From Aliiroseovarius salicola (GTDB lineage: Bacteria > Pseudomonadota > Alphaproteobacteria > Rhodobacterales > Rhodobacteraceae): a stretch of DNA of 64,000 bases. The notes beneath the pieces are model-generated. The model made no database searches, was not told the origin of the DNA, and saw only the letters and a program-made list of their open reading frames with translations. Below are positions 1 through 64,000 of this stretch, piece by piece. The translations under genes were made by a program, and so were the position numbers. The stretch is taken from positions 124,001 to 188,000 of the forward strand of contig NZ_JAQIIO010000002.1 of NCBI RefSeq assembly GCF_027891095.1, given 5' to 3'. Position 1 is the stretch's first letter; the number at the start of each line of letters is the position of its first letter.

Positions 1-943
1 CCCCCGGTGCAACGTCCATAACGGGCAGCCGAACCTGGGTTTGATAAATATCGGATTTCTCAGCGTAACGAACAGCAGATGTAAAGGGTTGCCCGGGTGC
101 CGGGATCATGGTGGTCATCCAGTAGTGATCGGTAAACCCAATCCAGCCATTTTCACTGACATCCATGATTTCTGCCCGAGCGCCTTCACGCGGATCAACA
201 TCAAGATCGGCCACATCCCCATAGTCAACCTCGGACAATTCGGTATCGGTCTGACGGACGATGCCTTCATGCAGAATGAAAAAACCTTTTTGATCTGCGG
301 GTTCACCATGGCGGGCCAAGACGCCATAGGGGGCCATGCGGTGTGCAGTTTCACCGGTGTTCTCAACCGACTGACGCACGGTGAACATGTAGTTTTCATC
401 CACCGACAATATGCGGCGGAACACCAGGCCATTGCCGTTTTCCCAACGCAATGTCACCGGAGTGGTTGGGGTGAGGGATGCACCGTTTTCAATGTGCCAG
501 ACGGTGGAGGGGCCCGGAACTTCGTCGATTTTGGTTTGTCCACCTGGGGTCCATCCGTAGAGGGCATAATAGGCACCAGCTTCGGTGGTGGGTTTGAGCA
601 GGGTGACAATCGGGCTCTCTTTGGACAATTCGGTGTGATAGGATTTCAGGCGCAAATCATCAAAGCGACCACCAAGAAGTGAAATTGATCCTTCGACCTT
701 TGGAGTGTCGATCTCAATGCGTCCCGCCTCGGCTTGCTGCCCGGATAGGTCCTGAGTGGAAGTCGTGGGAGCCGCCGCGACAGCACTTTCTGCAGAACCT
801 GCTGGTGGTGTGAGCGTGTCCGCAGTTTCCTGTAGTTCCGGAGGAGATACAGGTTCCGCTGGAGGAAACATGATCAGCCATCCGGTGATCACGATAAAAC
901 TCAGTACTGTTGCCAGGATCAGGTTCTTATTCTGGTCGTCCAT
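1..943 (-). CDS. yidC: Membrane protein insertase YidC, N-terminal part (C-terminus beyond the window)
   Basis: YidC/Oxa1 insertase places proteins in the inner membrane, alone or with SecYEG. Only the first 314 codons are here; the gene runs off the window start. Reading from ATG at 943 gives MDDQNKNLILATVLSF, a signal-anchor helix (about residues 7-25), a Pro/Ala/Glu-rich linker to about residue 70, then the periplasmic P1 domain with GGRFDDL, WENGNGLVFRR and GWIGFTDHYWM. This N-terminal layout is typical of Gram-negative YidC. The five-helix insertase core is not in view. It lies on the same strand as rpmH, rnpA and yidD, the usual partners, but is separated from yidD by ttcA, an EAL gene and two small genes. 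Confidence 0.95.
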   Translation of the reverse strand, partial: MDDQNKNLILATVLSFIVITGWLIMFPPAEPVSPPELQETADTLTPPAGSAESAVAAAPTTSTQDLSGQQAEAGRIEIDTPKVEGSISLLGGRFDDLRLKSYHTELSKESPIVTLLKPTTEAGAYYALYGWTPGGQTKIDEVPGPSTVWHIENGASLTPTTPVTLRWENGNGLVFRRILSVDENYMFTVRQSVENTGETAHRMAPYGVLARHGEPADQKGFFILHEGIVRQTDTELSEVDYGDVADLDVDPREGARAEIMDVSENGWIGFTDHYWMTTMIPAPGQPFTSAVRYAEKSDIYQTQVRLPVMDVAPG

Positions 944-1036
944 CAGGCCCACCGCTCTTGAGGAATTGGTCAGAGTGGTTCAAGCGGGCCTGAGGCAAAA
1001 GGTCAAGCAGTTTTCCCTGATTTTACCTATGAAAGC

Positions 1037-2581
1037 TCAGGCTCGTTTGGGTAAAATTGAGCTGGCGGCCACTTTTTCTTCCAATGTTTGTAGCCATCCT
1101 ACTGTTGCATCGAAGGGCATGGGTTTGGCGATTGAGTAACCTTGAACGTGTTTACAGCCGAGTTGAGCAAGCATTGCGTGTTCTCCGTGCGTTTCTACGC
1201 CTTCGGCGATTGCTTCCATTCCGAGCCGCTCTGCCATCGTCAAAATAGCCGCAATCATGCTTTGTTGATCTCGGTCTGTATCGACATGTGTTACAAATGA
1301 GCGGTCGATTTTAATCCGGTTTATGTCGAAGCGCCGAATGCTTGATATCGAGGCGTGACCGGTGCCGAAATCATCTAGATCAACACCGCAGCCCAGGGCG
1401 GAAAAAGCAGCAATGCTGCGAGAGGTCACATCGTCATCAGAGCGGGCAACCACAGTTTCGAGGATCTCTACGGTAAGACGCTTTGGATCAAGCTCGAAGC
1501 GATCAAGTTCCCATTCAACTTTTTCGAACAAACGGGGATTGCGCAGCTCATCGTCCGAGAAATTAACGGAGACGGAGGGCACATTTAACCCCAGTTTGTC
1601 CCAGTTCTTCAGTGCAGTGAGAGAATGATACAGGATTAATTCGCCCAACCGCTCTGACAGCCCAGCCTGCGCAAGCGCGGGCAGAAAGGCGCCAGGCGCA
1701 ATCAAGCCTTTCTCAGGATGGTTCCAACGAGCCAGAGCTTCGAAGCCTGAGAGGGCACCAGTGTCGGTTGAGAGTTGGGGCTGGAACCAGGGTACAATTT
1801 GCCCGTCATTCAGGGCTCCCAAGATCTCCTTTGCGGAGTGTTCAGAACTTGCGGCCCGCTGATGTTGCGTGTTGGAATAAGCTCGAATAGATCCCGGGCC
1901 TGAGAATTTTGCTTCTTGCAGGGCCATTTCTGCGGCATTCAAAATTGCCTCACCTGTGGGGTCAGGCACTCGAGTTGGAAGGGCGAAGCCAACCGACACA
2001 GTGCAATGTACATGTGCATTCTCAACAAAGATGGAACCTTCGAAAGCGGCTTGTAAACGTGCGGAAAGTTGGATCAACGCCTCCAGATCGGTGCGGCGAG
2101 TTTTCGCAAGGCTCACACCAAAACGTGCCCCTCCCAGATGAACCAGAAGGTCGGTATTTCGCAACACGGATTTGATTCGCTCAGCGCATGCAACCATCAA
2201 CTGGTCTGCCAAAGGGGCACCCATATTGGATATTGCTCTGTCGAAATCATCAATTTCGAACACGATGCAGGCTTTGTCGGGAGAATCGTCGCGGCGAAGT
2301 GCCTGTTCCAACGATGCAACAAGTCGATCGCGTAGCGGCAGCTCCGTCACAGCATCGACCGGGCCAATATTTGTTTGAGGTTCTTGTTGCGTCAAGATTC
2401 CAGCCAACAAAAGAAGGCTTGGAAAAATGGCTGCAAAGATCACCAGCAACCCTTCGCCACCAAACCAATAGGCCCCCAAAGCTATCGCGGGCAAGAATGC
2501 GGCCAGCTGCGGGCCGACAACAGCGGTGCGAATGAGGTTTTTGATACGAGCAATATATTGTGAAGTGCCGGTGGCAGCCAT
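1037..2581 (-). CDS. Membrane-anchored GGDEF/EAL protein, probable c-di-GMP phosphodiesterase with degenerate GGDEF
   Basis: 514 aa. Two hydrophobic segments (about residues 24-40 and 43-63) anchor it in the inner membrane. A GGDEF-fold domain (about 75-235) carries GGARF (150-154) in place of GGDEF, so cyclase activity is not expected. The EAL domain (about 250-505) keeps the catalytic set of active phosphodiesterases: EAL 281-283, N340, E372, the DDFGTG pair D403/D404, K424 and E460 in EGVET. The prediction is c-di-GMP hydrolysis, with the GGDEF-like part sensory or allosteric. It sits between ttcA and yidC on the same strand with about 100-bp gaps. An AAGGA-type ribosome site precedes the ATG. 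Confidence 0.9.
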   Translation of the reverse strand: MAATGTSQYIARIKNLIRTAVVGPQLAAFLPAIALGAYWFGGEGLLVIFAAIFPSLLLLAGILTQQEPQTNIGPVDAVTELPLRDRLVASLEQALRRDDSPDKACIVFEIDDFDRAISNMGAPLADQLMVACAERIKSVLRNTDLLVHLGGARFGVSLAKTRRTDLEALIQLSARLQAAFEGSIFVENAHVHCTVSVGFALPTRVPDPTGEAILNAAEMALQEAKFSGPGSIRAYSNTQHQRAASSEHSAKEILGALNDGQIVPWFQPQLSTDTGALSGFEALARWNHPEKGLIAPGAFLPALAQAGLSERLGELILYHSLTALKNWDKLGLNVPSVSVNFSDDELRNPRLFEKVEWELDRFELDPKRLTVEILETVVARSDDDVTSRSIAAFSALGCGVDLDDFGTGHASISSIRRFDINRIKIDRSFVTHVDTDRDQQSMIAAILTMAERLGMEAIAEGVETHGEHAMLAQLGCKHVQGYSIAKPMPFDATVGWLQTLEEKVAASSILPKRA

Positions 2582-2679
2582 GCGTCTTCGTCCTTATTCC
2601 CCGGCGCGACAGTGCCCCGGTTCGGACAAATTAGGAACATGGTGTCAATCGATCGTTAATGCAGATCGGAAATATCGTT

Positions 2680-3525
2680 TTATTTTTCACTATCTGCGGG
2701 AAGATCGCGCGAAAGCCCCACAAAATCGAAGAGCTGTGGATCGAGAAGATGGCTGGGGCGCGTATTCATCAATGCCTTGAACATGATCTGACGCCGCCCG
2801 GGGAAGTTCTTTTCCCACTGGTCGATGATACCCTTCACCTGCTGGCGTTGCAGCCCGTCCTGCGATCCACACAGATCACAGGGGATGATCGGATAGTTCA
2901 TCTGGGTGGCAAATTTCTCGCAGTCTTCCTCTGCCACATGGGCGAGGGGGCGATAGACAAACAGATCGCCTTCTTCATTCACCAGTTTTGGGGGCATGGT
3001 CGCAAGACGCCCACCATGAAAGAGGTTCATGAAAAAGGTTTCGAGAATGTCGTCGCGGTGGTGGCCCAGAACGACAGCGGAACACCCCTCTTCGCGCGCA
3101 ATTCGGTAAAGGTTTCCACGTCTTAGTCGTGAACAGAGTGAACAGAACGTGCGCCCTTGCGGGATCTTGTCCATCACGATCGAATAAGTGTCTTCGTATT
3201 CAATACGGTTTGGCACCTGCATTTTTTCAAGAAATTCCGGTAGGACAGTGGCCGGGAAACCGGGTTGACCCTGATCGAGATTGCAGGCGACCAGTTCGAC
3301 CGGCAACACGCCGCGCCATTTCAGTTCATAAAGGGCAGCCAGCATGGTGTAGCTGTCTTTGCCACCCGACAGGCAGACCAACCATTTCGCGCCGCGTTCG
3401 ATCATGCCGTACTGGTCAATCGCCTCGCGCACATTGCGGATGATCCGCTTGCGCAGCTTTTTAAACTCAGTGGTCGAGGGGGCGCCTGAAAAAAGCGGGT
3501 GGATGTCGTCGAGCGTGTCAGTCAT
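2680..3525 (-). CDS. ttcA: tRNA 2-thiocytidine biosynthesis protein TtcA
   Basis: TtcA thiolates cytidine 32 of certain tRNAs using ATP and an Fe-S cluster in the cytoplasm. From the chosen start ([12 protein letters not shown], 281 aa) the PP-loop SGGKDS is at residues 53-58, the CSLC pair at C128/C131, and a further Cys pair at C216/C219, all expected in the family. An in-frame start at 3603 would add 26 residues, but the family normally begins close to MTDT and an AAAGGCGGGG ribosome site lies just before 3525. It is followed on the same strand by the EAL gene. Confidence 0.93.
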
Positions 3526-3648
3526 GGCCCCGCCTTTAGGGGGTTTCGGCCTGCCTGACAAGATGTTCAGGCAGGCTTGGAGTTTCATTTCCCTTGGGCG
3601 CAAAGTGCTAAGAGTACCCTCTGCCGCGCTGGGCGTCAGAGGGTGCCG

Positions 3649-3894
3649 TCACCACATGAAATCCTTCAGAGGTGGTGGGTATTTACCGGATCCGTTTTCT
3701 GGCAGCCCCAGATCACGACGCAAGTGATCTGGCAACTGCGGTGGGGCGGTACGTTTTGTACGTCTTGGGAGCGGATGCCCGGCGAACAAAGCCGCGCGCA
3801 GAACTCGCCATCTGCCGTGGCGCTTGATCAGCGCGGCAATGACCTGTGCCGCCGGGCTGCCGACGCGCTGTGGTGTGTCCGAATAATATGTCAT
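3649..3894 (-). CDS. Small basic protein with LRRDLGLP tail (DUF1127-like)
   Basis: 81 aa, function unknown. It is rich in Arg, and its C-terminal part LPDHLRRDLGLPENG resembles the short helix motif that ends many DUF1127 proteins, though the N-terminal two thirds are not typical. AAGGA sits 7 nt before ATG at 3894, which supports translation. The neighbour at 4072..4293 ends with the very similar LSNHLRRDIGLPPHD, so the two look like diverged duplicates. They stand between yidD and ttcA. DUF1127 proteins in alphaproteobacteria include small RNA-turnover and phosphate-related regulators, but no such role can be read from this sequence. Confidence 0.7.
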   Translation of the reverse strand: MTYYSDTPQRVGSPAAQVIAALIKRHGRWRVLRAALFAGHPLPRRTKRTAPPQLPDHLRRDLGLPENGSGKYPPPLKDFMW

Positions 3895-4071
3895 GTCGTG
3901 TTCCTTGATGATTGTGATTCGATGGCAGATTGCGACCTCAACCGCCCTTTAGCTCAAGCCTGAATTATGTGCGGGGCAGCAGAACTGAGGGCGCAACAAT
4001 TGGTCCAGCGCCGCGATGGCCGCGCCGGTTGTGTGTTGGGATCGAGACAGTTGGGGCTGTGGCCCCTGTGC

Positions 4072-4293
4072 TTACATCATGAGGTCTCGGAACCCTGGGG
4101 GCGGGTCATGCGGCGGCAAACCGATGTCGCGACGCAGATGGTTGCTAAGGGCGTCCGCCCGAGGTCGGCGCAGCCGTGCAATCATGTTTGCAAGCAGCAC
4201 TCGTGCCACGCGCAGGCCGCCATATTCGGTGACGAGTTCGTCGATCAGATCCTGAAGCCGTATGGTTTCTGGATGAAAATTACTGTCCATCAT
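4072..4293 (-). CDS. Small protein with LRRDIGLP tail, paralogue of the next gene
   Basis: 73 aa from ATG at 4293 (MMDSNFHPETIRLQ); ATG at 4290 or an upstream start at 4335 are alternatives. The segment LSNHLRRDIGLPPHD and the ending FRDLMM match LPDHLRRDLGLP and LKDFMW of the downstream gene at 3649..3894, so this is a paralogous pair. The middle part (LVTEYGGLRVARVLLANMIARLRR) is a likely amphipathic helix. No good Shine-Dalgarno sequence precedes the start. Instead two hairpins lie immediately upstream, so translation may be controlled. Function is unknown; the DUF1127-like tail is the only family hint. Confidence 0.62.
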   Translation of the reverse strand: MMDSNFHPETIRLQDLIDELVTEYGGLRVARVLLANMIARLRRPRADALSNHLRRDIGLPPHDPPPGFRDLMM

Positions 4294-4305
4294 TGTTTTG
4301 TGACC

Positions 4306-4357
4306 AGCTCTGGGCTGGTTCCCTAGTTGAAGCACAGAGGCCCCGGAGGGGCTGTGC
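4306..4357 (-). promoter_or_regulatory. Two hairpins in the 5' leader of the small LRRDIGLP gene
   Basis: Positions 4332-4357 form GCACAG plus GCCCC pairing with GGGGC plus CTGTGC around a GGA loop. A second inverted repeat, ACCAGC/GCTGGT, follows, ending about 12 nt before the ATG at 4293. No T-run follows either one, so they look more like a leader structure than a terminator. Confidence 0.4.
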
Positions 4358-4546
4358 GATTTGAGGTTGGAAAATCACGCAACAAAGAGTGCAATCGGCA
4401 GGCCCAAGCGAAGGCTGTGACGCAGAGATTGGTCTTGTGTTGGTGAAGTGTCAGAAATCCGGAGGCAGACGTAAAAGACACGTCGAGCGGTGTCAGGGAG
4501 TCATGATGTCCGGGGTGACGGGGCCGTCAGGCAGAAGTGCGGCGCA

Positions 4547-4633
4547 CTACCAAGCTTGAGTGACCGGAAGACCCGCGGGGCAGAATGCAGAATGCAGAAC
4601 TACTCGGAGGGTGTATACGCTGATATTTGTCAT
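4547..4633 (-). CDS. Possible 28-residue small ORF with strong ribosome site
   Basis: A GGAGG sequence (4640-4644) stands 6 nt before ATG at 4633 and opens a 28-codon frame, MTNISVYTLR and onward, ending in TAG. A weak promoter-like TTGAAC lies about 40-60 nt upstream. The frame contains a 7-bp tandem repeat (three GCAGAA units on the + strand at 4580-4600). No homology can be claimed. It may be a leader peptide or a real microprotein in the otherwise empty 4336-4741 gap; beyond this ORF and the hairpin at 4332-4357 I see nothing in that gap. Confidence 0.3.
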   Translation of the reverse strand: MTNISVYTLRVVLHSAFCPAGLPVTQAW

Positions 4634-4741
4634 GTAACGCCTCCTTCTGTCTTGCGTTGCGGGTGTGTGCTTTCTATCGCAAGTGGCAAAGCGTTCAAGA
4701 AAAAGATTGGTGAATATCAATTCTGTGGCGGAAATGATACG

Positions 4742-4996
4742 TCAATTGTGGTCACAGTTGGAGTGATCGTTTTCTCCACTTGGAACAGGGTCATAACCGC
4801 AAGACCCCCAAGGGTTGCAGCGCGTAATGCGCTTTGCGGCCAACCAACTGCCCTTGAATGCCCCGTGCTTTTCCAGTGCCTCCAAGGCGTAGGCCGAGCA
4901 GGTTGGTTGATAACGGCAATTGAACCCGACCCAGGGCGAAAAGATCAGCCGATAGGCCCGGATGGGCAGGGCAGCAATTTGGGCAAGCGGGGTCAT
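4742..4996 (-). CDS. yidD: Membrane protein insertion efficiency factor YidD
   Basis: 84 aa. YidD is a small membrane-associated protein that helps YidC insert its substrates. The family pattern is complete: an amphipathic N-terminal helix ([20 protein letters not shown]), [16 protein letters not shown], then [17 protein letters not shown], with the conserved cysteines. It follows rnpA on the same strand as in most bacteria, but the 103-bp spacer is largely made of an octamer tandem repeat. The ribosome site is weak (AGAAGACC), so translation may depend on the spacer. Confidence 0.93.
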
Positions 4997-5019
4997 TGAC
5001 GTGGTCTTCTGTTTCGATT

Positions 5020-5108
5020 CTAGTTTTCTAGTTTTCTAGTTTTCTAGTTTTCTAGTTTTCTAGTTTTCTAGTTTTCTAGTTTTCTAGTTTTCTAGTTTTC
5101 TAGTTTTT
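5020..5108. repeat. Octanucleotide tandem repeat (TAGTTTTC), ten perfect copies plus one variant
   Basis: From 5021 to 5100 the 8-mer TAGTTTTC repeats ten times without error, followed by TAGTTTTT at 5101-5108 and preceded by a matching C. On the - strand (the coding direction) the unit reads GAAAACTA; the rnpA stop codon TAG (5100-5102) lies in its edge and yidD starts 24 bp beyond its other end. Because 8 is not a multiple of 3, every frame meets a TAG. CTAG, usually rare in bacterial DNA, occurs about eleven times here. Copy number is likely to vary by slippage. Confidence 0.97.
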
Positions 5109-5549
5109 CGGTTTCGGGCGAGGTTTGCGCGGCGCGTGTACTTCTTTCAGCGCACGAATCAGATCTTTTGTCAGATCAGTATAGTCCCGCGTCGCCGTGG
5201 CCTCCTTGCGACCGATCAGCACGTAATCCCAGCCCGCTTTGCCGTGTGCGGGTAAAATGTCCCGGGCAATTGCACGCAGGCGGCGTTTGGCGCGATTGCG
5301 AGCGACCGCATTTCCCACCTTTTTTGAGCAGGTGAAACCGATGCGAATATCAGCTTCGCTGGTTTCGTCATCGCGCCTGTGTCGGGCTTGCAATAGAAAT
5401 GCAGGCTGCGGCGCCCGGCGGGCACGGGCAGCAGACAGGAAATCTCGTCTTTGGGTCAGGATCGCAAGTTTCATGTCATCACACGCAAAAACCGCCGCAG
5501 GCGGCGACGCCTCGGCGGTCTGCATATCTTTGCTGTCCGGCGCAGTCAT
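5100..5549 (-). CDS. rnpA: Ribonuclease P protein component
   Basis: 149 aa. RnpA is the protein subunit that binds the RNase P RNA and helps trim tRNA 5' leaders. The family core is clear: MKLAILTQRRDFL, ADIRIGFTCSKKVGNAV, ARNRAKRRLR (the RNR motif) and WDYVLIGRKEA. A roughly 25-residue N-terminal extension precedes the core, giving a start at 5549, 15 bp after the rpmH stop; a start at 5474 would give the core alone. The basic tail (RKPRPKPKN) ends inside the first unit of the octamer repeat. Confidence 0.93.
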   Translation of the reverse strand: MTAPDSKDMQTAEASPPAAVFACDDMKLAILTQRRDFLSAARARRAPQPAFLLQARHRRDDETSEADIRIGFTCSKKVGNAVARNRAKRRLRAIARDILPAHGKAGWDYVLIGRKEATATRDYTDLTKDLIRALKEVHAPRKPRPKPKN

Positions 5550-5564
5550 AACTGCGGCCGACGC

Positions 5565-5699
5565 TTACGCGCTCAGCGACTTCCGGCCACGCGCACGACG
5601 CGCGTTCAGGATTTTGCGGCCAGCTTTGGTGGCCATACGCGAGCGGAAGCCGTGACGGCGTTTGCGAACCAGGTTCGAGGGTTGGTAGGTGCGTTTCAT
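5565..5699 (-). CDS. rpmH: 50S ribosomal protein L34
   Basis: 44 aa, a basic protein of the large ribosomal subunit. It reads [20 protein letters not shown], continues with [19 protein letters not shown] and ends SLSA, a complete L34 of the usual length. It heads the cluster and is followed 15 bp later by rnpA, the near-universal order. Promoter elements lie about 110 bp upstream. Confidence 0.97.
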
Positions 5700-5806
5700 C
5701 GCCCGTCTCCGTTTGGGCCCTTTTCCGTCTGATGCAGCGCTGCGCTCTGATCGCTCAGATCAAGCAGCCCGCGGAAGGATTCGGGCAAGTGTCTTTCGAA
5801 GCCCGG

Positions 5807-5835
5807 TCTATAGGGGGCATTTGGTGACAAGTCAA
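5807..5835 (-). promoter_or_regulatory. Sigma70-type promoter of rpmH-rnpA
   Basis: On the - strand, TTGACT (5835-5830) and TATAGA (5812-5807) are 17 bp apart, close to the housekeeping consensus. Transcription would begin near 5800, leaving a leader of about 100 nt before rpmH. The rest of the 5700-6032 gap shows only a short CTGGC/GCCAG hairpin near 5880 and no other gene. Confidence 0.75.
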
Positions 5836-6032
5836 ATGGGAAAGCCCAAGAATTTGCCATGCACCCCCTCGGGCCTAGGCTGGCTTTGCCAGTAACCAAA
5901 GCGGTGTTCAAGGGCGGAATCCCCCCCGGACAGTCATTTTGAGGGTTCTGGGGGTGAAGCCACGGATTTTATGCTATAAACATTGCGCTATCTGGCTTGC
6001 CGCATCTTGGGGCCGCAACTGGGGGAATGACA

Positions 6033-6827
6033 ATGAAATGGATCGCTGTTGAAGTGAAAGGACGCGTTTTACGCATGTGGCCGGACGGCGGGGAAGAGAT
6101 TCGCCGTGGCTTGAATGCCGGGGTGACGCTGGCTTCACTGGTGCCGGAAATTGAGCATACCATTCGGCTGCGCCCTGACACGCAAATTCTTGCCACCGGC
6201 GTACGGGTTGGTGATCCGGTTACCGTGCCGTGTAAACTGGCATCCCCGCGTCACGTGCCCCAGGTGGATCCGCGCCTTTACGTGTTCCCGGCGGTAAAGC
6301 AGGACGCTCCGGCCGGGTTGATCGGGTATGATGTTGCACGCCTCGCTGGGTTGCTTGCCCAAGATCCCGGATTTGACGGCGTGGCTTGTCTGATCGGCGA
6401 TCAAACCATCTGGGCCCAGATAAGTGCAGAAGAAATTGTCAGTTTTCAATCCGCAGCCACCAGTCAACTGGCCCGCCTGCTGGGGGCAGAGCTTTGCCTT
6501 GGCGAGGGGTTTGAAGAGGCGATGTCAGATGTGATGGCCCGCCCGCAACGGTTGGCGGCCAAAATCGCAAGTTTGAAAGCCGCCATGACACTGGGGCAAA
6601 TCGACAGCACCTCCGCACAGGCCGAATTGAGTGGTGCACTTATTGGGGCCGAGCTTGCGTCGATGCGTCCATATTGGCTGGGACAGAGGGTTGCGGTAAT
6701 TGGGGACGCTGCCCATGTTGCCCTCTACACCAAGGCGCTTGAAGTACAGGGGGCGATGGTCGAACCCCATGAGGGGGCCGGTCTTGCCCTGAAAGGACTT
6801 CATCCCAAGGAACCCGAACTCGCCTGA
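6033..6827 (+). CDS. DgoK-like protein (2-dehydro-3-deoxygalactonokinase fold) lacking kinase motifs
   Basis: 264 aa from ATG 6033, chosen because GGGGGA lies 7-8 nt upstream; ATG 6027 is also possible. The overall pattern follows DgoK: a central FPAVKQDAPAGLIGYDVARL, VACLIGDQTIWAQIS, FQSAATSQLARLLG, and a C-terminal half with ELSGALIGAELAS and VAVIGDAAHVALYTKAL. The diagnostic residues of the family are replaced: the N-terminal DWGTT-type phosphate loop is VEVKG, the RGEET region is IGYDV and the PGTHSKW region is IGDQTIW. The family link is my reading of pattern, and the protein is probably not an active sugar-acid kinase. It shares a transcript with the FAD enzyme 36 bp downstream. Confidence 0.6.
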   Translation: MKWIAVEVKGRVLRMWPDGGEEIRRGLNAGVTLASLVPEIEHTIRLRPDTQILATGVRVGDPVTVPCKLASPRHVPQVDPRLYVFPAVKQDAPAGLIGYDVARLAGLLAQDPGFDGVACLIGDQTIWAQISAEEIVSFQSAATSQLARLLGAELCLGEGFEEAMSDVMARPQRLAAKIASLKAAMTLGQIDSTSAQAELSGALIGAELASMRPYWLGQRVAVIGDAAHVALYTKALEVQGAMVEPHEGAGLALKGLHPKEPELA

Positions 6828-6863
6828 CCTAATCCGTAATTTCCAGACAGGAATGTCACAGGA

Positions 6864-8291
6864 ATGTCCACTTCCCATATTGAAGAGCTTCGCGCCGCAA
6901 TCGGGTCAAAATACGTGCTCGAAGGGGAGGCGCGAGGGCCTTGGTGTCACGATTGGACCCATATCTATTCAGGGGATCCGCTGGCGGTTCTGCGCCCCGG
7001 TTCAACCGAAGACGTGGCTGCGGTGATGCGACTAGCCCATGATACAGGCACTCCCGTGGTACCTGTGTCGGGCAATACGGGCGTGACAGGTGGTGGATGC
7101 GCCCTTTCCGGCAGCTTGGTTTTGTCTTTGGATCGGATGAACCGTATCCACGACATCCGGTCAGAGGCGCTGCTGGTTCGTGTCGAGGCGGGGGTCATTC
7201 TTGAGACGCTCCATGCGGTGGTATCAGGGCATGGTTTGACCTTTCCAATGACCTTCGGCGCCAAAGGCTCCGCAATGATCGGCGGGATGCTGTCGACCAA
7301 TGCGGGTGGTTCCAATGTGCTGCGATATGGCAATATGCGTGACCTGTGTCTGGGGATTGAGGTGGTTCTGCCCAACGGCGACGTGCTCAACCTGATGAGC
7401 GAACTGCGCAAGGACAATTCCGGCTATGACCTCAAGAACCTGTATATCGGGGCCGAGGGAACATTGGGTGTGATCACCGGGGCGGTTTTGAAGCTTGTGC
7501 CGACGCCCAAGGCGTTTGCTACGGCGATGGTGTCGGTACCCGGTCTTTCCGAGGCTCTTGGGCTTTTGAACCACTTGCAGACCGGCACGGGCGGAGCAGT
7601 AGAGGCGTTTGAATACATGCCCGCCGCATATTTCGCTCGGTTTGAGGAGTTGTACCCAGACAGCCGCCCGCCCTTTGCCGAAAGCCACGAGGTCAATCTG
7701 CTGATCGAAATCGGCGCACTTGCCGCGCGGGATGCAACCCCGACCGAAGATGGGAGCTTGCCCATCACAACCTATTTGGAAGAGCTGCTGGCCGAATGCT
7801 TTGAAGAGGGGCGGGTGATCGATGCTGTGATCGCACAAAACGCGACACAACGAGCCGAGATGTGGGCCCGGCGCGAGGCTGCAGCCGAAGTTACGCTTTC
7901 GCGTCGTCCCTTGGTGAATAACGACATTGCCTTGCCGCTGGATCAGATAGAGGCGTTCTTCTCACAAATGGCGGAAAGGTTGGAAGGGATCGATCCCGAC
8001 GCTGACGCGCTGTCGGTGGCGCATCTGGGCGATGGCAATATCCACTTCACGGTCTATCCCAGCGGTTCTTCACTTTGTGACCCGATCATGGAAGCGGTCG
8101 AGGATGTGGCCACGGCGATGGGGGGGAGCTTTTCTGCCGAACATGGAATTGGCCTGTCGAAACTGCCATCCATGCGGCGGCGCAAAGATCCGGTGGCGCT
8201 CAGAGTCATGCATCAGCTGAAAGCTGCGATGGACCCAAAGGGAATCATGAATCCCGGCAAGCTTATTCCGGACCAGAATGATTGGGGCTGA
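6864..8291 (+). CDS. FAD-binding oxidoreductase, D-2-hydroxyacid (D-lactate/D-2-hydroxyglutarate) dehydrogenase family
   Basis: 475 aa, vanillyl-alcohol-oxidase superfamily. The FAD-binding half shows PVSGNTGVTGGG, MTFGAKGSAMIGGMLSTNAGG and the NSGYDLKNLYIGAEGTLGVI block; the C-terminal half has VAHLGDGNIHFTVYP and the ending SAEHGIGLSKLPSMRR with MNPGKLIP. These are hallmarks of GlcD/DLD/D2HGDH-type enzymes, which oxidise a D-2-hydroxyacid to a 2-oxoacid. The exact substrate cannot be read. A direct repeat of ACAGGAATGTC lies over the start (6848-6867), so the ribosome site is the upstream AGGA at 6849-6852. It follows the DgoK-like gene, suggesting sugar-acid or organic-acid metabolism. Confidence 0.85.
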   Translation: MSTSHIEELRAAIGSKYVLEGEARGPWCHDWTHIYSGDPLAVLRPGSTEDVAAVMRLAHDTGTPVVPVSGNTGVTGGGCALSGSLVLSLDRMNRIHDIRSEALLVRVEAGVILETLHAVVSGHGLTFPMTFGAKGSAMIGGMLSTNAGGSNVLRYGNMRDLCLGIEVVLPNGDVLNLMSELRKDNSGYDLKNLYIGAEGTLGVITGAVLKLVPTPKAFATAMVSVPGLSEALGLLNHLQTGTGGAVEAFEYMPAAYFARFEELYPDSRPPFAESHEVNLLIEIGALAARDATPTEDGSLPITTYLEELLAECFEEGRVIDAVIAQNATQRAEMWARREAAAEVTLSRRPLVNNDIALPLDQIEAFFSQMAERLEGIDPDADALSVAHLGDGNIHFTVYPSGSSLCDPIMEAVEDVATAMGGSFSAEHGIGLSKLPSMRRRKDPVALRVMHQLKAAMDPKGIMNPGKLIPDQNDWG

Positions 8292-8432
8292 CGCTTGAGC
8301 TGAACTCTTTCACAGCATGGCTGATCATCCGTGCTGCCCGCCCCAATTAGGTCATCAGCCGCATTGGGTTTCGCCGTCCTTTTGGGCGTGACGGGGAGCT
8401 GTGCTATTCTGTTTGGATTAGGAACGTAAAAA

Positions 8433-8447
8433 ATGAGAAACCCATGA
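8433..8447 (+). CDS. Minimal 4-codon ORF (MRNP) overlapping the next start
   Basis: AGGA at 8420-8423 is well placed for ATG 8433, which opens ATG AGA AAC CCA TGA; the TGA overlaps the ATG of the next gene (8444) as ATGA. The next gene's own ATG is about 20 nt from any Shine-Dalgarno sequence. The arrangement suggests a translated mini-leader feeding the main frame by reinitiation. This is inferred from spacing only. Confidence 0.3.
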   Translation: MRNP

Positions 8448-9421
8448 CTTTTGAACAAACGAGTTTCCCCCATGAAGAGGGGATCATCTACCTTGCGGAA
8501 GGGGGGACCGAAACAGAGGTTATGTACCGTCACGGTCATCAGCTACGAGAATTTGCGATGTTTGAGTTGCTGAATAAACCGGATGCCGTCTCGGATATGA
8601 AAGACATGTATCGGCGTTATCTGGATGTCGCCGCGAAACATGAATGCGCTGCGTTGATGGCCGGGTTTGACTATCGTGCCAGCCCGGATTGGGGTGAAAA
8701 ACTCGGCTATTCCCGGGAAGGGCTGCGCGAGATGCAGCATAAGTGTATCGACTTTCTGCGCGAGGTATCCACACCCTACAAGAGCCAACTGCCTCGCATT
8801 GCTATTGCCGGATGTATCGGCCCGCGCGGGGATGCCTATTCCCTGAACAAGAGCATCACGTCCGAAGAGGCGGAAGAGTATCATGCAACCCAGATGGAAA
8901 CTCTGAAGGAATGTGGCGTTGATCTGGTCTGGGCGGCGACCCTCAACAATATCCCCGAAGCGGTGGGTGTCAGCCGGGCAGCGGCCGGTGTTGGATTGCC
9001 GGTCAATATCTCCTTTACCCTCGACAGCACGCATAAGCTCAAATCCGGGCCGAGCCTGAAAGAGGCCATAGAGGCGACGGATGAACTGGCAGGCGATGCC
9101 CGCCCCGATTCCTATGGGATCAATTGCTCCCACCCGCTTGAATTCGAACCTGCGTTGGAACCCGGTGACTGGACCAACAGGATCCGCTCACTTCGTCCAA
9201 ATGCCGCTAAAATGGACAAGGTGTCCCTGTGTCGTCTGGACCATATCGAAGAAGGTGATCCTGAAGAGTTGGGACAAATGATGGGAGATCTCGCGCGACG
9301 CTATCCTCACATTGATGTCTGGGGCGGGTGCTGCGGTACTTGGGACAAGCATTTTGATCGCATTGCCCACTATGTGCAGGAAGCGCGGCGCGACGTCAGT
9401 CGAATGCATTTTCTGGTGTGA
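8444..9421 (+). CDS. Homocysteine S-methyltransferase family protein
   Basis: 325 aa. Family members move a methyl group, usually to homocysteine, with a zinc held by three cysteines. Here the zinc ligands are present: one in GINCSHPLEF (about residue 224) and the pair in VWGGCCGTWDKH (about 288-289). The N-terminal barrel starts with IYLAEGGTETEVMY, where GGTET matches the family's GG(T/M)ET box. The methyl donor is unknown; related proteins use S-methylmethionine or betaines, which are common in marine bacteria. It ends 20 bp from the convergent gshA. Confidence 0.85.
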   Translation: MTFEQTSFPHEEGIIYLAEGGTETEVMYRHGHQLREFAMFELLNKPDAVSDMKDMYRRYLDVAAKHECAALMAGFDYRASPDWGEKLGYSREGLREMQHKCIDFLREVSTPYKSQLPRIAIAGCIGPRGDAYSLNKSITSEEAEEYHATQMETLKECGVDLVWAATLNNIPEAVGVSRAAAGVGLPVNISFTLDSTHKLKSGPSLKEAIEATDELAGDARPDSYGINCSHPLEFEPALEPGDWTNRIRSLRPNAAKMDKVSLCRLDHIEEGDPEELGQMMGDLARRYPHIDVWGGCCGTWDKHFDRIAHYVQEARRDVSRMHFLV

Positions 9422-9441
9422 TGTGATTGCCGCTCAGGCGA

Positions 9442-10812
9442 TCAATAACTGTATTCCGCGTAGATCCGTTTCAGATCACCTTTCCAGTCACCGTGATAGT
9501 GCTCCAAAAGCTCATCCGCCGGGGTTTTGCCTTCTTCCACGCTGTCTTGCAGTGCATTCAGGAAATGACGCTCATCAGGCACCATGCCGCCGATCCCCGG
9601 TCGGGCGCGGTTTTTCAGGCCTTGCTTGGAGATCTCAATGGTTTCACGGGCGACATCCAGAATTTTCACCCCATTAACTTCGCCCTGCAGCCCGTCGACC
9701 GATGCGGCCACACGCAGCTCTTCACGTGTTTCCGCGTCCCAGCCCTTAGCCAGATCCCAAGCGGCATCCAGACTTTCCTGGCAATACATCAAACCCACCC
9801 AATAGGCGGGCAAGGCGCAGATGCGGCGCCATGGCCCACCATCTGCACCGCGCATTTCCATATATTGCTTGATCCGGACTTCGGGGAAAGCCGTCGTCAG
9901 ATGGTCTGCCCAGTCTGACAGAGTGGGGGTTTCACCCGGCAGGGCAGGAAGCTTGCCTTGCATGAAATCACGGAAGCTCATGCCCAATGCATTGATGTAT
10001 TCCCCATCGCGATAGACAAAATACATCGGCACATCCAACGCATATTGCACGTAGCGCTCAAACCCCATTCCCTCTTCAAACACAAAGGGCAGCATCCCGG
10101 TGCGGGAAGCATCCAGGTCGCGCCAGATGCGCGAGCGCCAGGATTTGTGGCCGTTCACTTTACCTTCAAAGAAAGGCGAATTGGCGAAAAGAGCGGTGGC
10201 AATCGGTTGCAGCGCCAGCCCAACGCGGAACTTCTGCACCATGTCGGCCTCAGACGCGAAGTCGAGGTTTACCTGCACGGTGCAGGTTCGGTACATCATC
10301 TGTTTGCCGTGGGTGCCGACCGTGTCCATATAGTCGGTCATCAGTTTGTAGCGCCCCTTGGGCATCACGGGCATTTGCTCGTGTGTCCATTCTGGTGCCG
10401 CGCCTAGACCGATGAACCGCGCGCCGATCAGATCGGCAATTTCATGCACTTCGCGCAGGTGTTCGTTCACCTCGTCGCAGGTCTGGTGGATGTTGTCGAG
10501 TGGCGCGCCAGAAAGCTCAAACTGGCCGCCGGGTTCCAGTGAGATATTGGCCCCGTTGCGCTCCAACCCAATGAGGTTGCCCGCCTCGCGGACCTCGGTC
10601 CAGCCGAACCTGTCGCGCAACCCTTCGAGCATGTGCAGGACTGACCGATCGCCCTCGTAGGACAGCGGTTTGAACGTGTCCTGGCAATAGCCGAATTTCT
10701 CGTGCTCGGTGCCAATTTTCCACGTCTCGCGCGGTTTACAGCCATCTTCGAGGAATTGGGACAGCTGCTTGTGGTCAGTGATCGGGCCGCCGCCAGATTG
10801 GGGGATGGACAT
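9442..10812 (-). CDS. gshA: Glutamate-cysteine ligase, plant/alphaproteobacterial type
   Basis: 456 aa. This cytoplasmic enzyme joins glutamate and cysteine, the first and rate-limiting step of glutathione synthesis. Typical blocks are KIGTEHEKFGY (residues 32-42), ISLEPGGQFELSG (90-102), MMYRTCTVQVNLDF, MEMRGADGGPW and the tail PADELLEHYHGDW. The length matches the GCS2 group of plants and alphaproteobacteria rather than the E. coli type. GGAG precedes the ATG. It is the last gene of the rsmE-GNAT-membrane protein-gshA series. Confidence 0.95.
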   Translation of the reverse strand: MSIPQSGGGPITDHKQLSQFLEDGCKPRETWKIGTEHEKFGYCQDTFKPLSYEGDRSVLHMLEGLRDRFGWTEVREAGNLIGLERNGANISLEPGGQFELSGAPLDNIHQTCDEVNEHLREVHEIADLIGARFIGLGAAPEWTHEQMPVMPKGRYKLMTDYMDTVGTHGKQMMYRTCTVQVNLDFASEADMVQKFRVGLALQPIATALFANSPFFEGKVNGHKSWRSRIWRDLDASRTGMLPFVFEEGMGFERYVQYALDVPMYFVYRDGEYINALGMSFRDFMQGKLPALPGETPTLSDWADHLTTAFPEVRIKQYMEMRGADGGPWRRICALPAYWVGLMYCQESLDAAWDLAKGWDAETREELRVAASVDGLQGEVNGVKILDVARETIEISKQGLKNRARPGIGGMVPDERHFLNALQDSVEEGKTPADELLEHYHGDWKGDLKRIYAEYSY

Positions 10813-10872
10813 GAAGGGCTCTCCTCGCGCGTATCTTGGATCCGCATTAGGTGGGGGAAAGCGGGGAGAGTG

Positions 10873-11391
10873 TCAATGGAGGGGGACGACCTTACGGCTC
10901 CAGATAACGACTCTGTCATCGCCTTGTCCGTCAATCGCAGCATTCACTGCGCTGATGGCCGCGGGGATATCCACATCGGGCAAGACGGACATGGCATCGA
11001 AAAGCTGTTCAGACCCTTCCGCCGCCACTGGGATGGTCAAAAGCTCCATCCCAGAACGAAAGCGCCAGACCGGCAATCCGGCCATATCGCGGGCCACACT
11101 GATTTCATGCACCAGATCAAGCGAGGCAAACCCACCCCCAATGGGTGCCAGATAGATCACCTGTCGCTCGTCAATCTGCACGACGCCCACACCGCCGGAG
11201 CCAACCCGGATACGGGCTCGTTGCAGGCCCTGCCAAAGGATCGCAGCACCAATAAGTGCAAGTGCGACACCCATCCACTTTAGAAGGCCCAAGGATCCGA
11301 TCGCCCACCAAAGGCCAAGTCCAGCGACACCGATGCCAATAATGGCTTCGCGATAGCGGAAGATCTGTGTGCGTGCCTCAGGGCGGATCAT
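10873..11391 (-). CDS. Uncharacterised membrane protein
   Basis: 172 aa. Two transmembrane helices near the N-terminus (about residues 16-32 and 38-54, AIIGIGVAGLGLWWAIGSLG and a GVALALIGAAILW segment) are followed by a soluble domain of about 110 residues. The layout resembles small bacterial-PH-like membrane proteins, but I do not recognise a family with confidence. Its ATG overlaps the stop of the upstream GNAT gene (ATGA, 11388-11391) and gshA follows after 60 bp, so it is co-translated and co-transcribed with them. Confidence 0.75.
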   Translation of the reverse strand: MIRPEARTQIFRYREAIIGIGVAGLGLWWAIGSLGLLKWMGVALALIGAAILWQGLQRARIRVGSGGVGVVQIDERQVIYLAPIGGGFASLDLVHEISVARDMAGLPVWRFRSGMELLTIPVAAEGSEQLFDAMSVLPDVDIPAAISAVNAAIDGQGDDRVVIWSRKVVPLH

Positions 11392-12242
11392 ATGCGGACT
11401 CCGATGGTGACAGGATGGGATAGGATGGCGAGCGTGTACTCCCCGGTCCGTTCAAATCCGATGGCTTCATATGCGCGGCAGGCTGCGTCTCCGCTGGCAA
11501 ACAGGATTGCGGTTTTGACCCCTTCGGCGCGCACTTCATTCAGATGGGCGGCCACCACGCGTCGTGCAAGCCCCCGGCCACGCGCCTCGGGCGGGGTGTA
11601 AACGCCGCCGATCTGCACCATGTCTGGGAGCTGAGCGTTGAAGGCGGTCATGGCGACAGGCTGACCATCCTCGATCATCAGGCGCACATGCCCAGTGGCA
11701 ATTGTGCTTTCCACCCGATCCGCGATCACCCGCGTCAGTGTCTCGTCATCTGCCGCACCGAGTGCTTCGATGTGATAGGCGCGGAACCAGCGGGTTAGCA
11801 GATCGGCATCTTCTGCCTTGGGTTTGCGGATCTTATCAGGGCCGGGATCGCGCATTTGGTCAAGATCCAGACGGTAAAGCGGCTCCACCCGGTTCAGATC
11901 ATATGCCGCGTCTTCAAGCGCCAGAACTGCACGCATTCCTTTGACGATATCCGCGGCTCCATTCAGGCCAGCGATTTGCTGTCCCTGCATTGCTTCATGG
12001 AATCCTTGCCAGAATATGGCGCCTTCTCCGCGGGCATTGAGGAAACCCGCGTTGGACCGGGAAAATACGCCAACGATTTCGCCTGATTTGTCCTCTACCC
12101 AATATTTTGCGGCATGAGGGTGGTCAGAACTGGCAAGGCCAAACCGTGCGAGTCCCGCCCGCATAAACATGGTGGTTTCTGCGTGGAGAGATAGAAATGT
12201 CATCATGGCGGCTTCGTCACCATGCCGGGCCGGTCGGATCAT
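11388..12242 (-). CDS. GNAT family N-acetyltransferase
   Basis: 284 aa from ATG 12242, which overlaps the rsmE stop codon as ATGA. The C-terminal half is the GNAT fold: VQIGGVYTPPEARGRGLARR contains the acetyl-CoA pyrophosphate loop (R/Q-x-x-G-x-G/A), followed by LFASGDAACRAYEAIGFERTGEY. The N-terminal 130 residues are a separate domain of unknown role. The substrate cannot be predicted. The position between rsmE and gshA gives operon membership but not function. Confidence 0.85.
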   Translation of the reverse strand: MIRPARHGDEAAMMTFLSLHAETTMFMRAGLARFGLASSDHPHAAKYWVEDKSGEIVGVFSRSNAGFLNARGEGAIFWQGFHEAMQGQQIAGLNGAADIVKGMRAVLALEDAAYDLNRVEPLYRLDLDQMRDPGPDKIRKPKAEDADLLTRWFRAYHIEALGAADDETLTRVIADRVESTIATGHVRLMIEDGQPVAMTAFNAQLPDMVQIGGVYTPPEARGRGLARRVVAAHLNEVRAEGVKTAILFASGDAACRAYEAIGFERTGEYTLAILSHPVTIGVRI

Positions 12243-12958
12243 CCCCAGTCTCCGAGATGTTGCTGCCAAACTGTGAGAGCGGCCACCGCGGCAGTATCGG
12301 CGCGCAGGATGCGGGGGCCGAGGCTGACTGCGTGGCCTATCTCGCGAAGCTTGGCGCGTTCAGGTTCCGAGAACCCACCTTCAGGGCCGATGAAGATCGC
12401 CCATTTCTCACCACCCGCTTGGCCCAGCGTCTCTGTCGCGCCCACCAGCGCCTCGTCGCAGAACATGATCTGACGATCCTCTGGCCAATCGGCAAGCAAG
12501 CGATCAAGCCGGGTCAGGTCGCGAACCTCGGGCACATAGGTTCCGCCACATTGCTCGGCGGCCTCTACTGCGTGGGCCTGCAGCCTGTCGCGGCGGATGC
12601 GTTCGGAATTGGTGAATTCAGTCTGCATCGGTTGGATCACCGCAGCCCCCATTTCAGTGGCCTTTTCGACGATGAAATCGGTGCGGGCTTTCTTGATTGG
12701 GGCAAAGCAGAGCCAAAGGTCGGGGGGCAGTTGCAGGGGCTTTGTTTGTTCGCGGCAGACCAATGCCCCTTTGCGTTTGCCTGCTTCGGCCACCTCGCCC
12801 ACAAACTCGCCATCTCGCCCGTTGAACAGCGCCACCAGATCGCCCACCGACAAGCGCATGACGTTAAAAAGATAGTTCGCCTGATCGCGATCCAGCAAAA
12901 CGGTTTGCCCCGCGCCCAAAGGCTGCTCTACAAAGAGCCTGATTTTTGCCTGTTTCAT
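12239..12958 (-). CDS. rsmE: 16S rRNA (uracil-1498-N3)-methyltransferase RsmE
   Basis: 239 aa. RsmE methylates N3 of U1498 of 16S rRNA in assembled 30S subunits, using SAM. From MKQAKIRLFVEQ the PUA-like N-terminal domain is followed by the SPOUT knot domain: CFAPIKKARTDFIVEKATEMG, AAEQCGGTYVPEV, the SAM loop IFIGPEGGFSEPE and SLGPRILRADTAAVAAL. The start at 12958 gives the usual family length; a longer frame upstream would run into ubiA. Only 27 bp separate its start codon from that of divergent ubiA. Confidence 0.93.
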   Translation of the reverse strand: MKQAKIRLFVEQPLGAGQTVLLDRDQANYLFNVMRLSVGDLVALFNGRDGEFVGEVAEAGKRKGALVCREQTKPLQLPPDLWLCFAPIKKARTDFIVEKATEMGAAVIQPMQTEFTNSERIRRDRLQAHAVEAAEQCGGTYVPEVRDLTRLDRLLADWPEDRQIMFCDEALVGATETLGQAGGEKWAIFIGPEGGFSEPERAKLREIGHAVSLGPRILRADTAAVAALTVWQQHLGDWG

Positions 12959-12985
12959 GGCCAAACCTCCAGTTGCGAGCACCCT

Positions 12986-13969
12986 ATGACCCAACGTGAC
13001 GAACTTCCAGACCCAAGCGTGCCATCTGCGGCAGACGGGCAGGTGGCAGATGCCTATCAGGGCAATTGGGTGGATCATTGGGCACCCGAATGGTCGCGGC
13101 CTTATCTGCGCCTGAGCCGCGCGGATCGGCCGATTGGGACGTGGCTTTTGTTGATCCCCTGCTGGTGGGGGCTCTTGTTGGCCGCCGGACAATCGGGGCG
13201 GTTCGGGCTTTATGATCTGTGGATTGCGCTGGGCTGTGCTATCGGGTCGTTCCTGATGCGTGGGGCGGGGTGTACATGGAATGACATCACCGATCGCAAG
13301 TTTGACGCCGCCGTTGAACGCACCAAAAGCCGGCCAATTCCGTCAGGACAGGTGTCTGTGCGTGGCGCGGTGATCTGGATGGGATTACAGGCGCTGATAT
13401 CACTGGGCATCCTGCTGACGTTCAATCCGGCGGCAATTGCACTGGGCTTCCTTGCGGTGATTCCGGTGCTGATCTACCCCTTTGCCAAGCGCTTCACCTG
13501 GTGGCCACAGGCGTTTCTGGGGATTGCCTTCAACTGGGGGGCGCTTCTGGCCTGGGTTGCGCATCGTGGACAGTTGGAGTGGCCCGCTGTTGCTCTTTAC
13601 CTTGCAGGGATCAGCTGGACGCTTTTCTATGACACGATCTACGCCCATCAGGACAAAGACGATGATGCGTTGATCGGTGTTAAATCCACCGCTCGCCTGT
13701 TTGGGGAAAAGACGCGGCAATGGTTGATGCTGTTCATGATCCTGACCATCGTAATGATGGCGCTGGCCGTCGTGCAGGCGATGGGTGCGCGCAATATCCT
13801 GTCCTTGGTTCTCGCGCTGGGCGCGCCTTGGGCGATGGGATGGCATCTTGCGTGGCAAATGCGTGTGCTGGATATCAATGACCCGGATAATTGCCTGCGC
13901 CTTTTCCGCGCAAATCGGAATGCCGGCCTGATTCCCGTGCTGTTTCTTGCCGTTTCCCTGTTCGTGTGA
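12986..13969 (+). CDS. ubiA: 4-hydroxybenzoate polyprenyltransferase UbiA
   Basis: 327 aa integral membrane enzyme that attaches the polyprenyl tail to 4-hydroxybenzoate in ubiquinone synthesis. Both aspartate-rich Mg-prenyl-diphosphate motifs are present: NDITDRKFD (N99, D100, D103, D107) and YDTIYAHQDKDDD. About nine transmembrane helices are visible. The frame is open far upstream, but the residues before ATG 12986 lie antisense to rsmE and have no family similarity. An approximately 35-residue N-terminal tail precedes the first helix, as in other Rhodobacterales. Confidence 0.93.
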   Translation: MTQRDELPDPSVPSAADGQVADAYQGNWVDHWAPEWSRPYLRLSRADRPIGTWLLLIPCWWGLLLAAGQSGRFGLYDLWIALGCAIGSFLMRGAGCTWNDITDRKFDAAVERTKSRPIPSGQVSVRGAVIWMGLQALISLGILLTFNPAAIALGFLAVIPVLIYPFAKRFTWWPQAFLGIAFNWGALLAWVAHRGQLEWPAVALYLAGISWTLFYDTIYAHQDKDDDALIGVKSTARLFGEKTRQWLMLFMILTIVMMALAVVQAMGARNILSLVLALGAPWAMGWHLAWQMRVLDINDPDNCLRLFRANRNAGLIPVLFLAVSLFV

Positions 13970-14052
13970 TTGCACCCTTTGCATCCCTCGCCTAAGAAGA
14001 TGGCCATCGCTTGATCGACCGAGCCCTAACCTGTTGAACCCCGGAACCGAAA

Positions 14053-16146
14053 ATGCGCATCACAACTTCATTTCTGGCACTAGGCTTTTTTGCGGTTGCC
14101 GCGCTTTTGTCATTGGTTGGAGGGCGTATTGCCGTGACCGTGATCGAGCGCCTGTCCGCAGAAGGCGTGAAAGGTGAGCTGGTCTTGCAGGGTCACGATT
14201 GGGCCGAGGTCGAGGCGGATGGTTTGCAGGTGGTGGTTTCCGGCACAGCCCCAAGCGAGATCGCACGGTTTCGCGCCATATCTTCAGCTGGAACGGTGAT
14301 CGATGCCTCGCGCGTGATCGACAACATGCAAATGGCTGCTACCGAGGCAATTGCTCCTCCGCATTTTTCGCTTGAGATTTTGCGCAATGATGCGGGAATT
14401 TCGCTGATTGGTCTGATCCCGGCGAAATCGGATCGCGAAGAGCTGAACGATCGAATCAAGGAGATTGCGGGCGGTACTTCTGTCACCGATCTCATGGGCA
14501 CAGCGGATTACCCGGTGCCTGAGAACTGGGACGACGTGTTGTCATTTGCCGTCAAAGCTCTGGAAACTCTGCCACGGTCCAAGATCTCGATGGACGCAAA
14601 ACGCGTTTCGATCACGGCCGTCTCGGACAGTATCGAACAGAAAGCAGGTTGGGAGCGCGCGTTGAAACGGGCGGCCCCCCGTAGTCTGCTCCTGCTGATG
14701 GATATCTCGGCGCCTCGCCCGGTGATCACGCCCTTTACCCTGCGCTTCCTGATGGATGAACAAGGCCCCCGGTTTGACGCGTGTTCCGCGCACAACAACA
14801 CGGGTAAAGCCAAGATCGCGAGTGCTGCCCTGCGCGCCGGGATGGAAGGGGGCATTGATTGCACCATCGGCCTTGGTGTTCCCTCCCCCAATTGGCCCGA
14901 CGCCGTCAGCGCCGGGATTGCGGCGGTTGCCAAATTCGAAGGCGGGTCAGTGACCTTTTCTGACGCGGATGTGACATTGGTTGCCCCTGCGGGCACCAAA
15001 CAAACTGTGTTTGACAGGGTGGTGGGCGAGCTGGAAGGGGATCTTCCTGCACTTTATTCGCTGCATTCCGTACTGCCTGAGGAAGTGAAAATTGACGGAA
15101 CAGGCGAAGGCGATGGCCCGCCCGAGTTTGTTGCGACCCTGAGCCCGGAAGGGCAGGTGCAACTGCGTGGTCGTGTCACCGATGATCTGCAGCGCGCCGC
15201 TGCCGAAAGCTATGCCAAGGCAGAGTTCGGCGTTGGGGCGATCTATACCGCGACGCGATTTGATGAAGACTTGCCCGCCGGTTGGTCAACTCGCGTGCTC
15301 GCCGGGCTTGAGGCTCTGGGGCATCTTGGAAATGGTGTTGTGGTTGTGCAACCCGACGTGGTGGATGTACGCGGTAAAACCGGCGACCCTGAGGCCAGCG
15401 CGGCGATCTCACGGCTTTTGTCCGACAAGCTGGGGGCCAGCCAGAACTATCAGGTCAATGTGACCTATGTTGAGGAACTGGATCCGGTGCTTGGTCTGCC
15501 CACCGCGGAAGAATGTGTGTCAGATATCAATGGGCTGATGGCTGTGAACAAGATCACTTTTGCCCCCGGATCTGCCAATATCGAGGCCTCGGCTTCCGAT
15601 ACGCTCGAAAAAATCGCTGAAGTGTTGAAGACCTGTGAAGATGTGAGGATGGAAATCGCCGGTTATACCGACAGCCAAGGCCGTGAAGAGATGAACAAGG
15701 CGCTGTCGCAGAGTCGTGCCCAAGCCGTGCTCGGTGCGCTTCTGGTGCGACGCGTGCTGACCTCGAATCTGGTTGCGAAAGGCTACGGCGAAAAAGATCC
15801 TATCGCGTCGAACAAGACCGAGGAGGGGCGGGAAGCAAATCGTCGTATCGAATTCCGCCTTCTGGACATCTCGGACGGATCGCAAGCAGATGAGCCCGAG
15901 CAACCGGATCAAGAGCCTTCCAATGGCTCTGGGGATGAGGTCGAAGCAGAAGAGGGCATATCTGATGCCAATGCGACCGATGCCCCGGCAACAGCCTCAG
16001 ATCTGGAAACTGAGAATGCCGATCTGAATGCACAATCAGCGGATCCGGACTATTCCGGGCCTGCTTCCCTCGTGCAAAGCCCCGACGCTGATGATCCACG
16101 TCCGGCCCCGCGCCCCGAAACAGCAACCGACAGCCCGTCGCAATAA
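14053..16146 (+). CDS. OmpA-family envelope protein with N-terminal anchor and acidic tail
   Basis: 697 aa. A hydrophobic N-terminal segment (about residues 5-28) is a signal or anchor. The middle 430 residues resemble repeated BON-like domains (for example LQGHDWAEVEADGLQVVVSG and VATLSPEGQVQLRGRV). The OmpA_C peptidoglycan-binding domain follows at about 490-615: ITFAPGSANIEASASDTLE, IAGYTDSQGREEMNKALSQ and GREANRRIEFRL. The last 80 residues are an acidic, Pro/Ala-rich low-complexity tail. It most likely spans the periplasm and binds the cell wall. A coiled-coil membrane protein starts 11 bp after its stop. Confidence 0.85.
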   Translation: MRITTSFLALGFFAVAALLSLVGGRIAVTVIERLSAEGVKGELVLQGHDWAEVEADGLQVVVSGTAPSEIARFRAISSAGTVIDASRVIDNMQMAATEAIAPPHFSLEILRNDAGISLIGLIPAKSDREELNDRIKEIAGGTSVTDLMGTADYPVPENWDDVLSFAVKALETLPRSKISMDAKRVSITAVSDSIEQKAGWERALKRAAPRSLLLLMDISAPRPVITPFTLRFLMDEQGPRFDACSAHNNTGKAKIASAALRAGMEGGIDCTIGLGVPSPNWPDAVSAGIAAVAKFEGGSVTFSDADVTLVAPAGTKQTVFDRVVGELEGDLPALYSLHSVLPEEVKIDGTGEGDGPPEFVATLSPEGQVQLRGRVTDDLQRAAAESYAKAEFGVGAIYTATRFDEDLPAGWSTRVLAGLEALGHLGNGVVVVQPDVVDVRGKTGDPEASAAISRLLSDKLGASQNYQVNVTYVEELDPVLGLPTAEECVSDINGLMAVNKITFAPGSANIEASASDTLEKIAEVLKTCEDVRMEIAGYTDSQGREEMNKALSQSRAQAVLGALLVRRVLTSNLVAKGYGEKDPIASNKTEEGREANRRIEFRLLDISDGSQADEPEQPDQEPSNGSGDEVEAEEGISDANATDAPATASDLETENADLNAQSADPDYSGPASLVQSPDADDPRPAPRPETATDSPSQ

Positions 16147-16157
16147 GGAGACTGCGA

Positions 16158-16487
16158 ATGAACCGCACCGAATTTATCATCGTCACCGCGATCATCCTCT
16201 TTGCCGCTTTTGCGCTGGGCTGGTTTGCTCATTGGCTCATCCACCGTTTTGCCAAAGTCTCCAGCAACGACATGAGTGAGATTGACCGGATGGCGCAGCA
16301 GTTGCACGAAGCCGAGGAAACCCGGGATCAGGCCATCACCTATCTGCAAAGCCGCGAGGCCGAGATGTCGAACCAACTGCAGCAGACCGAAGCGGAACTG
16401 CGCGCCGCGATGGATGGCCTGCGGGATGCGCGCCAGGAAGCGGAAGAACTGCGTGCCTACATTGAGCGTAGCCAGAACGGCGAGTGA
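16158..16487 (+). CDS. Small membrane-anchored coiled-coil protein
   Basis: 109 aa. One transmembrane helix (about residues 7-27) is followed by about 75 residues of continuous heptad-like sequence rich in Glu, Gln, Arg and Ala (for example QQLHEAEETRDQAITYLQSR), a clear coiled coil. AAGGAG is properly spaced before the ATG, 11 bp after the OmpA-like gene, so the two form one transcription unit and the products may act together at the envelope. The family is not recognised beyond this. Confidence 0.75.
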   Translation: MNRTEFIIVTAIILFAAFALGWFAHWLIHRFAKVSSNDMSEIDRMAQQLHEAEETRDQAITYLQSREAEMSNQLQQTEAELRAAMDGLRDARQEAEELRAYIERSQNGE

Positions 16488-16512
16488 CAGGCAATCCCCG
16501 TCACGCGGCTGC

Positions 16513-16580
16513 CTTCCTCTTGCTGCAAATATCCTGGGGTGAATTGGTCCTGTAAGGACCAAGAGGGGCAACGCCCCCTT
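16513..16580 (-). repeat. Dispersed two-hairpin element, copy A
   Basis: Read on the - strand: GGGGGC-gtt-GCCCC hairpin, then TTGGTCC-ttaca-GGACCAA hairpin, then TTCACCCCAGGATATTT and GCAAGAGGAAG. It lies between two convergent genes. See the finding on the element family. Confidence 0.8.
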
Positions 16581-16608
16581 CGCGACTCCTCCACCGAAAA
16601 CCTGTGGA

Positions 16609-16857
16609 TCAACCGAGATCTTCCCCCGGACGCACGGTGCGATAGATCCCTTCTGGCAGGTCCAAAGCCGCCACAAGATCGGTGATCTGAGTCATCGACA
16701 GTGTGATCTTCTGCACCTTATCGGTGCGTGGATCCCATTGCTCGACCGTCACGCAGCTTGCAAATGCGGTGATGGTTACATCTTCATTTAATGGGGTTTC
16801 GCCTTCGTCAACCAATGTGACAACCGTGGCGTCGAATTCGTGCTCGATGGTAAACAT
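16609..16857 (-). CDS. Small conserved-looking protein of unknown function
   Basis: 82 aa, acidic (MFTIEHEFDATVVTLVDEGE). It has predicted beta-rich character, no membrane segment and no recognisable motif. The composition is coding-like and there is a complete frame with ATG at 16857, divergent from the DUF6455-type gene by 105 bp. It is convergent with the coiled-coil gene, with element A in between. No function can be assigned. Confidence 0.65.
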   Translation of the reverse strand: MFTIEHEFDATVVTLVDEGETPLNEDVTITAFASCVTVEQWDPRTDKVQKITLSMTQITDLVAALDLPEGIYRTVRPGEDLG

Positions 16858-16962
16858 GTACCCAGCCTAGCCCTCGGAACCGTTTCTGCCAAACACTTCC
16901 TTGATGGAAGTCAAGGTGAAGGCCGCCCGCTCATTGCAAGCTATGAGATGGAGGTTGAAGAT

Positions 16963-17220
16963 ATGAAGGACATTGTAAGACAGGGATTTGCCTTTCACGC
17001 CAAGCTGGTTGAGCGCATGGCCGCCAAGCTGGGTCTGGATATGACCGAAGAAGTGGAAGCGGGCCGTATGAGCTTTACGGGGCTTGATGATGCTGTGCAT
17101 CGCTGCATGAACTGCTCGGATCCAGAAGGGTGTCAGCTTTGGCTCGACAACCACGAAGGTGGTGCCCATGACGCACCGGAAATCTGCCAGAATCGCAAGC
17201 TTTTCAAACGGCTGGGCTAG
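16963..17220 (+). CDS. DUF6455-type small cysteine protein
   Basis: 85 aa. The start at 16963 is fixed by GGAGG at 16950-16954. The C-terminal half has the four-cysteine arrangement CMNCSDPEGCQLWL plus EICQN, seen in a small-protein family common in Rhodobacterales (DUF6455 by my recollection). The cysteines suggest a metal or disulfide site. The role is unknown. The frame extends upstream to 16840, but those residues are unlikely to be translated. Confidence 0.75.
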   Translation: MKDIVRQGFAFHAKLVERMAAKLGLDMTEEVEAGRMSFTGLDDAVHRCMNCSDPEGCQLWLDNHEGGAHDAPEICQNRKLFKRLG

Positions 17221-17252
17221 TCGCTCGCAGCGCGCCTAACTATAGTCACGTT

Positions 17253-17621
17253 ATGGCGCGAATGAAGATGCAGCAATTTTCCGGATTTCTCACGGATCGA
17301 GGATCGAAGTACGCAGTCACAGGCGGGCCTGTGACGTCTCGAGACGACGTCCGTGCATTTCTCAAGCAACTGACAAGAGACAAGAAATTCGCCAAGGCGA
17401 CCCACAATACATGGGGTGCCCTGTTTGAAGACGGCCCTGTAAAAGGGGATGATGGCGAAAGCGGTGCTGGCATGGTGATCGTGCGTATGCTGGAACGTGC
17501 TGAATTGACGGATCATATCATTGTCGTGACCCGCTGGTATGGTGGGGTTAAGCTGGGTGGAGATCGGTTTCGCCGGGTGCAGGATGCGGTGGACCACTAT
17601 CTGGAACGACGGGAGCAATGA
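17253..17621 (+). CDS. IMPACT/YigZ-family protein, single-domain form
   Basis: 122 aa. It matches the IMPACT N-terminal (UPF0029) domain: ATHNTWGALF, KGDDGESGAGMVIVRML and VVTRWYGGVKLGGDRFRR. E. coli YigZ is about 200 aa with a second ferredoxin-like domain, which is absent here. Family members are linked to translation control in eukaryotes, while the bacterial role is unclear. No Shine-Dalgarno sequence precedes ATG 17253; instead TATAGT at 17241-17246 would place a transcript start almost at the ATG, so a leaderless message is possible. dgkA overlaps its stop by 4 bp. Confidence 0.85.
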   Translation: MARMKMQQFSGFLTDRGSKYAVTGGPVTSRDDVRAFLKQLTRDKKFAKATHNTWGALFEDGPVKGDDGESGAGMVIVRMLERAELTDHIIVVTRWYGGVKLGGDRFRRVQDAVDHYLERREQ

Positions 17622-17989
17622 TGCGGGCACGGGTGCAAGAAGAACTGGCGCGGTTCTGGGATCGTTGTATCTGGTCTTGGCAGGGCTGGTGTGACGGTTG
17701 GCGCAATGAGAAATCTGTGCGCCAATGGGTATATGCTTGGGCCGCTTCAGCCGCACTCGCGTTCTATCTTGATCTGAGCACCACAGAGCGCGCGCTGATT
17801 CTCTCAATAAGCTTTCTTGTGATTGCCGCTGAGCTCATTAATACCGCGGTAGAGCGCGCAGTGGATCTGGTCACCCAGGAGCATCACGATTTGGCAGGGC
17901 GCGCAAAAGACGCTGCCAGCGCATTTGTCGCGCTGGTCGCTATTGCCGCCGGAATTGCATGGGTCGTGATCCTGATAGACCAGATCTGA
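17618..17989 (+). CDS. dgkA: Diacylglycerol kinase, DgkA type
   Basis: 123 aa inner-membrane enzyme that phosphorylates diacylglycerol to phosphatidic acid, recycling lipid left by glycan-transfer reactions. Three transmembrane helices are visible. The catalytic signature is present as ELINTAVERAVDLV followed by LAGRAKDAASAFVAL, matching the E-x-x-N-T-A-x-E and R-A-K-D boxes of the family. It begins with ATGATG overlapping the stop of the IMPACT-type gene. Confidence 0.93.
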   Translation: MMRARVQEELARFWDRCIWSWQGWCDGWRNEKSVRQWVYAWAASAALAFYLDLSTTERALILSISFLVIAAELINTAVERAVDLVTQEHHDLAGRAKDAASAFVALVAIAAGIAWVVILIDQI

Positions 17990-18000
17990 GGTCGGTGGGA

Positions 18001-18456
18001 TCAGCCCGCCTCTTCTTCGAGATGCAGCTTCATATCCAGCAATACGTGCTGCAGCGCTAGCGTTTCTCGCAGCAACCTTTTGGCTTCGTTGATGGTGATG
18101 ATCCCATCTTCGATAGACTGCTGATATTCCGCCATCAACATCGCAAATCGTTGAGAAAGCGCAATAACATCAGCGTTTACACCACCTGACGGGGTGTTTT
18201 TGCGCTCTGCATCATAGGACATTGTAATGCCCTTGAGTTCGGCCAGTGCGCTGGTGACATGCGGGTATTTGGCGGCCTCTTCAAGGACGGCAACCGCATT
18301 GATCGGCATAAAGCGATCACTATGCTCCTCGCTATCGGAATAGTATCGCCCGAGGGTCGCCTTCGATTTTCCGGTCAGCGTACAGGCTGCTTCCAAGCCC
18401 ACGTCCTTTACCAGGGCTTCAGTGTGTTTCTTCAGATAGCTACTGATGCTCGCCAT
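18001..18456 (-). CDS. Uncharacterised protein with possible helix-turn-helix
   Basis: 151 aa. Residues 14-40 (VKDVGLEAACTLTGKSKATL) look like a helix-turn-helix of the type that tests DNA for regulators, followed by RYYSDSEEHSDRFM. The C-terminal half is helical and Glu-rich (IITINEAKRLLRETL). The outline recalls phage CII-like regulatory proteins, but I am not sure of the family. The GC content is a little below its neighbours. It is convergent with dgkA, 11 bp apart. Confidence 0.6.
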   Translation of the reverse strand: MASISSYLKKHTEALVKDVGLEAACTLTGKSKATLGRYYSDSEEHSDRFMPINAVAVLEEAAKYPHVTSALAELKGITMSYDAERKNTPSGGVNADVIALSQRFAMLMAEYQQSIEDGIITINEAKRLLRETLALQHVLLDMKLHLEEEAG

Positions 18457-18820
18457 GCTTTCAACCTTTTGCGGTGACCCAATACACGGGCCACGGGGAA
18501 TTCCGCCCCCCTTTTCCCATTATTCTTACATCAATGGAATGGCTTTTATGGGGTCAAGATATTGAAGAGTTGTAGGTTTCAGCGCCTTGGCGCTGATTCA
18601 GATGGGGGGTCTGCACCCAAAAGTGGAGATGGCCTGGGAATTTTGACCGGGTTAAGTGAAGCGCGGGGCGCGTATGAGTGATGAGGTCTGTTCCATCCCC
18701 AAGGCACGTCGTTGCCACTGACCTCAGGTGTTTGTTCCCTGCCTTCTCCCCCATACTGCAAAAATTGGCCCGGATGGCTTGATGCTTGATCCTGTTCGGA
18801 ATGCACCGTATTTCGGAGCT
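18457..18820. other. Intergenic stretch without visible gene
   Basis: 364 bp between the divergent HTH-like gene and tdk. I see no complete ORF with a ribosome site, no tRNA-like fold and no strong hairpin plus T-run. It must hold the promoters of both flanking genes, but no convincing -35/-10 pair stands out. Confidence 0.5.
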
Positions 18821-19408
18821 ATGGCAAAGCTCTACTTCCATTATTCTACCATGAATGCAGGGAAATCCACTCTGCTTCTACAGGCGTCCTATAACTATAA
18901 CGAACGGAATATGGACACCTACCTGCTGACTGCGAATTTCGATAACAGGGCAGGGACTGCCCGGATTGGGTCGCGGATCGGAATTGGGGCAGAAGCAGAC
19001 ACGTTTTCCGTAGGCGAGGATCTGTTCGCCAAGATCAAAACTCGGCTGGACGCGGGCCCCTGCGCCTGTATTTTCATCGACGAAGCGCAATTCCTTGAAC
19101 AAGAACAGGTTTGGCAACTGGCCCGCGCTGTTGATGACCTTAACGTGCCGATCATGTGCTACGGGCTTCGTGTCGATTTTCAGGGCAACCTCTTTCCGGG
19201 CTCGGCCACGTTGCTCGCGCTGGCCGATGAAATGCGAGAAGCCCGCACAATCTGTCATTGCGGGAAAAAAGCCACGATGGTCGTGCGTCAGGATGAAAAT
19301 GGTCGGGTGCTGGTTGATGGTGATCAGGTGCAGATAGGTGGCAATGAAACCTATGTATCGCTTTGTCGACGGCATTGGCGCGAAGCGGTAGGCGACTGCG
19401 CCACCTGA
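18821..19408 (+). CDS. tdk: Thymidine kinase
   Basis: 195 aa. It phosphorylates thymidine to dTMP for nucleotide salvage. The class II pattern is complete: the P-loop STMNAGKST (residues 8-16), the IFIDEAQFL Walker B block, YGLRVDFQGNLFPGS of the lasso region, and zinc cysteines in ICHCGKKAT and SLCRRH. The start MAKLYFHYSTM at 18821 gives normal length; the ribosome site (GGAG) is very close to the ATG. Three in-frame upstream starts are unlikely. Confidence 0.94.
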   Translation: MAKLYFHYSTMNAGKSTLLLQASYNYNERNMDTYLLTANFDNRAGTARIGSRIGIGAEADTFSVGEDLFAKIKTRLDAGPCACIFIDEAQFLEQEQVWQLARAVDDLNVPIMCYGLRVDFQGNLFPGSATLLALADEMREARTICHCGKKATMVVRQDENGRVLVDGDQVQIGGNETYVSLCRRHWREAVGDCAT

Positions 19409-19442
19409 ATGAGCGCCTTCGGCGCACATGATATCTCGTCAA

Positions 19443-19499
19443 CGGCTGCGCCGCTGCCTCGTGTTGCCTCCGGCGGAGGTATTTCTGGCAAGAAAAAAG
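19443..19499 (+). repeat. Dispersed two-hairpin element, copy B (degenerate)
   Basis: CGGC-tgc-GCCG hairpin, CCTCC-ggc-GGAGG hairpin overlapping the conserved AGGTATTT, then CTGGCAAGAAAAAA. The CACCCC box is lost. It lies between convergent tdk and the dehydrogenase gene; its A-run forms the T-run of the terminator on the - strand. Confidence 0.65.
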
Positions 19500-19520
19500 A
19501 GAGAACGCATCGCGGCGTTC
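19488..19520 (-). terminator. Intrinsic terminator after the 2-hydroxyacid dehydrogenase gene
   Basis: On the - strand GAACGC-cgcgat-GCGTTC is followed directly by TCTCTTTTTTCTTG, a typical stem plus U-run 12 bp past the stop codon. The U-run is shared with element B. Confidence 0.75.
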
Positions 19521-19531
19521 GACCCTCTGGA

Positions 19532-20485
19532 TCAGACTGGTGTGAGGAGCGGTTCGCCACGTGAAAACCGTTCCAGATTTTCCATGGCGAGCATTCCCAT
19601 TTCGGTACGAACTTCCAACGTGGCTGTGCCTAGATGGGGCAGCAGGGTGACATTCTCGCGATTGATTAGAGTCTCGGGAACAGCAGGCTCGAATTCATAG
19701 ACATCAAGACCCGCACCACCGATTTCATCAGCGTCGAGGGCGGCGATCAGGGCGGTCTCGTCAATGACCTCACCGCGGGCAATATTGATCACCAGGGCAT
19801 GAGGTTGCATTGCGGCAAATGTATCGGTCCCGATCAGGTGGCGTGTCTCAGCGCCACCCGGGGTGGCGATTATGAGTATATCGCAGTTGGCGGCGACCTC
19901 CTGCAGGCTGTCGAGTTGGTTTGCCGGGAAATCGACCTGTTTCGCAGAGCGATTGTAAAACACCACATTCATGCCAAACCCGAAATGGCAGCGTCGAGCG
20001 ATGGCCTGTCCGATCCGCCCCATGCCGATGATGCCGACCGTTTTGCCAGTCACATGCATGCCGAGCATCTGTGTCGGATGCCAGCCCTCCCATGCGCCTG
20101 CACGCACCATGCGTTCACCTTCGCCAGCGCGACGCGCCGTCATCAGGATCAGTGTCATCGCCGTGTCAGCGGTGGCATCGGTTACGGCGCCGGGCGTGTT
20201 ACTGACGACAATCCCGTGGGCCTTGGCCGCTTCAACGTCGATATGGTTGTAGCCCACCCCGAAATTCGCCAACAGCTTGGCGCGAATGCTTCCAGCCTTT
20301 GCAAAAACCTCGGCTGAATAAAGATCTCCCAATGTCGGCAACACCAGATCGTAATCACGAAGAGACGCGACCATCTCATCTTCGGTCATGCCGGTTGTGT
20401 CGGAACGAATGGTTGTATCGAACCGAGCGCGCGCACGATCCAGAACTGCGTCAGGCAGAGGGCGAGAGATAAAGAGGCTCAGCAT
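19532..20485 (-). CDS. D-isomer 2-hydroxyacid dehydrogenase (glyoxylate/hydroxypyruvate reductase-like)
   Basis: 317 aa, NAD(P)-dependent. The Rossmann dinucleotide loop is TVGIIGMGRIGQAIARR. The catalytic triad is in place: Arg in INIARGEVID, Glu in GLDVYEFEPAVP and His in LLPHLGTATLEVR. The N-terminal LLANFGVGYNHID is typical of the glyoxylate reductase (GyaR) branch. It reduces 2-oxoacids such as glyoxylate or hydroxypyruvate; the real substrate is not decidable. Its start overlaps the csaA-like stop by 7 bp, placing it last in the ybjN-proC-csaA series. Confidence 0.88.
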   Translation of the reverse strand: MLSLFISRPLPDAVLDRARARFDTTIRSDTTGMTEDEMVASLRDYDLVLPTLGDLYSAEVFAKAGSIRAKLLANFGVGYNHIDVEAAKAHGIVVSNTPGAVTDATADTAMTLILMTARRAGEGERMVRAGAWEGWHPTQMLGMHVTGKTVGIIGMGRIGQAIARRCHFGFGMNVVFYNRSAKQVDFPANQLDSLQEVAANCDILIIATPGGAETRHLIGTDTFAAMQPHALVINIARGEVIDETALIAALDADEIGGAGLDVYEFEPAVPETLINRENVTLLPHLGTATLEVRTEMGMLAMENLERFSRGEPLLTPV

Positions 20486-20829
20486 AGGCGGGCCCCGTCT
20501 GGAGTGTCTTTGTCCGGCATGATCAGACCAACATTGCCGTCCGCATCGTACAGGCCAAGGATCAACACCTCCGACCGCATCGGGCCGATTTGACGCGGTG
20601 GAAAATTTACCACGCCCAACACCGATTTCCCCACAAGATCTTCGGGCGTGTAGTGCTGGGTGATCTGGGCCGAACTTTTCCGCTCTCCAATCTCTGACCC
20701 GAAATCAACCCATAGCTTGATCGCCGGTTTGCGCGCCTCAGGAAAGGGCTCGGCGCGGATCACCGTGCCTTTGCGGATGTCGACCTTCATGAAGTCGTCG
20801 AATGTGATTTCTGCGGTAGGATCAGCCAT
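20479..20829 (-). CDS. CsaA-like tRNA-binding domain protein
   Basis: 116 aa. It is a stand-alone OB-fold tRNA-binding domain: FDDFMKVDIRKGTVIRAEPF, DFGSEIGERKSSAQITQHY and VVNFPPRQIGPMRSEVL are the family blocks. Bacillus CsaA acts as an export-linked chaperone; the proteobacterial role is unsettled. The start MADPTAE at 20829 lies 8 bp inside proC, and the downstream dehydrogenase overlaps its 3' end, so the three genes are translationally linked. Confidence 0.88.
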   Translation of the reverse strand: MADPTAEITFDDFMKVDIRKGTVIRAEPFPEARKPAIKLWVDFGSEIGERKSSAQITQHYTPEDLVGKSVLGVVNFPPRQIGPMRSEVLILGLYDADGNVGLIMPDKDTPDGARLC

Positions 20830-21640
20830 TGGCCAGCTCCTTCGAGCGATCTGCCGCAGCTTTGACCGCACGGGTCAGCAGCGCAGGAAACCCATCGGTC
20901 TCATCCATTAAAACCCCAAGTGCAGCAGCTGTTGTGCCGCCGGGAGAGGTCACATTCACGCGCAGCTGTGAGGGGTCCTCTTCCGCCGCTTCTGCCAGTG
21001 CGCCCGCGCCCGCAACAGTGGCCTTGGCGAGTTGCATTGAAAGCTCAACCGGCAGGCCCTCTGCTTCACCTGCTGCCGCAAGAGTTTCGATCAGATGAAA
21101 CACATAGGCTGGGCCGGAACCGGATACTGCGGTGACCGCATCCATCTGATGTTCGCCGTCAAGGCGCACCACTTGCCCGACAGCCTTCAAGAGGGCTTCG
21201 GCGAGGTCCATCTGCGCCGCGTTCGAATGGGCATTACCGCAAATCGCCGTGATCCCGCGTGAAATTGCAGCTGGCGTGTTGGGCATCGCGCGGATGATGG
21301 GTGTCTCGCTCCCGAGCATATTTTCGTATGTGGAAATCGGAGTGCCCGCAGCCACCGAAAGGAACAGGGTCTTGCCATTGCCCAAGGGGGCAAGCTCTGG
21401 CAGGGCCTCGCTCATCATCTGTGGCTTCACGGCGATCAGCACGATCGCCGGATCCACGGGGAGAGCAGTGTTCAGATTGAGCCCCTCAAGCCCCTTCAAC
21501 CAGCCCGAGGGGTAGGGATCCTTGACCCAGACGGAACTCGCTGGCAGGCCTTGGCCCAACCAGCCTTCAAGCATCGCCGAACCCATCTTTCCACAACCCA
21601 GAAGCACCAATCCGCGCGCCTTCAGATCATCCATATTCAT
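20822..21640 (-). CDS. proC: Pyrroline-5-carboxylate reductase
   Basis: 272 aa. It reduces pyrroline-5-carboxylate to proline, the last step of proline synthesis. Seen: the N-terminal dinucleotide loop VLLGCGKMGSAM, the middle MPNTPAAISRGIT, and the C-terminal signature AVSGSGPAYVFHLIE with VNVTSPGGTTAAALG. GGGAGG lies 5 nt before ATG 21640; a GTG one codon earlier is possible. It follows ybjN after a spacer holding a terminator and element C. Confidence 0.94.
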   Translation of the reverse strand: MNMDDLKARGLVLLGCGKMGSAMLEGWLGQGLPASSVWVKDPYPSGWLKGLEGLNLNTALPVDPAIVLIAVKPQMMSEALPELAPLGNGKTLFLSVAAGTPISTYENMLGSETPIIRAMPNTPAAISRGITAICGNAHSNAAQMDLAEALLKAVGQVVRLDGEHQMDAVTAVSGSGPAYVFHLIETLAAAGEAEGLPVELSMQLAKATVAGAGALAEAAEEDPSQLRVNVTSPGGTTAAALGVLMDETDGFPALLTRAVKAAADRSKELANG

Positions 21641-21714
21641 CACATCCCTCCCGAATATGGGCCGAGACTATGAAGAGCATTCCCAAGCGGCAATGGGAAA
21701 TCCGAGCTTGCGCC

Positions 21715-21776
21715 TTTTTTCTTGCTGGAAATACCTCGGGGTGAGCGAGCTTGTCTCGCGAGGGGCAGCGCCCCTC
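21715..21776 (-). repeat. Dispersed two-hairpin element, copy C
   Basis: On the - strand: GGGGC-gct-GCCCC-type hairpin, GCGAG-acaa-GCTCGC hairpin, TCACCCCGAGGTATTT, then CCAGCAAGAAAAAAG. It lies between ybjN and proC, both read on the - strand. Confidence 0.85.
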
Positions 21777-21803
21777 TCCCGAAACCAACGCTTAGTCACG
21801 ACA

Positions 21804-21827
21804 ACAAAAAACGGCCCCGAAAGACCG
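21804..21827 (-). terminator. Intrinsic terminator after ybjN
   Basis: On the - strand CGGTC-tttcgg-GGCCG (one G-U pair) is followed by TTTTTTGTTG, about 55 bp past the ybjN stop. Confidence 0.65.
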
Positions 21828-21880
21828 AATTTTGCTGGGAGAACCGTATGTACCCTTTTGGTTATACCCGTCCGTCGCTG

Positions 21881-22384
21881 TTACGCGCGCCCATAGGCGT
21901 CTGCGATGGCGACCTGCATCGCCTGTTCAACACTGTGATCGGCCCAGCCCACCAACTGGAAGGCCGGATAGAAACGTTCTGCAGTCCCTACTGCTGTGGC
22001 GATCAGGTGGTCGATCTGATCTGGTGTGGCAATTCCACCCCCGGTCAGTGCCAGACCATAACGCCACACCATCAGGCGCTGTTCGTGCCAGTAGGCGAAG
22101 GCCCCTTTCCAGCACTGATCATTGATGCTGTTCAGCGCTTCGTAAATCTTCGGAAGTTTGTCTTCCGGCGGCTCCATCTCGAATGTGCAGATGAGCCGGA
22201 GCGTCTCGTCGTAATCAGACCAGGCCAAGGTGATCGAATAGGTCCGCCACTGTCCCTCAACTGCCATGGCAATCTGGTCATCTGCGACCCGGTCAAATTC
22301 CCATGCGTGGTGTTCGGCGATATATTCGACAATGTCGATCGGATGCATGTCTTCGGTTTCGAGATAGTGCTCGGTGGCAGCCAT
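21881..22384 (-). CDS. YbjN domain-containing protein
   Basis: 167 aa, YbjN family (putative sensory-transduction or type III chaperone-like fold). Visible family features are the N-terminal HPIDIVEYIAEHHAWEFDRV, a central LICTFEMEPPEDKLPKIYE and NDQCWKGAFAYWHEQRLMVW. E. coli YbjN affects motility and stress traits; the molecular role is unknown. The pairing with proC downstream is common in Rhodobacterales. A terminator after it suggests partly separate transcription. Confidence 0.85.
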   Translation of the reverse strand: MAATEHYLETEDMHPIDIVEYIAEHHAWEFDRVADDQIAMAVEGQWRTYSITLAWSDYDETLRLICTFEMEPPEDKLPKIYEALNSINDQCWKGAFAYWHEQRLMVWRYGLALTGGGIATPDQIDHLIATAVGTAERFYPAFQLVGWADHSVEQAMQVAIADAYGRA

Positions 22385-22546
22385 GGCGTACCCTTTCGCG
22401 GTTGAAACCCTGACACCCGTTGCCCCAAAAACGGTTCCTAGGATTTGTTGCCTGTACTAGGTGCGGCGGTCTGTGCGCCGTTTCCTTACTAGATATGGTG
22501 TCCCGTTTCAGTTAACCTGTAAAGAGGAACTTGTGAAATAACCTCA

Positions 22547-22578
22547 CTTGTCCACAGAAATCTGTGGCTTCTCCACAG
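22547..22578. promoter_or_regulatory. DnaA-box-like site with alternating CCACAG/CTGTGG repeats
   Basis: TTGTCCACA (22548-22556, one change from the DnaA box TTATCCACA) runs into CCACAG-aaat-CTGTGG-cttct-CCACAG, so any two neighbours form a hairpin or palindrome. It lies in the 343-bp gap between divergent ybjN and lolC. A closely similar site precedes uvrC (49699-49716). I see no gene in the rest of this gap. Confidence 0.45.
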
Positions 22579-22727
22579 AGCGATGGCGGCTTGTCCACCG
22601 ACGCGGCGGATTTTGCATTCAAACGCCGATCTGGTCGCCCTGTGCTTGACCTTGGCCGGGGAAACCCCCACTTTGCCGACAAGCAGAAACGGGTCCGTCA
22701 ACGCCCGAACCAGAACCGGAGAGCCCC

Positions 22728-24011
22728 TTGGCCCGCACCGCCCCTTTTTCCCGATACGAATGGATGATCGCCTGGCGCTACCTGCGCGCTCGCCGCGCGG
22801 AAGGCGGGGTCAGCACGATGACCTGGATCAGTCTCATTGGCATCACTCTGGCGGTGGCCGCGCTGATCATCACGCTTGCGGTGCGCACCGGGTTCCGGGA
22901 TGAGTTTGTCGACACAATCCTTGGCGCCAATTCTCACGTCACGGTCTACAAGCAAACTCATGTGAACGAGATCGGGCAGGTCACTCGTGAAATTCGCGAC
23001 TTTGAAGGCTGGGCCAACCGCATCGCCAGAGTGCCGGGTGTGACCCGCACAGCCCCCCTGATCAAAGGGCAGGTCATGGCCAACAAGGGTCAGGCCAACG
23101 CGGGGGTTGAGGTCTTCGGAACTTTTTATGACGACCTCCTGACCATTCCGCGTATTGCCGAACCAGAAAGCCACATGGGTGACATCTCGCAGTTCGAGAA
23201 AGGCGTCGCCATCGGATCCGGGGTGGCTCAGGAACTGGGGGTGACCGCTGGGGATAAGATCAAGCTTATTTCCCCCAACGGGGTGAAAACCGCATTCGGC
23301 ACCAGCCCGCGGGTGAATGTCTACGAGGTCACCTACATCTTCACCGCAGGTCGCTGGGACATCGACCGCACCCGCGTTTACCTGCCCTTTGAAGAGGCGC
23401 AGAGTTTCTTCAACCGCGAAGGCACAGCCGACGAGATCGAAGTGATGGTCGAAGACCCAGAAGGCGTCGATGACATGCTACTGCCGGTCATGGAGGCCGC
23501 TCAGGAACCCTCTACCACATGGACCTGGCGCGACCGCTCCGGCGCCTTCCTGCGGGCGCTTGATATGGAGGATAATGTGATGTTCATCATCCTTTCTGTT
23601 CTGGTGCTGATTGCCTCGATGAACATCACCTCGGGTCTGATCATGCTGGTTAAGAACAAGGGGCGCGACATTGGTATCCTGCGTACCATGGGCCTGACCG
23701 AAGGCGCGGTGCTGCGGATCTTTTTCCTCTGTGGCTCGCTGACCGGCGTGGTGGGCACCATCGCGGGCGTGATCCTCGGTTGTCTCTTTGCGATCAACAT
23801 CGACAGCGTGTTTTCCTTCGTGAACTGGCTATCGGGCGGCGGCGTGTGGGATCCTTCGATCCGCGGCATCTATCGCCTGCCTGCCAAGCTGGAGTTCTGG
23901 GACGTGTTCTCAGCCGTTGCCCTGTCGCTGTCGCTGTCATTCATCGTCACACTCTTCCCCGCCCGCAAGGCGGCGCGGATGAACCCGGTGGAGGCGTTGC
24001 GTTATGAGTAA
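22728..24011 (+). CDS. lolC: Lipoprotein-releasing ABC transporter permease LolC/LolE
   Basis: 427 aa inner-membrane permease of the Lol system, which extracts outer-membrane lipoproteins and hands them to LolA. Four transmembrane helices frame a large periplasmic domain: the first at about residues 33-52 after [19 protein letters not shown], the other three in the last 150 residues ([20 protein letters not shown] and onward). The C-terminus [18 protein letters not shown] is diagnostic. The start is TTG at 22728, decided by GGAG 6 nt upstream. One permease gene is visible, so it may act as a homodimer (LolF-like). It overlaps lolD by 8 bp. Confidence 0.93.
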
Positions 24012-24702
24012 TGAGATGAGTGATCCGGTTCTCGAACTGACCGGTCTGGAAAAGACCTTCAATCCTGATACCCCCGGTGAGATCCGCGTGCTGCGCGGGG
24101 CAGACCTAACCCTTGCCCGTGGCGAAGTGGTCGCCTTGGTTGCGCCTTCCGGCTCGGGCAAATCCACGCTCCTGCACATCGCGGGGCTGCTGGATGGGGC
24201 GGACGCCGGGCAGGTGAAAATCAATGGCCGCGATATGGGCGCGCAGTCTGACCGCCGCCGCACGGAGACCCGCCGCGACGAAGTCGGTTTTGTCTATCAG
24301 TTCCACCACCTGCTGCCAGAATTCACCGCGCTGGAAAACGTGGTATTGCCGCAACTGGCCGCTGGTGTGTCCGACCGTAAGGCCCGCGCACGGTCCGAAG
24401 AACTGCTCACCCGTGTGGGCATCGCCGACCGCGCCAGCCATCGCCCTGCCGAACTCTCTGGCGGCGAACAACAGCGCGTCGCCTTTTGTCGTGCGCTCGC
24501 TAACGGCCCCGCGATCCTTCTGGCCGATGAGCCCACCGGGAACCTTGATCCGACCACATCGGACACCGTGTTTGCGGCGCTGATGGAGCTGGTCCGCGAC
24601 ACCGGCCTGTCGGCACTCATCGCCACCCACAACCTTGAACTCGCCGCCCGGATGGATCGGGTGCTTAGGCTAGATGACGGGGTGATCACTAACGGTCTCT
24701 GA
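24004..24702 (+). CDS. lolD: Lipoprotein-releasing ABC transporter ATPase LolD
   Basis: 232 aa cytoplasmic ATPase partner of LolC. Walker A is APSGSGKST (residues 48-56), the Q-loop lies in [17 protein letters not shown], the signature is [11 protein letters not shown], Walker B is [12 protein letters not shown] and the switch His is in IATHNLE. The usual first glycine of Walker A is alanine, as in several LolD proteins. It overlaps the lolC end. Confidence 0.95.
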
Positions 24703-24764
24703 CAAGCGCGTGAGCATCAGGGCCGGGTGATTGATCCATGCACTGGAGGTGATATGCCGGTTTC

Positions 24765-25412
24765 ATGTTGACCCGTATCTTTCTTGCCCCCGCCCTTATG
24801 GCGGCGTTGTCCTTGCCCGCCCAAGCCGGTCCAATCAGCTTTGCCGACTGGAAGACCCACTGGTTTGCCGCGTGGTTCTCGCGCGTCGATTTTGATGGCT
24901 CTGCCAACCGGATGGTGGTGGACGCGGAGGGGTCGGTATCGATCACCTATAAACTCCTGCCGCCCTCAGACTGGGATGCGTCCAAAGCCTCATGGCGGTG
25001 GAACGTGGCGAAATCTGTCCCGCCGACCGACCTGACCCGGAAAGGCGGGGATGACCGCAACCTTGCGCTTTACTTCGCTTTCCTGCCCAAGGAAGAGGCA
25101 GAGCAAGCGGGGCGGCAGAGTATCCGTAGACTGCTGAAAAACCCCAATGGCCGCGTGCTGGTCTACGTGCACGGCGGCGCGCATAAACGCGGAGAGGTGC
25201 TGGCCTCACCCTACCTCGGCGCACGTGGCAAAACATTGGTCCTGCGCCCGTCCGGCGAGGGCAGTTCCACCGAGAGCATCAACCTCGCCGCCGACTACAA
25301 GCGCGCTTTTGGTACGGAACCGGGAGCCTTGGTGGCACTCGCCCTGTCGGCGGATAGTGATGATACGGACGCGCAGATGATGGGCGTAATTGAAGGGCTG
25401 TTGCTGGAGTGA
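24765..25412 (+). CDS. DUF3047 domain secreted protein
   Basis: 215 aa. A cleavable signal peptide is clear (MLTRIFLAPALMAALSLPAQA, cut after AQA near residue 21). The mature part fits DUF3047: ITYKLLPPSDWDASKASWRW and DDRNLALYFAF. Proteins of this family are periplasmic and of unknown function. It starts 62 bp after lolD on the same strand and may be co-transcribed. A perfect GAGGG/CCCTC palindrome lies just past its stop. Confidence 0.85.
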   Translation: MLTRIFLAPALMAALSLPAQAGPISFADWKTHWFAAWFSRVDFDGSANRMVVDAEGSVSITYKLLPPSDWDASKASWRWNVAKSVPPTDLTRKGGDDRNLALYFAFLPKEEAEQAGRQSIRRLLKNPNGRVLVYVHGGAHKRGEVLASPYLGARGKTLVLRPSGEGSSTESINLAADYKRAFGTEPGALVALALSADSDDTDAQMMGVIEGLLLE

Positions 25413-25418
25413 TTTGCC

Positions 25419-25499
25419 GAGGGTGATCACCCTCCTTGCAAAAAATGTTCCGTCCGGTCGAAGGCCGGACAGCGCCCGACCCTCCCCACGGGAGGGCGC
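25419..25499. other. Three consecutive hairpins after the lolCD-DUF3047 group
   Basis: GAGGG-tgatca-CCCTC (25419-25434), GTCCGG-tcgaagg-CCGGAC (25452-25470) and CCCTCC-ccacg-GGAGGG flanked by GCG/CGC (25472-25499). No T-run follows, so they are not classic terminators. They lie between convergent genes and may stop transcription or protect the 3' end. Confidence 0.5.
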
Positions 25500-25597
25500 A
25501 CTTGCGACGTTTCGATATGCTGAATTGGTGTGGGTGGGGGGAGTAAGTGCCCTACAAGCCGATCCATGCGCCCACCCAGGGTCGGGCGCTGTCCTCG

Positions 25598-26314
25598 TCA
25601 TTGAACTTCGGGGTCGCACCAGACCAACTTTGGTTGACCGGGGCCTATTTCAAAGCGCTGGGAACGTTTCTGATTTCGGATATTGAACGTAGTTACTTCC
25701 AGAACATAAGTCTTGGATACATCCAGTTGGCGTCCGTCTTTGTTATTCAGTGAAATCTCGAACTCTGAGTTTTGGTCCAAGTAAGGTATTCCATTTCTTG
25801 GGACTTCAAGTTCATCATTGTCAGCAAGGACAATGAGCCCTTCAGTGCAAGCAGCTCCAATATTTTTCAAGTGATAGCGGTATTGACGTTTCCCGCCCGA
25901 GCTAATGGATCCTCCACCTCGAAGCTGAACAAAAGGTAAATCTTTTGAGATGCTTACCTTTGTTTGTTCTTCTCGCACTTGGATGTCGAGTTTCAGTTGC
26001 TGTTCAGTGATGCCGACCATCGCTTTTTGCTGCTCGACAGAACTCTTTAGTTCATCCGCCTGAAGCTTCAGTGCATTGACACTGTTTCGAAGCTCTTCAC
26101 CTTGCTGCAGGAAACCCAAGACAATCCAGAAGATAGCAAGCGGCCCAAATGCCCCAGCTAGAAAATCACCGATTTCGTTAAGCCCAAGTGGCTTGAGTTC
26201 AATCGCACCGAAGTATGCCGCCACTGGCAATCCGCCAACCAAAACAATCAGATACAGTAAGGTGGCACGGAGGCCCCACTTCTCCAATCGTTTGGGGCGT
26301 TGTTCGTCATACAT
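25598..26314 (-). CDS. Low-GC two-helix membrane protein with coiled coil, coupled to parE
   Basis: 238 aa, unknown family. Two transmembrane helices (about residues 18-36 and 50-70: LYLIVLVGGLPVAAYFG and LAGAFGPLAIFWIVLGFLQQ) are followed by a coiled coil (about 72-115, LKLQADELKSSVEQQKAM) and a soluble beta-rich domain. The first 70 residues resemble small membrane proteins found beside phage or defence genes, but that is a weak impression. GC content is roughly 45%, far below the neighbours, which suggests recent acquisition. Its start lies 8 bp inside the parE 3' end. Confidence 0.7.
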   Translation of the reverse strand: MYDEQRPKRLEKWGLRATLLYLIVLVGGLPVAAYFGAIELKPLGLNEIGDFLAGAFGPLAIFWIVLGFLQQGEELRNSVNALKLQADELKSSVEQQKAMVGITEQQLKLDIQVREEQTKVSISKDLPFVQLRGGGSISSGGKRQYRYHLKNIGAACTEGLIVLADNDELEVPRNGIPYLDQNSEFEISLNNKDGRQLDVSKTYVLEVTTFNIRNQKRSQRFEIGPGQPKLVWCDPEVQ

Positions 26315-28277
26315 CCAAATCCCCAGCGAACTTGGCGTTCTCCTGAATATACTGGAACCGCAGCTCGGGTTTCTTGCCCATCAGCTGTTCAACCAACGTT
26401 GCGGTCTCACCCGGTTCGTCCTCGTCGATGGTCACGCGGATGAGCGTCCGGCTGTCCGGGTCCATCGTCGTTTCTTTCAGGTCCTTCGCGTCCATTTCGC
26501 CCAGACCCTTGAAGCGCGAGACGTCGATCTTGCCTTTGCCGCCAAGACCCTTCTCCAGCCATTCGTCGCGCTCGACCTCGTCGATGCAGTAAACCCGCTT
26601 GGCCCCTTGGGTCAGGCGGAACAGAGGGGGGCAGGCCAGATACAGGTGCCCCGTGTCGATCATCGGGCGCATCTGCGTGAAGAAGAACGTCATGAGCAAG
26701 GCCGCGATGTGCGCCCCGTCCACATCAGCGTCGGTCATGATGATGATCTTGTCATAGCGCAGATCGTCCACGTTGAACCGCGTGCCCAACCCGACGCCAA
26801 GCGCTTGTGTCAGGTCGCTGATTTCCGCGTTGGTGCCGAGTTTCGATGACGCTGCGCCCAGCACGTTCAGGATCTTGCCGCGCAGGGGCAACAGCGCCTG
26901 TGTCTTGCGGTTGCGCGCCATCTTGGCAGAGCCACCGGCCGAGTCGCCCTCGACAATAAACAGCTCGGTCCCGTCGCGGTTGGTGGCGGAACAATCCACC
27001 AGCTTGCCGGGCAGGCGCAGTTTCTTGGTCGCGCTCTTTCGTTGGGTTTCTTTTTCCTGACGACGACGCAGACGTTCCTCGGCCCGCAGCACAAGGAAAT
27101 CAAGGATCGCACCCGCGGATTTCGTATCCGCCGCCAGCCAATTGTCGAAATGGTCGCGTACGGATTGTTCAACCATCTTGGCCGCGGCCTCGGTCGACAG
27201 GCGGTCTTTGGTCTGGCCGACAAAAGCCGGGTCGGCGATGAAGCAGCTGACCAGCGCGCAGCCCCCGGTCAAGAGGTCGTCACGGGTGATATTGGAGGCC
27301 TTCTTGTTGCCGACAAGCTCGCCATAAGCCTTGATCCCCTTGAGGATCGCGGCCCAGAACCCGGTCACATGGGTGCCACCTTCGGGGGTGGGCACGGTGT
27401 TACAATAGGACTGGATGTAGCCATCGCGCGAGGGCGTCCAGTTGATCGCCCATTCCACGTAGCCCGCTTGACCGAACTTCTCGCGAAACTCCACCTTGCC
27501 GGCAAAAGGCGCCTCGGCGTAGACCGATGCCTTACCCAGCGTTTCCTTGAGGTAGTCAGCCAGACCACCGGGGAAGTGGAAACTGGCTTCGGTCGGCGTT
27601 TCGCCGTCGTCGATATGAGACTTCCAGCGGATTTCAACGCCCGAGAAGAGATAGGCTTTGGAGCGCGCCAGTGTGAACAGGCGCTTGGGTTTGAAGCGGT
27701 GCTTGCCAAAGATCTCTTCATCCGCATGGAAAGTGACCTCGGTGCCGCGCCGGTTGGGGGCAGCACCCACTTTCTCGACACCACCCAAAGGCAAGCCACG
27801 AGAGAAGCGCTGTTCAAACAGTTCCTTGTTCTTGGCGACCTTCACCACCATTGAATCCGACAGAGCGTTTACCACCGAAGAGCCAACCCCATGCAGACCG
27901 CCCGAGGTCTGATAGGCCTTGCCGGAAAACTTACCGCCCGCGTGCAGCGTACAGAGGATCACCTCCAGCGCAGATTTGTCGGGAAACTTGGGATGCGGAT
28001 CAATCGGAATTCCGCGTCCATTGTCACGCACCGTCACCGCATAATCGGCGTGCAGTTCGATCTCGATCCGGTTGGCGTGCCCCGCCACCGCTTCGTCCAT
28101 CGAGTTGTCGAGGATCTCAGCCACCATGTGATGCAACGCACGTTCATCCGTGCCGCCGATATACATGCCTGGCCGTTGACGTACGGGCTCTAGCCCCTCC
28201 AGCACCTCAATCGAGGATGCGTCATAGGTGTCTTGGTTTTGCCCGGGGCTGTGCTCGGCCAGAAGGTCTTCGCTCAT
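26307..28277 (-). CDS. parE: DNA topoisomerase IV subunit B
   Basis: 656 aa ATPase subunit of topoisomerase IV, which unlinks sister chromosomes with ParC. The GHKL ATP site shows EILDNSMDEAVAG, RDNGRGIP and GGLHGVGSSVVNAL; the Toprim part shows FIVEGDSAGGSAKMARNRKT and IIMTDADVDGAHIAALL. The length and the sequence around QLMGKKPELRFQYIQ fit ParE rather than GyrB. The stop codon overlaps the start of the low-GC membrane gene. Confidence 0.95.
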   Translation of the reverse strand: MSEDLLAEHSPGQNQDTYDASSIEVLEGLEPVRQRPGMYIGGTDERALHHMVAEILDNSMDEAVAGHANRIEIELHADYAVTVRDNGRGIPIDPHPKFPDKSALEVILCTLHAGGKFSGKAYQTSGGLHGVGSSVVNALSDSMVVKVAKNKELFEQRFSRGLPLGGVEKVGAAPNRRGTEVTFHADEEIFGKHRFKPKRLFTLARSKAYLFSGVEIRWKSHIDDGETPTEASFHFPGGLADYLKETLGKASVYAEAPFAGKVEFREKFGQAGYVEWAINWTPSRDGYIQSYCNTVPTPEGGTHVTGFWAAILKGIKAYGELVGNKKASNITRDDLLTGGCALVSCFIADPAFVGQTKDRLSTEAAAKMVEQSVRDHFDNWLAADTKSAGAILDFLVLRAEERLRRRQEKETQRKSATKKLRLPGKLVDCSATNRDGTELFIVEGDSAGGSAKMARNRKTQALLPLRGKILNVLGAASSKLGTNAEISDLTQALGVGLGTRFNVDDLRYDKIIIMTDADVDGAHIAALLMTFFFTQMRPMIDTGHLYLACPPLFRLTQGAKRVYCIDEVERDEWLEKGLGGKGKIDVSRFKGLGEMDAKDLKETTMDPDSRTLIRVTIDEDEPGETATLVEQLMGKKPELRFQYIQENAKFAGDLDV

Positions 28278-28477
28278 GTATGTGCCGCCTTGAAATACTG
28301 TACTGCTCGTTGGTCCTGCATTATGGCCGAGGCGCGCGGCAGGGGGAAGCCCCCGCAGCGAAATAGCTGTGTATTAATTGATCTGGGCGGGGGCAGCCCC
28401 CCTTTCTTCTTGTGTTGTAAGTGGTTCTGATTGAGGGTGGGGTAAAACATGAACAAATTTCTGGTGGAGAGGGTGCG

Positions 28478-29602
28478 ATGAGTGAAGGGTTCAGTCTGAA
28501 AGATCAATTGATCCACGCCGGAAAGATCGAGCTGCTGGCCAGCTGGCTAAGTGGTGTATCTCCTGAATTTGATGGGGCTGCCTTTCAATCACAGATCATG
28601 GCACGCCTGCCGGATCTGGAGCTCAAGGCGCGGATCCTCTGGATTGCGGAGGTGCTGGAAGAACATCTGCCGAGAGATTTCCCAGCTGCGGCCAAGATGA
28701 TTCACAAGGCCCTTCCGGCAGAGCTTGACCCGGCCAACACCGATGACGACTTTGGCGATTTCATCATTGATCCGTTTGGGCAGTATGTGGCGCGAAACGG
28801 GTTGGAAGATCTCGAAACATCTTTACCCCTTTTGCACGCTCTTACCCGTCGGTTTTCAATGGAGTTCGCGATCCGCCCGTTCCTAATCCATCAAAAGGCG
28901 CGGATGCAGGAGGTGCTTTTGCTCTGGGCAGGGGATGAGAACTATCACGTCCGCAGACTGGCCAGCGAAGGGTGCCGTCCGAACCTGCCGTGGGGCGAGC
29001 GTATTCGTTGGGACGTGGCGGACACAATCCCGGTGCTGGATCTGCTGCACACGGACCCGACCCGCTATGTGACGCGCTCGGTTGCGAACCACCTCAATGA
29101 CATTGCGAAATCTGATCCGGGTCTGGTGGTGACAACTTTGTCGCGTTGGCGCGACATGGGGCGACAAAACCCGAAAGAGCTGGATTGGATGACGCGCCAT
29201 GCCTGCCGTACATTGGTGAAGCAGGGGAACCCTGCCGCGCTGGAACTGTTGGGGTATCGGCCTGATGCACAGGTGACCGCCAGCAATATCACTCTGACGC
29301 CCGCAAATGGACACGTTGCAATCGACAGCGCGCTGGAGTTTTCGTTTGATCTGACTGCCAAGCGGGACGAACTACTGATTGTCGACTATGTCATTCGTTT
29401 TCAGCGCGCAGGTGGCAAGATCGGCGAGAAGGTGTTCAAGCTGAAAAACGTCACATTGAAGGCCGGGCGGACTATGCACCTGACGAAATCACACAGGTTC
29501 AAGGGCAATGCCACGACGTTTCGGCTTTACCCCGGTGCGCACCATCTGACCGTGCAGGTCAATGGGCGGCCATTGGCTGAGGTTGCGTTTTCCTTGGTCT
29601 GA
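28478..29602 (+). CDS. AlkC-like DNA alkylation repair glycosylase with C-terminal Ig-like domain
   Basis: 374 aa. It matches AlkC-type HEAT-repeat DNA glycosylases, which remove 3-methylated bases without flipping them: N-terminal FSLKDQLIHAGKIELLASWL, central FAIRPFLIHQKARMQEVLLL, HVRRLASEGCRPNLPWGERI and RYVTRSVANHLNDIAKSDP. The last 95 residues (ITLTPANGHVAIDSALEFSF and onward) look like the Ig-like domain of one AlkC subgroup. GGAG 9 nt before fixes the ATG at 28478. The 200 bp upstream toward parE holds GC-rich hairpins (28340-28410, such as GGGGG-aag-CCCCC). Confidence 0.83.
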   Translation: MSEGFSLKDQLIHAGKIELLASWLSGVSPEFDGAAFQSQIMARLPDLELKARILWIAEVLEEHLPRDFPAAAKMIHKALPAELDPANTDDDFGDFIIDPFGQYVARNGLEDLETSLPLLHALTRRFSMEFAIRPFLIHQKARMQEVLLLWAGDENYHVRRLASEGCRPNLPWGERIRWDVADTIPVLDLLHTDPTRYVTRSVANHLNDIAKSDPGLVVTTLSRWRDMGRQNPKELDWMTRHACRTLVKQGNPAALELLGYRPDAQVTASNITLTPANGHVAIDSALEFSFDLTAKRDELLIVDYVIRFQRAGGKIGEKVFKLKNVTLKAGRTMHLTKSHRFKGNATTFRLYPGAHHLTVQVNGRPLAEVAFSLV

Positions 29603-29728
29603 TCGGCTCTGGACTGTTGACGTTGCGGGAGGATGCGGCGGAATGATGATATTGGGATTGAGTTGACGTAGCGTAAGCTGGTATGCGTCTGCTCGTATCA
29701 CCCAAGACCATCCCAAGGAGAGCTGCCT

Positions 29729-31141
29729 GTGACTTCGAACCTCGACCCCAAGGATTGGGCTGCATTTCGATCGCAGGCGCATAATCTGTTGGATCGCTGC
29801 ATCACCCAGATCGCCGAAGCTCAGCAGCACCCGTGGCAATCCCCTCCCGAGGACGCCGCCGAGCGATATGCAATTGGGCGTCACCAGAGCGAAGGCAATG
29901 AGCTTTCGGCGCGCATCGACGAAGATGTATTGCCATATCACGGTGGAAACACGCATCCGCGCTTTTGGGGGTGGGTGCAGGGTACGGGACTTGCGTCGGA
30001 CCTGATTGCTGGCATGGTCGGAGCGACCATTAATACCAACGGTGGCGGGCGCAATCACGGGGCCAATGAAATGGAACGCGCAGTGATTGACTGGACCCGG
30101 GTCAAGATGGGTTTCCCCGAAGGGGCGAGCGGAATCATGGTGGCGGGCACGTCGCAGGCCACGGTGATCGCGCTTCAATGCGCTCGGTTGCGCGCCCAAG
30201 GCACAGTGCGATCAGAAGGCACACAGGCGGGCTTCACCTGCTATGCGGCGGATGGGGTGCATAATGCCACCCGCAAGGCGATCGAACTTTTGGGGATTGG
30301 TCATAATGCTCTGCGTCTGATCCCGTCGTCGGACGGGCAGATGGGTGCGTCAGCTCTGCGCGAGCAGATCCGCAAAGACCGCGCCAATGGGCTCTGCCCC
30401 ATGGCCATCGTCGGCACCGCGGGATCGGTTGATCTGGGGGGATTTGATGATCTGAATGCGCTTGCAGATATCGCCAGTGAAGAAAATGTCTGGCTGCATG
30501 TGGATGGTGCGTTCGGCGCATGGACCCGTATTGCTGACGCCCCTTGGCGCAGCCTGTCCGATGGGATCGAACGCGCCGACAGTATTGCCCTCGATTTTCA
30601 CAAATGGATGTATGTGAACTATGATTGCGGACTTGCCCTGATCCGGGACGAGGCCGAACATCGTGCCGCTTTTGCCGCCCGCCCGGCCTATTTGCAGGGC
30701 GCTGATCAGGGGCTTGCCGGCGGGGATCCATGGTTTTGCGACTATGGCATCGATCTTTCCCGCGGCAACCGCGCGCTCAAGGTCTGGTGCGCGCTTGAAA
30801 TGTTCGGAGAAGAGGCCTTCAGCGAGGCCATCACCCGCAACTGCGAACTGGCCCGCCTGATGGGGCAAGAGGTGATCTCACGTGGTATGGCGCTGCTGTC
30901 TCCGGTCACGTCGAATATCTGTGTGTTCAGCGCTGACCCAGACCAAACCCCCGAAGCCCAATCAGCCCTGAACAGCAAGATCGCACTGGATCTTCAGCTC
31001 AGCGGTGAGGCGGTATTCTCGACCACGGATGTGAACGGCATCACCTGCCTGCGCGCCGCCATCGTCAATCATCGCAGCACCAAGGAAGATGTCATTGCCG
31101 CCCTCGATGCGGTTGTTCAGGCGAAAGGATCGACGGGGTAG
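29729..31141 (+). CDS. PLP-dependent decarboxylase/aminotransferase-like enzyme (group II decarboxylase family)
   Basis: 470 aa. The family pattern is clear: [42 protein letters not shown] with the cofactor Asp, and the Schiff-base lysine in [13 protein letters not shown]. Family members decarboxylate aromatic amino acids, glutamate or related substrates; the substrate here is not decidable. The start is GTG at 29729, supported by AAGGAG 8 nt before. Its 3' end overlaps convergent truA by 25 bp. Confidence 0.85.
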
Positions 31142-31884
31142 GTGACACCGGCCAGATAGAGCCCTTCCGGCGGGCAGACCGGGCCACAGGCGGCGCGATC
31201 GCGGGCGTCAAGTGCGCGGGTTACATCTTCTGGCGACCATGCCCCGGCACCAACCCGTTCCAGCGTGCCCACAAAAGATCGCACCTGATTGTGCAGGAAG
31301 GATCGTGCGCGCACATTGAACTGGTATTCCACTTCATTTGCGCGCCGCACCTCTTCCACCCGCAACTCATCCAGCGTTTTCACCGGGCTTTCCGCCTGAC
31401 AGATGGACGACCGGAACGTGGTGAAATCATGCAGCCCAATGAGCTGGTCAGCCCCCGCCTGCATCGCCGCAGCATCCAGCTCTTGCTTCACATGCCAAGC
31501 CAGACCGCGATCATGGGTCAGAGGCGCGCGCCGTGAGATCAGTCGGAACAGATACCGCCGCTCGGTCGCAGAAAACCGGGCGTGAAATTCTTCATCCACT
31601 AGGGCGCAGTCGACGATCGCTACCCGCGCCTCCTTGAGGTGATAATTCAGGGCCTCCGACAGGCGAAACGGCGCCCAGTCCTTCTCCATGTCGCAATGAG
31701 CCACCTGACCCAACCCATGAACCCCCGCATCGGTTCGGCCTGCTGCTGCAATTGTATGCGCGCGCGGCTCAAGCTTGGCCAAAGCCGTTTCAATCGCCCC
31801 CTGTACCGAGGGCTGATCCTTCTGGCGCTGCCATCCGGCATATCCCGCGCCATGATATTCGACTTTCAACGCAAATCTGGGCAT
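31117..31884 (-). CDS. truA: tRNA pseudouridine(38-40) synthase TruA
   Basis: 255 aa. It isomerises uridines 38-40 in the tRNA anticodon arm. Catalytic Asp lies in [15 protein letters not shown] (about residue 52). Other blocks: [19 protein letters not shown] near the N-terminus and [17 protein letters not shown] near the C-terminus. The usual length. Convergent overlap with the decarboxylase gene. Confidence 0.95.
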
Positions 31885-31929
31885 GGCACCGCATAGCGCT
31901 CACAACCCGATCCGACAAGCCCGCTGCCG

Positions 31930-32019
31930 CCTTCCTCTTGCCAAAAACATCCCGGGGTTCGAGGGTTTTTGGGAAACGATCCAGTGGATTGTTTCATCCG
32001 AAGAACGGGCGGAGCCCCC
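31930..32019 (-). repeat. Dispersed two-hairpin element, copy D (divergent)
   Basis: On the - strand: GGGGGC-tcc-GCCC hairpin, a long GAAAC-ATCC-act-GGAT-GTTTC hairpin, then GAACCCCGGGATGTTTTTGGCAAGAGGAAGG (quoted in parts: GAACCCCGGG, ATGTTTTT, GGCAAGAGG). It lies between divergent truA and ycjX. Confidence 0.6.
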
Positions 32020-32106
32020 AGCCACGGGGAGGTAGAACACAAAGCTCCCCCCTAGCGAAACCCCGCCCGCCCCCCTATCTTCCCATTGAACAATAAGGAG
32101 AACACC

Positions 32107-33522
32107 GTGGGGCTTGGCGATCTGGCAGACAGCATTACCCGCCAAATCGAGGCAATGGGCGATGCCACATCCGAGGCACTGTTTGAACCGGTGATCCGCC
32201 TCGGCGTGACAGGGTTGTCGCGGGCGGGCAAGACCGTGTTCATCACCTCCCTCGTTGCCAACCTGATGAATCGCGGGCGGATGCACGGGCTGACCGCTAC
32301 TGCCGAAGGTCGCGTGCAGACCGCGTTCCTGCAACCCCAGCCCGATGATCTTGTGCCGCGCTTTGACTATGAGAGCCACCTTGCGGCAATGACCGGGCAA
32401 AACCCCCATTGGCCCGCATCGACCCGCGCAATCTCCGAACTGCGCCTTTCTTTCCGCATCCAACCATCCGGGCTGTTGGGCGGACTGCGTGGCCCGCGCA
32501 CTGTGCATCTGGATATTGTTGACTACCCCGGCGAATGGCTGCTCGATCTGGCGCTGCTTGATCAAAGTTTCGCCGATTGGTCCGCCGACGCGCTGGACCG
32601 TATTGCCAACCGCCCGCAGGCAGAAACATTTCTGACGCAGGTGGACGGGATTGATCCAGCAGAGAAACTGGATGAACCAATTGCACAGGGCCTTGCCTCG
32701 GATTTTGCTGCTTACCTCAAATCTGCCCGCGAAAGTGGTTATTCCGACTGCACACCGGGCCGGTTCCTGCTCCCCGGTGATATGGAAGGGTCCCCAGCGC
32801 TGACATTTGCGCCGTTGCCAAAACTCGCAAAACCAACGCGGGGATCGCTTTATCGCGAGTTTGAACGGCGGTTCGAGGCTTATAAATCCCGCGTGGTGAA
32901 ACCGTTCTTTCGCGATCACTTTTCCCGCATCGACCGTCAGGTGGTGCTGGTGGATGTGTTGGGGGCGATCCATGCGGGGCCTGCCGCCCTTGAGGATCTA
33001 CGCCGGGCGATGGCTGAGATCCTCGCCGCCTTTCGTCCCGGCGCCAATGCGTTCCTGTCGCAACTCTTTTTAGGAAAGCGGGTGGAGCGTATTCTCTTTG
33101 CCGCAACCAAGGCTGATCACCTGCATCATTCTCAGCATCCGCAGCTGACCGCTATCACCGAAGCGCTGTTGCGCGAGGCCAAGGATCGCGCCGATTTTGC
33201 CGGGGCCAAGACCGCCGCCATGTCAATCGCAGCCCTGCGCACCACGGTGGAAGAACGGATCGAACATCAGGGCAAGCCGCTGGATTGCGTGCGTGGGCGT
33301 CTGCTTGAGACAGGCAAGTCAGCGGCCTTCTATCCCGGCGCTTTGCCCGAAGATCCGGCGCGGCTTTTGTCGCCCGCGCGTAATGGCGAAGAGGCTTGGC
33401 TTGATGCCGACTATCAGATCATGCGCTTTGCACCTGCAGATCTTTTGCTCAAACCCGGTGAAGGACCGCCGCATATCCGGCTCGACAAGGCGGTGGAATT
33501 TCTAATCGGGGACCGGCTATGA
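32107..33522 (+). CDS. ycjX: YcjX-family P-loop NTPase (DUF463)
   Basis: 471 aa. The Walker A is GVTGLSRAGKTVFITSL, close to the N-terminus; other family blocks are HLDIVDYPGEWLLDLALL, RFLLPGDMEGSPALTF and ILFAATKADHLHH (a G4-like TKAD). YcjX proteins are dynamin-like or Ras-like GTPases of stress (phage-shock, heat-shock) regulons with unclear function. The start is GTG at 32107 with AAGGAG 7 nt before. It is the first gene of a tight ycjX-GNAT-ycjF operon. Confidence 0.9.
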   Translation: MGLGDLADSITRQIEAMGDATSEALFEPVIRLGVTGLSRAGKTVFITSLVANLMNRGRMHGLTATAEGRVQTAFLQPQPDDLVPRFDYESHLAAMTGQNPHWPASTRAISELRLSFRIQPSGLLGGLRGPRTVHLDIVDYPGEWLLDLALLDQSFADWSADALDRIANRPQAETFLTQVDGIDPAEKLDEPIAQGLASDFAAYLKSARESGYSDCTPGRFLLPGDMEGSPALTFAPLPKLAKPTRGSLYREFERRFEAYKSRVVKPFFRDHFSRIDRQVVLVDVLGAIHAGPAALEDLRRAMAEILAAFRPGANAFLSQLFLGKRVERILFAATKADHLHHSQHPQLTAITEALLREAKDRADFAGAKTAAMSIAALRTTVEERIEHQGKPLDCVRGRLLETGKSAAFYPGALPEDPARLLSPARNGEEAWLDADYQIMRFAPADLLLKPGEGPPHIRLDKAVEFLIGDRL

Positions 33523-33956
33523 ACATTGTCCCCGCAACCCGCGAGGATGTGCTTGGCGTTGCCAATATCCTCAGCCAGTGGAACGCGGCGACCCCGTGGA
33601 TGCCACGGCTACATAGTCGAGCATCCGAAAAGTATTTCGCGCGGATGCTAGTAGAGCGGAGTTGGGTTCACGTCGCGCGTCACGATGGGCGCGTTTTGGG
33701 ATTTCTCGCCCGAGATAATACGATGATCCACGCGCTTTACCTTTCGCCTGCCGCACGCGGGAACGGCATTGGTAAGGCACTTTTGGATCATGCGAAAACC
33801 GCAAGCGGCACACTAGTCCTTTACACGTTTGTGGCAAATGAAGCGGCGCAACGGTTTTACCTGCGCGAAGGGTTTATCGAGGTGGCCCGCACAGGTGGTC
33901 AGGGCAATGACGAAGGATTGCCGGACATCCGCTATGAATGGAGAAATTCACCATGA
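33519..33956 (+). CDS. GNAT family N-acetyltransferase
   Basis: 145 aa, a single GNAT domain: IHALYLSPAARGNGIGKALL holds the acetyl-CoA loop (R-G-N-G-I-G) and NEAAQRFYLREGFIEVART the C-terminal motif. The substrate is unknown. It is enclosed between ycjX and ycjF by two ATGA overlaps (33519-33522 and 33953-33956), so the three proteins are made together in step. Confidence 0.88.
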   Translation: MNIVPATREDVLGVANILSQWNAATPWMPRLHSRASEKYFARMLVERSWVHVARHDGRVLGFLARDNTMIHALYLSPAARGNGIGKALLDHAKTASGTLVLYTFVANEAAQRFYLREGFIEVARTGGQGNDEGLPDIRYEWRNSP

Positions 33957-34969
33957 GTGATACCCCAAAATCGACGGGACCGGTGTTGATCGAATTGGAA
34001 GGCACCCCGGATTTGACCCCGGCTGATGTCCCACCAGTGCCAGAAGTGCCCGCAGGCAAAGAGGACCCAAGCGGTGCCGCGATGCAGATGGTCGCTTCGT
34101 TGACCGGTCGCAAACCCTCGCGTCTCGGGCGTTGGTTCTGGTCACTTTTACTGGCGCTCATGGGGTTCGCGTTATCGGTTGCTGCCTATGATTTTGTAAC
34201 CGGGCTGATCGACCGGAATGCATGGCTGGGCATGGTGGCTCTTGGGCTGCTTGCGGCGTTTCTTCTGGTGGCGGCTGTTGTGTTGCTCAAAGAGATGCTG
34301 GCTCTGGTGCGGCTACGCCGAGTGGATCGGCTGCAGCATATGGTGGGGCAGGCCGTGGCTCATGAGGATCTGGGCGAGGCGCGCGTTGCAGTGGCGCAGC
34401 TCACTCGGTTCTATCGTGGGCGGGACGAGTTGAAATGGGGGCTGACGCGGTTGGAAGAAAAACAAGCCGATGCCTTCGATGCGGACGCGCTGATCGGGTT
34501 GACTGAGGCCGAAGTGATGGCCCCGCTGGATCAAGCCGCCCTGCGCGAGGTTGAAGCCGCGAGCCGTCAGGTCGCCACGGTCACGGCGATCATTCCCGTG
34601 GCTTTGGCAGATGTGGTGGCGGCGCTGACCGGAAACATCCGCATGATCCGCCGGGTGGCTGAGATTTACGGAGGGCGCGCGGGGACCCTCGGAAGTTGGC
34701 GATTGTTGCGGGCCGTGATGACACATCTGGTGGCCACAGGCGCAGTTGCGGTTGGAGATGACCTGATTGGATCTCTTGCCGGGGGAGGTCTCTTGTCCAA
34801 ACTGTCGCGTCGCTTTGGTGAGGGCGTTGTGAACGGCGCACTGACAGCCCGTGTTGGCGTGGCCGCAATCGAAGTCTGTCGCCCCTTGCCATTTGTCACG
34901 CAAAAACGCCCCTCGGTCTCGGGGATCGTCAAACGGGCCCTGACCGGGCTGTTCAACTCTGGCCGCTGA
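33953..34969 (+). CDS. ycjF: YcjF-family membrane protein (DUF697/TIGR01620)
   Basis: 338 aa. An acidic, Pro-rich N-terminal region (about 60 residues) is followed by two transmembrane helices (about 68-86 and 96-118) and a helical domain ending in the DUF697 part: VTAIIPVALADVVAALTGNI, MIRRVAEIYGGRAGTLGSW and FGEGVVNGALTARVGVAAIE. The last helices may also enter the membrane. YcjF is the usual partner of YcjX. The start at 33953 overlaps the GNAT stop. Confidence 0.9.
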   Translation: MSDTPKSTGPVLIELEGTPDLTPADVPPVPEVPAGKEDPSGAAMQMVASLTGRKPSRLGRWFWSLLLALMGFALSVAAYDFVTGLIDRNAWLGMVALGLLAAFLLVAAVVLLKEMLALVRLRRVDRLQHMVGQAVAHEDLGEARVAVAQLTRFYRGRDELKWGLTRLEEKQADAFDADALIGLTEAEVMAPLDQAALREVEAASRQVATVTAIIPVALADVVAALTGNIRMIRRVAEIYGGRAGTLGSWRLLRAVMTHLVATGAVAVGDDLIGSLAGGGLLSKLSRRFGEGVVNGALTARVGVAAIEVCRPLPFVTQKRPSVSGIVKRALTGLFNSGR

Positions 34970-35051
34970 GCAGCGTTGAAAGGTCGGACATTCCTTAATG
35001 GCTTTTCTGAAAACCGCTCGCTAGGGTGGGATCGATTTCAAGGAGTTCGTT

Positions 35052-37847
35052 ATGGAAGCACTTTTGGGTTTGATCGCATTGCTTTACGGATTGGGTCTGC
35101 CCGTTGGCGTGATCTATCTGCTGGTGAAAACCGGTCGGCTTGGGCGTGAAAATACCGATCTTGCAAGACGAATCCATCAGGCCGAACAGCGGTTACAGAC
35201 GATGCACCGCGATGCTCCGGCAGAGGCGCAAACTGCACCGGTCTCTGAGCAAGAACCAGAAGCTGCGGCGCGACCCCCTTTCAAAGAACCGGAAGTATCA
35301 GAGCCGAAACCCACTTCCGCAGCCGCAGATCCATGGGCGAGCAAGCAGGCGGAACCTCCGACACGAGCAGCGACGACAGATCGGTCGCGTCCCGCTGCGG
35401 CAAACGGGTCGACATCTGCGCGAGGACGACCCGCCGCCCCTGCCGAACCCTCCGCTTTTAATCGTTGGACGGGACAGCTTGGCAGCTGGCTTGTGCAGAA
35501 CTGGGTTTATGCCGTGGCCGCCGTGTCGCTTGCGCTGGCGGGGATCTTTCTGGTGCAATACGGCATCGAAAACGGCCTGTTGCCGCCGACGGCCCGTGTG
35601 CTTGCTGCCCTTGCCTTTGGTGCGGCCCTGATCGGTGCCGGAGAATATCTGCGCAAGCGTTGGGGCGATGGTGAGGACAGCCCGGTTGCCTTCCTGCCCT
35701 CGGTCTTCTCGGGTGCGGGGATCATTTCTCTTTTTGCCGGGGTTCTCTCGGCACGCCATCTGTACGACCTGATTGGACCCACCACCACCTTTGCCGGACT
35801 ACTGGCCGTGGCAGCCGGGGCAATTTTGCTCGGTTGGTTGACCGGGCCGCTGTTGTCCGCACTGGGAATTGTCGGAGCTTTCCTGACCCCGTTTTTGCTG
35901 GGGGGCAGCGGAGATGCCTCGCCTTTTGTTGCCTATCTGGGCATTGTCACGCTGGTCGGGCTGGCGATTGACACCTATCGCCGCTGGCACTGGCTGTCGG
36001 TTCTGTCGCTGGCACTGGGATATAGTCTGATCGTGCCACTGGCCTTTGCCGATGTGGATCCCGAATGGGTGATCGGATTTGCGCTGGTCATGCCTTTTGC
36101 CGCCATCATCACAATGACATGGCGCCTGATTCCACAATTGCCGGGTAAGCCGGTGTTGGCCACGCTCACACGCAATCCTCTTTATTCCAAATGGCCCCGC
36201 CGGATGCTCTTGCTGCAGGCCATGATGGCGGGCAGTACGATCTGGCTTGTATTGACGGCACAGGCGGGGACCGCTGAGTTCTGGTTGTCGACCTTCGCAC
36301 TCGTGATACTTGCAGGTGGCATCGCCATCTGGGGGCGTGGCAGTGCGGCGATGGAAGACCTGCCGATCTTCCCCGCGCTGGGCACAATCGCACTTGTCTG
36401 GCTTGAGCCAATGCTGGGGCACAACGTCTATCGGGACTTCATCGCGCCGGTGGCCGAAGGGACTGAAGAAGGCTTGCGCTGGGCCCCAATCATGCTGGTG
36501 GCATTGTCTGCCCTGCTTGGATTGGTTGCCGCTTGGCGCAGCCTCACATCTGCCTTCCATCCGCGGGTTTGGGCCTTTGCCGCGGCAGTCCTTGCGCCCG
36601 CCATGCTGACCTCGCTTGAGGTCGCCTGGTCCCCCGCGTCGATCATCGGAGATTTTCCGTGGGCGCTCACGGCAATTGCACTGGCTGGCCTGATGGTCCT
36701 GAAACTTGAGCGATTTGCACGCGCCGGAGATGAGGACAAGATGCGCCTGTCGCTGGTGCTGATTTCCGCGCTCGGCTTGATAAGTTTTGCCATGATGTTG
36801 CTTCTGTCGCCTTCTGCGCTGACTGTGGCTCTGGCCTTCACGGTGTTGGCGGCGGTAGAGATTGACCGGCGCTTTGACCTGCCTTTGCTGGAATGGTTTG
36901 CGGTGATTGGTGCGATCCTTGTTTCGGCCCGCCTGGTGATCCATCCCGGTCTATTTTGGGCGGATAACGCCCCGATTGGCCAAGTGTCTTTCGCTTTTGT
37001 GGGATCCATCTTGCCGCTGGCAGGTGCCTGGTATTTGGCGCGGCAGCGCGACCGGATCAAAGCACTGGTCACTTTGGAAAGCGCGGCCCTGTCATTGACA
37101 GCCATCTTTGCGGCGGTCCTTCTGGATCGTTGGATCGAAATGGTGACAGGTGACAGAGGAGAGCGGCATTGGGGAACCGGCCTGAATGCGCTGATCTGGC
37201 TCGTCGCCGCGAGCGTGCAGGCGTGGCGTCTGCAGCTGGGCGGACGTTTGGCCAAGATGCGTATGGTGCTCGGCGGGATCTATGCTGTGCTGGCCATCGG
37301 CTATTTGGCACGTGGGTTGAGCGAGGATAATCCATTCCTCAGCAACAGCGAAGTGATCCATGGCTGGCCGGTCCTCAGCACCCTCACGGTGGCCTATGCC
37401 CTTCCGGCGATTTTGATGCTGTTGGTCACGCGGTTCATGCCACATCTGCCGCGTCAGTTTGGTCTTGGTCTCCTGGTGGCCGGAGTTGGGCTTTTGATCT
37501 TCTGGGTCGTGGCCGAGATTGCCCATTTCTGGCGTGGCCCGGTGTTGCCCGACATGCCTATGCGCCAGCCAGAGCTTTACACTTATACCGTTGCAATGCT
37601 GATGGCAGGGGCAGGGTTGTTGTATCAGGCGATTGCACGTCAATCCGACCTTCTGCGCCGGGGTGCGATGGGGGTCATCGCCCTGACCGTGGCCAAGGTG
37701 TTCCTCGTGGATATCTCGGGGTTGGATGGGTTGATGCGCGTGTTCTCGTTCCTTGCCCTTGGCCTGTCACTCGCGGGATTGGCCTGGCTCAATCGCTGGG
37801 CGTCGATGCAAGGTAAAGAGATACAGGACAAAGAGAGGGCGGAATGA
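35052..37847 (+). CDS. DUF2339 polytopic membrane protein
   Basis: 931 aa. After one N-terminal helix and a Pro/Ala/Glu-rich soluble stretch (about residues 45-135) come more than twenty hydrophobic segments to the C-terminus. The family is marked by NWVYAVAAVSLALAGIFLVQ, a run of helices and GAMGVIALTVAKVFLVDISGL with LDGLMRVFSFLALGLSLAG. DUF2339 proteins are widespread and of unknown function. GGAGTT lies before the ATG. The next gene overlaps its stop as ATGA. Confidence 0.9.
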   Translation: MEALLGLIALLYGLGLPVGVIYLLVKTGRLGRENTDLARRIHQAEQRLQTMHRDAPAEAQTAPVSEQEPEAAARPPFKEPEVSEPKPTSAAADPWASKQAEPPTRAATTDRSRPAAANGSTSARGRPAAPAEPSAFNRWTGQLGSWLVQNWVYAVAAVSLALAGIFLVQYGIENGLLPPTARVLAALAFGAALIGAGEYLRKRWGDGEDSPVAFLPSVFSGAGIISLFAGVLSARHLYDLIGPTTTFAGLLAVAAGAILLGWLTGPLLSALGIVGAFLTPFLLGGSGDASPFVAYLGIVTLVGLAIDTYRRWHWLSVLSLALGYSLIVPLAFADVDPEWVIGFALVMPFAAIITMTWRLIPQLPGKPVLATLTRNPLYSKWPRRMLLLQAMMAGSTIWLVLTAQAGTAEFWLSTFALVILAGGIAIWGRGSAAMEDLPIFPALGTIALVWLEPMLGHNVYRDFIAPVAEGTEEGLRWAPIMLVALSALLGLVAAWRSLTSAFHPRVWAFAAAVLAPAMLTSLEVAWSPASIIGDFPWALTAIALAGLMVLKLERFARAGDEDKMRLSLVLISALGLISFAMMLLLSPSALTVALAFTVLAAVEIDRRFDLPLLEWFAVIGAILVSARLVIHPGLFWADNAPIGQVSFAFVGSILPLAGAWYLARQRDRIKALVTLESAALSLTAIFAAVLLDRWIEMVTGDRGERHWGTGLNALIWLVAASVQAWRLQLGGRLAKMRMVLGGIYAVLAIGYLARGLSEDNPFLSNSEVIHGWPVLSTLTVAYALPAILMLLVTRFMPHLPRQFGLGLLVAGVGLLIFWVVAEIAHFWRGPVLPDMPMRQPELYTYTVAMLMAGAGLLYQAIARQSDLLRRGAMGVIALTVAKVFLVDISGLDGLMRVFSFLALGLSLAGLAWLNRWASMQGKEIQDKERAE

Positions 37848-39139
37848 TCCGCGTCCTTGTGCTTGGGGCTTATGGTCTGATCGGAGCCGGGATCACGCGG
37901 CACTTGATTTCGCAGGAATATGAGGTGGTTGGTCTGGGACGCGAGGCAGCTACGGCCCACCGCCTCTTTCCCGATCTGGAATGGAGAATTGTCGATCTGC
38001 GAGAGCTGACCGACCCTGCTGCATGGGTGCCGGTTCTGGACGGTATTGATGCAGTTGTGAATTGCGCCGGGGCTTTGCAGGACGGGGCCGAGGATGACCT
38101 GTCAGCTGTTCATCACCTGATGCCAGCCGCACTTGGTGAGGCCGCTGCTGAACGCAAATTGCCCGTGGTGCAAATCTCCGCCGTAGGCGTGGCCCCTGAT
38201 GCGAGCACCGCATTTTTCCGCACGAAAGCTGAAGGTGACGCGGCCCTTTTGACATCGGGAACTCCGGTCTGGATCCTGCGCCCCGGATTGGTGATCTCGC
38301 AGCAGGCCTATGGCGGCACCGCTCTGATCCGCATGTTGGCGGCCGTACCCTTGGTGCAACCATTGGCTTTGGGGAAGACCCCTGTGCAATGTGTCGGCAT
38401 CGCAGATCTCGCGCATGCGGTTGATCGCGCCTTGAAGGGTGAGTTGCCGACGGGCACCCCAATTGACCTCGTTGAAGAACAGCCCCGGCCTCTGCGAGAG
38501 GTGATTGCCTTGCACCGCCGATGGCTGGGTTTTGCGCCGGCCCGGCTTTACCTCCCCCTGCCACGGATCTTGTTGCCGATATTGGGATGGGTCGCAGATG
38601 GGTTGGGACGTCTTGGATGGCGATCACCATTGCGCAGCACGGCGCTTGAAGTGATGAAAACCGGGGTTGCGGGAGATCCGGTGCCATATCGCAGGGCAGG
38701 AGGGCAAATCGCGTCCCTGGAGCAGCAACTGACCGCGACACCGGTTGGGACCGAGCATCGGCTGCAAGCGCGTTTGTCACTGCTCATGCCGCTGGTGCTG
38801 ATGGGGCTGTCGCTTTTTTGGATCCTGTCGGGTGTGGTCGGGGTGGTGTCGCTGTCAATGGCTGCAGAGGTATTGGTCGAGGCTGGATGGTCGCTATTTG
38901 CGGCCAAAGCTACGGTTTTGTTTTGGTCCGCAATCGACATCGCCATTGGGCTGGCAGTCCTTTGGCGCGCCCATGCCGCACGCGCCTGTTGGGCGATGAT
39001 TGTCGTCAGTCTAGTTTACCTTATCTCGGCCAGTGCTCTGGCACCTTCTCTGTGGCTGGATCCGCTGGGAGCGCTGGTCAAAGTGATCCCCGTGATCCTG
39101 TCGGCGCTGCTTTTGCGCATGTTGCTGGAGAACCGGTGA
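37844..39139 (+). CDS. NAD(P)-binding SDR domain fused to a DoxX-like membrane domain
   Basis: 431 aa. Residues 1-290 are an atypical short-chain dehydrogenase (complex I NDUFA9-like): VLGAYGLIGAGITRHLI for the nucleotide, then WILRPGLVISQQAYGG. Residues from about 305 form four transmembrane helices of the DoxX-like type (LLMPLVLMGLSLFWILSG and onward). This fusion is known in proteobacteria, but its substrate is not. It is joined to the DUF2339 gene by ATGA and to the DUF2269 gene by TGATG, forming a three-gene membrane operon. Confidence 0.87.
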   Translation: MIRVLVLGAYGLIGAGITRHLISQEYEVVGLGREAATAHRLFPDLEWRIVDLRELTDPAAWVPVLDGIDAVVNCAGALQDGAEDDLSAVHHLMPAALGEAAAERKLPVVQISAVGVAPDASTAFFRTKAEGDAALLTSGTPVWILRPGLVISQQAYGGTALIRMLAAVPLVQPLALGKTPVQCVGIADLAHAVDRALKGELPTGTPIDLVEEQPRPLREVIALHRRWLGFAPARLYLPLPRILLPILGWVADGLGRLGWRSPLRSTALEVMKTGVAGDPVPYRRAGGQIASLEQQLTATPVGTEHRLQARLSLLMPLVLMGLSLFWILSGVVGVVSLSMAAEVLVEAGWSLFAAKATVLFWSAIDIAIGLAVLWRAHAARACWAMIVVSLVYLISASALAPSLWLDPLGALVKVIPVILSALLLRMLLENR

Positions 39140-39612
39140 TGGACTGGCTGATCTTTTTGCGCTGGGCGCATATTCTTGGGGCCGCGGTCCTGATGGGCAC
39201 CGGGGCCGGGATTGCGTTTTTCATGGTGATGGCGCAACGCTCCCGCGATCCGGCACTGATAGCCCATGTGGCCGGCAGTGTGGTCGTGGCTGACACGCTT
39301 TTCACGGCCACCGCTGCTGTAATCCAGCCGATCACTGGCACGCTTTTGGCATGGGAGATGGGGTGGAGCCTGACCGAGCCTTGGTTGCTTGCCGGGATTG
39401 GGCTTTACCTGTTTGTGGGTCTGTTCTGGCTGCCCGTGGTCCGGATCCAGATCCGCCTGCGGGATCTGGCGCGACAGGCCGCGCAGACGAATACTCCATT
39501 GCCCGATCGCTATCACCAGCTTTATCGTATCTGGTTCGCCTTCGGCTGGCCTGCGTTTCTTGCGATGTTGATGATCTTTTGGGTGATGATCGCGCGGCCC
39601 GAGTTGTGGTGA
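39139..39612 (+). CDS. DUF2269 family membrane protein
   Basis: 157 aa. Four transmembrane helices; the N-terminus MDWLIFLRWAHILGAAVLMG with an intramembrane His is typical of DUF2269. The function is unknown. ATG 39139 shares a base with the stop of the SDR-DoxX gene. It ends 6 bp before dispersed element E. Confidence 0.87.
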   Translation: MDWLIFLRWAHILGAAVLMGTGAGIAFFMVMAQRSRDPALIAHVAGSVVVADTLFTATAAVIQPITGTLLAWEMGWSLTEPWLLAGIGLYLFVGLFWLPVVRIQIRLRDLARQAAQTNTPLPDRYHQLYRIWFAFGWPAFLAMLMIFWVMIARPELW

Positions 39613-39618
39613 GCCTTG

Positions 39619-39676
39619 AAGGGGCGTTGCGCCTCGGCCTTACGGCCTCACCCCAAGGTATTTATGGCAAGAAAAA
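39619..39676 (+). repeat. Dispersed two-hairpin element, copy E
   Basis: GGCG-tt-GCGCC-type hairpin inside GGGGCGTTGCGCC, then GGCC-ttac-GGCC, then TCACCCCAAGGTATTT, ATG and GCAAGAAAAAG. It fills the gap between the convergent DUF2269 and globin genes. Confidence 0.85.
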
Positions 39677-39684
39677 GCAGAATA

Positions 39685-40110
39685 TCAGGAGAGGCTGGGG
39701 GCTTTGGTTGCAGGCCGGTGCAGGTCTTCAACACCCAGTCGCAAGCCGCGTCCGATCCTATGGGCGAGGGCAATCCAGGGGCGGGCGGTTTGGGGGGGCA
39801 GAATTTCTGAAACCACCTCTTCGAAGAGCGCAAGCCAGGGGTCGAAATGCTCTGAAAAGACATTTCCTGCCTGCATATGTGCGCGCATCGGGTTGCCGTC
39901 ATAGCCGGGCTCGCGCAGGATGGCCCCGCGCCAGAAACGTGCGATCAATGCGATGTGTTTGTCCCATTCCGCGTCTGTTTCCCCCACATGCCCGTTGAAG
40001 ATCGGACCAAGTTCGGGGTGCTGGCGGATGCGGGAGTAGAATGTGTTCAGCACGCGGTCGATCTCATCACCTGAGATGTCAAAAAGCTGCATTGGATTGG
40101 GATGGGTCAT
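39685..40110 (-). CDS. Truncated haemoglobin, group III
   Basis: 141 aa from MTHPNPMQLFD. A 2-on-2 globin: DRVLNTFYSRIRQHPELGPIF holds the B9/B10 Phe-Tyr pair, WDKHIALIARFWRGAIL follows, and the proximal haem His is in PMRAHMQAG. The pattern and length fit group III, linked to microaerobic or NO handling in other bacteria. GAGGCGAG precedes the start. It is divergent from the ileS leader by about 110-140 bp. Confidence 0.88.
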   Translation of the reverse strand: MTHPNPMQLFDISGDEIDRVLNTFYSRIRQHPELGPIFNGHVGETDAEWDKHIALIARFWRGAILREPGYDGNPMRAHMQAGNVFSEHFDPWLALFEEVVSEILPPQTARPWIALAHRIGRGLRLGVEDLHRPATKAPSLS

Positions 40111-40219
40111 ATCTCGCCTCGTTATTCCGAGAGAAATAGTCGGAAAGAGGGGCGTTGCCAAGAGGGTGGATCAGGGCAATTCAGCGCAGCCCAACTGCGT
40201 TCTCTCCAGCCATCATGGC

Positions 40220-40248
40220 TTTACGCCACGCGCACGCGGGCCTATAAC
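40220..40248 (+). promoter_or_regulatory. Promoter of the ileS leader
   Basis: TTTACG (40220-40225), a 17-bp spacer and TATAAC (40243-40248). Transcription would start at about 40255, exactly at the ATG of the Ile-rich leader ORF. Confidence 0.6.
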
Positions 40249-40254
40249 GCCCCC

Positions 40255-40314
40255 ATGATGCGACATATGCCCATCATTATTATTCGAATTACATACCCGG
40301 CGCTCCTTGCTTGA
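40255..40314 (+). CDS. Ile-rich leader peptide of ileS
   Basis: 19 codons: MMRHMPIIIIRITYPALLA, ending in TGA. Codons 7-10 and 12 are Ile (ATC, ATT, ATT, ATT, ATT), far more than chance would give. It begins at or within a few nt of the predicted transcript start, so it would be translated leaderless. Downstream, CCCGGCG (40296-40302) can pair with CGCCGGG (40317-40323), or ACGCC (40316-40320) with GGCGT (40328-40332), or CCTTG (40305-40309) with CAAGG (40325-40329); these exclude one another. The layout is that of an amino-acid-sensing attenuator for the Ile-tRNA synthetase gene 78 bp later. Confidence 0.65.
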   Translation: MMRHMPIIIIRITYPALLA

Positions 40315-40392
40315 GACGCCGGGACAAGGCGTATGGACCAGCCGCGCCGCTCCTTCCCAAACATCCAGAAGTTTCCGAAAAGGACCGGACAC

Positions 40393-43302
40393 ATGTGTGC
40401 CGACACACCTGAATACAAAGACACGCTGAATCTTCCCGTAACTGATTTCCCGATGCGCGCGGGACTGCCCAAGCGTGAGCCGGGCTGGTTGGAGCACTGG
40501 AACAAGATCGGTATCTATGATCGCCTGCGTGAGAAGGGCAAAGCCGAGGGGCGCGAACCGTTTGTGCTGCATGATGGGCCCCCCTATGCCAACGGCCACC
40601 TGCATATTGGCCACGCGCTGAACAAGATCCTCAAGGACATGATCGTGCGTTCGCATCAGATGATGGGTCACGATGCGCGTTATGTGCCCGGCTGGGACTG
40701 CCACGGTCTGCCCATCGAATGGAAGATCGAGGAGCAATACCGAAAGAAGGGCCGCGACAAGGACGAGGTCGACGTGGTCGACTTCCGTCAGGAATGCCGC
40801 AAGTTTGCCGAAGGTTGGATCGACATCCAACGCGAGGAATTCAAGCGTCTGGGCATCACCGGCAATTGGGCTGATCCCTATCTGACCATGAATTTCCATG
40901 CAGAAGCGGTGATTGCCGAGGAATTCATGAAGTTCCTGATGAATGGCACGCTCTATCAGGGGTCCAAACCCGTGATGTGGTCGGCGGTTGAGAAAACCGC
41001 GCTGGCCGAAGCCGAGATCGAATATCACGACCACAAGTCGCACACGATCTGGGTGCCGTTCTCGTTTGCGAACGCCGAAGGTGATCTGGCTGAGGCACGC
41101 GTTGTCATCTGGACCACCACCCCTTGGACCATCCCGTCGAACAAGGCTGTGGCCTATAATGACAAGATTGCCTATGGGCTTTATCGTGTTGACGCGACCG
41201 AGGAAGAAAGCTGGACCAAACCGGGCGACCTCTATCTTTTTGCGGATGCACTGGCCGAGGATGCGCTGGGCAAATCCCGCGTGACCGAGTTCACCCGTGT
41301 GCGTGATGTAGAGGCGAGCGAGTTTGCTGGTCTGATCCTCAAACACCCGTTCCACGGCGTGGATGATGCTGAAGGCTATTGGGACTACGATGTGCCGATG
41401 ATCGACGGTGATCATGTGACCGACGACGCTGGTACGGGATTTGTGCACACCGCGCCCAGCCACGGTGCCGACGACTATGAAGCTTTCGTCAAACGCAACT
41501 GGATCGACCGCATGACCCACAATGTGGGTGAGGAATCTGAGTTCTTGCCCCATGTGCCGTTCTTTGCAGGCCTTCAGGTCTTTGACCGCAAAGGCAAGGA
41601 AGGCAAAGCCAACAACGCTGTGATCTCGAAGCTGGTTGAGGCGGGCGGTATCATTGCGCGTGGCCGCGTGACCCACTCTTATCCGCATTCGTGGCGCTCG
41701 AAAGCGCCGGTGATCTTCCGCAACACCCCGCAGTGGTTTGCATCTGTGGACCGTGAAGTGGGTGACGGGCAAGACGAGATGGGCACCACCATTCGTGCGC
41801 GCGCGCTGAATTCGATCGACAAGCTGGTGAAATGGTGGCCGCAGGCCGGTCGCAACCGTCTTTATTCGATGATCGAAGCGCGCCCGGATTGGGTGCTGTC
41901 ACGCCAACGCGCCTGGGGTGTACCGCTGACGTGCTTCGTCAAGAAAGGCGCGCTGCCGACGGACGCCGATTTCCTTCTGCGTGATGACGCTGTGAATGCC
42001 CGTATTTCCGCGGCCTTCGAGGCCGAGGGTGCGGACGCTTGGTACAAGCAGGGGGCTAAAGAACTGTTCATCGGTGACGCCGCCAACCCAGAGGATTACG
42101 AGCAGGTGTTTGACGTGCTTGACGTGTGGTTCGACAGTGGTTCCACCCACTCTTTTGTGCTGCGTGACCGCGAAGATGGCACCGAAGATGGGATTGCGGA
42201 TGTCTACCTCGAAGGCACCGACCAACACCGCGGTTGGTTCCACTCATCGCTTCTGCAGGCCTGCGGCACCAAGGGGCGTGCGCCTTACAAGAACGTGGTG
42301 ACCCACGGGTTCACGCTGGATGAAAAGGGCATGAAAATGTCCAAATCGCTCGGCAATACCATCGTGCCGGAGCAGGTGGTGAAACAGTACGGTGCTGACG
42401 TCTTGCGCCTCTGGGTGGCGCAAGCCGACTATATGGTTGATCAGCGTATCGGGCCGGAGATCCTGAAAGGGGTGGCCGACAGTTATCGTCGCCTGCGCAA
42501 CACGATGCGCTTTATGCTGGGCAATCTTGCAGGCTTTGATGAAAGCGAGCGTGTGGATGTGGCAGACATGCCCGAGCTGGAACGCTGGGTGCTGCACCGT
42601 CTGGCAGAGCTCGATCATCAGGTGCGTGAAGGCTACAAAACCTTTGACTTCCAGGGCGTGTTCTCGGCGGTGTTCAACTTTGCCACCGTGGATCTGTCGA
42701 GCTTCTATTTCGACATTCGCAAGGATGCGCTTTATTGCGATGGCGCAGACAGTCTGAACCGCCGAGCCGCGCGCACGGTGCTGGACATCCTGTTCCACCG
42801 CCTGACCACGTGGCTCGCGCCGGTCTTGACGTTCACCATGGAAGATGTGTGGCTCGAACGCTTCCCGGGCGAAGACAGCTCGGTCCACCTGATCGACTTC
42901 CCGGATACGCCCGCCGATTGGCTGGATGAACCTCTGGCCGCCAAATGGGCCGGGATCCGCCAGACCCGTCGTGTCGTGACTGCGGCGCTTGAGATCCAGC
43001 GCCGTGATAAGGTGATTGGGGCTTCGTTGGAAGCGGCGCCCGTGGTGCATGTACGCGATGCCGAGGTGCTTGACGCGCTGAAATCCGTCAATTTTGCAGA
43101 TGTATCGATCACCTCGCAGGTGGTGCTGACCAATGATCCCCTGCCGGCCGAGGCGTTCCGCCTCCCGGAAGTGGAAGGGGTTGGCGTGGTGTTTGAAAAA
43201 GCATCAGGTGAGAAATGCCAGCGCTGCTGGAAGATCCTGCCGGATGTGGACAAACACGACCATGCAGGCACCTGCGGTCGCTGCGACAGCGCGCTGGGTT
43301 GA
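40393..43302 (+). CDS. ileS: Isoleucyl-tRNA synthetase
   Basis: 969 aa class I synthetase that charges tRNA-Ile and edits valine. HIGH motif at residues 71-74 (NGHLHIGHAL), KMSKS near residue 646 (GMKMSKSLGN), the editing-domain block WTTTPWTIPSNKAVAYND, and a C-terminal zinc finger with CQRCWKILPD and CGRCDSALG. ATG 40393 (MCADTPEYKD) is preceded by AAGGA at 9 nt; an in-frame ATG at 40333 would put the start within the leader structures. A strong terminator follows the stop. Confidence 0.96.
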   Translation: MCADTPEYKDTLNLPVTDFPMRAGLPKREPGWLEHWNKIGIYDRLREKGKAEGREPFVLHDGPPYANGHLHIGHALNKILKDMIVRSHQMMGHDARYVPGWDCHGLPIEWKIEEQYRKKGRDKDEVDVVDFRQECRKFAEGWIDIQREEFKRLGITGNWADPYLTMNFHAEAVIAEEFMKFLMNGTLYQGSKPVMWSAVEKTALAEAEIEYHDHKSHTIWVPFSFANAEGDLAEARVVIWTTTPWTIPSNKAVAYNDKIAYGLYRVDATEEESWTKPGDLYLFADALAEDALGKSRVTEFTRVRDVEASEFAGLILKHPFHGVDDAEGYWDYDVPMIDGDHVTDDAGTGFVHTAPSHGADDYEAFVKRNWIDRMTHNVGEESEFLPHVPFFAGLQVFDRKGKEGKANNAVISKLVEAGGIIARGRVTHSYPHSWRSKAPVIFRNTPQWFASVDREVGDGQDEMGTTIRARALNSIDKLVKWWPQAGRNRLYSMIEARPDWVLSRQRAWGVPLTCFVKKGALPTDADFLLRDDAVNARISAAFEAEGADAWYKQGAKELFIGDAANPEDYEQVFDVLDVWFDSGSTHSFVLRDREDGTEDGIADVYLEGTDQHRGWFHSSLLQACGTKGRAPYKNVVTHGFTLDEKGMKMSKSLGNTIVPEQVVKQYGADVLRLWVAQADYMVDQRIGPEILKGVADSYRRLRNTMRFMLGNLAGFDESERVDVADMPELERWVLHRLAELDHQVREGYKTFDFQGVFSAVFNFATVDLSSFYFDIRKDALYCDGADSLNRRAARTVLDILFHRLTTWLAPVLTFTMEDVWLERFPGEDSSVHLIDFPDTPADWLDEPLAAKWAGIRQTRRVVTAALEIQRRDKVIGASLEAAPVVHVRDAEVLDALKSVNFADVSITSQVVLTNDPLPAEAFRLPEVEGVGVVFEKASGEKCQRCWKILPDVDKHDHAGTCGRCDSALG

Positions 43303-43309
43303 TTGAAAC

Positions 43310-43340
43310 GGGGCGGGCCAATGGTCCGCCCCTTTGCTTT
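43310..43340 (+). terminator. Intrinsic terminator after ileS
   Basis: GGGGCGGGCC-aat-GGTCCGCCCC (one G-U pair) followed by TTTGCTTTT, 8 bp past the ileS stop. Confidence 0.8.
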
Positions 43341-43364
43341 TGACCGCTTGAAACACTGGATGCT

Positions 43365-44135
43365 ATGGCCCGTCGTTCCCGAACCACCAAACTCCCCGCT
43401 CCATTTCTGAGGCGCATCTCGATCCGCACAGATGTGTTGCCCCTGCCGCAGACCTACCCCTGCGACCTTCCGTGGCTCGATGAGGGTTTTGAACTTGAGT
43501 TTGACCAGCCGGTCACCATTTTTTGCGGGGAAAACGGTGCAGGGAAATCCACACTAATCGAAGCAATCGCCGATATTTGCGGTTTCAGTGACACTGGGGG
43601 AAACCGTTCCGTCGCCGCCGCGGGACATGATTACCAGGATGAGGTGAATGGCGCGGCGCTTGGGCAGGCCTTGCGCGGAAGTTGGTTGCCCAAGGTGACC
43701 AGTGGGTGGTTCTTCCGGGCCGAGACCTTTTTCTCCATGGCCCGTCGACTGGACGGGTTGGGTAGCCCAAACGCAGATTTCCTTTCTCATTCTCATGGCG
43801 AAGGGTTTCTACGCTTTTTTGAAAAACGCATGTCGCGGCAGGGGATCTATCTGTTTGACGAGCCGGAAAGCGCGCTGTCCCCCCGCCGGCAAATCGAACT
43901 GTTGCGGTTTTTGGTAGACGTGCAAAATCATGCGGGCGCACAGGTGATCTTGTCGACCCACTCACCGATCCTAATGGCGACCCCGGGTGCGGATTTGCGA
44001 ACGATCACCCATCGCGGGATCTTTCCTACGTCCTTTCGGGATACGGAGCACTTCAAGCTTTACCAGTCCTTTGCGCTGGATCCGGAAGGGTTTTTGGCCG
44101 CCGCACTGGAGGGCGATTGGGACGCGATTGTGTGA
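43365..44135 (+). CDS. AAA family ATPase (ABC-like, COG3910 type)
   Basis: 256 aa. The fold is that of stand-alone SMC/ABC-like ATPases: Walker A FCGENGAGKSTLIEAIA (residues 50-64), a signature FLSHSHGEGFLRFFEKR, Walker B IYLFDEPESALSPR and the switch His in ILSTHSPILMA. No membrane partner is nearby. Such proteins often stand alone; their role is unknown. It lies after the ileS terminator and so needs its own promoter, which I cannot point to in the 62-bp gap. Confidence 0.85.
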   Translation: MARRSRTTKLPAPFLRRISIRTDVLPLPQTYPCDLPWLDEGFELEFDQPVTIFCGENGAGKSTLIEAIADICGFSDTGGNRSVAAAGHDYQDEVNGAALGQALRGSWLPKVTSGWFFRAETFFSMARRLDGLGSPNADFLSHSHGEGFLRFFEKRMSRQGIYLFDEPESALSPRRQIELLRFLVDVQNHAGAQVILSTHSPILMATPGADLRTITHRGIFPTSFRDTEHFKLYQSFALDPEGFLAAALEGDWDAIV

Positions 44136-44204
44136 TGCCCGGCTAAGGCATTATGAGCCTCGCCTTTGGCTCGGCGCTTATGGTCGCTCACGTCGTGAGC
44201 TTGA

Positions 44205-44261
44205 CAGGGGCTTTGCCCCCGAGCCTGCGGCTCTCCCCCAAGGTATTTTCAGCAAGAAAAA
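44205..44261 (+). repeat. Dispersed two-hairpin element, copy F
   Basis: GGGGC-ttt-GCCCC hairpin, GAGCC-tgc-GGCTC hairpin, CTCCCCCAAGGTATTTT, CAGCAAGAAAAA. An additional GCTCAC-gtc-GTGAGC hairpin lies just before it (44186-44200), as in copy H. It is arranged tail to tail with copy G. Confidence 0.85.
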
Positions 44262-44279
44262 TGCGCGTACCCACCTGTC

Positions 44280-44337
44280 TTTTTTCTTGCCTCAAATACC
44301 TTGGGGTGAGGACGAAGTCCGAGGGGCAGCGCCCCTT
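44280..44337 (-). repeat. Dispersed two-hairpin element, copy G
   Basis: On the - strand: GGGGC-gct-GCCCC hairpin, GGAC-ttc-GTCC hairpin, TCACCCCAAGGTATTT, GAGGCAAGAAAAAAG. With copy F it forms an inverted repeat with 26-nt arms (44236-44261 and 44281-44306) that differ at three positions. Confidence 0.85.
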
Positions 44338-44387
44338 TATCGCACGCTTCGGATTGTCGGAACGGGGTTAATGGGGCAGGGTTGGGC

Positions 44388-44846
44388 ATGTTGTACATGT
44401 CTGTTCAATCTCCTGTCGGTTCGCTTGTTCTTCATGAGGAGGACGGGGCGATCACGCGTTTAACCTGGGGAGATGCGCCTGCGGAAGATGACAGCTCGCT
44501 TTTGCGTGAGGCTCGCGCACAGCTTGCCGCGTATTTTGAGGGGGATCTAACCCGGTTTGATTTGCCACTGCGTGTTATGGGGTCTGAGTTCCAGCGCGCG
44601 GTCTGTGATGCCATGTCTGCCATTCCATATGGGGAGACGCTGACTTATGGCGAGATCGCGAAGCTCACCGGCAATTCTGCACAGGCCGTTGGCAACGCAT
44701 GTGGGGGAAATCCGATTCCGATCATCATTCCTTGTCACCGGGTGTTGGGAGCAGGGGGCAAGCTGGTCGGGTTTTCCGGCGCAGGTGGGGTTGAGACGAA
44801 AGTTCAGCTTTTACGCCTTGAAGGTGCCGCTGGATTGCTTATCTGA
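44388..44846 (+). CDS. ogt: Methylated-DNA-protein-cysteine methyltransferase
   Basis: 152 aa. It repairs O6-alkylguanine by moving the alkyl group to its own cysteine. The active site is IIPCHRVLGAGGKLVGFSGA, and the DNA-binding part holds IPYGETLTYGEIAKLTGN with QAVGNACGGNP. The short N-terminal domain and lack of Ada metal site make it Ogt-type. GGGCAGGG lies 6-8 nt before ATG 44388. A nearby TTG in frame is a less likely start. Confidence 0.92.
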   Translation: MLYMSVQSPVGSLVLHEEDGAITRLTWGDAPAEDDSSLLREARAQLAAYFEGDLTRFDLPLRVMGSEFQRAVCDAMSAIPYGETLTYGEIAKLTGNSAQAVGNACGGNPIPIIIPCHRVLGAGGKLVGFSGAGGVETKVQLLRLEGAAGLLI

Positions 44847-44897
44847 TGCCTTTGGCCTGCATTGAAAGACAGGCAATTGGGGATGACAGGAGACAAC

Positions 44898-45821
44898 ATG
44901 GCCGAGATCTTGAAGGTCAGCGGGCTGACCAAGACCTATGAGGGCGGGCATCAAGCCTTGAAAGGCGTAGATGTTTCCATCGAGGAAGGAGAGATTCTTG
45001 CGCTTCTGGGGCCCAATGGGGCGGGGAAAACGACCCTGATTTCAATTGTCTGCGGGATCTCTACGGCGACTTCGGGCACCATCACCGTTGGCGGGTATGA
45101 CCATGACCGTGACTTTCGCGCTGCCCGCGATCTGATTGGGCTTGTACCGCAGGAAATCAATCTGGAACCGTTTGAAACCGTGATGAACTCGGTGCGATTT
45201 TCGCGGGGCCTCTTTGGCAAGCCGCGGGACGACCAGCGGATTGAAGAGATCCTGAAGCTGCTCAGCCTTCATGACAAGAAAGACAACCGGATCATGACGC
45301 TGTCCGGCGGCATGAAGCGCCGGGTGCTGATCGCCAAGGCGCTTTGCCATGATCCGCGCATCCTGTTCCTTGATGAACCTACCGCGGGTGTGGACGTGGA
45401 GCTGCGCAAAGATATGTGGGAGATCGTGGCACGCCTTAAGGAAACCGGTGTGACCATCATCCTGACCACCCACTATATCGAAGAAGCCGAAGCAATGGCT
45501 GACCGGATTGGGGTGATCTCCAAGGGTGAAATCTTGTTGATTGAGGAAAAAGACGCGCTGATCAAACGGCTGGGCCGCAAGGAATTACAGATCGAGCTGT
45601 CCGCTCAGATTGATGAGCTGCCCAAGTCGCTTGCCGATAAAGACCTGCGACTGGAAAATGGCCATCTGGTCTACACCTATGACACGCAGGCAAACAGCAC
45701 CGGGATTACCGGGTTGCTGGCGGACCTGCGGGCAGCGGGATTGCATATGGTGGATCTGTCGACAAAGCAAAGTTCGCTTGAAGAAATCTTTGTGGACCTT
45801 GTGAAAGAGGGTGCAGCATGA
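44898..45821 (+). CDS. ABC-2 type transporter ATP-binding protein (YadG-like)
   Basis: 307 aa. Walker [14 protein letters not shown]-loop [13 protein letters not shown], signature [16 protein letters not shown], Walker [18 protein letters not shown] and switch His in [12 protein letters not shown]. The C-terminal 80 residues form the domain typical of the drug/lipid-exporter subgroup. GGAGA precedes ATG 44898. The permease follows with an ATGA overlap. The exported substrate is unknown. Confidence 0.9.
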
Positions 45822-46579
45822 ACTGGAATGCCATCAAAGCCATCTACCGGTTCGAAATGTCGCGCACATTTCGCACCTTGGCGCAGTCGGTTGTCTCCCC
45901 GGTCTTGTCCACTTCGCTTTACTTTGTGGTGTTTGGCGCGGCCATCGGGTCGCGGATCGATCAGGTTGAAGGCGTGAGCTATGGCGCTTTCATCGTGCCC
46001 GGCCTGATCATGCTGACGGTGCTCACGCAGGCGACATCCAACGCGAGTTTTGGGATCTATTTTCCGAAATTCATCGGTACGGTATACGAGCTCCTCTCCG
46101 CCCCGGTTTCGTTTGTCGAGATCGTGATCGGATATGTCGGGGCAGCGGCGACCAAGGCGCTGATGATCGGATTGATCATCCTTGCCACCGCGCATTTCTT
46201 CGTGGATCTGAACATAGCGCACCCGATCTGGATGCTCACCTTTCTCGTCATGACCTGTCTCAGCTTTGCACTATTGGGCTTTATCATCGGAATTTGGGCC
46301 GGGAGTTTTGAGCAACTGCAACTGGTTCCACTGCTGGTCATCACCCCACTCGTCTTTCTTGGAGGGTCGTTTTATTCGATCTCCATGCTGCCCCCCATTT
46401 GGCAGACCGTGACGCTGTTTAACCCGGTTGTTTACCTGATCTCCGGCTTCCGCTGGGCGTTTTTCGACGTGGCGGATGTGTCGCTGTTCTGGTCCGTAGC
46501 AGCGATCATCGGTTTCATGACCGCGTGCCTTCTGGCCATTGGCTGGATCTTCCGCACAGGTTGGAGGCTGCGCAGCTGA
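45818..46579 (+). CDS. ABC-2 type transporter permease (YadH-like)
   Basis: 253 aa with six transmembrane helices: from [20 protein letters not shown] to the last one near [15 protein letters not shown]. The block [21 protein letters not shown]-type region ([18 protein letters not shown]) and [19 protein letters not shown] are typical of ABC-2 permeases. It overlaps the ATPase gene by 4 bp and forms an exporter with it. Confidence 0.9.
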
Positions 46580-46680
46580 GATCGGGCAGCGATCACAACG
46601 GATGACATCGGAAGCACAGCGGGGAGAAATGCCTTGCTCCTACCCTTGTGACCAGAAGGCAGGCAGATTACATCACCCCC

Positions 46681-47490
46681 ATGACAAATTCCGTGACAAA
46701 GCTGATCCCGTTTCTGAACCGCCCGCCCTCTGTTGCGGTGATCCGCCTTCAGGGCATGATCGCATCCGGCAACCGGGGCACGTTGAATGATGTGGCCTTG
46801 GCACCGATGATCGAGCGCGCCTTTCGCAAAGGCAAGCCTGCCGCCGTGGCGCTGGTGATCAATTCACCGGGAGGAAGCCCGGTGCAATCCAGCCTGATTG
46901 CTGCCCGCATTCGCCGCCTGTCGGCTGAGAAAGAAGTCCCCGTTGTTGCGTTCGTCGAGGATGTGGCAGCATCGGGCGGCTATTGGCTGGCCACCGCAGC
47001 AGATGAGATATTGGTAGATGAAAACTCGGTGCTTGGATCGATTGGCGTGATCTCAGCGAGTTTTGGTTTGACTGGCTTGATTGAGAAGCTTGGGGTGGAT
47101 CGACGGGTATACACTGCGGGTAAATCCAAATCACAGCTTGACCCGTTCCGCCCGGAAAACCCCGAGGACGTGGAAAGGCTTAAGGGAATTCTCGAGGATA
47201 TTCACGAGAACTTCAAAACACAGGTGACATCGCGTCGTAAAGACAAGCTTCCCGAAGGGGAGGATCTGTTCACGGGTGAGATCTGGCTGGGTCGCAAGGC
47301 GATCGAAAAAGGGCTCGCAGATGGGATCGGTCATCTGGTGCCGGTGATGAAAGAGCGTTTTGGCGATAAGGTGCGATTCCGGGTCTATGATGCCAAACGC
47401 GGCCTTCTTTCGCGCGTCGGCCTCAGCCTGATGAACGACACGCTGACCCAGATTGAGGAACGCGCTGAATTTGCGCGATTTGGACTGTGA
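46681..47490 (+). CDS. S49 family peptidase (SppA/SohB-like, short form)
   Basis: 269 aa, with start taken at ATG 46681. The single protease domain has VALVINSPGGSPVQSSLIAARI, the nucleophile Ser in EDVAASGGYWLATAA and the general-base Lys region YTAGKSKSQLDPFRP. No clear N-terminal transmembrane segment is present, unlike SppA/SohB, so it may be a soluble or peripherally bound form. Role in signal-peptide or membrane-protein clean-up is a family inference. Upstream GTG 46648 is an alternative start. Confidence 0.87.
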   Translation: MTNSVTKLIPFLNRPPSVAVIRLQGMIASGNRGTLNDVALAPMIERAFRKGKPAAVALVINSPGGSPVQSSLIAARIRRLSAEKEVPVVAFVEDVAASGGYWLATAADEILVDENSVLGSIGVISASFGLTGLIEKLGVDRRVYTAGKSKSQLDPFRPENPEDVERLKGILEDIHENFKTQVTSRRKDKLPEGEDLFTGEIWLGRKAIEKGLADGIGHLVPVMKERFGDKVRFRVYDAKRGLLSRVGLSLMNDTLTQIEERAEFARFGL

Positions 47491-47505
47491 TGGGGTGGTG
47501 TTGAC

Positions 47506-47682
47506 ATGGTGATCAAGATTGTTGTCCTGTTTCTGGTGGCGATGGGAGTTCTGGCCATGTTTGGCAAGCTTCGTTATCCGGGACAGAAACGTGTCGAAGC
47601 GATGAAATGCCCCCGTTGCGGGCGTTTTTTGCTGGGAAAATCCGCAAAGAAAAACGGATGTGATTGCAAGGGAAAGGGCTAA
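47506..47682 (+). CDS. 58-residue membrane-anchored zinc-ribbon miniprotein
   Basis: 58 aa. One transmembrane helix (about residues 2-20, KIVVLFLVAMGVLAMFG) is followed by a basic loop and four cysteines: CPRCG at 35-39 and CDC at 52-54, which could bind zinc, and a KGKG end. The frame lies tightly between the S49 peptidase gene (15 bp) and the antiporter gene (3 bp), which supports a real gene. Short proteins of this shape occur in Rhodobacterales; the function is unknown. Confidence 0.7.
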   Translation: MVIKIVVLFLVAMGVLAMFGKLRYPGQKRVEAMKCPRCGRFLLGKSAKKNGCDCKGKG

Positions 47683-47685
47683 GCC

Positions 47686-48657
47686 TTGGATCTGATTTTT
47701 GCGGCCCTTGGCCTGATCATTCTTCTTTTGGCGGGCGACAGCTTGGTGCGGGGCGCGGTGAACCTGTCGCTGCGCCTTGGGGTACCTGCACTTATTGTCT
47801 CGTTGACGATTGTGGCCTTTGGCACCTCTGCGCCCGAGCTTCTGATTTCCGTGCAGGCTATCATGGAAGGCGTTCCGGGGCTGGCGTTGGGGAATGTGGT
47901 GGGGTCGAACACCGCCAATATCCTTCTGGTGCTTGGTGTGCCGGCTTTGATGCGCGGCTTGTCGACTGGGGCCTGTGACACGCGCAAAAGCTATGTGCAG
48001 ATGATGGCGGCCTCGATCCTGTTTCTGTTTGTCTGTTTCAACGGGGTCATCACCTGGGTGCAGGGGCTTGTGCTTCTTGCGGTTCTTGGCCTGATTTTGT
48101 TCTCGGCCTTTAAAGACGCGATGTGTCACCGCCGCGCCTGCAAGGAAGGTGAGGCGGCAATTGACAACGACGATGAGGAAGAAGAAGTTGAGGGGGCGGA
48201 CCCCGACATGGCGTGGTGGAAAGTCATCCTGTTCCTCGCACTGGGTTTGATCGGCCTGCCTTTGGGGGCAGATCTTCTGGTGGATGCCTCGACCAATATC
48301 GCCCGATCCATGGGGGTGACGGAAACCGTGATCGGCCTGACCCTCGTGGCACTTGGAACGTCGCTGCCTGAACTTGCCACAACCGTGATGGCGGCCCTGC
48401 GAAATCAGGCTGAAGTGGCGCTTGGCAATGTGATCGGCTCGAACATGTTCAACCTCTTGGCCATCATCGGCGTTGCCTCGCTGGTGGGTCCAATTCCTGT
48501 TGAGCCCGGTATCTTGCAGTTTGATATCTGGGTCATGCTCGCCGCGTCTGCGATGCTTGCGCCATTTGTGTTCTGGAAATGGCATATGGGTCGGATTTGG
48601 GGTGGGGTTCTGGCTGTGCTTTATCTGGTCTATGTTTCGGTGGTGCTGGTTCACTAA
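47686..48657 (+). CDS. Calcium/sodium antiporter (CaCA, YrbG-like)
   Basis: 323 aa with ten transmembrane segments in two homologous halves. The ion-binding alpha repeats are VAFGTSAPELLISVQA with GNVVGSNTANILLVLG, and VALGTSLPELATTVMA with GNVIGSNMFNLLAIIG. The central cytoplasmic loop is very acidic (DNDDEEEEVEG), possibly a Ca sensor. The start is TTG at 47686, 3 bp after the miniprotein; GGAAAGGG lies 8 nt before. Confidence 0.92.
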   Translation: MDLIFAALGLIILLLAGDSLVRGAVNLSLRLGVPALIVSLTIVAFGTSAPELLISVQAIMEGVPGLALGNVVGSNTANILLVLGVPALMRGLSTGACDTRKSYVQMMAASILFLFVCFNGVITWVQGLVLLAVLGLILFSAFKDAMCHRRACKEGEAAIDNDDEEEEVEGADPDMAWWKVILFLALGLIGLPLGADLLVDASTNIARSMGVTETVIGLTLVALGTSLPELATTVMAALRNQAEVALGNVIGSNMFNLLAIIGVASLVGPIPVEPGILQFDIWVMLAASAMLAPFVFWKWHMGRIWGGVLAVLYLVYVSVVLVH

Positions 48658-48683
48658 GAACCGGCGCAACGCAGGAGGGTGCC

Positions 48684-49478
48684 ATGACGAAACGTGCATT
48701 GGTGACAGGGGCAGGCGCGCGTCTGGGCCGAGCGATGGCCTTGGAGCTGGCGCGTCAGGGTCATGACGTGGCAGTGCATTATGCCTCTTCTGCGGAAGGT
48801 GCCGAAAAAACCGCTGAGATGATCCGCGACATGGGCCGGACGGCGGTAACACTACAGGCAGATCTGCTGGATATGGAAGCAGCCGAAGCACTTGTCCCGA
48901 AGGCCGCCGATGTATTGGGTGGGCCGCTTACCGTTCTCGTCAACAACGCGTCTGTCTTTGAATACGATAATATCCAGACCGCCACTCAGGAGAGGTGGGA
49001 TCGCCATATCAACTCCAATCTGCGTGCGCCGTTTTTCATGATCCAGGCCTTTGCCGCACAGGTGCCTGACGCGGTTCTGGATGAGAATGACGAACCCGAG
49101 GCGCAGGCGTTGGTAGTCAATATGGTTGATCAACGGGTCAAGAAGCTGACGCCGGAATTCATGACCTACACACTCGCCAAAGCTGGCTTGTGGACGCTGA
49201 CCCAAACCGCGGCTCAGGGGCTTGCGCCTCATGTGCGGGTGAACGCAATTGCCCCCGGTCCGACATTGATCGGGCATCGTCAATCAGAAGCGCATTTCGC
49301 GGCCCAACGGACCGGAACGGTGCTGGGCCGCGGAGCAGGGGCCGAGGACATCGTTGCCGCCTTTTCCTACCTGTTGAACGCCCCTTCTGTAACCGGGCAA
49401 ATTATTGCCGTTGATGGGGGGCAGCATCTGGGTTGGAGAACTCCGGATATTCGTGGCGTCGAGACGAAATCCTCTTAA
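48684..49478 (+). CDS. SDR oxidoreductase, pteridine reductase (FolM)-like
   Basis: 264 aa. The nucleotide loop VTGAGARLGRAMALELA has the A-R-L-G-R form typical of pteridine reductases. The active site is D-Y-K like PTR1/FolM: Asp replaces Ser in VVNMVDQRVKKL, with Y and K in MTYTLAKAGLW. AGGAGG precedes ATG 48684. The proximity to moaD/moaE and uvrC is notable, but a pterin role is inferred from the motif only. Confidence 0.8.
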   Translation: MTKRALVTGAGARLGRAMALELARQGHDVAVHYASSAEGAEKTAEMIRDMGRTAVTLQADLLDMEAAEALVPKAADVLGGPLTVLVNNASVFEYDNIQTATQERWDRHINSNLRAPFFMIQAFAAQVPDAVLDENDEPEAQALVVNMVDQRVKKLTPEFMTYTLAKAGLWTLTQTAAQGLAPHVRVNAIAPGPTLIGHRQSEAHFAAQRTGTVLGRGAGAEDIVAAFSYLLNAPSVTGQIIAVDGGQHLGWRTPDIRGVETKSS

Positions 49479-49509
49479 TCCACCAGAAAATGAGGGGGCA
49501 CTGCGATAA

Positions 49510-49639
49510 GTTGTACACCTGTTCAATTTATCGCCTGGGTAAATTGTTTTTTTTGCAATAAAATCATGACTTTACCAAATGTTCATATTTTTATCGTTCA
49601 AAAACAGCAGGTTGCAATATTGCCTAAAAAATAGGCAAA
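49510..49639. promoter_or_regulatory. AT-rich upstream region of uvrC with palindromes
   Basis: The 304-bp gap 49479-49782 is AT-rich. It holds GTTG-N7-GTTC (49510-49524), one base from the alphaproteobacterial LexA box GTTC-N7-GTTC, a GCAATATTGC palindrome (49615-49624) and TTGCCTA-aaaaa-TAGGCAA (49621-49639). These are operator-like; no gene is seen in the gap. Confidence 0.4.
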
Positions 49640-49698
49640 CTGACAAACGTGGCTAAAAACAAGGGAAAACCGCACGCCAAGGGAACAAATCCTCAGAC

Positions 49699-49716
49699 TT
49701 ATCCACAGAATTTGTG
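49699..49716 (+). promoter_or_regulatory. Perfect DnaA-box sequence with inverted repeat upstream of uvrC
   Basis: TTATCCACA (49699-49707) matches the DnaA box exactly and continues as CCACAGAATTTGTGG, an inverted repeat. It is closely related to the site at 22548-22567 before lolC. Confidence 0.5.
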
Positions 49717-49782
49717 GGCATGTTTCCTATTGCTTCGTGACCGTTAAGATTGCAGCCAAGTAGAGAATCGCAAAGGACGCAT

Positions 49783-51681
49783 ATGAGCACGGATCAGCCG
49801 AGCAAAACTTCAGGCACCAAGGAAAAGCCCATCCCAACGGGCCATGCGGTGATCCAGTCTTACCTGCGTCTTCTCGATGGGGCGCCGGGGGTTTACCGAA
49901 TGCTCGATGAGAAAGGGCGCGTGCTCTATGTTGGCAAGGCCCGCAACCTGAAGAAACGTGTCTCGAACTATGCCAAACCCACGGGGCATACCGCGCGAAT
50001 TGCGCGCATGATCAGCCAGACCGCCTCGATGATGTTTCTGACAACAAAGACAGAAACAGAGGCGCTGCTCTTGGAGCAGAACCTAATCAAACAGTTAAAA
50101 CCGCATTTCAATGTGTTACTGCGGGATGACAAGTCGTTCCCGAATATCCTTGTCACCGATCACGAGTTTCCAATGATCAAGAAACACCGGGGCGCGCGGA
50201 AGGAAAAAGGGCAGTATTTCGGCCCCTTCGCCAGCGCCGATGCGGTGAACCGGACGCTCAATCAGCTGCAAAAGGTGTTTCTGTTGCGCAATTGCTCGGA
50301 TGCGATGTTCGACAGTCGGACCCGGCCCTGTTTGCAATACCAGATCAAACGCTGCGCGGGGCCGTGTGTAGATCGGGTAAGCCGCGAAGACTATGCGGGA
50401 TTGGTCAAAGAGGCGCAGGATTTTCTAGCCGGGCGCACCACCAAGATGCAGGAGGATCTGGCCGCCGAGATGCAGGCCGCCTCTGCTGCGATGGAATTTG
50501 AACGGGCTGCGATAATTCGCGATCGAATCAAAGCGCTTACTCAGGTGCAGCAATCGCAGGGCATCAACCCACGCGGTGTGGGAGAGGCGGATGTGATCGC
50601 CTTGCATATGGAAGGCGGGCAGGCCTGTGTGCAGGTCTTTTTCATCCGGGCGCATCAGAACTGGGGCAACCGTGATTTCTATCCGCGGGTAGGTAATGGC
50701 AAGGATGCGGTCAGCGCAGGCGAGGTGCTACAGGCCTTTGTGGGTCAGTTCTACGACCAGAAAGAACCGCCGCGTTTGATCCTTCTGTCCGATCCGCTCG
50801 ACGATCAGGATCTGATGGAAGAGGCACTGACTGAGAAACTGGGTCGCAAGGTCGAGATTGCCGTGCCGCTCCGGGGTGAAAAGTCCGATCTGGTGGCGGG
50901 CGCGCAAAGGAATGCCCGCGAAAGCCTTGGTCGCAAGATGGCGGAAAGCGCCACGCAGGTGCGGCTGCTCAAGGGAGTGGCCGAGGCATTTGATCTCGAT
51001 GCCCCGCCGGCGCGGATCGAAGTCTATGACAACTCGCATATTCAGGGCGCACATGCGGTAGGTGCGATGATCGTCGCAGGCCCCGAAGGTTTCATGAAAA
51101 GCCAGTATCGCAAGTTCAACATCAAGGGTGAGGACCTCACCCCCGGTGATGACTTCGGCATGATGAAAGAGGTGCTGACCCGCCGGTTCAAACGGCTTTT
51201 GAAAGAAGACCCGGATCGCGAAGAGGGGCATTGGCCAGATCTGCTGCTTATCGATGGCGGGGCCGGGCAAGTGAGCGCTGTGCATGAGATCATGGAAGAG
51301 ATGGGCGTGACCGACATTCCCATGATTGGCGTGGCCAAAGGTGTGGACCGCGACCACGGCAAAGAGGAATTCCACCGACGGAATCAACGCCCCTTCGCGT
51401 TGAAACGAAATGATCCCGTTCTTTATTTCATCCAACGGATGCGCGACGAGGCACACCGTTTTGCCATCGGCACCCATCGGGCCAAGCGCGCCAAGGCGCA
51501 AGGGGCGACCCCGCTTGACGATGTGCCCGGCGTGGGAGCGGCGCGCAAACGCGCGCTTCTGTCCCATTTCGGCTCGGCCAAGGCCGTCAGTCGTGCAGGG
51601 TTGGAAGATCTCAAAGCTGTGGACGGGATTTCAGAAAGTCTTGCGGAAACCATTTATGGCTTCTTCCATGACAAGTCCTGA
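49783..51681 (+). CDS. uvrC: Excinuclease ABC subunit C
   Basis: 632 aa. UvrC cuts on both sides of a lesion bound by UvrA/B. The GIY-YIG nuclease opens with [20 protein letters not shown] (residues 35-55) and ARNLKKRV; the UvrBC domain follows; the RNase H-like nuclease has [16 protein letters not shown] and [16 protein letters not shown]; the tail is a helix-hairpin-helix pair ([20 protein letters not shown]). AAAGGA precedes ATG 49783. pgsA follows after 18 bp. Confidence 0.95.
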
Positions 51682-51699
51682 CGCGTTAAGGATAATCTC

Positions 51700-52371
51700 A
51701 TGAAATGGACCGTTCCAAATATCCTCACCATAGTCAGGCTGCTTGCGGCGCCTGCCTTGGCGATCATGTTTCTGTATTTCTCTCGCCCTTTGGCGGATTG
51801 GCTGGCGCTGATCCTGTTCCTTGGTGCGGCGATCACGGATTGGTTTGACGGCTATCTGGCCCGCTCCTGGGGCCAGGAAAGCAAGATTGGGGCGATGCTT
51901 GACCCGATTGCCGACAAGGCGATGGTGGTGGTCGCGCTGATGGTGATTGTCGGCTATTCCGACGCCTATTGGACCCCATGGCTGGTGCTGCCCGCCACGG
52001 TGATTCTGTTTCGGGAAGTGTTTGTCTCGGGGCTGCGCGAGTATCTTGGGGATACCGCTGGTACGCTCAAGGTCACAAAATTGGCCAAGTGGAAAACCAC
52101 GGCACAGATGGTGGCCATCGCGGTGCTGTTTTCGCGCGGGATTTTTGAACACCACCTTGTGATGGGCTCATTTGGCATGGATCAAACCATGTTCGATCAG
52201 ATCATGTTAGGCGAGATCGAAGATGAAATCGGCCTGCGCTGGTTCTTCCAAGGTATGATCTGGTCGGGGCGTGTTGGCCTGTGGTTGCTGTGGCTTGCGG
52301 GCCTGCTGACCCTGATCACCGGATGGGATTATTTCCGCAAGGCCCTGCCACATCTCAAGGAGGATGTGTGA
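51700..52371 (+). CDS. pgsA: CDP-diacylglycerol-glycerol-3-phosphate phosphatidyltransferase
   Basis: 223 aa inner-membrane enzyme that makes phosphatidylglycerolphosphate. The CDP-alcohol motif D-x2-D-G-x2-A-R-x8-G-x3-D-x3-D is present in TDWFDGYLARSWGQES and KIGAMLDPIADK. About six helices. The N-terminus MKWTVPNILTIVRLLAAP is typical of PgsA. Its stop overlaps the moaD start (TGATG). Confidence 0.94.
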   Translation: MKWTVPNILTIVRLLAAPALAIMFLYFSRPLADWLALILFLGAAITDWFDGYLARSWGQESKIGAMLDPIADKAMVVVALMVIVGYSDAYWTPWLVLPATVILFREVFVSGLREYLGDTAGTLKVTKLAKWKTTAQMVAIAVLFSRGIFEHHLVMGSFGMDQTMFDQIMLGEIEDEIGLRWFFQGMIWSGRVGLWLLWLAGLLTLITGWDYFRKALPHLKEDV

Positions 52372-52619
52372 TGATCGATGTAATGTATTTTGCCTGGGTG
52401 CGTGAACGCGTGGGCGAACCGCGTGAACAGGTGGACACGCAGGCTGTAACCGTATCCGATCTGGTGGATGAGCTGCGCGCGCGCGAACCGCGCTATGCCG
52501 AAGCCTTCAAAGACCTCTCGGCACTTCGCGTGGCATTGGATCAGGAACTGGCCGATTTCGACGCGCCTCTTTCCGGGGTGCGCGAAGTGGCATTTTTCCC
52601 ACCGATGACCGGTGGTTGA
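52371..52619 (+). CDS. moaD: Molybdopterin synthase small subunit MoaD
   Basis: 82 aa ubiquitin-like sulfur carrier. It ends in the required FFPPMTGG, whose last Gly is thiocarboxylated. N-terminal IDVMYFAWVRERVGEPREQV is typical. With MoaE it converts the precursor cPMP to molybdopterin. ATG 52371 overlaps the pgsA stop; moaE follows after 14 bp. Confidence 0.94.
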   Translation: MIDVMYFAWVRERVGEPREQVDTQAVTVSDLVDELRAREPRYAEAFKDLSALRVALDQELADFDAPLSGVREVAFFPPMTGG

Positions 52620-52633
52620 GATAGGGGGCTGAG

Positions 52634-53083
52634 ATGCCTGTTCGTGTTCAGACAGAAGAATTTGATCCCAGCGAAGAAATTCGGGGCTTTGGCCGGGGGC
52701 GTACCGATGTGGGTGCCGTGGTCAGCTTTACTGGTGTGGTGCGCGATGATGATGGGACACTCGACCGGATGGAGATCGAGCACTATCCCGGCATGACCCA
52801 AAAGGCGATCGAAGCGATGGTGGACCGCGCCACCGAACGGTGGGAGCTGGCCGATTGCCTTGTGATCCATCGCCACGGCGCGATGCGTCCCGGCGACCAG
52901 ATCATGATGGTGGCCACGGCGGCGAAGCACCGCGTGGCAGCATTTGAAGCCGCTGAATTCCTAATGGATTACCTGAAGTCCCGTGCACCCTTCTGGAAAA
53001 AAGAATTTACCTGCGCAGGCAAAACCTCGTGGGTCGATGCCAAGGTGAATGATGAAGAAGCGCTGAAACGCTGGGAGGAGTAG
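52634..53083 (+). CDS. moaE: Molybdopterin synthase large subunit MoaE
   Basis: 149 aa catalytic subunit. Family blocks: GAVVSFTGVVRDDDG, MEIEHYPGMTQKAIEAM, VIHRHGAMRPGDQIMMVA and the active Lys region DYLKSRAPFWKKEF. It works with the adjacent MoaD. A GGGGG-rich sequence precedes the ATG. moaA and moaC are not in the window. Confidence 0.95.
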   Translation: MPVRVQTEEFDPSEEIRGFGRGRTDVGAVVSFTGVVRDDDGTLDRMEIEHYPGMTQKAIEAMVDRATERWELADCLVIHRHGAMRPGDQIMMVATAAKHRVAAFEAAEFLMDYLKSRAPFWKKEFTCAGKTSWVDAKVNDEEALKRWEE

Positions 53084-53158
53084 GCGCGTGTTTCACAGCG
53101 CCATCGCGCATTGCTCGCCTGTCTCATGACAATGCTTTTACGCTCTGAAACTGGATGG

Positions 53159-53848
53159 TTAGCGTTCGGGAAAGATCTGTTGGGCGATTCCGGCACCCAG
53201 CAGGTAGATCGAGGTTAAGACCAACCCCCAATGCGCCCAGCTTTCCGGGTGAAAGTCGACCCATGCGGCCCAACCGGCAAAAAAGGTCCAGCCGAGCGCA
53301 ACCGGAAAGCTGATCAGGCGCCAGCGTTTTGTTCGTGTCGGGTGAATGAACTTGAGTGGGGCGAACATAGCGATCGCAAGGGCCACGATCAGTCCGAGCA
53401 TCAGCCAGAAACTGGGTTGCGTCGCAAAAAGAACAATGATCAGCATGTTCCAGCATCCAGGGAAGCCAGAGAAGGAATTATCGTTCATTTTCATGCGGGT
53501 GTCGGCAAAATACACGACCGATGCGAAGGTGATTACAATAATTGCCACCCAGCCAGTCCAGCCCGGCATGAGCCCTGATTTGAACAGCGCATAAGCGGGG
53601 ATGAACACATAGGTCAGATAGTCGATGATCAGATCCATCAACACACCATCATATTGCGGCGCATATGTTTTGACCTGATAGTGCCGGGCGAGCGGTCCGT
53701 CGATCCCGTCAACCGCAAAGGCTACGACAAGCCACAGGAACATGAGCCCCCACTTCTCGTCCACCGCCGCGAGCATAGCCAACATTGCAAACACAGCGCC
53801 TGTGGCGGTGAGAAGATGCACGAGCAGGGCTTTGGTCCGTATGTTCAT
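53159..53848 (-). CDS. pcs: Phosphatidylcholine synthase
   Basis: 229 aa from MNIRTKALLVHLLTATGAVF. A CDP-alcohol phosphotransferase with motif VDGIDGPLARHYQVKT and YDGVLMDLIIDY, and seven or eight membrane helices. This variant, with a basic loop after the motif, is the Pcs family that joins choline directly to CDP-diacylglycerol, found in alphaproteobacteria. AAGGT lies before the chosen ATG; two longer starts (53870, 53926) exist. Confidence 0.87.
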   Translation of the reverse strand: MNIRTKALLVHLLTATGAVFAMLAMLAAVDEKWGLMFLWLVVAFAVDGIDGPLARHYQVKTYAPQYDGVLMDLIIDYLTYVFIPAYALFKSGLMPGWTGWVAIIVITFASVVYFADTRMKMNDNSFSGFPGCWNMLIIVLFATQPSFWLMLGLIVALAIAMFAPLKFIHPTRTKRWRLISFPVALGWTFFAGWAAWVDFHPESWAHWGLVLTSIYLLGAGIAQQIFPER

Positions 53849-53954
53849 GGCGACCTTTTGCCGGAAAACCATATTGGAAGAAAGAAAAAACCAAATGTTG
53901 CCGAGTTTTCGGCGAATGTGTTTCAAAAAAGAGTAAGAGGCGCGACGGGGAAAG

Positions 53955-54899
53955 TCAGTCGGTTGCTTTTGCCCGGGGGTGGGTGGCCTCGTAAACCTCC
54001 ATCAACCGCGCGGTATCCACAGCTGTATAGGCTTGCGTGGTGGACAGTGACGCATGTCCCAAAAGTTCCTGAATGGATCTGAGATCCCCTCCGGCATTGA
54101 GCAGATGGGTGGCAAAGCTGTGGCGCATTGCATGGGGGGTGGCCGTGGCGGGCAATCCCAGTTGCATCCGCGTTTTTTCCATCACCTTTTGCACGGCGCG
54201 AGGGGCCAGTGCCCCACCGCGCACACCCTTAAACAGAGCCGCATTCGGGGCTTCCGGATGGGGCGACAGGCGTCGATAGGCTTCGACAGCCTGTCGCGCT
54301 GCGGGCAGGACCGGCACCAGTCGCTCTTTGTCCCCTTTGCCACGGATGCGCAGCATGTCTGGCAGAGGGGCGTCAGCACAGGTCAGGGACAGCGCTTCGG
54401 ATATGCGCAAGCCGCAGCCGTAAAGCAATGTGACGACGGCAATATCGCGTGCCCCAACCCAATCCTGCCGGGCTTGTTCCCCCACCAGATCCAGCATCGC
54501 TTTGGCGGCGTCCGGCGCCAGGGGGCGGGGCAATTTTTGGGTGAATTTGGGGCTGCGCACCGACAGCACCGCAGTTGCGTCAAAGTCATCGCGTTCGGAA
54601 AGCCAACGGTAAAAGCTTTTCACCGCAGAAAGCTCACGGGCCAGCGAACGTGCCGCAACGCCACGCCCACGTTCATGTGCCATCCATGCGCGCATGTCAG
54701 AAAGCCCGACCTTTGCGAGCGCTGTACGCCCCTGTGGGCCGCCAAAATGCTCTGCCATGAAGGTGAGAAAACCAATCAGATCGGTCTGATAAGCCGCCAG
54801 CGTATTTTCAGAAGCGCCGCCCAGCGCACGCATATGATCCAGCCAATTCGAAAGCGCGTCACGCGCGCCGGGTGAGATCAGGGTGGGTTGGTCGCTCAC
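53955..54899 (-). CDS. xerC: Tyrosine recombinase XerC
   Basis: 314 aa. With XerD it resolves chromosome dimers at dif. The catalytic set is complete: Arg in GCGLRISEALSL, Lys in IRGKGDKERLVPVL, H-x-x-R in TPHAMRHSFATHLL, His in LGHASLSTTQAYT and its Tyr. Neighbour DUF484 upstream is the classic xerC companion. The start is GTG at 54899, overlapping the DUF484 stop as GTGA. Confidence 0.92.
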   Translation of the reverse strand: MSDQPTLISPGARDALSNWLDHMRALGGASENTLAAYQTDLIGFLTFMAEHFGGPQGRTALAKVGLSDMRAWMAHERGRGVAARSLARELSAVKSFYRWLSERDDFDATAVLSVRSPKFTQKLPRPLAPDAAKAMLDLVGEQARQDWVGARDIAVVTLLYGCGLRISEALSLTCADAPLPDMLRIRGKGDKERLVPVLPAARQAVEAYRRLSPHPEAPNAALFKGVRGGALAPRAVQKVMEKTRMQLGLPATATPHAMRHSFATHLLNAGGDLRSIQELLGHASLSTTQAYTAVDTARLMEVYEATHPRAKATD

Positions 54900-55603
54900 G
54901 ACAACCAGCGGCGCATGGCGCGTTCAAACACCCCGCCGAAGAATTGCAGCAGGTCCGTGCCCTGACCCGGTTTGAATTGATGCGGGTCTTCTGCGCCCAT
55001 CACCAACATGCCAGGCAGGCGGCCTTTGCCCAGATTAAGGCGAACGCAGGCTTCGGAACGCACCCAAAAGGTCGTGTCGCCATAAATGGTCTCATCCTGT
55101 TCCTGAATTTGGCGCAGGAACACGCTGCGCCCAGATTGATCGCGCGGGCTGCCAAGGTAGGTGTCAATAAAACCCGGCTGCGCCGTGGCCAGAACTTTGC
55201 CCAGTTTCTGCACTGCCGGGTTCTTCTCGCTTTGAACTGTCTCCAGCACCAGACGCACCGCATCAACACGCAGGATTTCCGCTACTTCGCCACCGAGATC
55301 GGTCATGAACACTTCAAAGTCAGCGGGATCAAGCATCCTGAGAATGGCGCGGTGGATGAGATTCATTCCGGCGAGATTCTCATATGCGGCTGCAATGACA
55401 GATCTGTGGGTGTCTTCGAGCCGATCCAAACGGCTTTCCAACCGCTCCATCGCGATGCCTCGCAGATCCACGATATTTGACCCCATCGCGCGCTCGTTCG
55501 CCGCGATCAGGGCACGCATAAGATCTTGATCGTCCAGAATAACTTCGGGTTGCGCAATCAGCGCTTCGCGCAATTCATCCGCAATGGAAAGGGATGTGCT
55601 CAT
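54896..55603 (-). CDS. DUF484 family protein
   Basis: 235 aa. A coiled coil (about residues 40-65, MERLESRLDRLEDTHRSVI) precedes a GAF-like domain; typical blocks are VFLRQIQEQDETIYG and LPGMLVMGAEDPHQFKPGQG with DLLQFFGGVFERAM at the end. DUF484 is found beside xerC in many proteobacteria; its role is unknown. ATG 55603 chosen; GTG one codon before is possible. Confidence 0.9.
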   Translation of the reverse strand: MSTSLSIADELREALIAQPEVILDDQDLMRALIAANERAMGSNIVDLRGIAMERLESRLDRLEDTHRSVIAAAYENLAGMNLIHRAILRMLDPADFEVFMTDLGGEVAEILRVDAVRLVLETVQSEKNPAVQKLGKVLATAQPGFIDTYLGSPRDQSGRSVFLRQIQEQDETIYGDTTFWVRSEACVRLNLGKGRLPGMLVMGAEDPHQFKPGQGTDLLQFFGGVFERAMRRWLS

Positions 55604-55679
55604 CACTGCCTCAGATTTTATAGTCTTATCTTTTCCCGTGCTTATACACGAGATCCGAGGCGATTACCGCATGTTTTTG

Positions 55680-55720
55680 GTTAAAATACGGTAAATGCGG
55701 CAGGGCCGTGGCCCCGCCGC
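55680..55720 (-). terminator. Intrinsic terminator after fsa
   Basis: On the - strand GCGGCGGGGCC-ac-GGCCCTGCCGC (one G-U pair) followed by ATTTACCGTATTTTAA. The stem starts about 35 bp past the stop of the aldolase gene. Confidence 0.65.
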
Positions 55721-55754
55721 GACATGTGTTGTGGCGGACATACTCCGCGACCCC

Positions 55755-56408
55755 TTACAGGATCTTGATTTCAGCAGCCTTGATGTCGGCCAGGAAGGCA
55801 TCAAGGCCCTTGTCGGTCAGAACATGTTTCGCCATCGCCTGAATGACGTTGGGCGGCGCGGTGGCCACATCGGCACCCACAATGGCGCAGTCTTTCATGT
55901 GGTTCACGTTGCGGATCGACGCGGCGAGGATCTGGGTCTCGTATCCATAGTTGTCATAGACGGTGCGGATGTCGGCAATCAGCTCCATCCCGTCCAGAGA
56001 AATGTCGTCCAGACGGCCAATGAAAGGAGAGATGAAGGTCGCACCTGCTTTGGCCGCCAAGAGCGCCTGGTTGGGCGAGAAGCAAAGCGTCACGTTGACC
56101 ATAGTGCCTTCGTCGGTCAGCGCCTTACAGGCTTTCAGACCGTCCCAGGTCAGCGGCACTTTCACCGCGATGTTGTCCGCGATCTGCGCCAGCTTGCGGC
56201 CTTCCGCGATCATGGTTTCGGCGTCAATGGCCGTCACTTCCGCGGACACTGGGCCATCGGTGATCGAGCAGATCTCTTTCGTGACTTCGATGATGTCACG
56301 ACCCGATTTCTTGATGATTGACGGGTTTGTGGTCACACCGTCCAGCATGCCGTGATCATGCAGGTCCTTGATGGCATCGATGTCGGCGGTATCGGCAAAG
56401 AATTTCAT
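55755..56408 (-). CDS. fsa: Transaldolase-like fructose-6-phosphate aldolase (TalC/Fsa)
   Basis: 217 aa. The short transaldolase subfamily: [31 protein letters not shown], the Schiff-base Lys in [15 protein letters not shown] and SPFIGRLDD. It is either a transaldolase or a fructose-6-phosphate aldolase; the sequence alone does not decide it. Divergent from priA by 126 bp; it ends with a good terminator. Confidence 0.9.
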
Positions 56409-56534
56409 TCGCGCGGGTCCTATCGTAATTTGGCCCTGACAGGGGCCGGGTGGCTTGTTCTTGGCGCTCTCATAGCGCAGAAAGGAACCAGCAGAAACCC
56501 CTCACTGAAACCGTTACAAGGTCAAAGATACCTC

Positions 56535-58733
56535 ATGAGCATGGACGTGCGTCATTTTGCGGAAGGTGAACGGGTCGGTGTGCTGACCACCCAACCCCTT
56601 GATCGCATCCTGACTTACCGCGCACCCGAAGGCGGTTGTGTGCAGGGCGCCTATGTCGAGGTGCCGCTGGGTCCGCGCAAGGTGCTGGGTGTGGTCTGGG
56701 GGCCGGGCGAGGGGGGCTTTGACGCCTCTAAGCTGCGCAAAGTGATCAAGGTGATCGACGTGGCACCGATGCGGCTCGAGATGTCGCAGTTTCTCACTCG
56801 AGTGGGAGATTACACGATCACGCCGATGAATCACATGCTTCGCCTTGCCACCCGCGCGCCGGGGCTTATGGATCCTCCGTCAATGCGTAAGGTGCTGCGG
56901 TCGACCGGGTTTCGCCCCAACCGCCTGACCGATGCCCGCGCCAAGGTGCTTGCGGCAATGGATGACAATCCGGGGGCGGCGTTTACCCAATCCGAGCTTG
57001 CCGGGCTGGCGGATGTCTCGGCATCCGTCGTCAAAGGCATGGTGAAACTGGGCGCGCTGCGCGAAGAAGACGCGCCGCGTGACCTGCCATACCCGTTTCT
57101 TGATCCGCTGAAACCCGGTAAAGCGCTCACCGAAGATCAGGAAACAGCCGCGCGTCAGCTTTGCGATGGTGTGAAATCAGGGCGCTATGGCACGACACTG
57201 CTGCGGGGCGTGACCGGGGCGGGGAAGACCGAGGTCTATCTCGAAGCGGTCGCTGAATGTCTGAAAAAGGGCCGCCAGGCTCTGGTGCTTCTGCCGGAAA
57301 TTGCCCTCACGTCCGAGTTTTTGAAACGGGTTGAAGAACGGTTCGACGCGCGCCCCGCTGAATGGCATTCCGGCGTGACCATGACCGAACGCCGCCGCTG
57401 TTGGCGCATGGTTGGCGAGGGCGAGGCGCAGCTGGTGGTTGGGGCACGATCTGCACTTTTCCTACCTTTTCGTGACCTCGGACTGCTGATTGTCGACGAA
57501 GAACATGACAATTCCTACAAACAGGAAGATGGCGTGCTTTATTCCGCCCGCGACATGGCGGTACTGCGCGCGTCCATCGTGGATGCGCAGGTTGTGCTCG
57601 CCTCGGCCACGCCATCCTTGGAAACTTGGGCCAATTGCGAGGCGGGGAAATACCAGCGCATTGAACTGACCAGTCGCTACGGCCCCGCCGTGCTGCCTGA
57701 CATGCGGGCGATCGACATGCGGCAAGAGGATCTGCCGTCGCAAAGCTGGATCTCGCCCACACTCAAGGCCGCCGTCACCCTGCGCATCGCAAAAGGGGAG
57801 CAGTCGCTTCTGTTCATCAACCGCCGCGGCTATGCCCCGGTCACCATTTGCCGCGCCTGCGGGCACCAGATCGGCTGTGACCATTGCGATGCACGGATGG
57901 TCGAACATCGGTTCCAAAAGCGTCTGGTCTGCCACCAATGCGGCGAGACAAAACCCATGCCTGAGGCCTGCCCGGACTGTGAGGTGGAGGGCAAACTCGC
58001 GCCGGTCGGCCCCGGTGTCGAACGGCTCGCTGAAGAAGTCACCGCCGCCTTTCCTGACGCGCGGATTGCGGTGCTATCATCGGACTTGTTTGGGTCCGCT
58101 CGCGCGCTAAAGGCCGAGATCGAGCGCATTGCGGCAGGCGAGGCGGATATCATCATCGGCACGCAGCTGGTGGCGAAAGGGCACAACTTCCCGCATCTCA
58201 CGCTGGTTGGTGTGATCGATGCGGACCTTGGTCTGCAAGGGTCTGATTTGCGCGCAGCTGAACGCTCGTTCCAGCTGATCCGTCAGGTGGCGGGTCGGGC
58301 CGGGCGGTCAGAGGCCCGTGGCACCGCGCTTTTGCAAACCTTCCAGCCGGAACATCCGGTGATCCGTGCGATTCTTTCTGGCGATGAAGAGAAATTCTGG
58401 TCGGCCGAAGCAGGCGAGCGCCGCCATGCAGGGGTTCCCCCGTATGGGCGCATGGCCGGAATTGTCCTGTCTTCGACCGACATTCAGGCCGTTTTTGATC
58501 TTGGTGCCGACATGGCCCGCCGCTCAGGGCCGCTGCAAGAGATCGGCGCGCAGCTCTATGGTCCCGCTCCCGCCCCCATCGCCCGCGTGCGCGGACGCCA
58601 TCGGGTGCGGCTTCTGATCAAAGCTGACAAAACCGCACCCATCCAATCCGCCATCCGCAAATGGTTGACCCAGTTCCCAGTGAAAGGCGACCTGCGCATT
58701 CAGGTCGATATCGACCCGCAGAGTTTTTATTGA
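56535..58733 (+). CDS. priA: Primosomal protein N' (replication restart helicase PriA)
   Basis: 732 aa. PriA recognises stalled forks and reloads DnaB. The 3'-end-binding and winged-helix parts occupy the first 200 residues; the helicase has Walker A GVTGAGKTEVYLEA, Walker B IVDEEHDNSYKQ, an SATPSLETW motif III; the eight zinc cysteines lie in CRACGHQIGCDHC and CHQCGETKPMPEACPDC; GRAGRSEARGTAL is motif VI. ATG 56535 (MSMDVRHF) is the best start although the frame is open to 56352. Confidence 0.95.
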   Translation: MSMDVRHFAEGERVGVLTTQPLDRILTYRAPEGGCVQGAYVEVPLGPRKVLGVVWGPGEGGFDASKLRKVIKVIDVAPMRLEMSQFLTRVGDYTITPMNHMLRLATRAPGLMDPPSMRKVLRSTGFRPNRLTDARAKVLAAMDDNPGAAFTQSELAGLADVSASVVKGMVKLGALREEDAPRDLPYPFLDPLKPGKALTEDQETAARQLCDGVKSGRYGTTLLRGVTGAGKTEVYLEAVAECLKKGRQALVLLPEIALTSEFLKRVEERFDARPAEWHSGVTMTERRRCWRMVGEGEAQLVVGARSALFLPFRDLGLLIVDEEHDNSYKQEDGVLYSARDMAVLRASIVDAQVVLASATPSLETWANCEAGKYQRIELTSRYGPAVLPDMRAIDMRQEDLPSQSWISPTLKAAVTLRIAKGEQSLLFINRRGYAPVTICRACGHQIGCDHCDARMVEHRFQKRLVCHQCGETKPMPEACPDCEVEGKLAPVGPGVERLAEEVTAAFPDARIAVLSSDLFGSARALKAEIERIAAGEADIIIGTQLVAKGHNFPHLTLVGVIDADLGLQGSDLRAAERSFQLIRQVAGRAGRSEARGTALLQTFQPEHPVIRAILSGDEEKFWSAEAGERRHAGVPPYGRMAGIVLSSTDIQAVFDLGADMARRSGPLQEIGAQLYGPAPAPIARVRGRHRVRLLIKADKTAPIQSAIRKWLTQFPVKGDLRIQVDIDPQSFY

Positions 58734-58746
58734 GATTGGATTTTCC

Positions 58747-59460
58747 CTAAGTCGCGCGTGTACCCATCGCCTGCTTCATCTCCCGAACCTCATTTTCAGA
58801 CGTCTCGAAACGCCCTCCGGGCGGGTCAAAGTCGGAAAAGGCTGGGTCGCCATGGGCAGGCTGATTACAGGCAGCATGGGCTTCGGAGGCACCCGTGAGT
58901 GTCATGACTTCAGCGACGTTATTAGCTGTCAAGCCACAGCCGGGCATGACAGATAATTGACTGTTGGCCCTTTTGACCATGCGAGCGATCATCTCCACCC
59001 CTTCAGGCGCAGTTGGTTGTGCGCCTGAAGTCAACACCCGATCAAATCCAAGAAGAACGGCTTGATCCACAGCAAGCAACGGGTCTGGCACCACGTCAAT
59101 AACTCGGTGCAATGTCTTGCCCAGCGGCCCGGCTGCTTCGACCAGCTTTGCCAGAACGGACATATCCAGCGTGCCATCCGCATGCTGTGCGCCCACCACC
59201 ACACCAGCCAAACCTGACTGGCGGGCCATCTCAATGTCGGCCAGCATGATCCCAACCTCATCGTGCGAGAAGTGAAACAGGCCACAACGCGGGCGGATCA
59301 TCGCATAGCAGGGTATGGTCAACTTGCTGGCGGCCTGCATCAATCCTGCGGAAGGGGTCAGCCCGCCTTCGGATAGAGATGAACAGAGCTCAACGCGCAC
59401 CGCACCGCCCTTCATGGCCGCAATCGCTCCTTCCAGGGTATCAACGCAAACTTCCAGCAT
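58747..59460 (-). CDS. cutC: CutC family protein
   Basis: 237 aa TIM-barrel protein: MLEVCVDTLEGAIAAMKGGA, RVELCSSLSEGGLTPSAG, HRVIDVVPDPLLAVD and RVLTSGAQPTAPEGVEM. Named for copper homeostasis in E. coli, but that link is doubtful; a sugar or nucleotide role has been suggested for the family. It ends 13 bp from the convergent priA. Confidence 0.9.
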   Translation of the reverse strand: MLEVCVDTLEGAIAAMKGGAVRVELCSSLSEGGLTPSAGLMQAASKLTIPCYAMIRPRCGLFHFSHDEVGIMLADIEMARQSGLAGVVVGAQHADGTLDMSVLAKLVEAAGPLGKTLHRVIDVVPDPLLAVDQAVLLGFDRVLTSGAQPTAPEGVEMIARMVKRANSQLSVMPGCGLTANNVAEVMTLTGASEAHAACNQPAHGDPAFSDFDPPGGRFETSENEVREMKQAMGTRAT

Positions 59461-59528
59461 GGCGCACCTCTCCGTTCTGAGCCTGTTCTGAGATGTGAAA
59501 CTGGATTGCCGGATTGTGCAAGAGGCGC

Positions 59529-60605
59529 CTATTCCGCTGGCTGCGTAACCCCGCCACCCTTAGGCTGGTCCACCAGATAATCGGTGATTATCGCGCCGAT
59601 CCACATGCACAGAAGCGCAAGCCATGCGGTGGCGACGAAGATGGATCCTCCTGTCACGCCCGCACCAATCGCACAGCCACCGGCTAGCATCCCGCCAAAT
59701 CCCATCAGCACCGCACCGGTCATCGAGCGGCGCATCACCGCTTCGCCTTCATAGCCCTGAAACTTGAACTCACCGGAAAAGTAGCTGGCCGCAAAGGCCC
59801 CAATCACCACGCCGGGGATAAGGCCGATATCGAATTCGAGGACCGGATCGGGGATCAGGAAAAACATCAATGTGTTGGCGGACGGGCCGGTAAAAGTGGC
59901 CGAGGTCACAGAGACAGGATCAAAGGCGGCTTGAGAGAGTTGGAACGTCAGAACCCACCCCAGGGCCACGGCAAAGCCCACGCCTGAGCCAAAGATCAGC
60001 CGCTTGTAACCAAGGTTTGAACGTCGGGCGAGGATGAGGGCCAGAACCGCAATGGCCAGCCCCATGGCGAAACCAAACCACTCTGGCAGGCCAATAAGTG
60101 TCAGCAGGTTCACATTGGTGCCCCCGGTGGTCATCCAAAGTGAGGCCAGCCAGTTGCGCGCATCCGCCAAAAGCCCATGCAGCGACATTTGCGCTGCAAC
60201 TGCCATGACCATTCCCGACATGACCGAGCGCAGGTTGCCCGTCGAGGCCAGCACCAGAAGCCGCCCGGAGCAACCGCGTGCCAGCACCATGCCGACCCCG
60301 AACATGAGCCCACCAATGATTGCGCCGGACCAGCTTCCGGTCACGGCCATCATCCGTGCATCTTCGGTGCGCAAAAGCCCGAGCATCGCCGCCCCCTGCA
60401 CCCAGACAAGTGCAGTCGAGAAGGTCAAAAGCCAGATTGCAACGCTGGAGGACATTGTGCGGCGCGCAAACTCGACTGTGGCCGCCCGTAGGCAGAAGCG
60501 CGACTTTTGCGCTGCGATACCAAAGACGATACCGGTGGCCAGCCCAAAAAGAGCCGCCGTTGGGCTTTCCCCGATACTTTCCATCAGCGGGACGATGTCG
60601 ATCAT
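59529..60605 (-). CDS. YeeE/YedE (DUF395) sulfur-compound transporter, two-repeat form
   Basis: 358 aa with about nine helices. The three family cysteines known from the thiosulfate transporter TsuA appear: AAQKSRFCLRAA (about residue 43), GMVLARGCSGRLL and GGMLAGGCAIGAG. Thiosulfate or a related sulfur species is the likely substrate. ATG 60605 (MIDIVPLMES) has GGAGG 11 nt upstream, a long spacing. A symmetric site lies in the divergent promoter region shared with the MFS gene. Confidence 0.87.
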   Translation of the reverse strand: MIDIVPLMESIGESPTAALFGLATGIVFGIAAQKSRFCLRAATVEFARRTMSSSVAIWLLTFSTALVWVQGAAMLGLLRTEDARMMAVTGSWSGAIIGGLMFGVGMVLARGCSGRLLVLASTGNLRSVMSGMVMAVAAQMSLHGLLADARNWLASLWMTTGGTNVNLLTLIGLPEWFGFAMGLAIAVLALILARRSNLGYKRLIFGSGVGFAVALGWVLTFQLSQAAFDPVSVTSATFTGPSANTLMFFLIPDPVLEFDIGLIPGVVIGAFAASYFSGEFKFQGYEGEAVMRRSMTGAVLMGFGGMLAGGCAIGAGVTGGSIFVATAWLALLCMWIGAIITDYLVDQPKGGGVTQPAE

Positions 60606-60668
60606 GGCTGAAATGACCTCCGGTTCTGTCGGTTTGGGCGAGCGTATAGGGCGTCGCCCATCGGTTCC

Positions 60669-60690
60669 TTGACTTATATCATAGATATAA
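60669..60690. promoter_or_regulatory. Palindromic operator candidate between yeeE and the MFS gene
   Basis: TTATATC-ata-GATATAA (60674-60690) is a perfect 17-bp inverted repeat. TTGACT at 60669-60674 overlaps it as a -35-like element on the + strand. Its centre is about 70 bp from each start codon, the right place to control both divergent genes. Confidence 0.55.
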
Positions 60691-60750
60691 CTCGTTTTGT
60701 GAATGTGTTTTCTGTTGGTGTTAAGTAAGAAACGGGCGTAAGGCGGGATT

Positions 60751-61986
60751 ATGCGACACACCACTCTGACCCTTGAAGAAGCGCGCGCGCTGCCGTTCTG
60801 GCGTCGTCCCGTCTTTTTGCTTCTGCTGATGACAGCCGCCATGCCGCTGGCCTTCTCGACGTGGCTGGCGCTTCTGAATAATTTTGTCATTGAGTCAGCA
60901 GGGTTTTCCGGGGTTGAAATCGGCTGGTTGCACACGGTGCGAGAAATCCCGGGATTTCTGGCGATCGGGGTGATTGCGCTGCTCTGGATCATGCGTGAAC
61001 AGGTGCTGGCGGTGTCATCGCTTGCGCTTTTGGGGGCGGCGACCGCCATTACGGCGTGGTTTCCGTCCTTCTCAGGGCTGTTGATTGTGACCATGCTCTC
61101 ATCCGTCGGGTTCCATTATTTTGAGACCGTTAACCAGTCGCTGCAGCTTCAGTGGATCGACAAGAGACGTGCCCCACAAATGCTGGGATGGATCACGGCG
61201 GTTGGGTCAGGGGCGTCGCTTGTGGCCTATGGTTTCCTGGTGCTCACATGGAAGACGCTGGGGCTGAGCTATAACTTTGTCTACATGCTCTCAGGTGGCC
61301 TGACCGTGGCGATTGCCGCTTTTTGCTGGTTTGCCTATCCAAAGTTTGAAAGCCCCGAGCCGCAGCTGAGAAAGTTTGTCCTGCGCCGCCGCTATTGGCT
61401 TTATTACGCGCTGCAATTCATGGCGGGCGCACGTCGACAGATTTTTGTTGTCTTTGCGGCCTTCATGATGGTCGAACGATTTGGCTTTGAAGTGCATGAG
61501 GTGACGGCGCTTTTCCTGATCAACTATGTGGCCAACATGATTTTTGCACCGCTCATGGGAAAAGCAGTGGCGAAATGGGGTGAACGCCGTGCTTTGGTCT
61601 TTGAATATGTCGGGCTGGTCGGCGTGTTCCTTGCCTATGGTGGGATCTACTTCTTTGGTTGGGGGGTGATGCTGGCCATGGCGCTATACATTCTCGATCA
61701 CCTGTTCTTTGCGCTGGCCTTTGCGCTGAAAACCTATTTCCAGAAGATTGCCGACACACAGGATATTGCACCAACCGCCGCTGTGGCGTTCACCATCAAC
61801 CATATCGCCGCCGTATTTCTGCCCGCGCTGCTTGGCTATCTCTGGGTGGTCTCGCCGGGCGCGGTGTTTGGGTTGGCCGCGGGAATGGCGGGTGTGTCGC
61901 TTGCCCTTGCGCTTCTTATCCCGCGCCATCCTGACAAAGGTAACGAGACCGTGTTTTCCGGGCCTCTTGCCAAGCCCGCCGAGTAG
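60751..61986 (+). CDS. Major facilitator superfamily transporter
   Basis: 411 aa, twelve transmembrane helices in two sets of six. The Arg/Lys-rich linkers (DKRRAPQMLGWITAVGSG and RKFVLRRRYW) sit as in MFS proteins. No substrate motif is recognised. The divergent arrangement with the YeeE-type transporter and the shared palindrome suggest a linked regulation. ATG 60751 (MRHTTLTLEE) has no clear ribosome site except GGCGGG 5 nt before. Confidence 0.85.
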   Translation: MRHTTLTLEEARALPFWRRPVFLLLLMTAAMPLAFSTWLALLNNFVIESAGFSGVEIGWLHTVREIPGFLAIGVIALLWIMREQVLAVSSLALLGAATAITAWFPSFSGLLIVTMLSSVGFHYFETVNQSLQLQWIDKRRAPQMLGWITAVGSGASLVAYGFLVLTWKTLGLSYNFVYMLSGGLTVAIAAFCWFAYPKFESPEPQLRKFVLRRRYWLYYALQFMAGARRQIFVVFAAFMMVERFGFEVHEVTALFLINYVANMIFAPLMGKAVAKWGERRALVFEYVGLVGVFLAYGGIYFFGWGVMLAMALYILDHLFFALAFALKTYFQKIADTQDIAPTAAVAFTINHIAAVFLPALLGYLWVVSPGAVFGLAAGMAGVSLALALLIPRHPDKGNETVFSGPLAKPAE

Positions 61987-62020
61987 GGCCAAGTTTTGGG
62001 CAGGTGACGGAGGATAAGCG

Positions 62021-62671
62021 ATGCTCTTTGGCAAACAGAAAAAACTGACACTGGTGGACGGATCTGAGGCTTTGCCGGGACGAGCAGACCCAATTCCGAC
62101 CGCAGAGATCCACCATGTCTTTGGTCGCCCTCTTACTTTGGAGGTGCCGGAAGGACACGAGGTCGCCATATTCGGTATGGGTTGTTATTGGGGGATCGAA
62201 CGGATCTTCTGGCAACAACCCGGTGTCTGGCTGACAATGGTCGGGAATGCAGGTGGCTATACGCCCAATCCGACTTATGAAGAGCTTTGCACCGGGCAAA
62301 CCGGCCACACGGAGGTTGTGCGTGTGGTCTATGATCCGGCGAAGACCAGCTTTGAGGCGCTCTTGAAAGTGTTCTGGGAAAACCACGACCCAACTCAGGG
62401 AATGCGGCAAGGCAATGATATGGGCACGCAGTATCGCTCGGCCATCTATGTCACAAGTGAAGCCCAGCTGGATGCAGCCCGCAAATCCGCCGCCGAGTTC
62501 GGGCCGCGCCTGACAGCCCAAGGCTATGGACCCATCACCACTGAAATAGCGATGGCCGGGGAGTTTTACCCCGCTGAAGCGTATCACCAGCAATACCTGT
62601 CGAAAAATCCGGCAGGATATTGTGGGGTCGGCGGCACCGGTGTGACCTGCCCAATTGGAACCGGTGCCTGA
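62021..62671 (+). CDS. msrA: Peptide-methionine (S)-S-oxide reductase MsrA
   Basis: 216 aa. It reduces methionine-S-sulfoxide in proteins. The catalytic cysteine is in [14 protein letters not shown] (about residue 55), then [30 protein letters not shown] and [12 protein letters not shown]. The C-terminal [15 protein letters not shown] carries the resolving cysteines. The N-terminal 45-residue extension is usual for the long form. A terminator follows. Confidence 0.94.
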
Positions 62672-62701
62672 CCGCTCAAATGTGCTGCTGCCAAAAGCAA
62701 C

Positions 62702-62723
62702 CGGGCTGTGCCCGTTTTCCTTT
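62702..62723 (+). terminator. Intrinsic terminator after msrA
   Basis: CGGGC-tgt-GCCCG followed by TTTTCCTTT, 30 bp past the msrA stop. Confidence 0.65.
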
Positions 62724-62750
62724 GTTGGCGGTGGCTCACTGCGTGAGCCT

Positions 62751-62811
62751 GAGGGGGCGCTGCCCCTCGCGAGGCAAGCTCGCTCACCCCGGGATATTTA
62801 TCACCAGAAAA
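62751..62811 (+). repeat. Dispersed two-hairpin element, copy H
   Basis: GGGGC-gct-GCCCC hairpin, GCGAG-gcaag-CTCGC hairpin, TCACCCCGGGATATTT, ATCACCAGAAAATG. As in copy F, an extra GGCTCAC-tgc-GTGAGCC hairpin precedes it (62733-62749). The rest of the 62672-62983 gap shows an ACCCTG/CAGGGT hairpin near 62907-62928 and no clear gene. Confidence 0.8.
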
Positions 62812-62983
62812 TGAGCACGCACCCATGGTTGTCGGGGGTAATTGGTTTTATCGAATATTTGAAGAGTACCACGCGAAGCGCCCGCCTCACCCTGCTTCAC
62901 CCTGATGGCCAACGCAGGGTCGGACCACTTGACCCTGCCGCAGTCCCCCGCTAGGCCCGTTTCAACCATTGAAAGGACCTGCC

Positions 62984-63850
62984 ATGCCCACTTGGACTGC
63001 TCTTACCACCCTGTCGGGTCAGGACGCTGCTGACGCACTTGGTCTCGCGATGGAGACCCTGTCACCAGAACCTACCGGGATTGGGATCTTTGAGGTCGAA
63101 GATAACAGCGGGCTTTGGGAAGTGGGGGGCTATTTCACCGAGCAACCGGATCACGCTGGACTGGCGCTGTTGGCGCGCCTGCATGGCGCAAAGGATTTTA
63201 CCGTCTCGGAATTGCCCGAAATCGATTGGGTGGCCCATGTGAAGCGGGAACTGGCGCCAGTTGAGGCGGGCCAGTTCTATGTTCATGGCGATCACGATAC
63301 GGACACGTTGCCCGAAGGAAAAGTCGGACTTCTGATCGAAGCGGCCATGGCTTTTGGTACAGGACATCATGGGACGACGCTGGGCTGTTTGCGGGCGCTT
63401 GACCGATTGGCCGGTCAGGGGTTCGTGGGAGAAAACGTGGCAGATATCGGTTGCGGCACCGCTGTATTGGCGATGGCTGCGGCAAAGATCTGGCCCAACC
63501 CTGTGCTGGCGTCTGACATTGATGAGGTTGCTGTGGATGTGGCAAAGGCAAATGTTGCAGCGAACGGGCTTGTTGGACGCGTAAACTGTGTCGAGGCGGC
63601 GGGGTTTGACGCCCCTGAATTGCGCGAAGCTGCGCCGTTTGACCTCGTTTTCGCGAATATTCTCAAGGGTCCGTTGATCGGCCTGGCTCCGGACATGGGG
63701 CAATCGATTCGTCGCGGTGGTTACGCGATCCTGTCGGGAATTCTCAATCCGCAGGCAGACGAAGTGATCTCGGTTTATCAACAAAATGGGTTCAATCTGG
63801 TCTCACGTGATGAGATTGTTGATTGGACGACGCTAATCTTGGCTAAATAA
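62984..63850 (+). CDS. prmA: Ribosomal protein L11 methyltransferase
   Basis: 288 aa. It trimethylates L11 with SAM. The N-terminal substrate domain is followed by the methyltransferase core: AAMAFGTGHHGTTLGCL, VADIGCGTAVLAMAAAKI (motif I), ASDIDEVAVDVAKANVAANG and FDLVFANILKGPLIGLAP (motif IV, N-I-L). AAAGGA precedes ATG 62984. Confidence 0.93.
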   Translation: MPTWTALTTLSGQDAADALGLAMETLSPEPTGIGIFEVEDNSGLWEVGGYFTEQPDHAGLALLARLHGAKDFTVSELPEIDWVAHVKRELAPVEAGQFYVHGDHDTDTLPEGKVGLLIEAAMAFGTGHHGTTLGCLRALDRLAGQGFVGENVADIGCGTAVLAMAAAKIWPNPVLASDIDEVAVDVAKANVAANGLVGRVNCVEAAGFDAPELREAAPFDLVFANILKGPLIGLAPDMGQSIRRGGYAILSGILNPQADEVISVYQQNGFNLVSRDEIVDWTTLILAK

Positions 63851-63952
63851 GGCTGGATTGCGGCGGAAACAGTTTGTTTCCTCGAAATTTTGCCATTTTT
63901 CGTTAAATTGAATGGTGACTTCGTTGGTGGGGGCCAACCAGAGGTTCAAAGT

Positions 63953-64000
63953 ATGGCTGATGTGAACTACGCAACATTTAGTAAGCGAAAGCACGCCATT
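63953..64000 (+). CDS. Start of a gene cut by the window end
   Basis: GAGG 8 nt before ATG 63953 opens a frame MADVNYATFSKRKHAI that runs to the window edge without a stop. Sixteen residues are too few to assign a family. A GGAAACA-gtt-TGTTTCC hairpin (63865-63881) lies in between, after prmA. Confidence 0.5.
   Translation, partial: MADVNYATFSKRKHAI

Follow-up and report, generated by a model that had tools for sequence, protein, structure and literature searches.

A probable isoleucine-sensing leader peptide upstream of ileS in Aliiroseovarius salicola and its distribution in Alphaproteobacteria

Isoleucyl-tRNA synthetase (IleRS) is an essential enzyme on which inhibitors including mupirocin act. 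In Aliiroseovarius salicola, its gene ileS lies on the plus strand at 40393..43302 of the window, by which is meant the whole 64,000-nucleotide stretch of DNA analyzed here (contig NZ_JAQIIO010000002.1, positions 124,001 to 188,000). The gene starts with the ATG at 40393 and is assigned by Pfam PF00133 (E 3.5e-124) and TIGR00392 (791.6 bits over cut-off), the best match of its product being the IleRS of Aliiroseovarius crassostreae (92 percent). An initial annotation described a short open reading frame (ORF) with a run of isoleucine codons ahead of ileS, together with competing hairpins, and regarded the region as a candidate isoleucine-sensing attenuator. Does this leader respond to isoleucine, and by which route would the signal reach ileS? 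The comparisons described below indicate that the 5' leader is probably a ribosome-read sensor of isoleucyl-tRNA charging, the sensed tRNA being charged by the product of the adjoining gene. Comparison between loci gives good support to the Ile-sensing half of the interpretation but none to a terminator/antiterminator output.

Promoter and leader open reading frame

The window was compared with the upstream DNA of its IleRS relatives in a close set of 81 loci, namely the window and the best 80 of 596 relatives; nearly all bear names of Rhodobacterales or Rhodobacteraceae genera, and two are named Alphaproteobacteria only. The promoter on the plus strand at 40220..40248 is located as initially annotated, with TTTACG at 40220-40225 and TATAAC at 40243-40248, separated by 17 nt. 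A strict-consensus promoter scan of the window's leader region returned no match. In the close set, the spacing between the -35 and -10 boxes is 17 nt at 80/81 loci (the best of 16-18 was chosen), the -10 box reads TATAAG or TATAAC at 71/81, and the -35 box reads TTTAC[CG] or TGGAC[CG] at 66/81. On the minus strand, divergent from ileS, the frame at 39685-40161 appears truncated haemoglobin-like by eye, with no Pfam match at E 1e-5.

The leader ORF, 40255..40314 on the plus strand, encodes MMRHMPIIIIRITYPALLA and ends with the TGA at 40312-40314. Counterparts of this peptide are present upstream of ileS in 80/80 aligned close relatives (best 80 of 596). The first ATG past the -10 box shares the reading frame of the heptamer CGAATTA, the core of the leader, in 78/78 testable loci of the close set, which are those remaining after two loci with GTG instead (L063 and L067) and one with a variant core (L046) are subtracted from the 81. 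The frame is kept at every ATG-to-core distance found, that is, 21, 24, 27, 30, and 39 nt, and the ORF originally read from ATG 40255 is correct. Leader stop codons differ in kind and location across the close set. Since the frame is kept, the stops vary and, as described below, the Ile codons exchange synonymously, the conserved entity appears to be a translated peptide and not a bare nucleotide motif.

It should be noted that ATG 40255 lies 12 nt past the first T of the -10 box, which is the expected +1. The first ATG is 12 or 13 nt from that T in 64/78 testable loci, so that by promoter geometry +1 falls on the ATG or no more than 1 nt from it. Because the in-frame ATG sits at the expected transcript start in these 64 loci, the leader ORF is probably leaderless. 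The transcript start formerly assigned to 40255 accords with the conserved geometry in coinciding with the ATG; as a position, it is deduced from the promoter.

Isoleucine codons, the CGAATTA core and their distribution

The putative regulatory Ile codons occupy 40273..40290 on the plus strand and read ATC ATT ATT ATT (CGA) ATT, as correctly identified at the outset. Across the 81 loci, Ile is encoded at codons -3, -2, -1, and +1 around CGA in 78, 88, 85, and 100 percent, respectively, and at codons -3 to -1 ATC, ATT, and ATA interchange with Ile retained. At least four of the seven codons specify Ile in 60/81 loci, one or two in 8/81. The Ile run has been lost in some of the window's family, for example in L071, L082, and genus g7, where the core is retained. 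Elsewhere, among 53 loci from other families, the seven core codons hold one or two Ile in 36, three in 12, and four in 5. The initial annotation had proposed that Rhodobacterales ileS upstream regions be aligned, and held that a lack of Ile-rich ORFs in orthologous leaders would speak against sensing; the alignment recovered an Ile-codon ORF at varying distance, and such ORFs are present in the orthologs.

The heptamer CGAATTA itself (40285..40291, plus strand) is nearly invariant, and its AUU codon at 40288-40290 begins 8 nt 5' of the hairpin H1 described in the following section. It is intact in 80/81 close-set loci, with CTAATTA in the low-GC locus L046, and sits 96-140 nt 5' of the start of the IleRS match; CGA is found in 80/81 and ATT in 81/81. 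Codon use within ileS is different, with CGA accounting for 2/64 Arg codons and ATT for 9/40 Ile codons against 31 ATC. As judged from sequence, the near-fixation of CGA, and of AUU in preference to AUC, reflects a constraint on the nucleotides beyond the needs of Ile sensing or of the peptide. The window's genome contains the exact core pattern a single time.

Variation of the core was inspected in 43 genomes, consisting of 42 genomes of the order without the exact pattern plus G003, a survey locus introduced below. A leader ORF lies 12-14 nt after a -10-like box in 40/43; where several candidates existed, the ranking preferred an I..P peptide. The Ile position is ATT in 38 of the 40 ORFs by script, and L290 and L291 have CGA ATT in another register. 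In genus g4, whose peptides resemble MLRQMIISIICPAA or MMYRMIIAIICPAV, the Arg position is Ser, Ala, Thr, Asp or CGC-encoded Arg, the codon before AUU being AGC, GCC, GCT, ACC, GAC or CGC, and the following Ile codon is always ATT. The Ile codons preceding the Arg position are mostly kept in this genus, with exceptions among them in L265 and L266. Further core variants that retain Ile are QIG in L210, RII with ATC in L145, GIS in L190, and LII in L046. Because the variants change CGA and keep Ile, the AUU/Ile codon 8 nt 5' of H1 is the most constant feature of the leaders compared, and Arg at the core is apparently not needed.

The pattern CGAATTANNNNCCCGGC was found in 347/390 genomes of the order, covering 136/139 genera, against 8/390 for the reversed control. 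In the class, 83/385 genomes matched, a rate that includes chance matches since the reversed pattern also matched 19/385. Inspection of 20 class loci with the pattern placed nine upstream of ileS, one inside ileS (a chance match), and seven before other genes; the remaining three were unrelated or unclear. A motif-independent survey was also conducted, in which upstream regions were taken by ileS position from the 335/385 class genomes with an ileS match. It covered 140 of about 150 listed loci, and because the best-scoring were taken first, it favors relatives of the window; one of the 140, G003, belongs to the window's own family.

In this survey, CGAATTANNNNCC (the core CGAATTA-N4-CC) was located approximately 69-393 nt 5' of ileS in 53/140 loci, representing 26/70 families, none of them the window's. 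An in-frame open ATG leads to the core in 53/53 of these loci, compared with 5 and 10 for the other two frames; when a stop within 15 codons is also demanded, the core frame gives 49 (4/53 have no such stop) against 1 and 7. The typical leader C-terminus in these families is RI(I/T/S)xP(A/V) followed by a few residues. Four further survey loci, including G003, likely carry core variants. Of the 87 loci that lack the exact core, a crude filter for a ribF-like frame upstream retained 67; its hits are by eye mostly RibF ends and in some cases false. In the ribF-preceded loci ileS appears to follow ribF without a leader of its own, and this proportion suggests that the leader and an own promoter go together. 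The compared genomes thus show a leader of broad occurrence in Alphaproteobacteria, present chiefly where ileS has a promoter to itself; its range exceeds what the initial annotation suggested.

Two loci of family f42, L220 and L238, show a RibF-like frame whose end reads CGAATTACCGCC...TGA, 134 and 140 nt before ileS, and lies within a hairpin CGTCGGC/GCCGACG by eye, an arrangement that resembles the leader element. RibF C-termini were considered as an origin of the leader and discarded, the resemblance being only scattered.

Hairpins and the search for an output

Hairpin H1, CCCGGCGCUC/GAG(A)CGCCGGG, spans 40296..40323 on the plus strand. The leader stop lies between its arms CCCGGCG (40296-40302) and CGCCGGG (40317-40323), exactly as described previously. 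A second hairpin, H3 (GGCG..UGG/CCGCGCC), spans 40328..40348 on the same strand and is backed by covariation in the close set. Covariation was evaluated on 80 distinct close-set sequences with 500 shuffles, versions of the hairpins slid along the alignment serving as a second control. For H1 (40296-40305 with 40313-40323), 96.1 percent of cells are paired and 5/10 pairs show changes on both sides; for H3 (40328-40336 with 40342-40348), the values are 88.6 percent and 5/7, including C-G to U-A exchanges in 18 sequences and G-C to A-U in 26. When both hairpins are taken together, 0/500 shuffles attain any of five measures. Their pairing of 93.0 percent and covariation score of 0.151 exceed those of slid versions (no higher than 44.8 percent and 0.070, respectively), while for pairs changed on both sides the count of 10 falls within the 6 to 11 that slid versions give.

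H1 can also be followed in other families. CCCGG is fully paired within 85 nt in 41/53 core loci, leaving 12/53 without a full partner. At the next four H1 pairs, 135/164 cells are paired against a shuffle mean of 119.6 (maximum 130, 1000 shuffles), and with one locus per family the result is 74/84 against 64.8 (maximum 71). Stems of 7 bp occur in 37/53 core loci outside the family, compared with 10/173 other CCCGG sites. The predicted minimum-energy fold of the window's leader contains H1 and H3 together (z -1.72), and the predicted centroid fold contains H1, with another pairing in place of H3. Mutually exclusive hairpins were looked for by covariation in the close set and none were supported; since H1 and H3 can coexist, no conserved switch between exclusive structures was found. 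The check for covarying hairpins suggested initially was borne out for the first hairpin, which is conserved, covaries, and holds the stop codon. It did not favor the proposed competitors, and a different second hairpin, H3, compatible with H1, is the one conserved.

Downstream of H3, the linker at 40349..40380 (plus strand) is C-rich and G-poor in base composition and might serve as a Rho loading region. The stretches from core+70 to ileS, pooled over the 81 loci and including the Shine-Dalgarno sequence, contain 34.8 percent C and 19.7 percent G, compared with 29.4 and 32.4 percent in DNA upstream of the promoters, and C exceeds 1.5 times G at 56/81 loci. The Shine-Dalgarno sequence of ileS is AGGA at 40381..40384 on the plus strand, and AGGA is present in 70/76 ATG-start loci. 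A scan for intrinsic terminators on the plus strand at 40150-40420 was negative, with no U-run, in agreement with the lack of a U-run reported initially. At least five T within the 10 nt past H1 occur in 2/79 close-set loci and in 4/41 loci of other families. An intrinsic terminator was accordingly discarded as the output in the window's group. A T-box or another Rfam family was discarded as well: Rfam gave no T-box in the window at 39000-41500, where the lone match was a sub-threshold lncRNA outside the leader, and 20 related loci searched at E 0.5 gave no match of any kind.

Several explanations other than a ribosome-read sensor of the kind favored here deserve to be weighed against these data. 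The initial annotation envisaged a classical attenuator, in which ribosome stalling would favor the hairpin 40296-40323, and finished translation would favor ACGCC/GGCGT and CCTTG/CAAGG, giving termination. The complementary stretches do exist in the window, ACGCC/GGCGT can pair in 76.7 percent of cells, above slid versions (28.2 to 71.6 percent), and a few leaders of other families do have the T-rich tail counted above. However, the pairing of ACGCC/GGCGT and its covariation score of 0.107 equal the shuffle control (76.2 percent and 0.110), as expected if the arms are conserved because of H1 and H3, and CCTTG/CAAGG, although present in the window, is not conserved in the alignment, the nearest relative L005 having GCGAAC in place of CTTGCT. 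The alternative-hairpin scheme is thus without comparative backing, the window has no U-run, T-rich tails are rare in the close set, and such an attenuator is unlikely. Masking of the ileS ribosome-binding site by leader structure unless the leader ribosome stalls would represent translational control, and the prediction that AGGA is largely paired (mean unpaired value of 0.36 across 76 loci) is consistent with this. Its predicted partners are nevertheless scattered, lying in the linker in 27 of the 76 loci, the coding region in 21, near the Shine-Dalgarno sequence in 12, H3 in 8, and the leader in 2, with AGGA mostly unpaired in 6. In 70 paired loci, the unpaired value of 0.32 barely differs from the 0.35 of shuffled linkers, being lower in 39/70. 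With no common partner for AGGA and little difference from shuffled linkers, a sequestered ribosome-binding site was set aside, and control by this route seems quite unlikely.

The similar C-terminal peptide across the 26 core-bearing families might be thought to reflect nascent-chain arrest, whereby RI(I/S/T)xP(A/V) would stall the ribosome near the stop codon in response to a metabolite. Genus g4, in which Ser, Ala, Thr or Asp stands in place of Arg, led to rejection of an arrest peptide for this leader, and since the residue after Pro also varies with the hairpin arm and the Pro-to-stop distance is not constant, this explanation is very improbable. A more serious competitor, though a doubtful one, holds that CGAAUUA and H1 form an RNA element in their own right, a site for RNase E or a protein, so that translation only gates access and the presence of an Ile codon follows largely from the AUU sequence. 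It would account for a CGA and an ATT that are almost fixed against the codon preferences of ileS, and for the persistence of the core in leaders that no longer have the Ile run (L071, L082, and genus g7). RNase E is described as favoring AU-rich sites in Rhodobacter (PMC6238624) and a uridine two nt downstream in Salmonella (PMC5222698), which would also suit such an element. Against it, the heptamer is broken before AUU in genus g4 while Ile codons remain, L145 carries the synonymous AUC, the codons of the Ile run interchange synonymously, and the frame is conserved at every spacing.

Proposed mechanism and known systems

Sensing of isoleucyl-tRNA charging by a translating ribosome is the reading preferred here, and it would proceed as follows. 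Transcription would start at or beside the leader ATG, as the conserved promoter geometry implies, and a ribosome would translate to the fixed AUU, which comparison shows to lie 8 nt 5' of H1, the hairpin holding the leader stop. When Ile-tRNA is ample, the ribosome would pass AUU, terminate inside H1, and depart; after its release, H1, and in the window's group H3, would form again, with the AU-rich heptamer and also the C-rich linker left exposed. When Ile-tRNA is scarce, the ribosome would wait at the Ile codon, shield CGAAUUA, and hold the H1 5' arm in its channel, and ileS expression may rise as a result. Counted from the first P-site base, the footprint of a ribosome reaches about 15 nt. 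With AUU (40288-40290) in the A site, it would then extend to about 40300, holding the H1 5' arm and covering CGAAUUA, and a ribosome halted at the initial Ile codon of the run would cover neither H1 nor the complete heptamer. The earlier premise that stalling favors H1 is doubtful, because a ribosome at the constant AUU would cover the H1 5' arm; it would hold for the first Ile codons, where stalls cover less, but not for the last. The upstream Ile run in most of the window's group would be expected to make the sensor more sensitive.

The likeliest output in the window's group would be either termination by Rho or cutting of the exposed leader by RNase E. The C-rich, G-poor stretch from H3 to ileS would suit Rho, and CGAAUUA is AU-rich, with a U correctly placed for RNase E. 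As a tentative reading, sensing might consist in protection of the near-invariant CGAAUUA beside H1 from a nuclease or other factor and not in a terminator switch; the leader could then be an old alphaproteobacterial sensor with a leaderless peptide and a single fixed AUU, which the window's group may have extended to an Ile run.

In the enterobacterial pheST, trp, and his attenuators, leader-peptide codons for the regulated amino acid are read by the ribosome. The ileS leader shares cognate codons with them and differs in showing no conserved antiterminator/terminator pair, no U-run, and an ATG at the predicted transcript start. T-boxes, by contrast, bind tRNA directly without a leader peptide. 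Translational T-boxes are reported to control actinobacterial ileS (PMC1262725), an instance, like the present one, of RNA control in an ileS leader, but the leader studied here has no Rfam match. Another resemblance is to the uORFC-8-2 motif in the cysS leader of Rhodobacterales, described with features of a ribosome-mediated attenuator (PMC8632094). Both occur in Rhodobacterales, precede an aminoacyl-tRNA synthetase gene, and combine an upstream ORF of cognate codons with two stems. The described motif has two Cys codons, a terminal U-run, and a modelled intrinsic terminator (PMC8632094), whereas the ileS leader has Ile codons and, in the window, no U-run, appears to be leaderless, and extends well outside the order. 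In Sinorhizobium meliloti, trpL (rnTrpL) is described as a leaderless, translated leader-peptide ORF, likewise in an alphaproteobacterium; it differs in serving Trp biosynthesis and in being an attenuator that doubles as a small RNA (PMC10117765).

The claim that no ileS leader had been described in alphaproteobacteria requires amendment. An "ileS leader CDS (CCNA_03934)" of Caulobacter crescentus is named in a study that mapped coding sequences by ribosome profiling, RNA-seq, and 5' RACE (PMC4117421); like the window's leader, it is a small leader coding sequence before ileS in an alphaproteobacterium. The likeness is one of name; the passages in which it appears introduce it as a negative-control insert and give no Ile codons, hairpin or mechanism (PMC4117421). 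As regards mechanism, searches among open-licence PMC papers yielded no described ileS leader mechanism or ileS control in alphaproteobacteria. In Methylorubrum, the ileS transcript start has been mapped 150 nt upstream, after TAGAAG and 7 further nt (PMC9320726). A search for this -10 element in family f70 matched 30/119 genomes, and the 14 places inspected had no leader core. The leader described here is short, composed of AUG, AUU, heptamer, H1, and H3, with a core identical in 26/70 surveyed families. With it, the known synthetase leaders would gain a leaderless design free of a terminator, and the role of the Caulobacter leader coding sequence might be accounted for.

The core was also encountered before genes other than ileS. 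In four loci of one genus (L105, L106, L107, and L108), CGAATTA-N4-CCCGGCC at approximately 1501-1518 precedes a protein of 170-177 aa; an in-frame leader ends in RI(S/T)xPA followed by the stop, which is contained in the hairpin, and the proteins of L105 and L107 have no Pfam match above cut-off and weak NTF2-like matches. In L098 (minus strand), L104, and L109, also at approximately 1501-1518, the core and an in-frame leader stand before a short protein. A second downstream frame looks NUDIX-like by eye in L098 and L104, neither of whose short proteins has a Pfam match. The L109 protein is weakly ACT-like (PF13710, E 0.09, below cut-off), and a T-rich tail lies 3' of the hairpin at this locus. 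A link of the core in L098, L104, and L109 to branched-chain amino acid control is possible.
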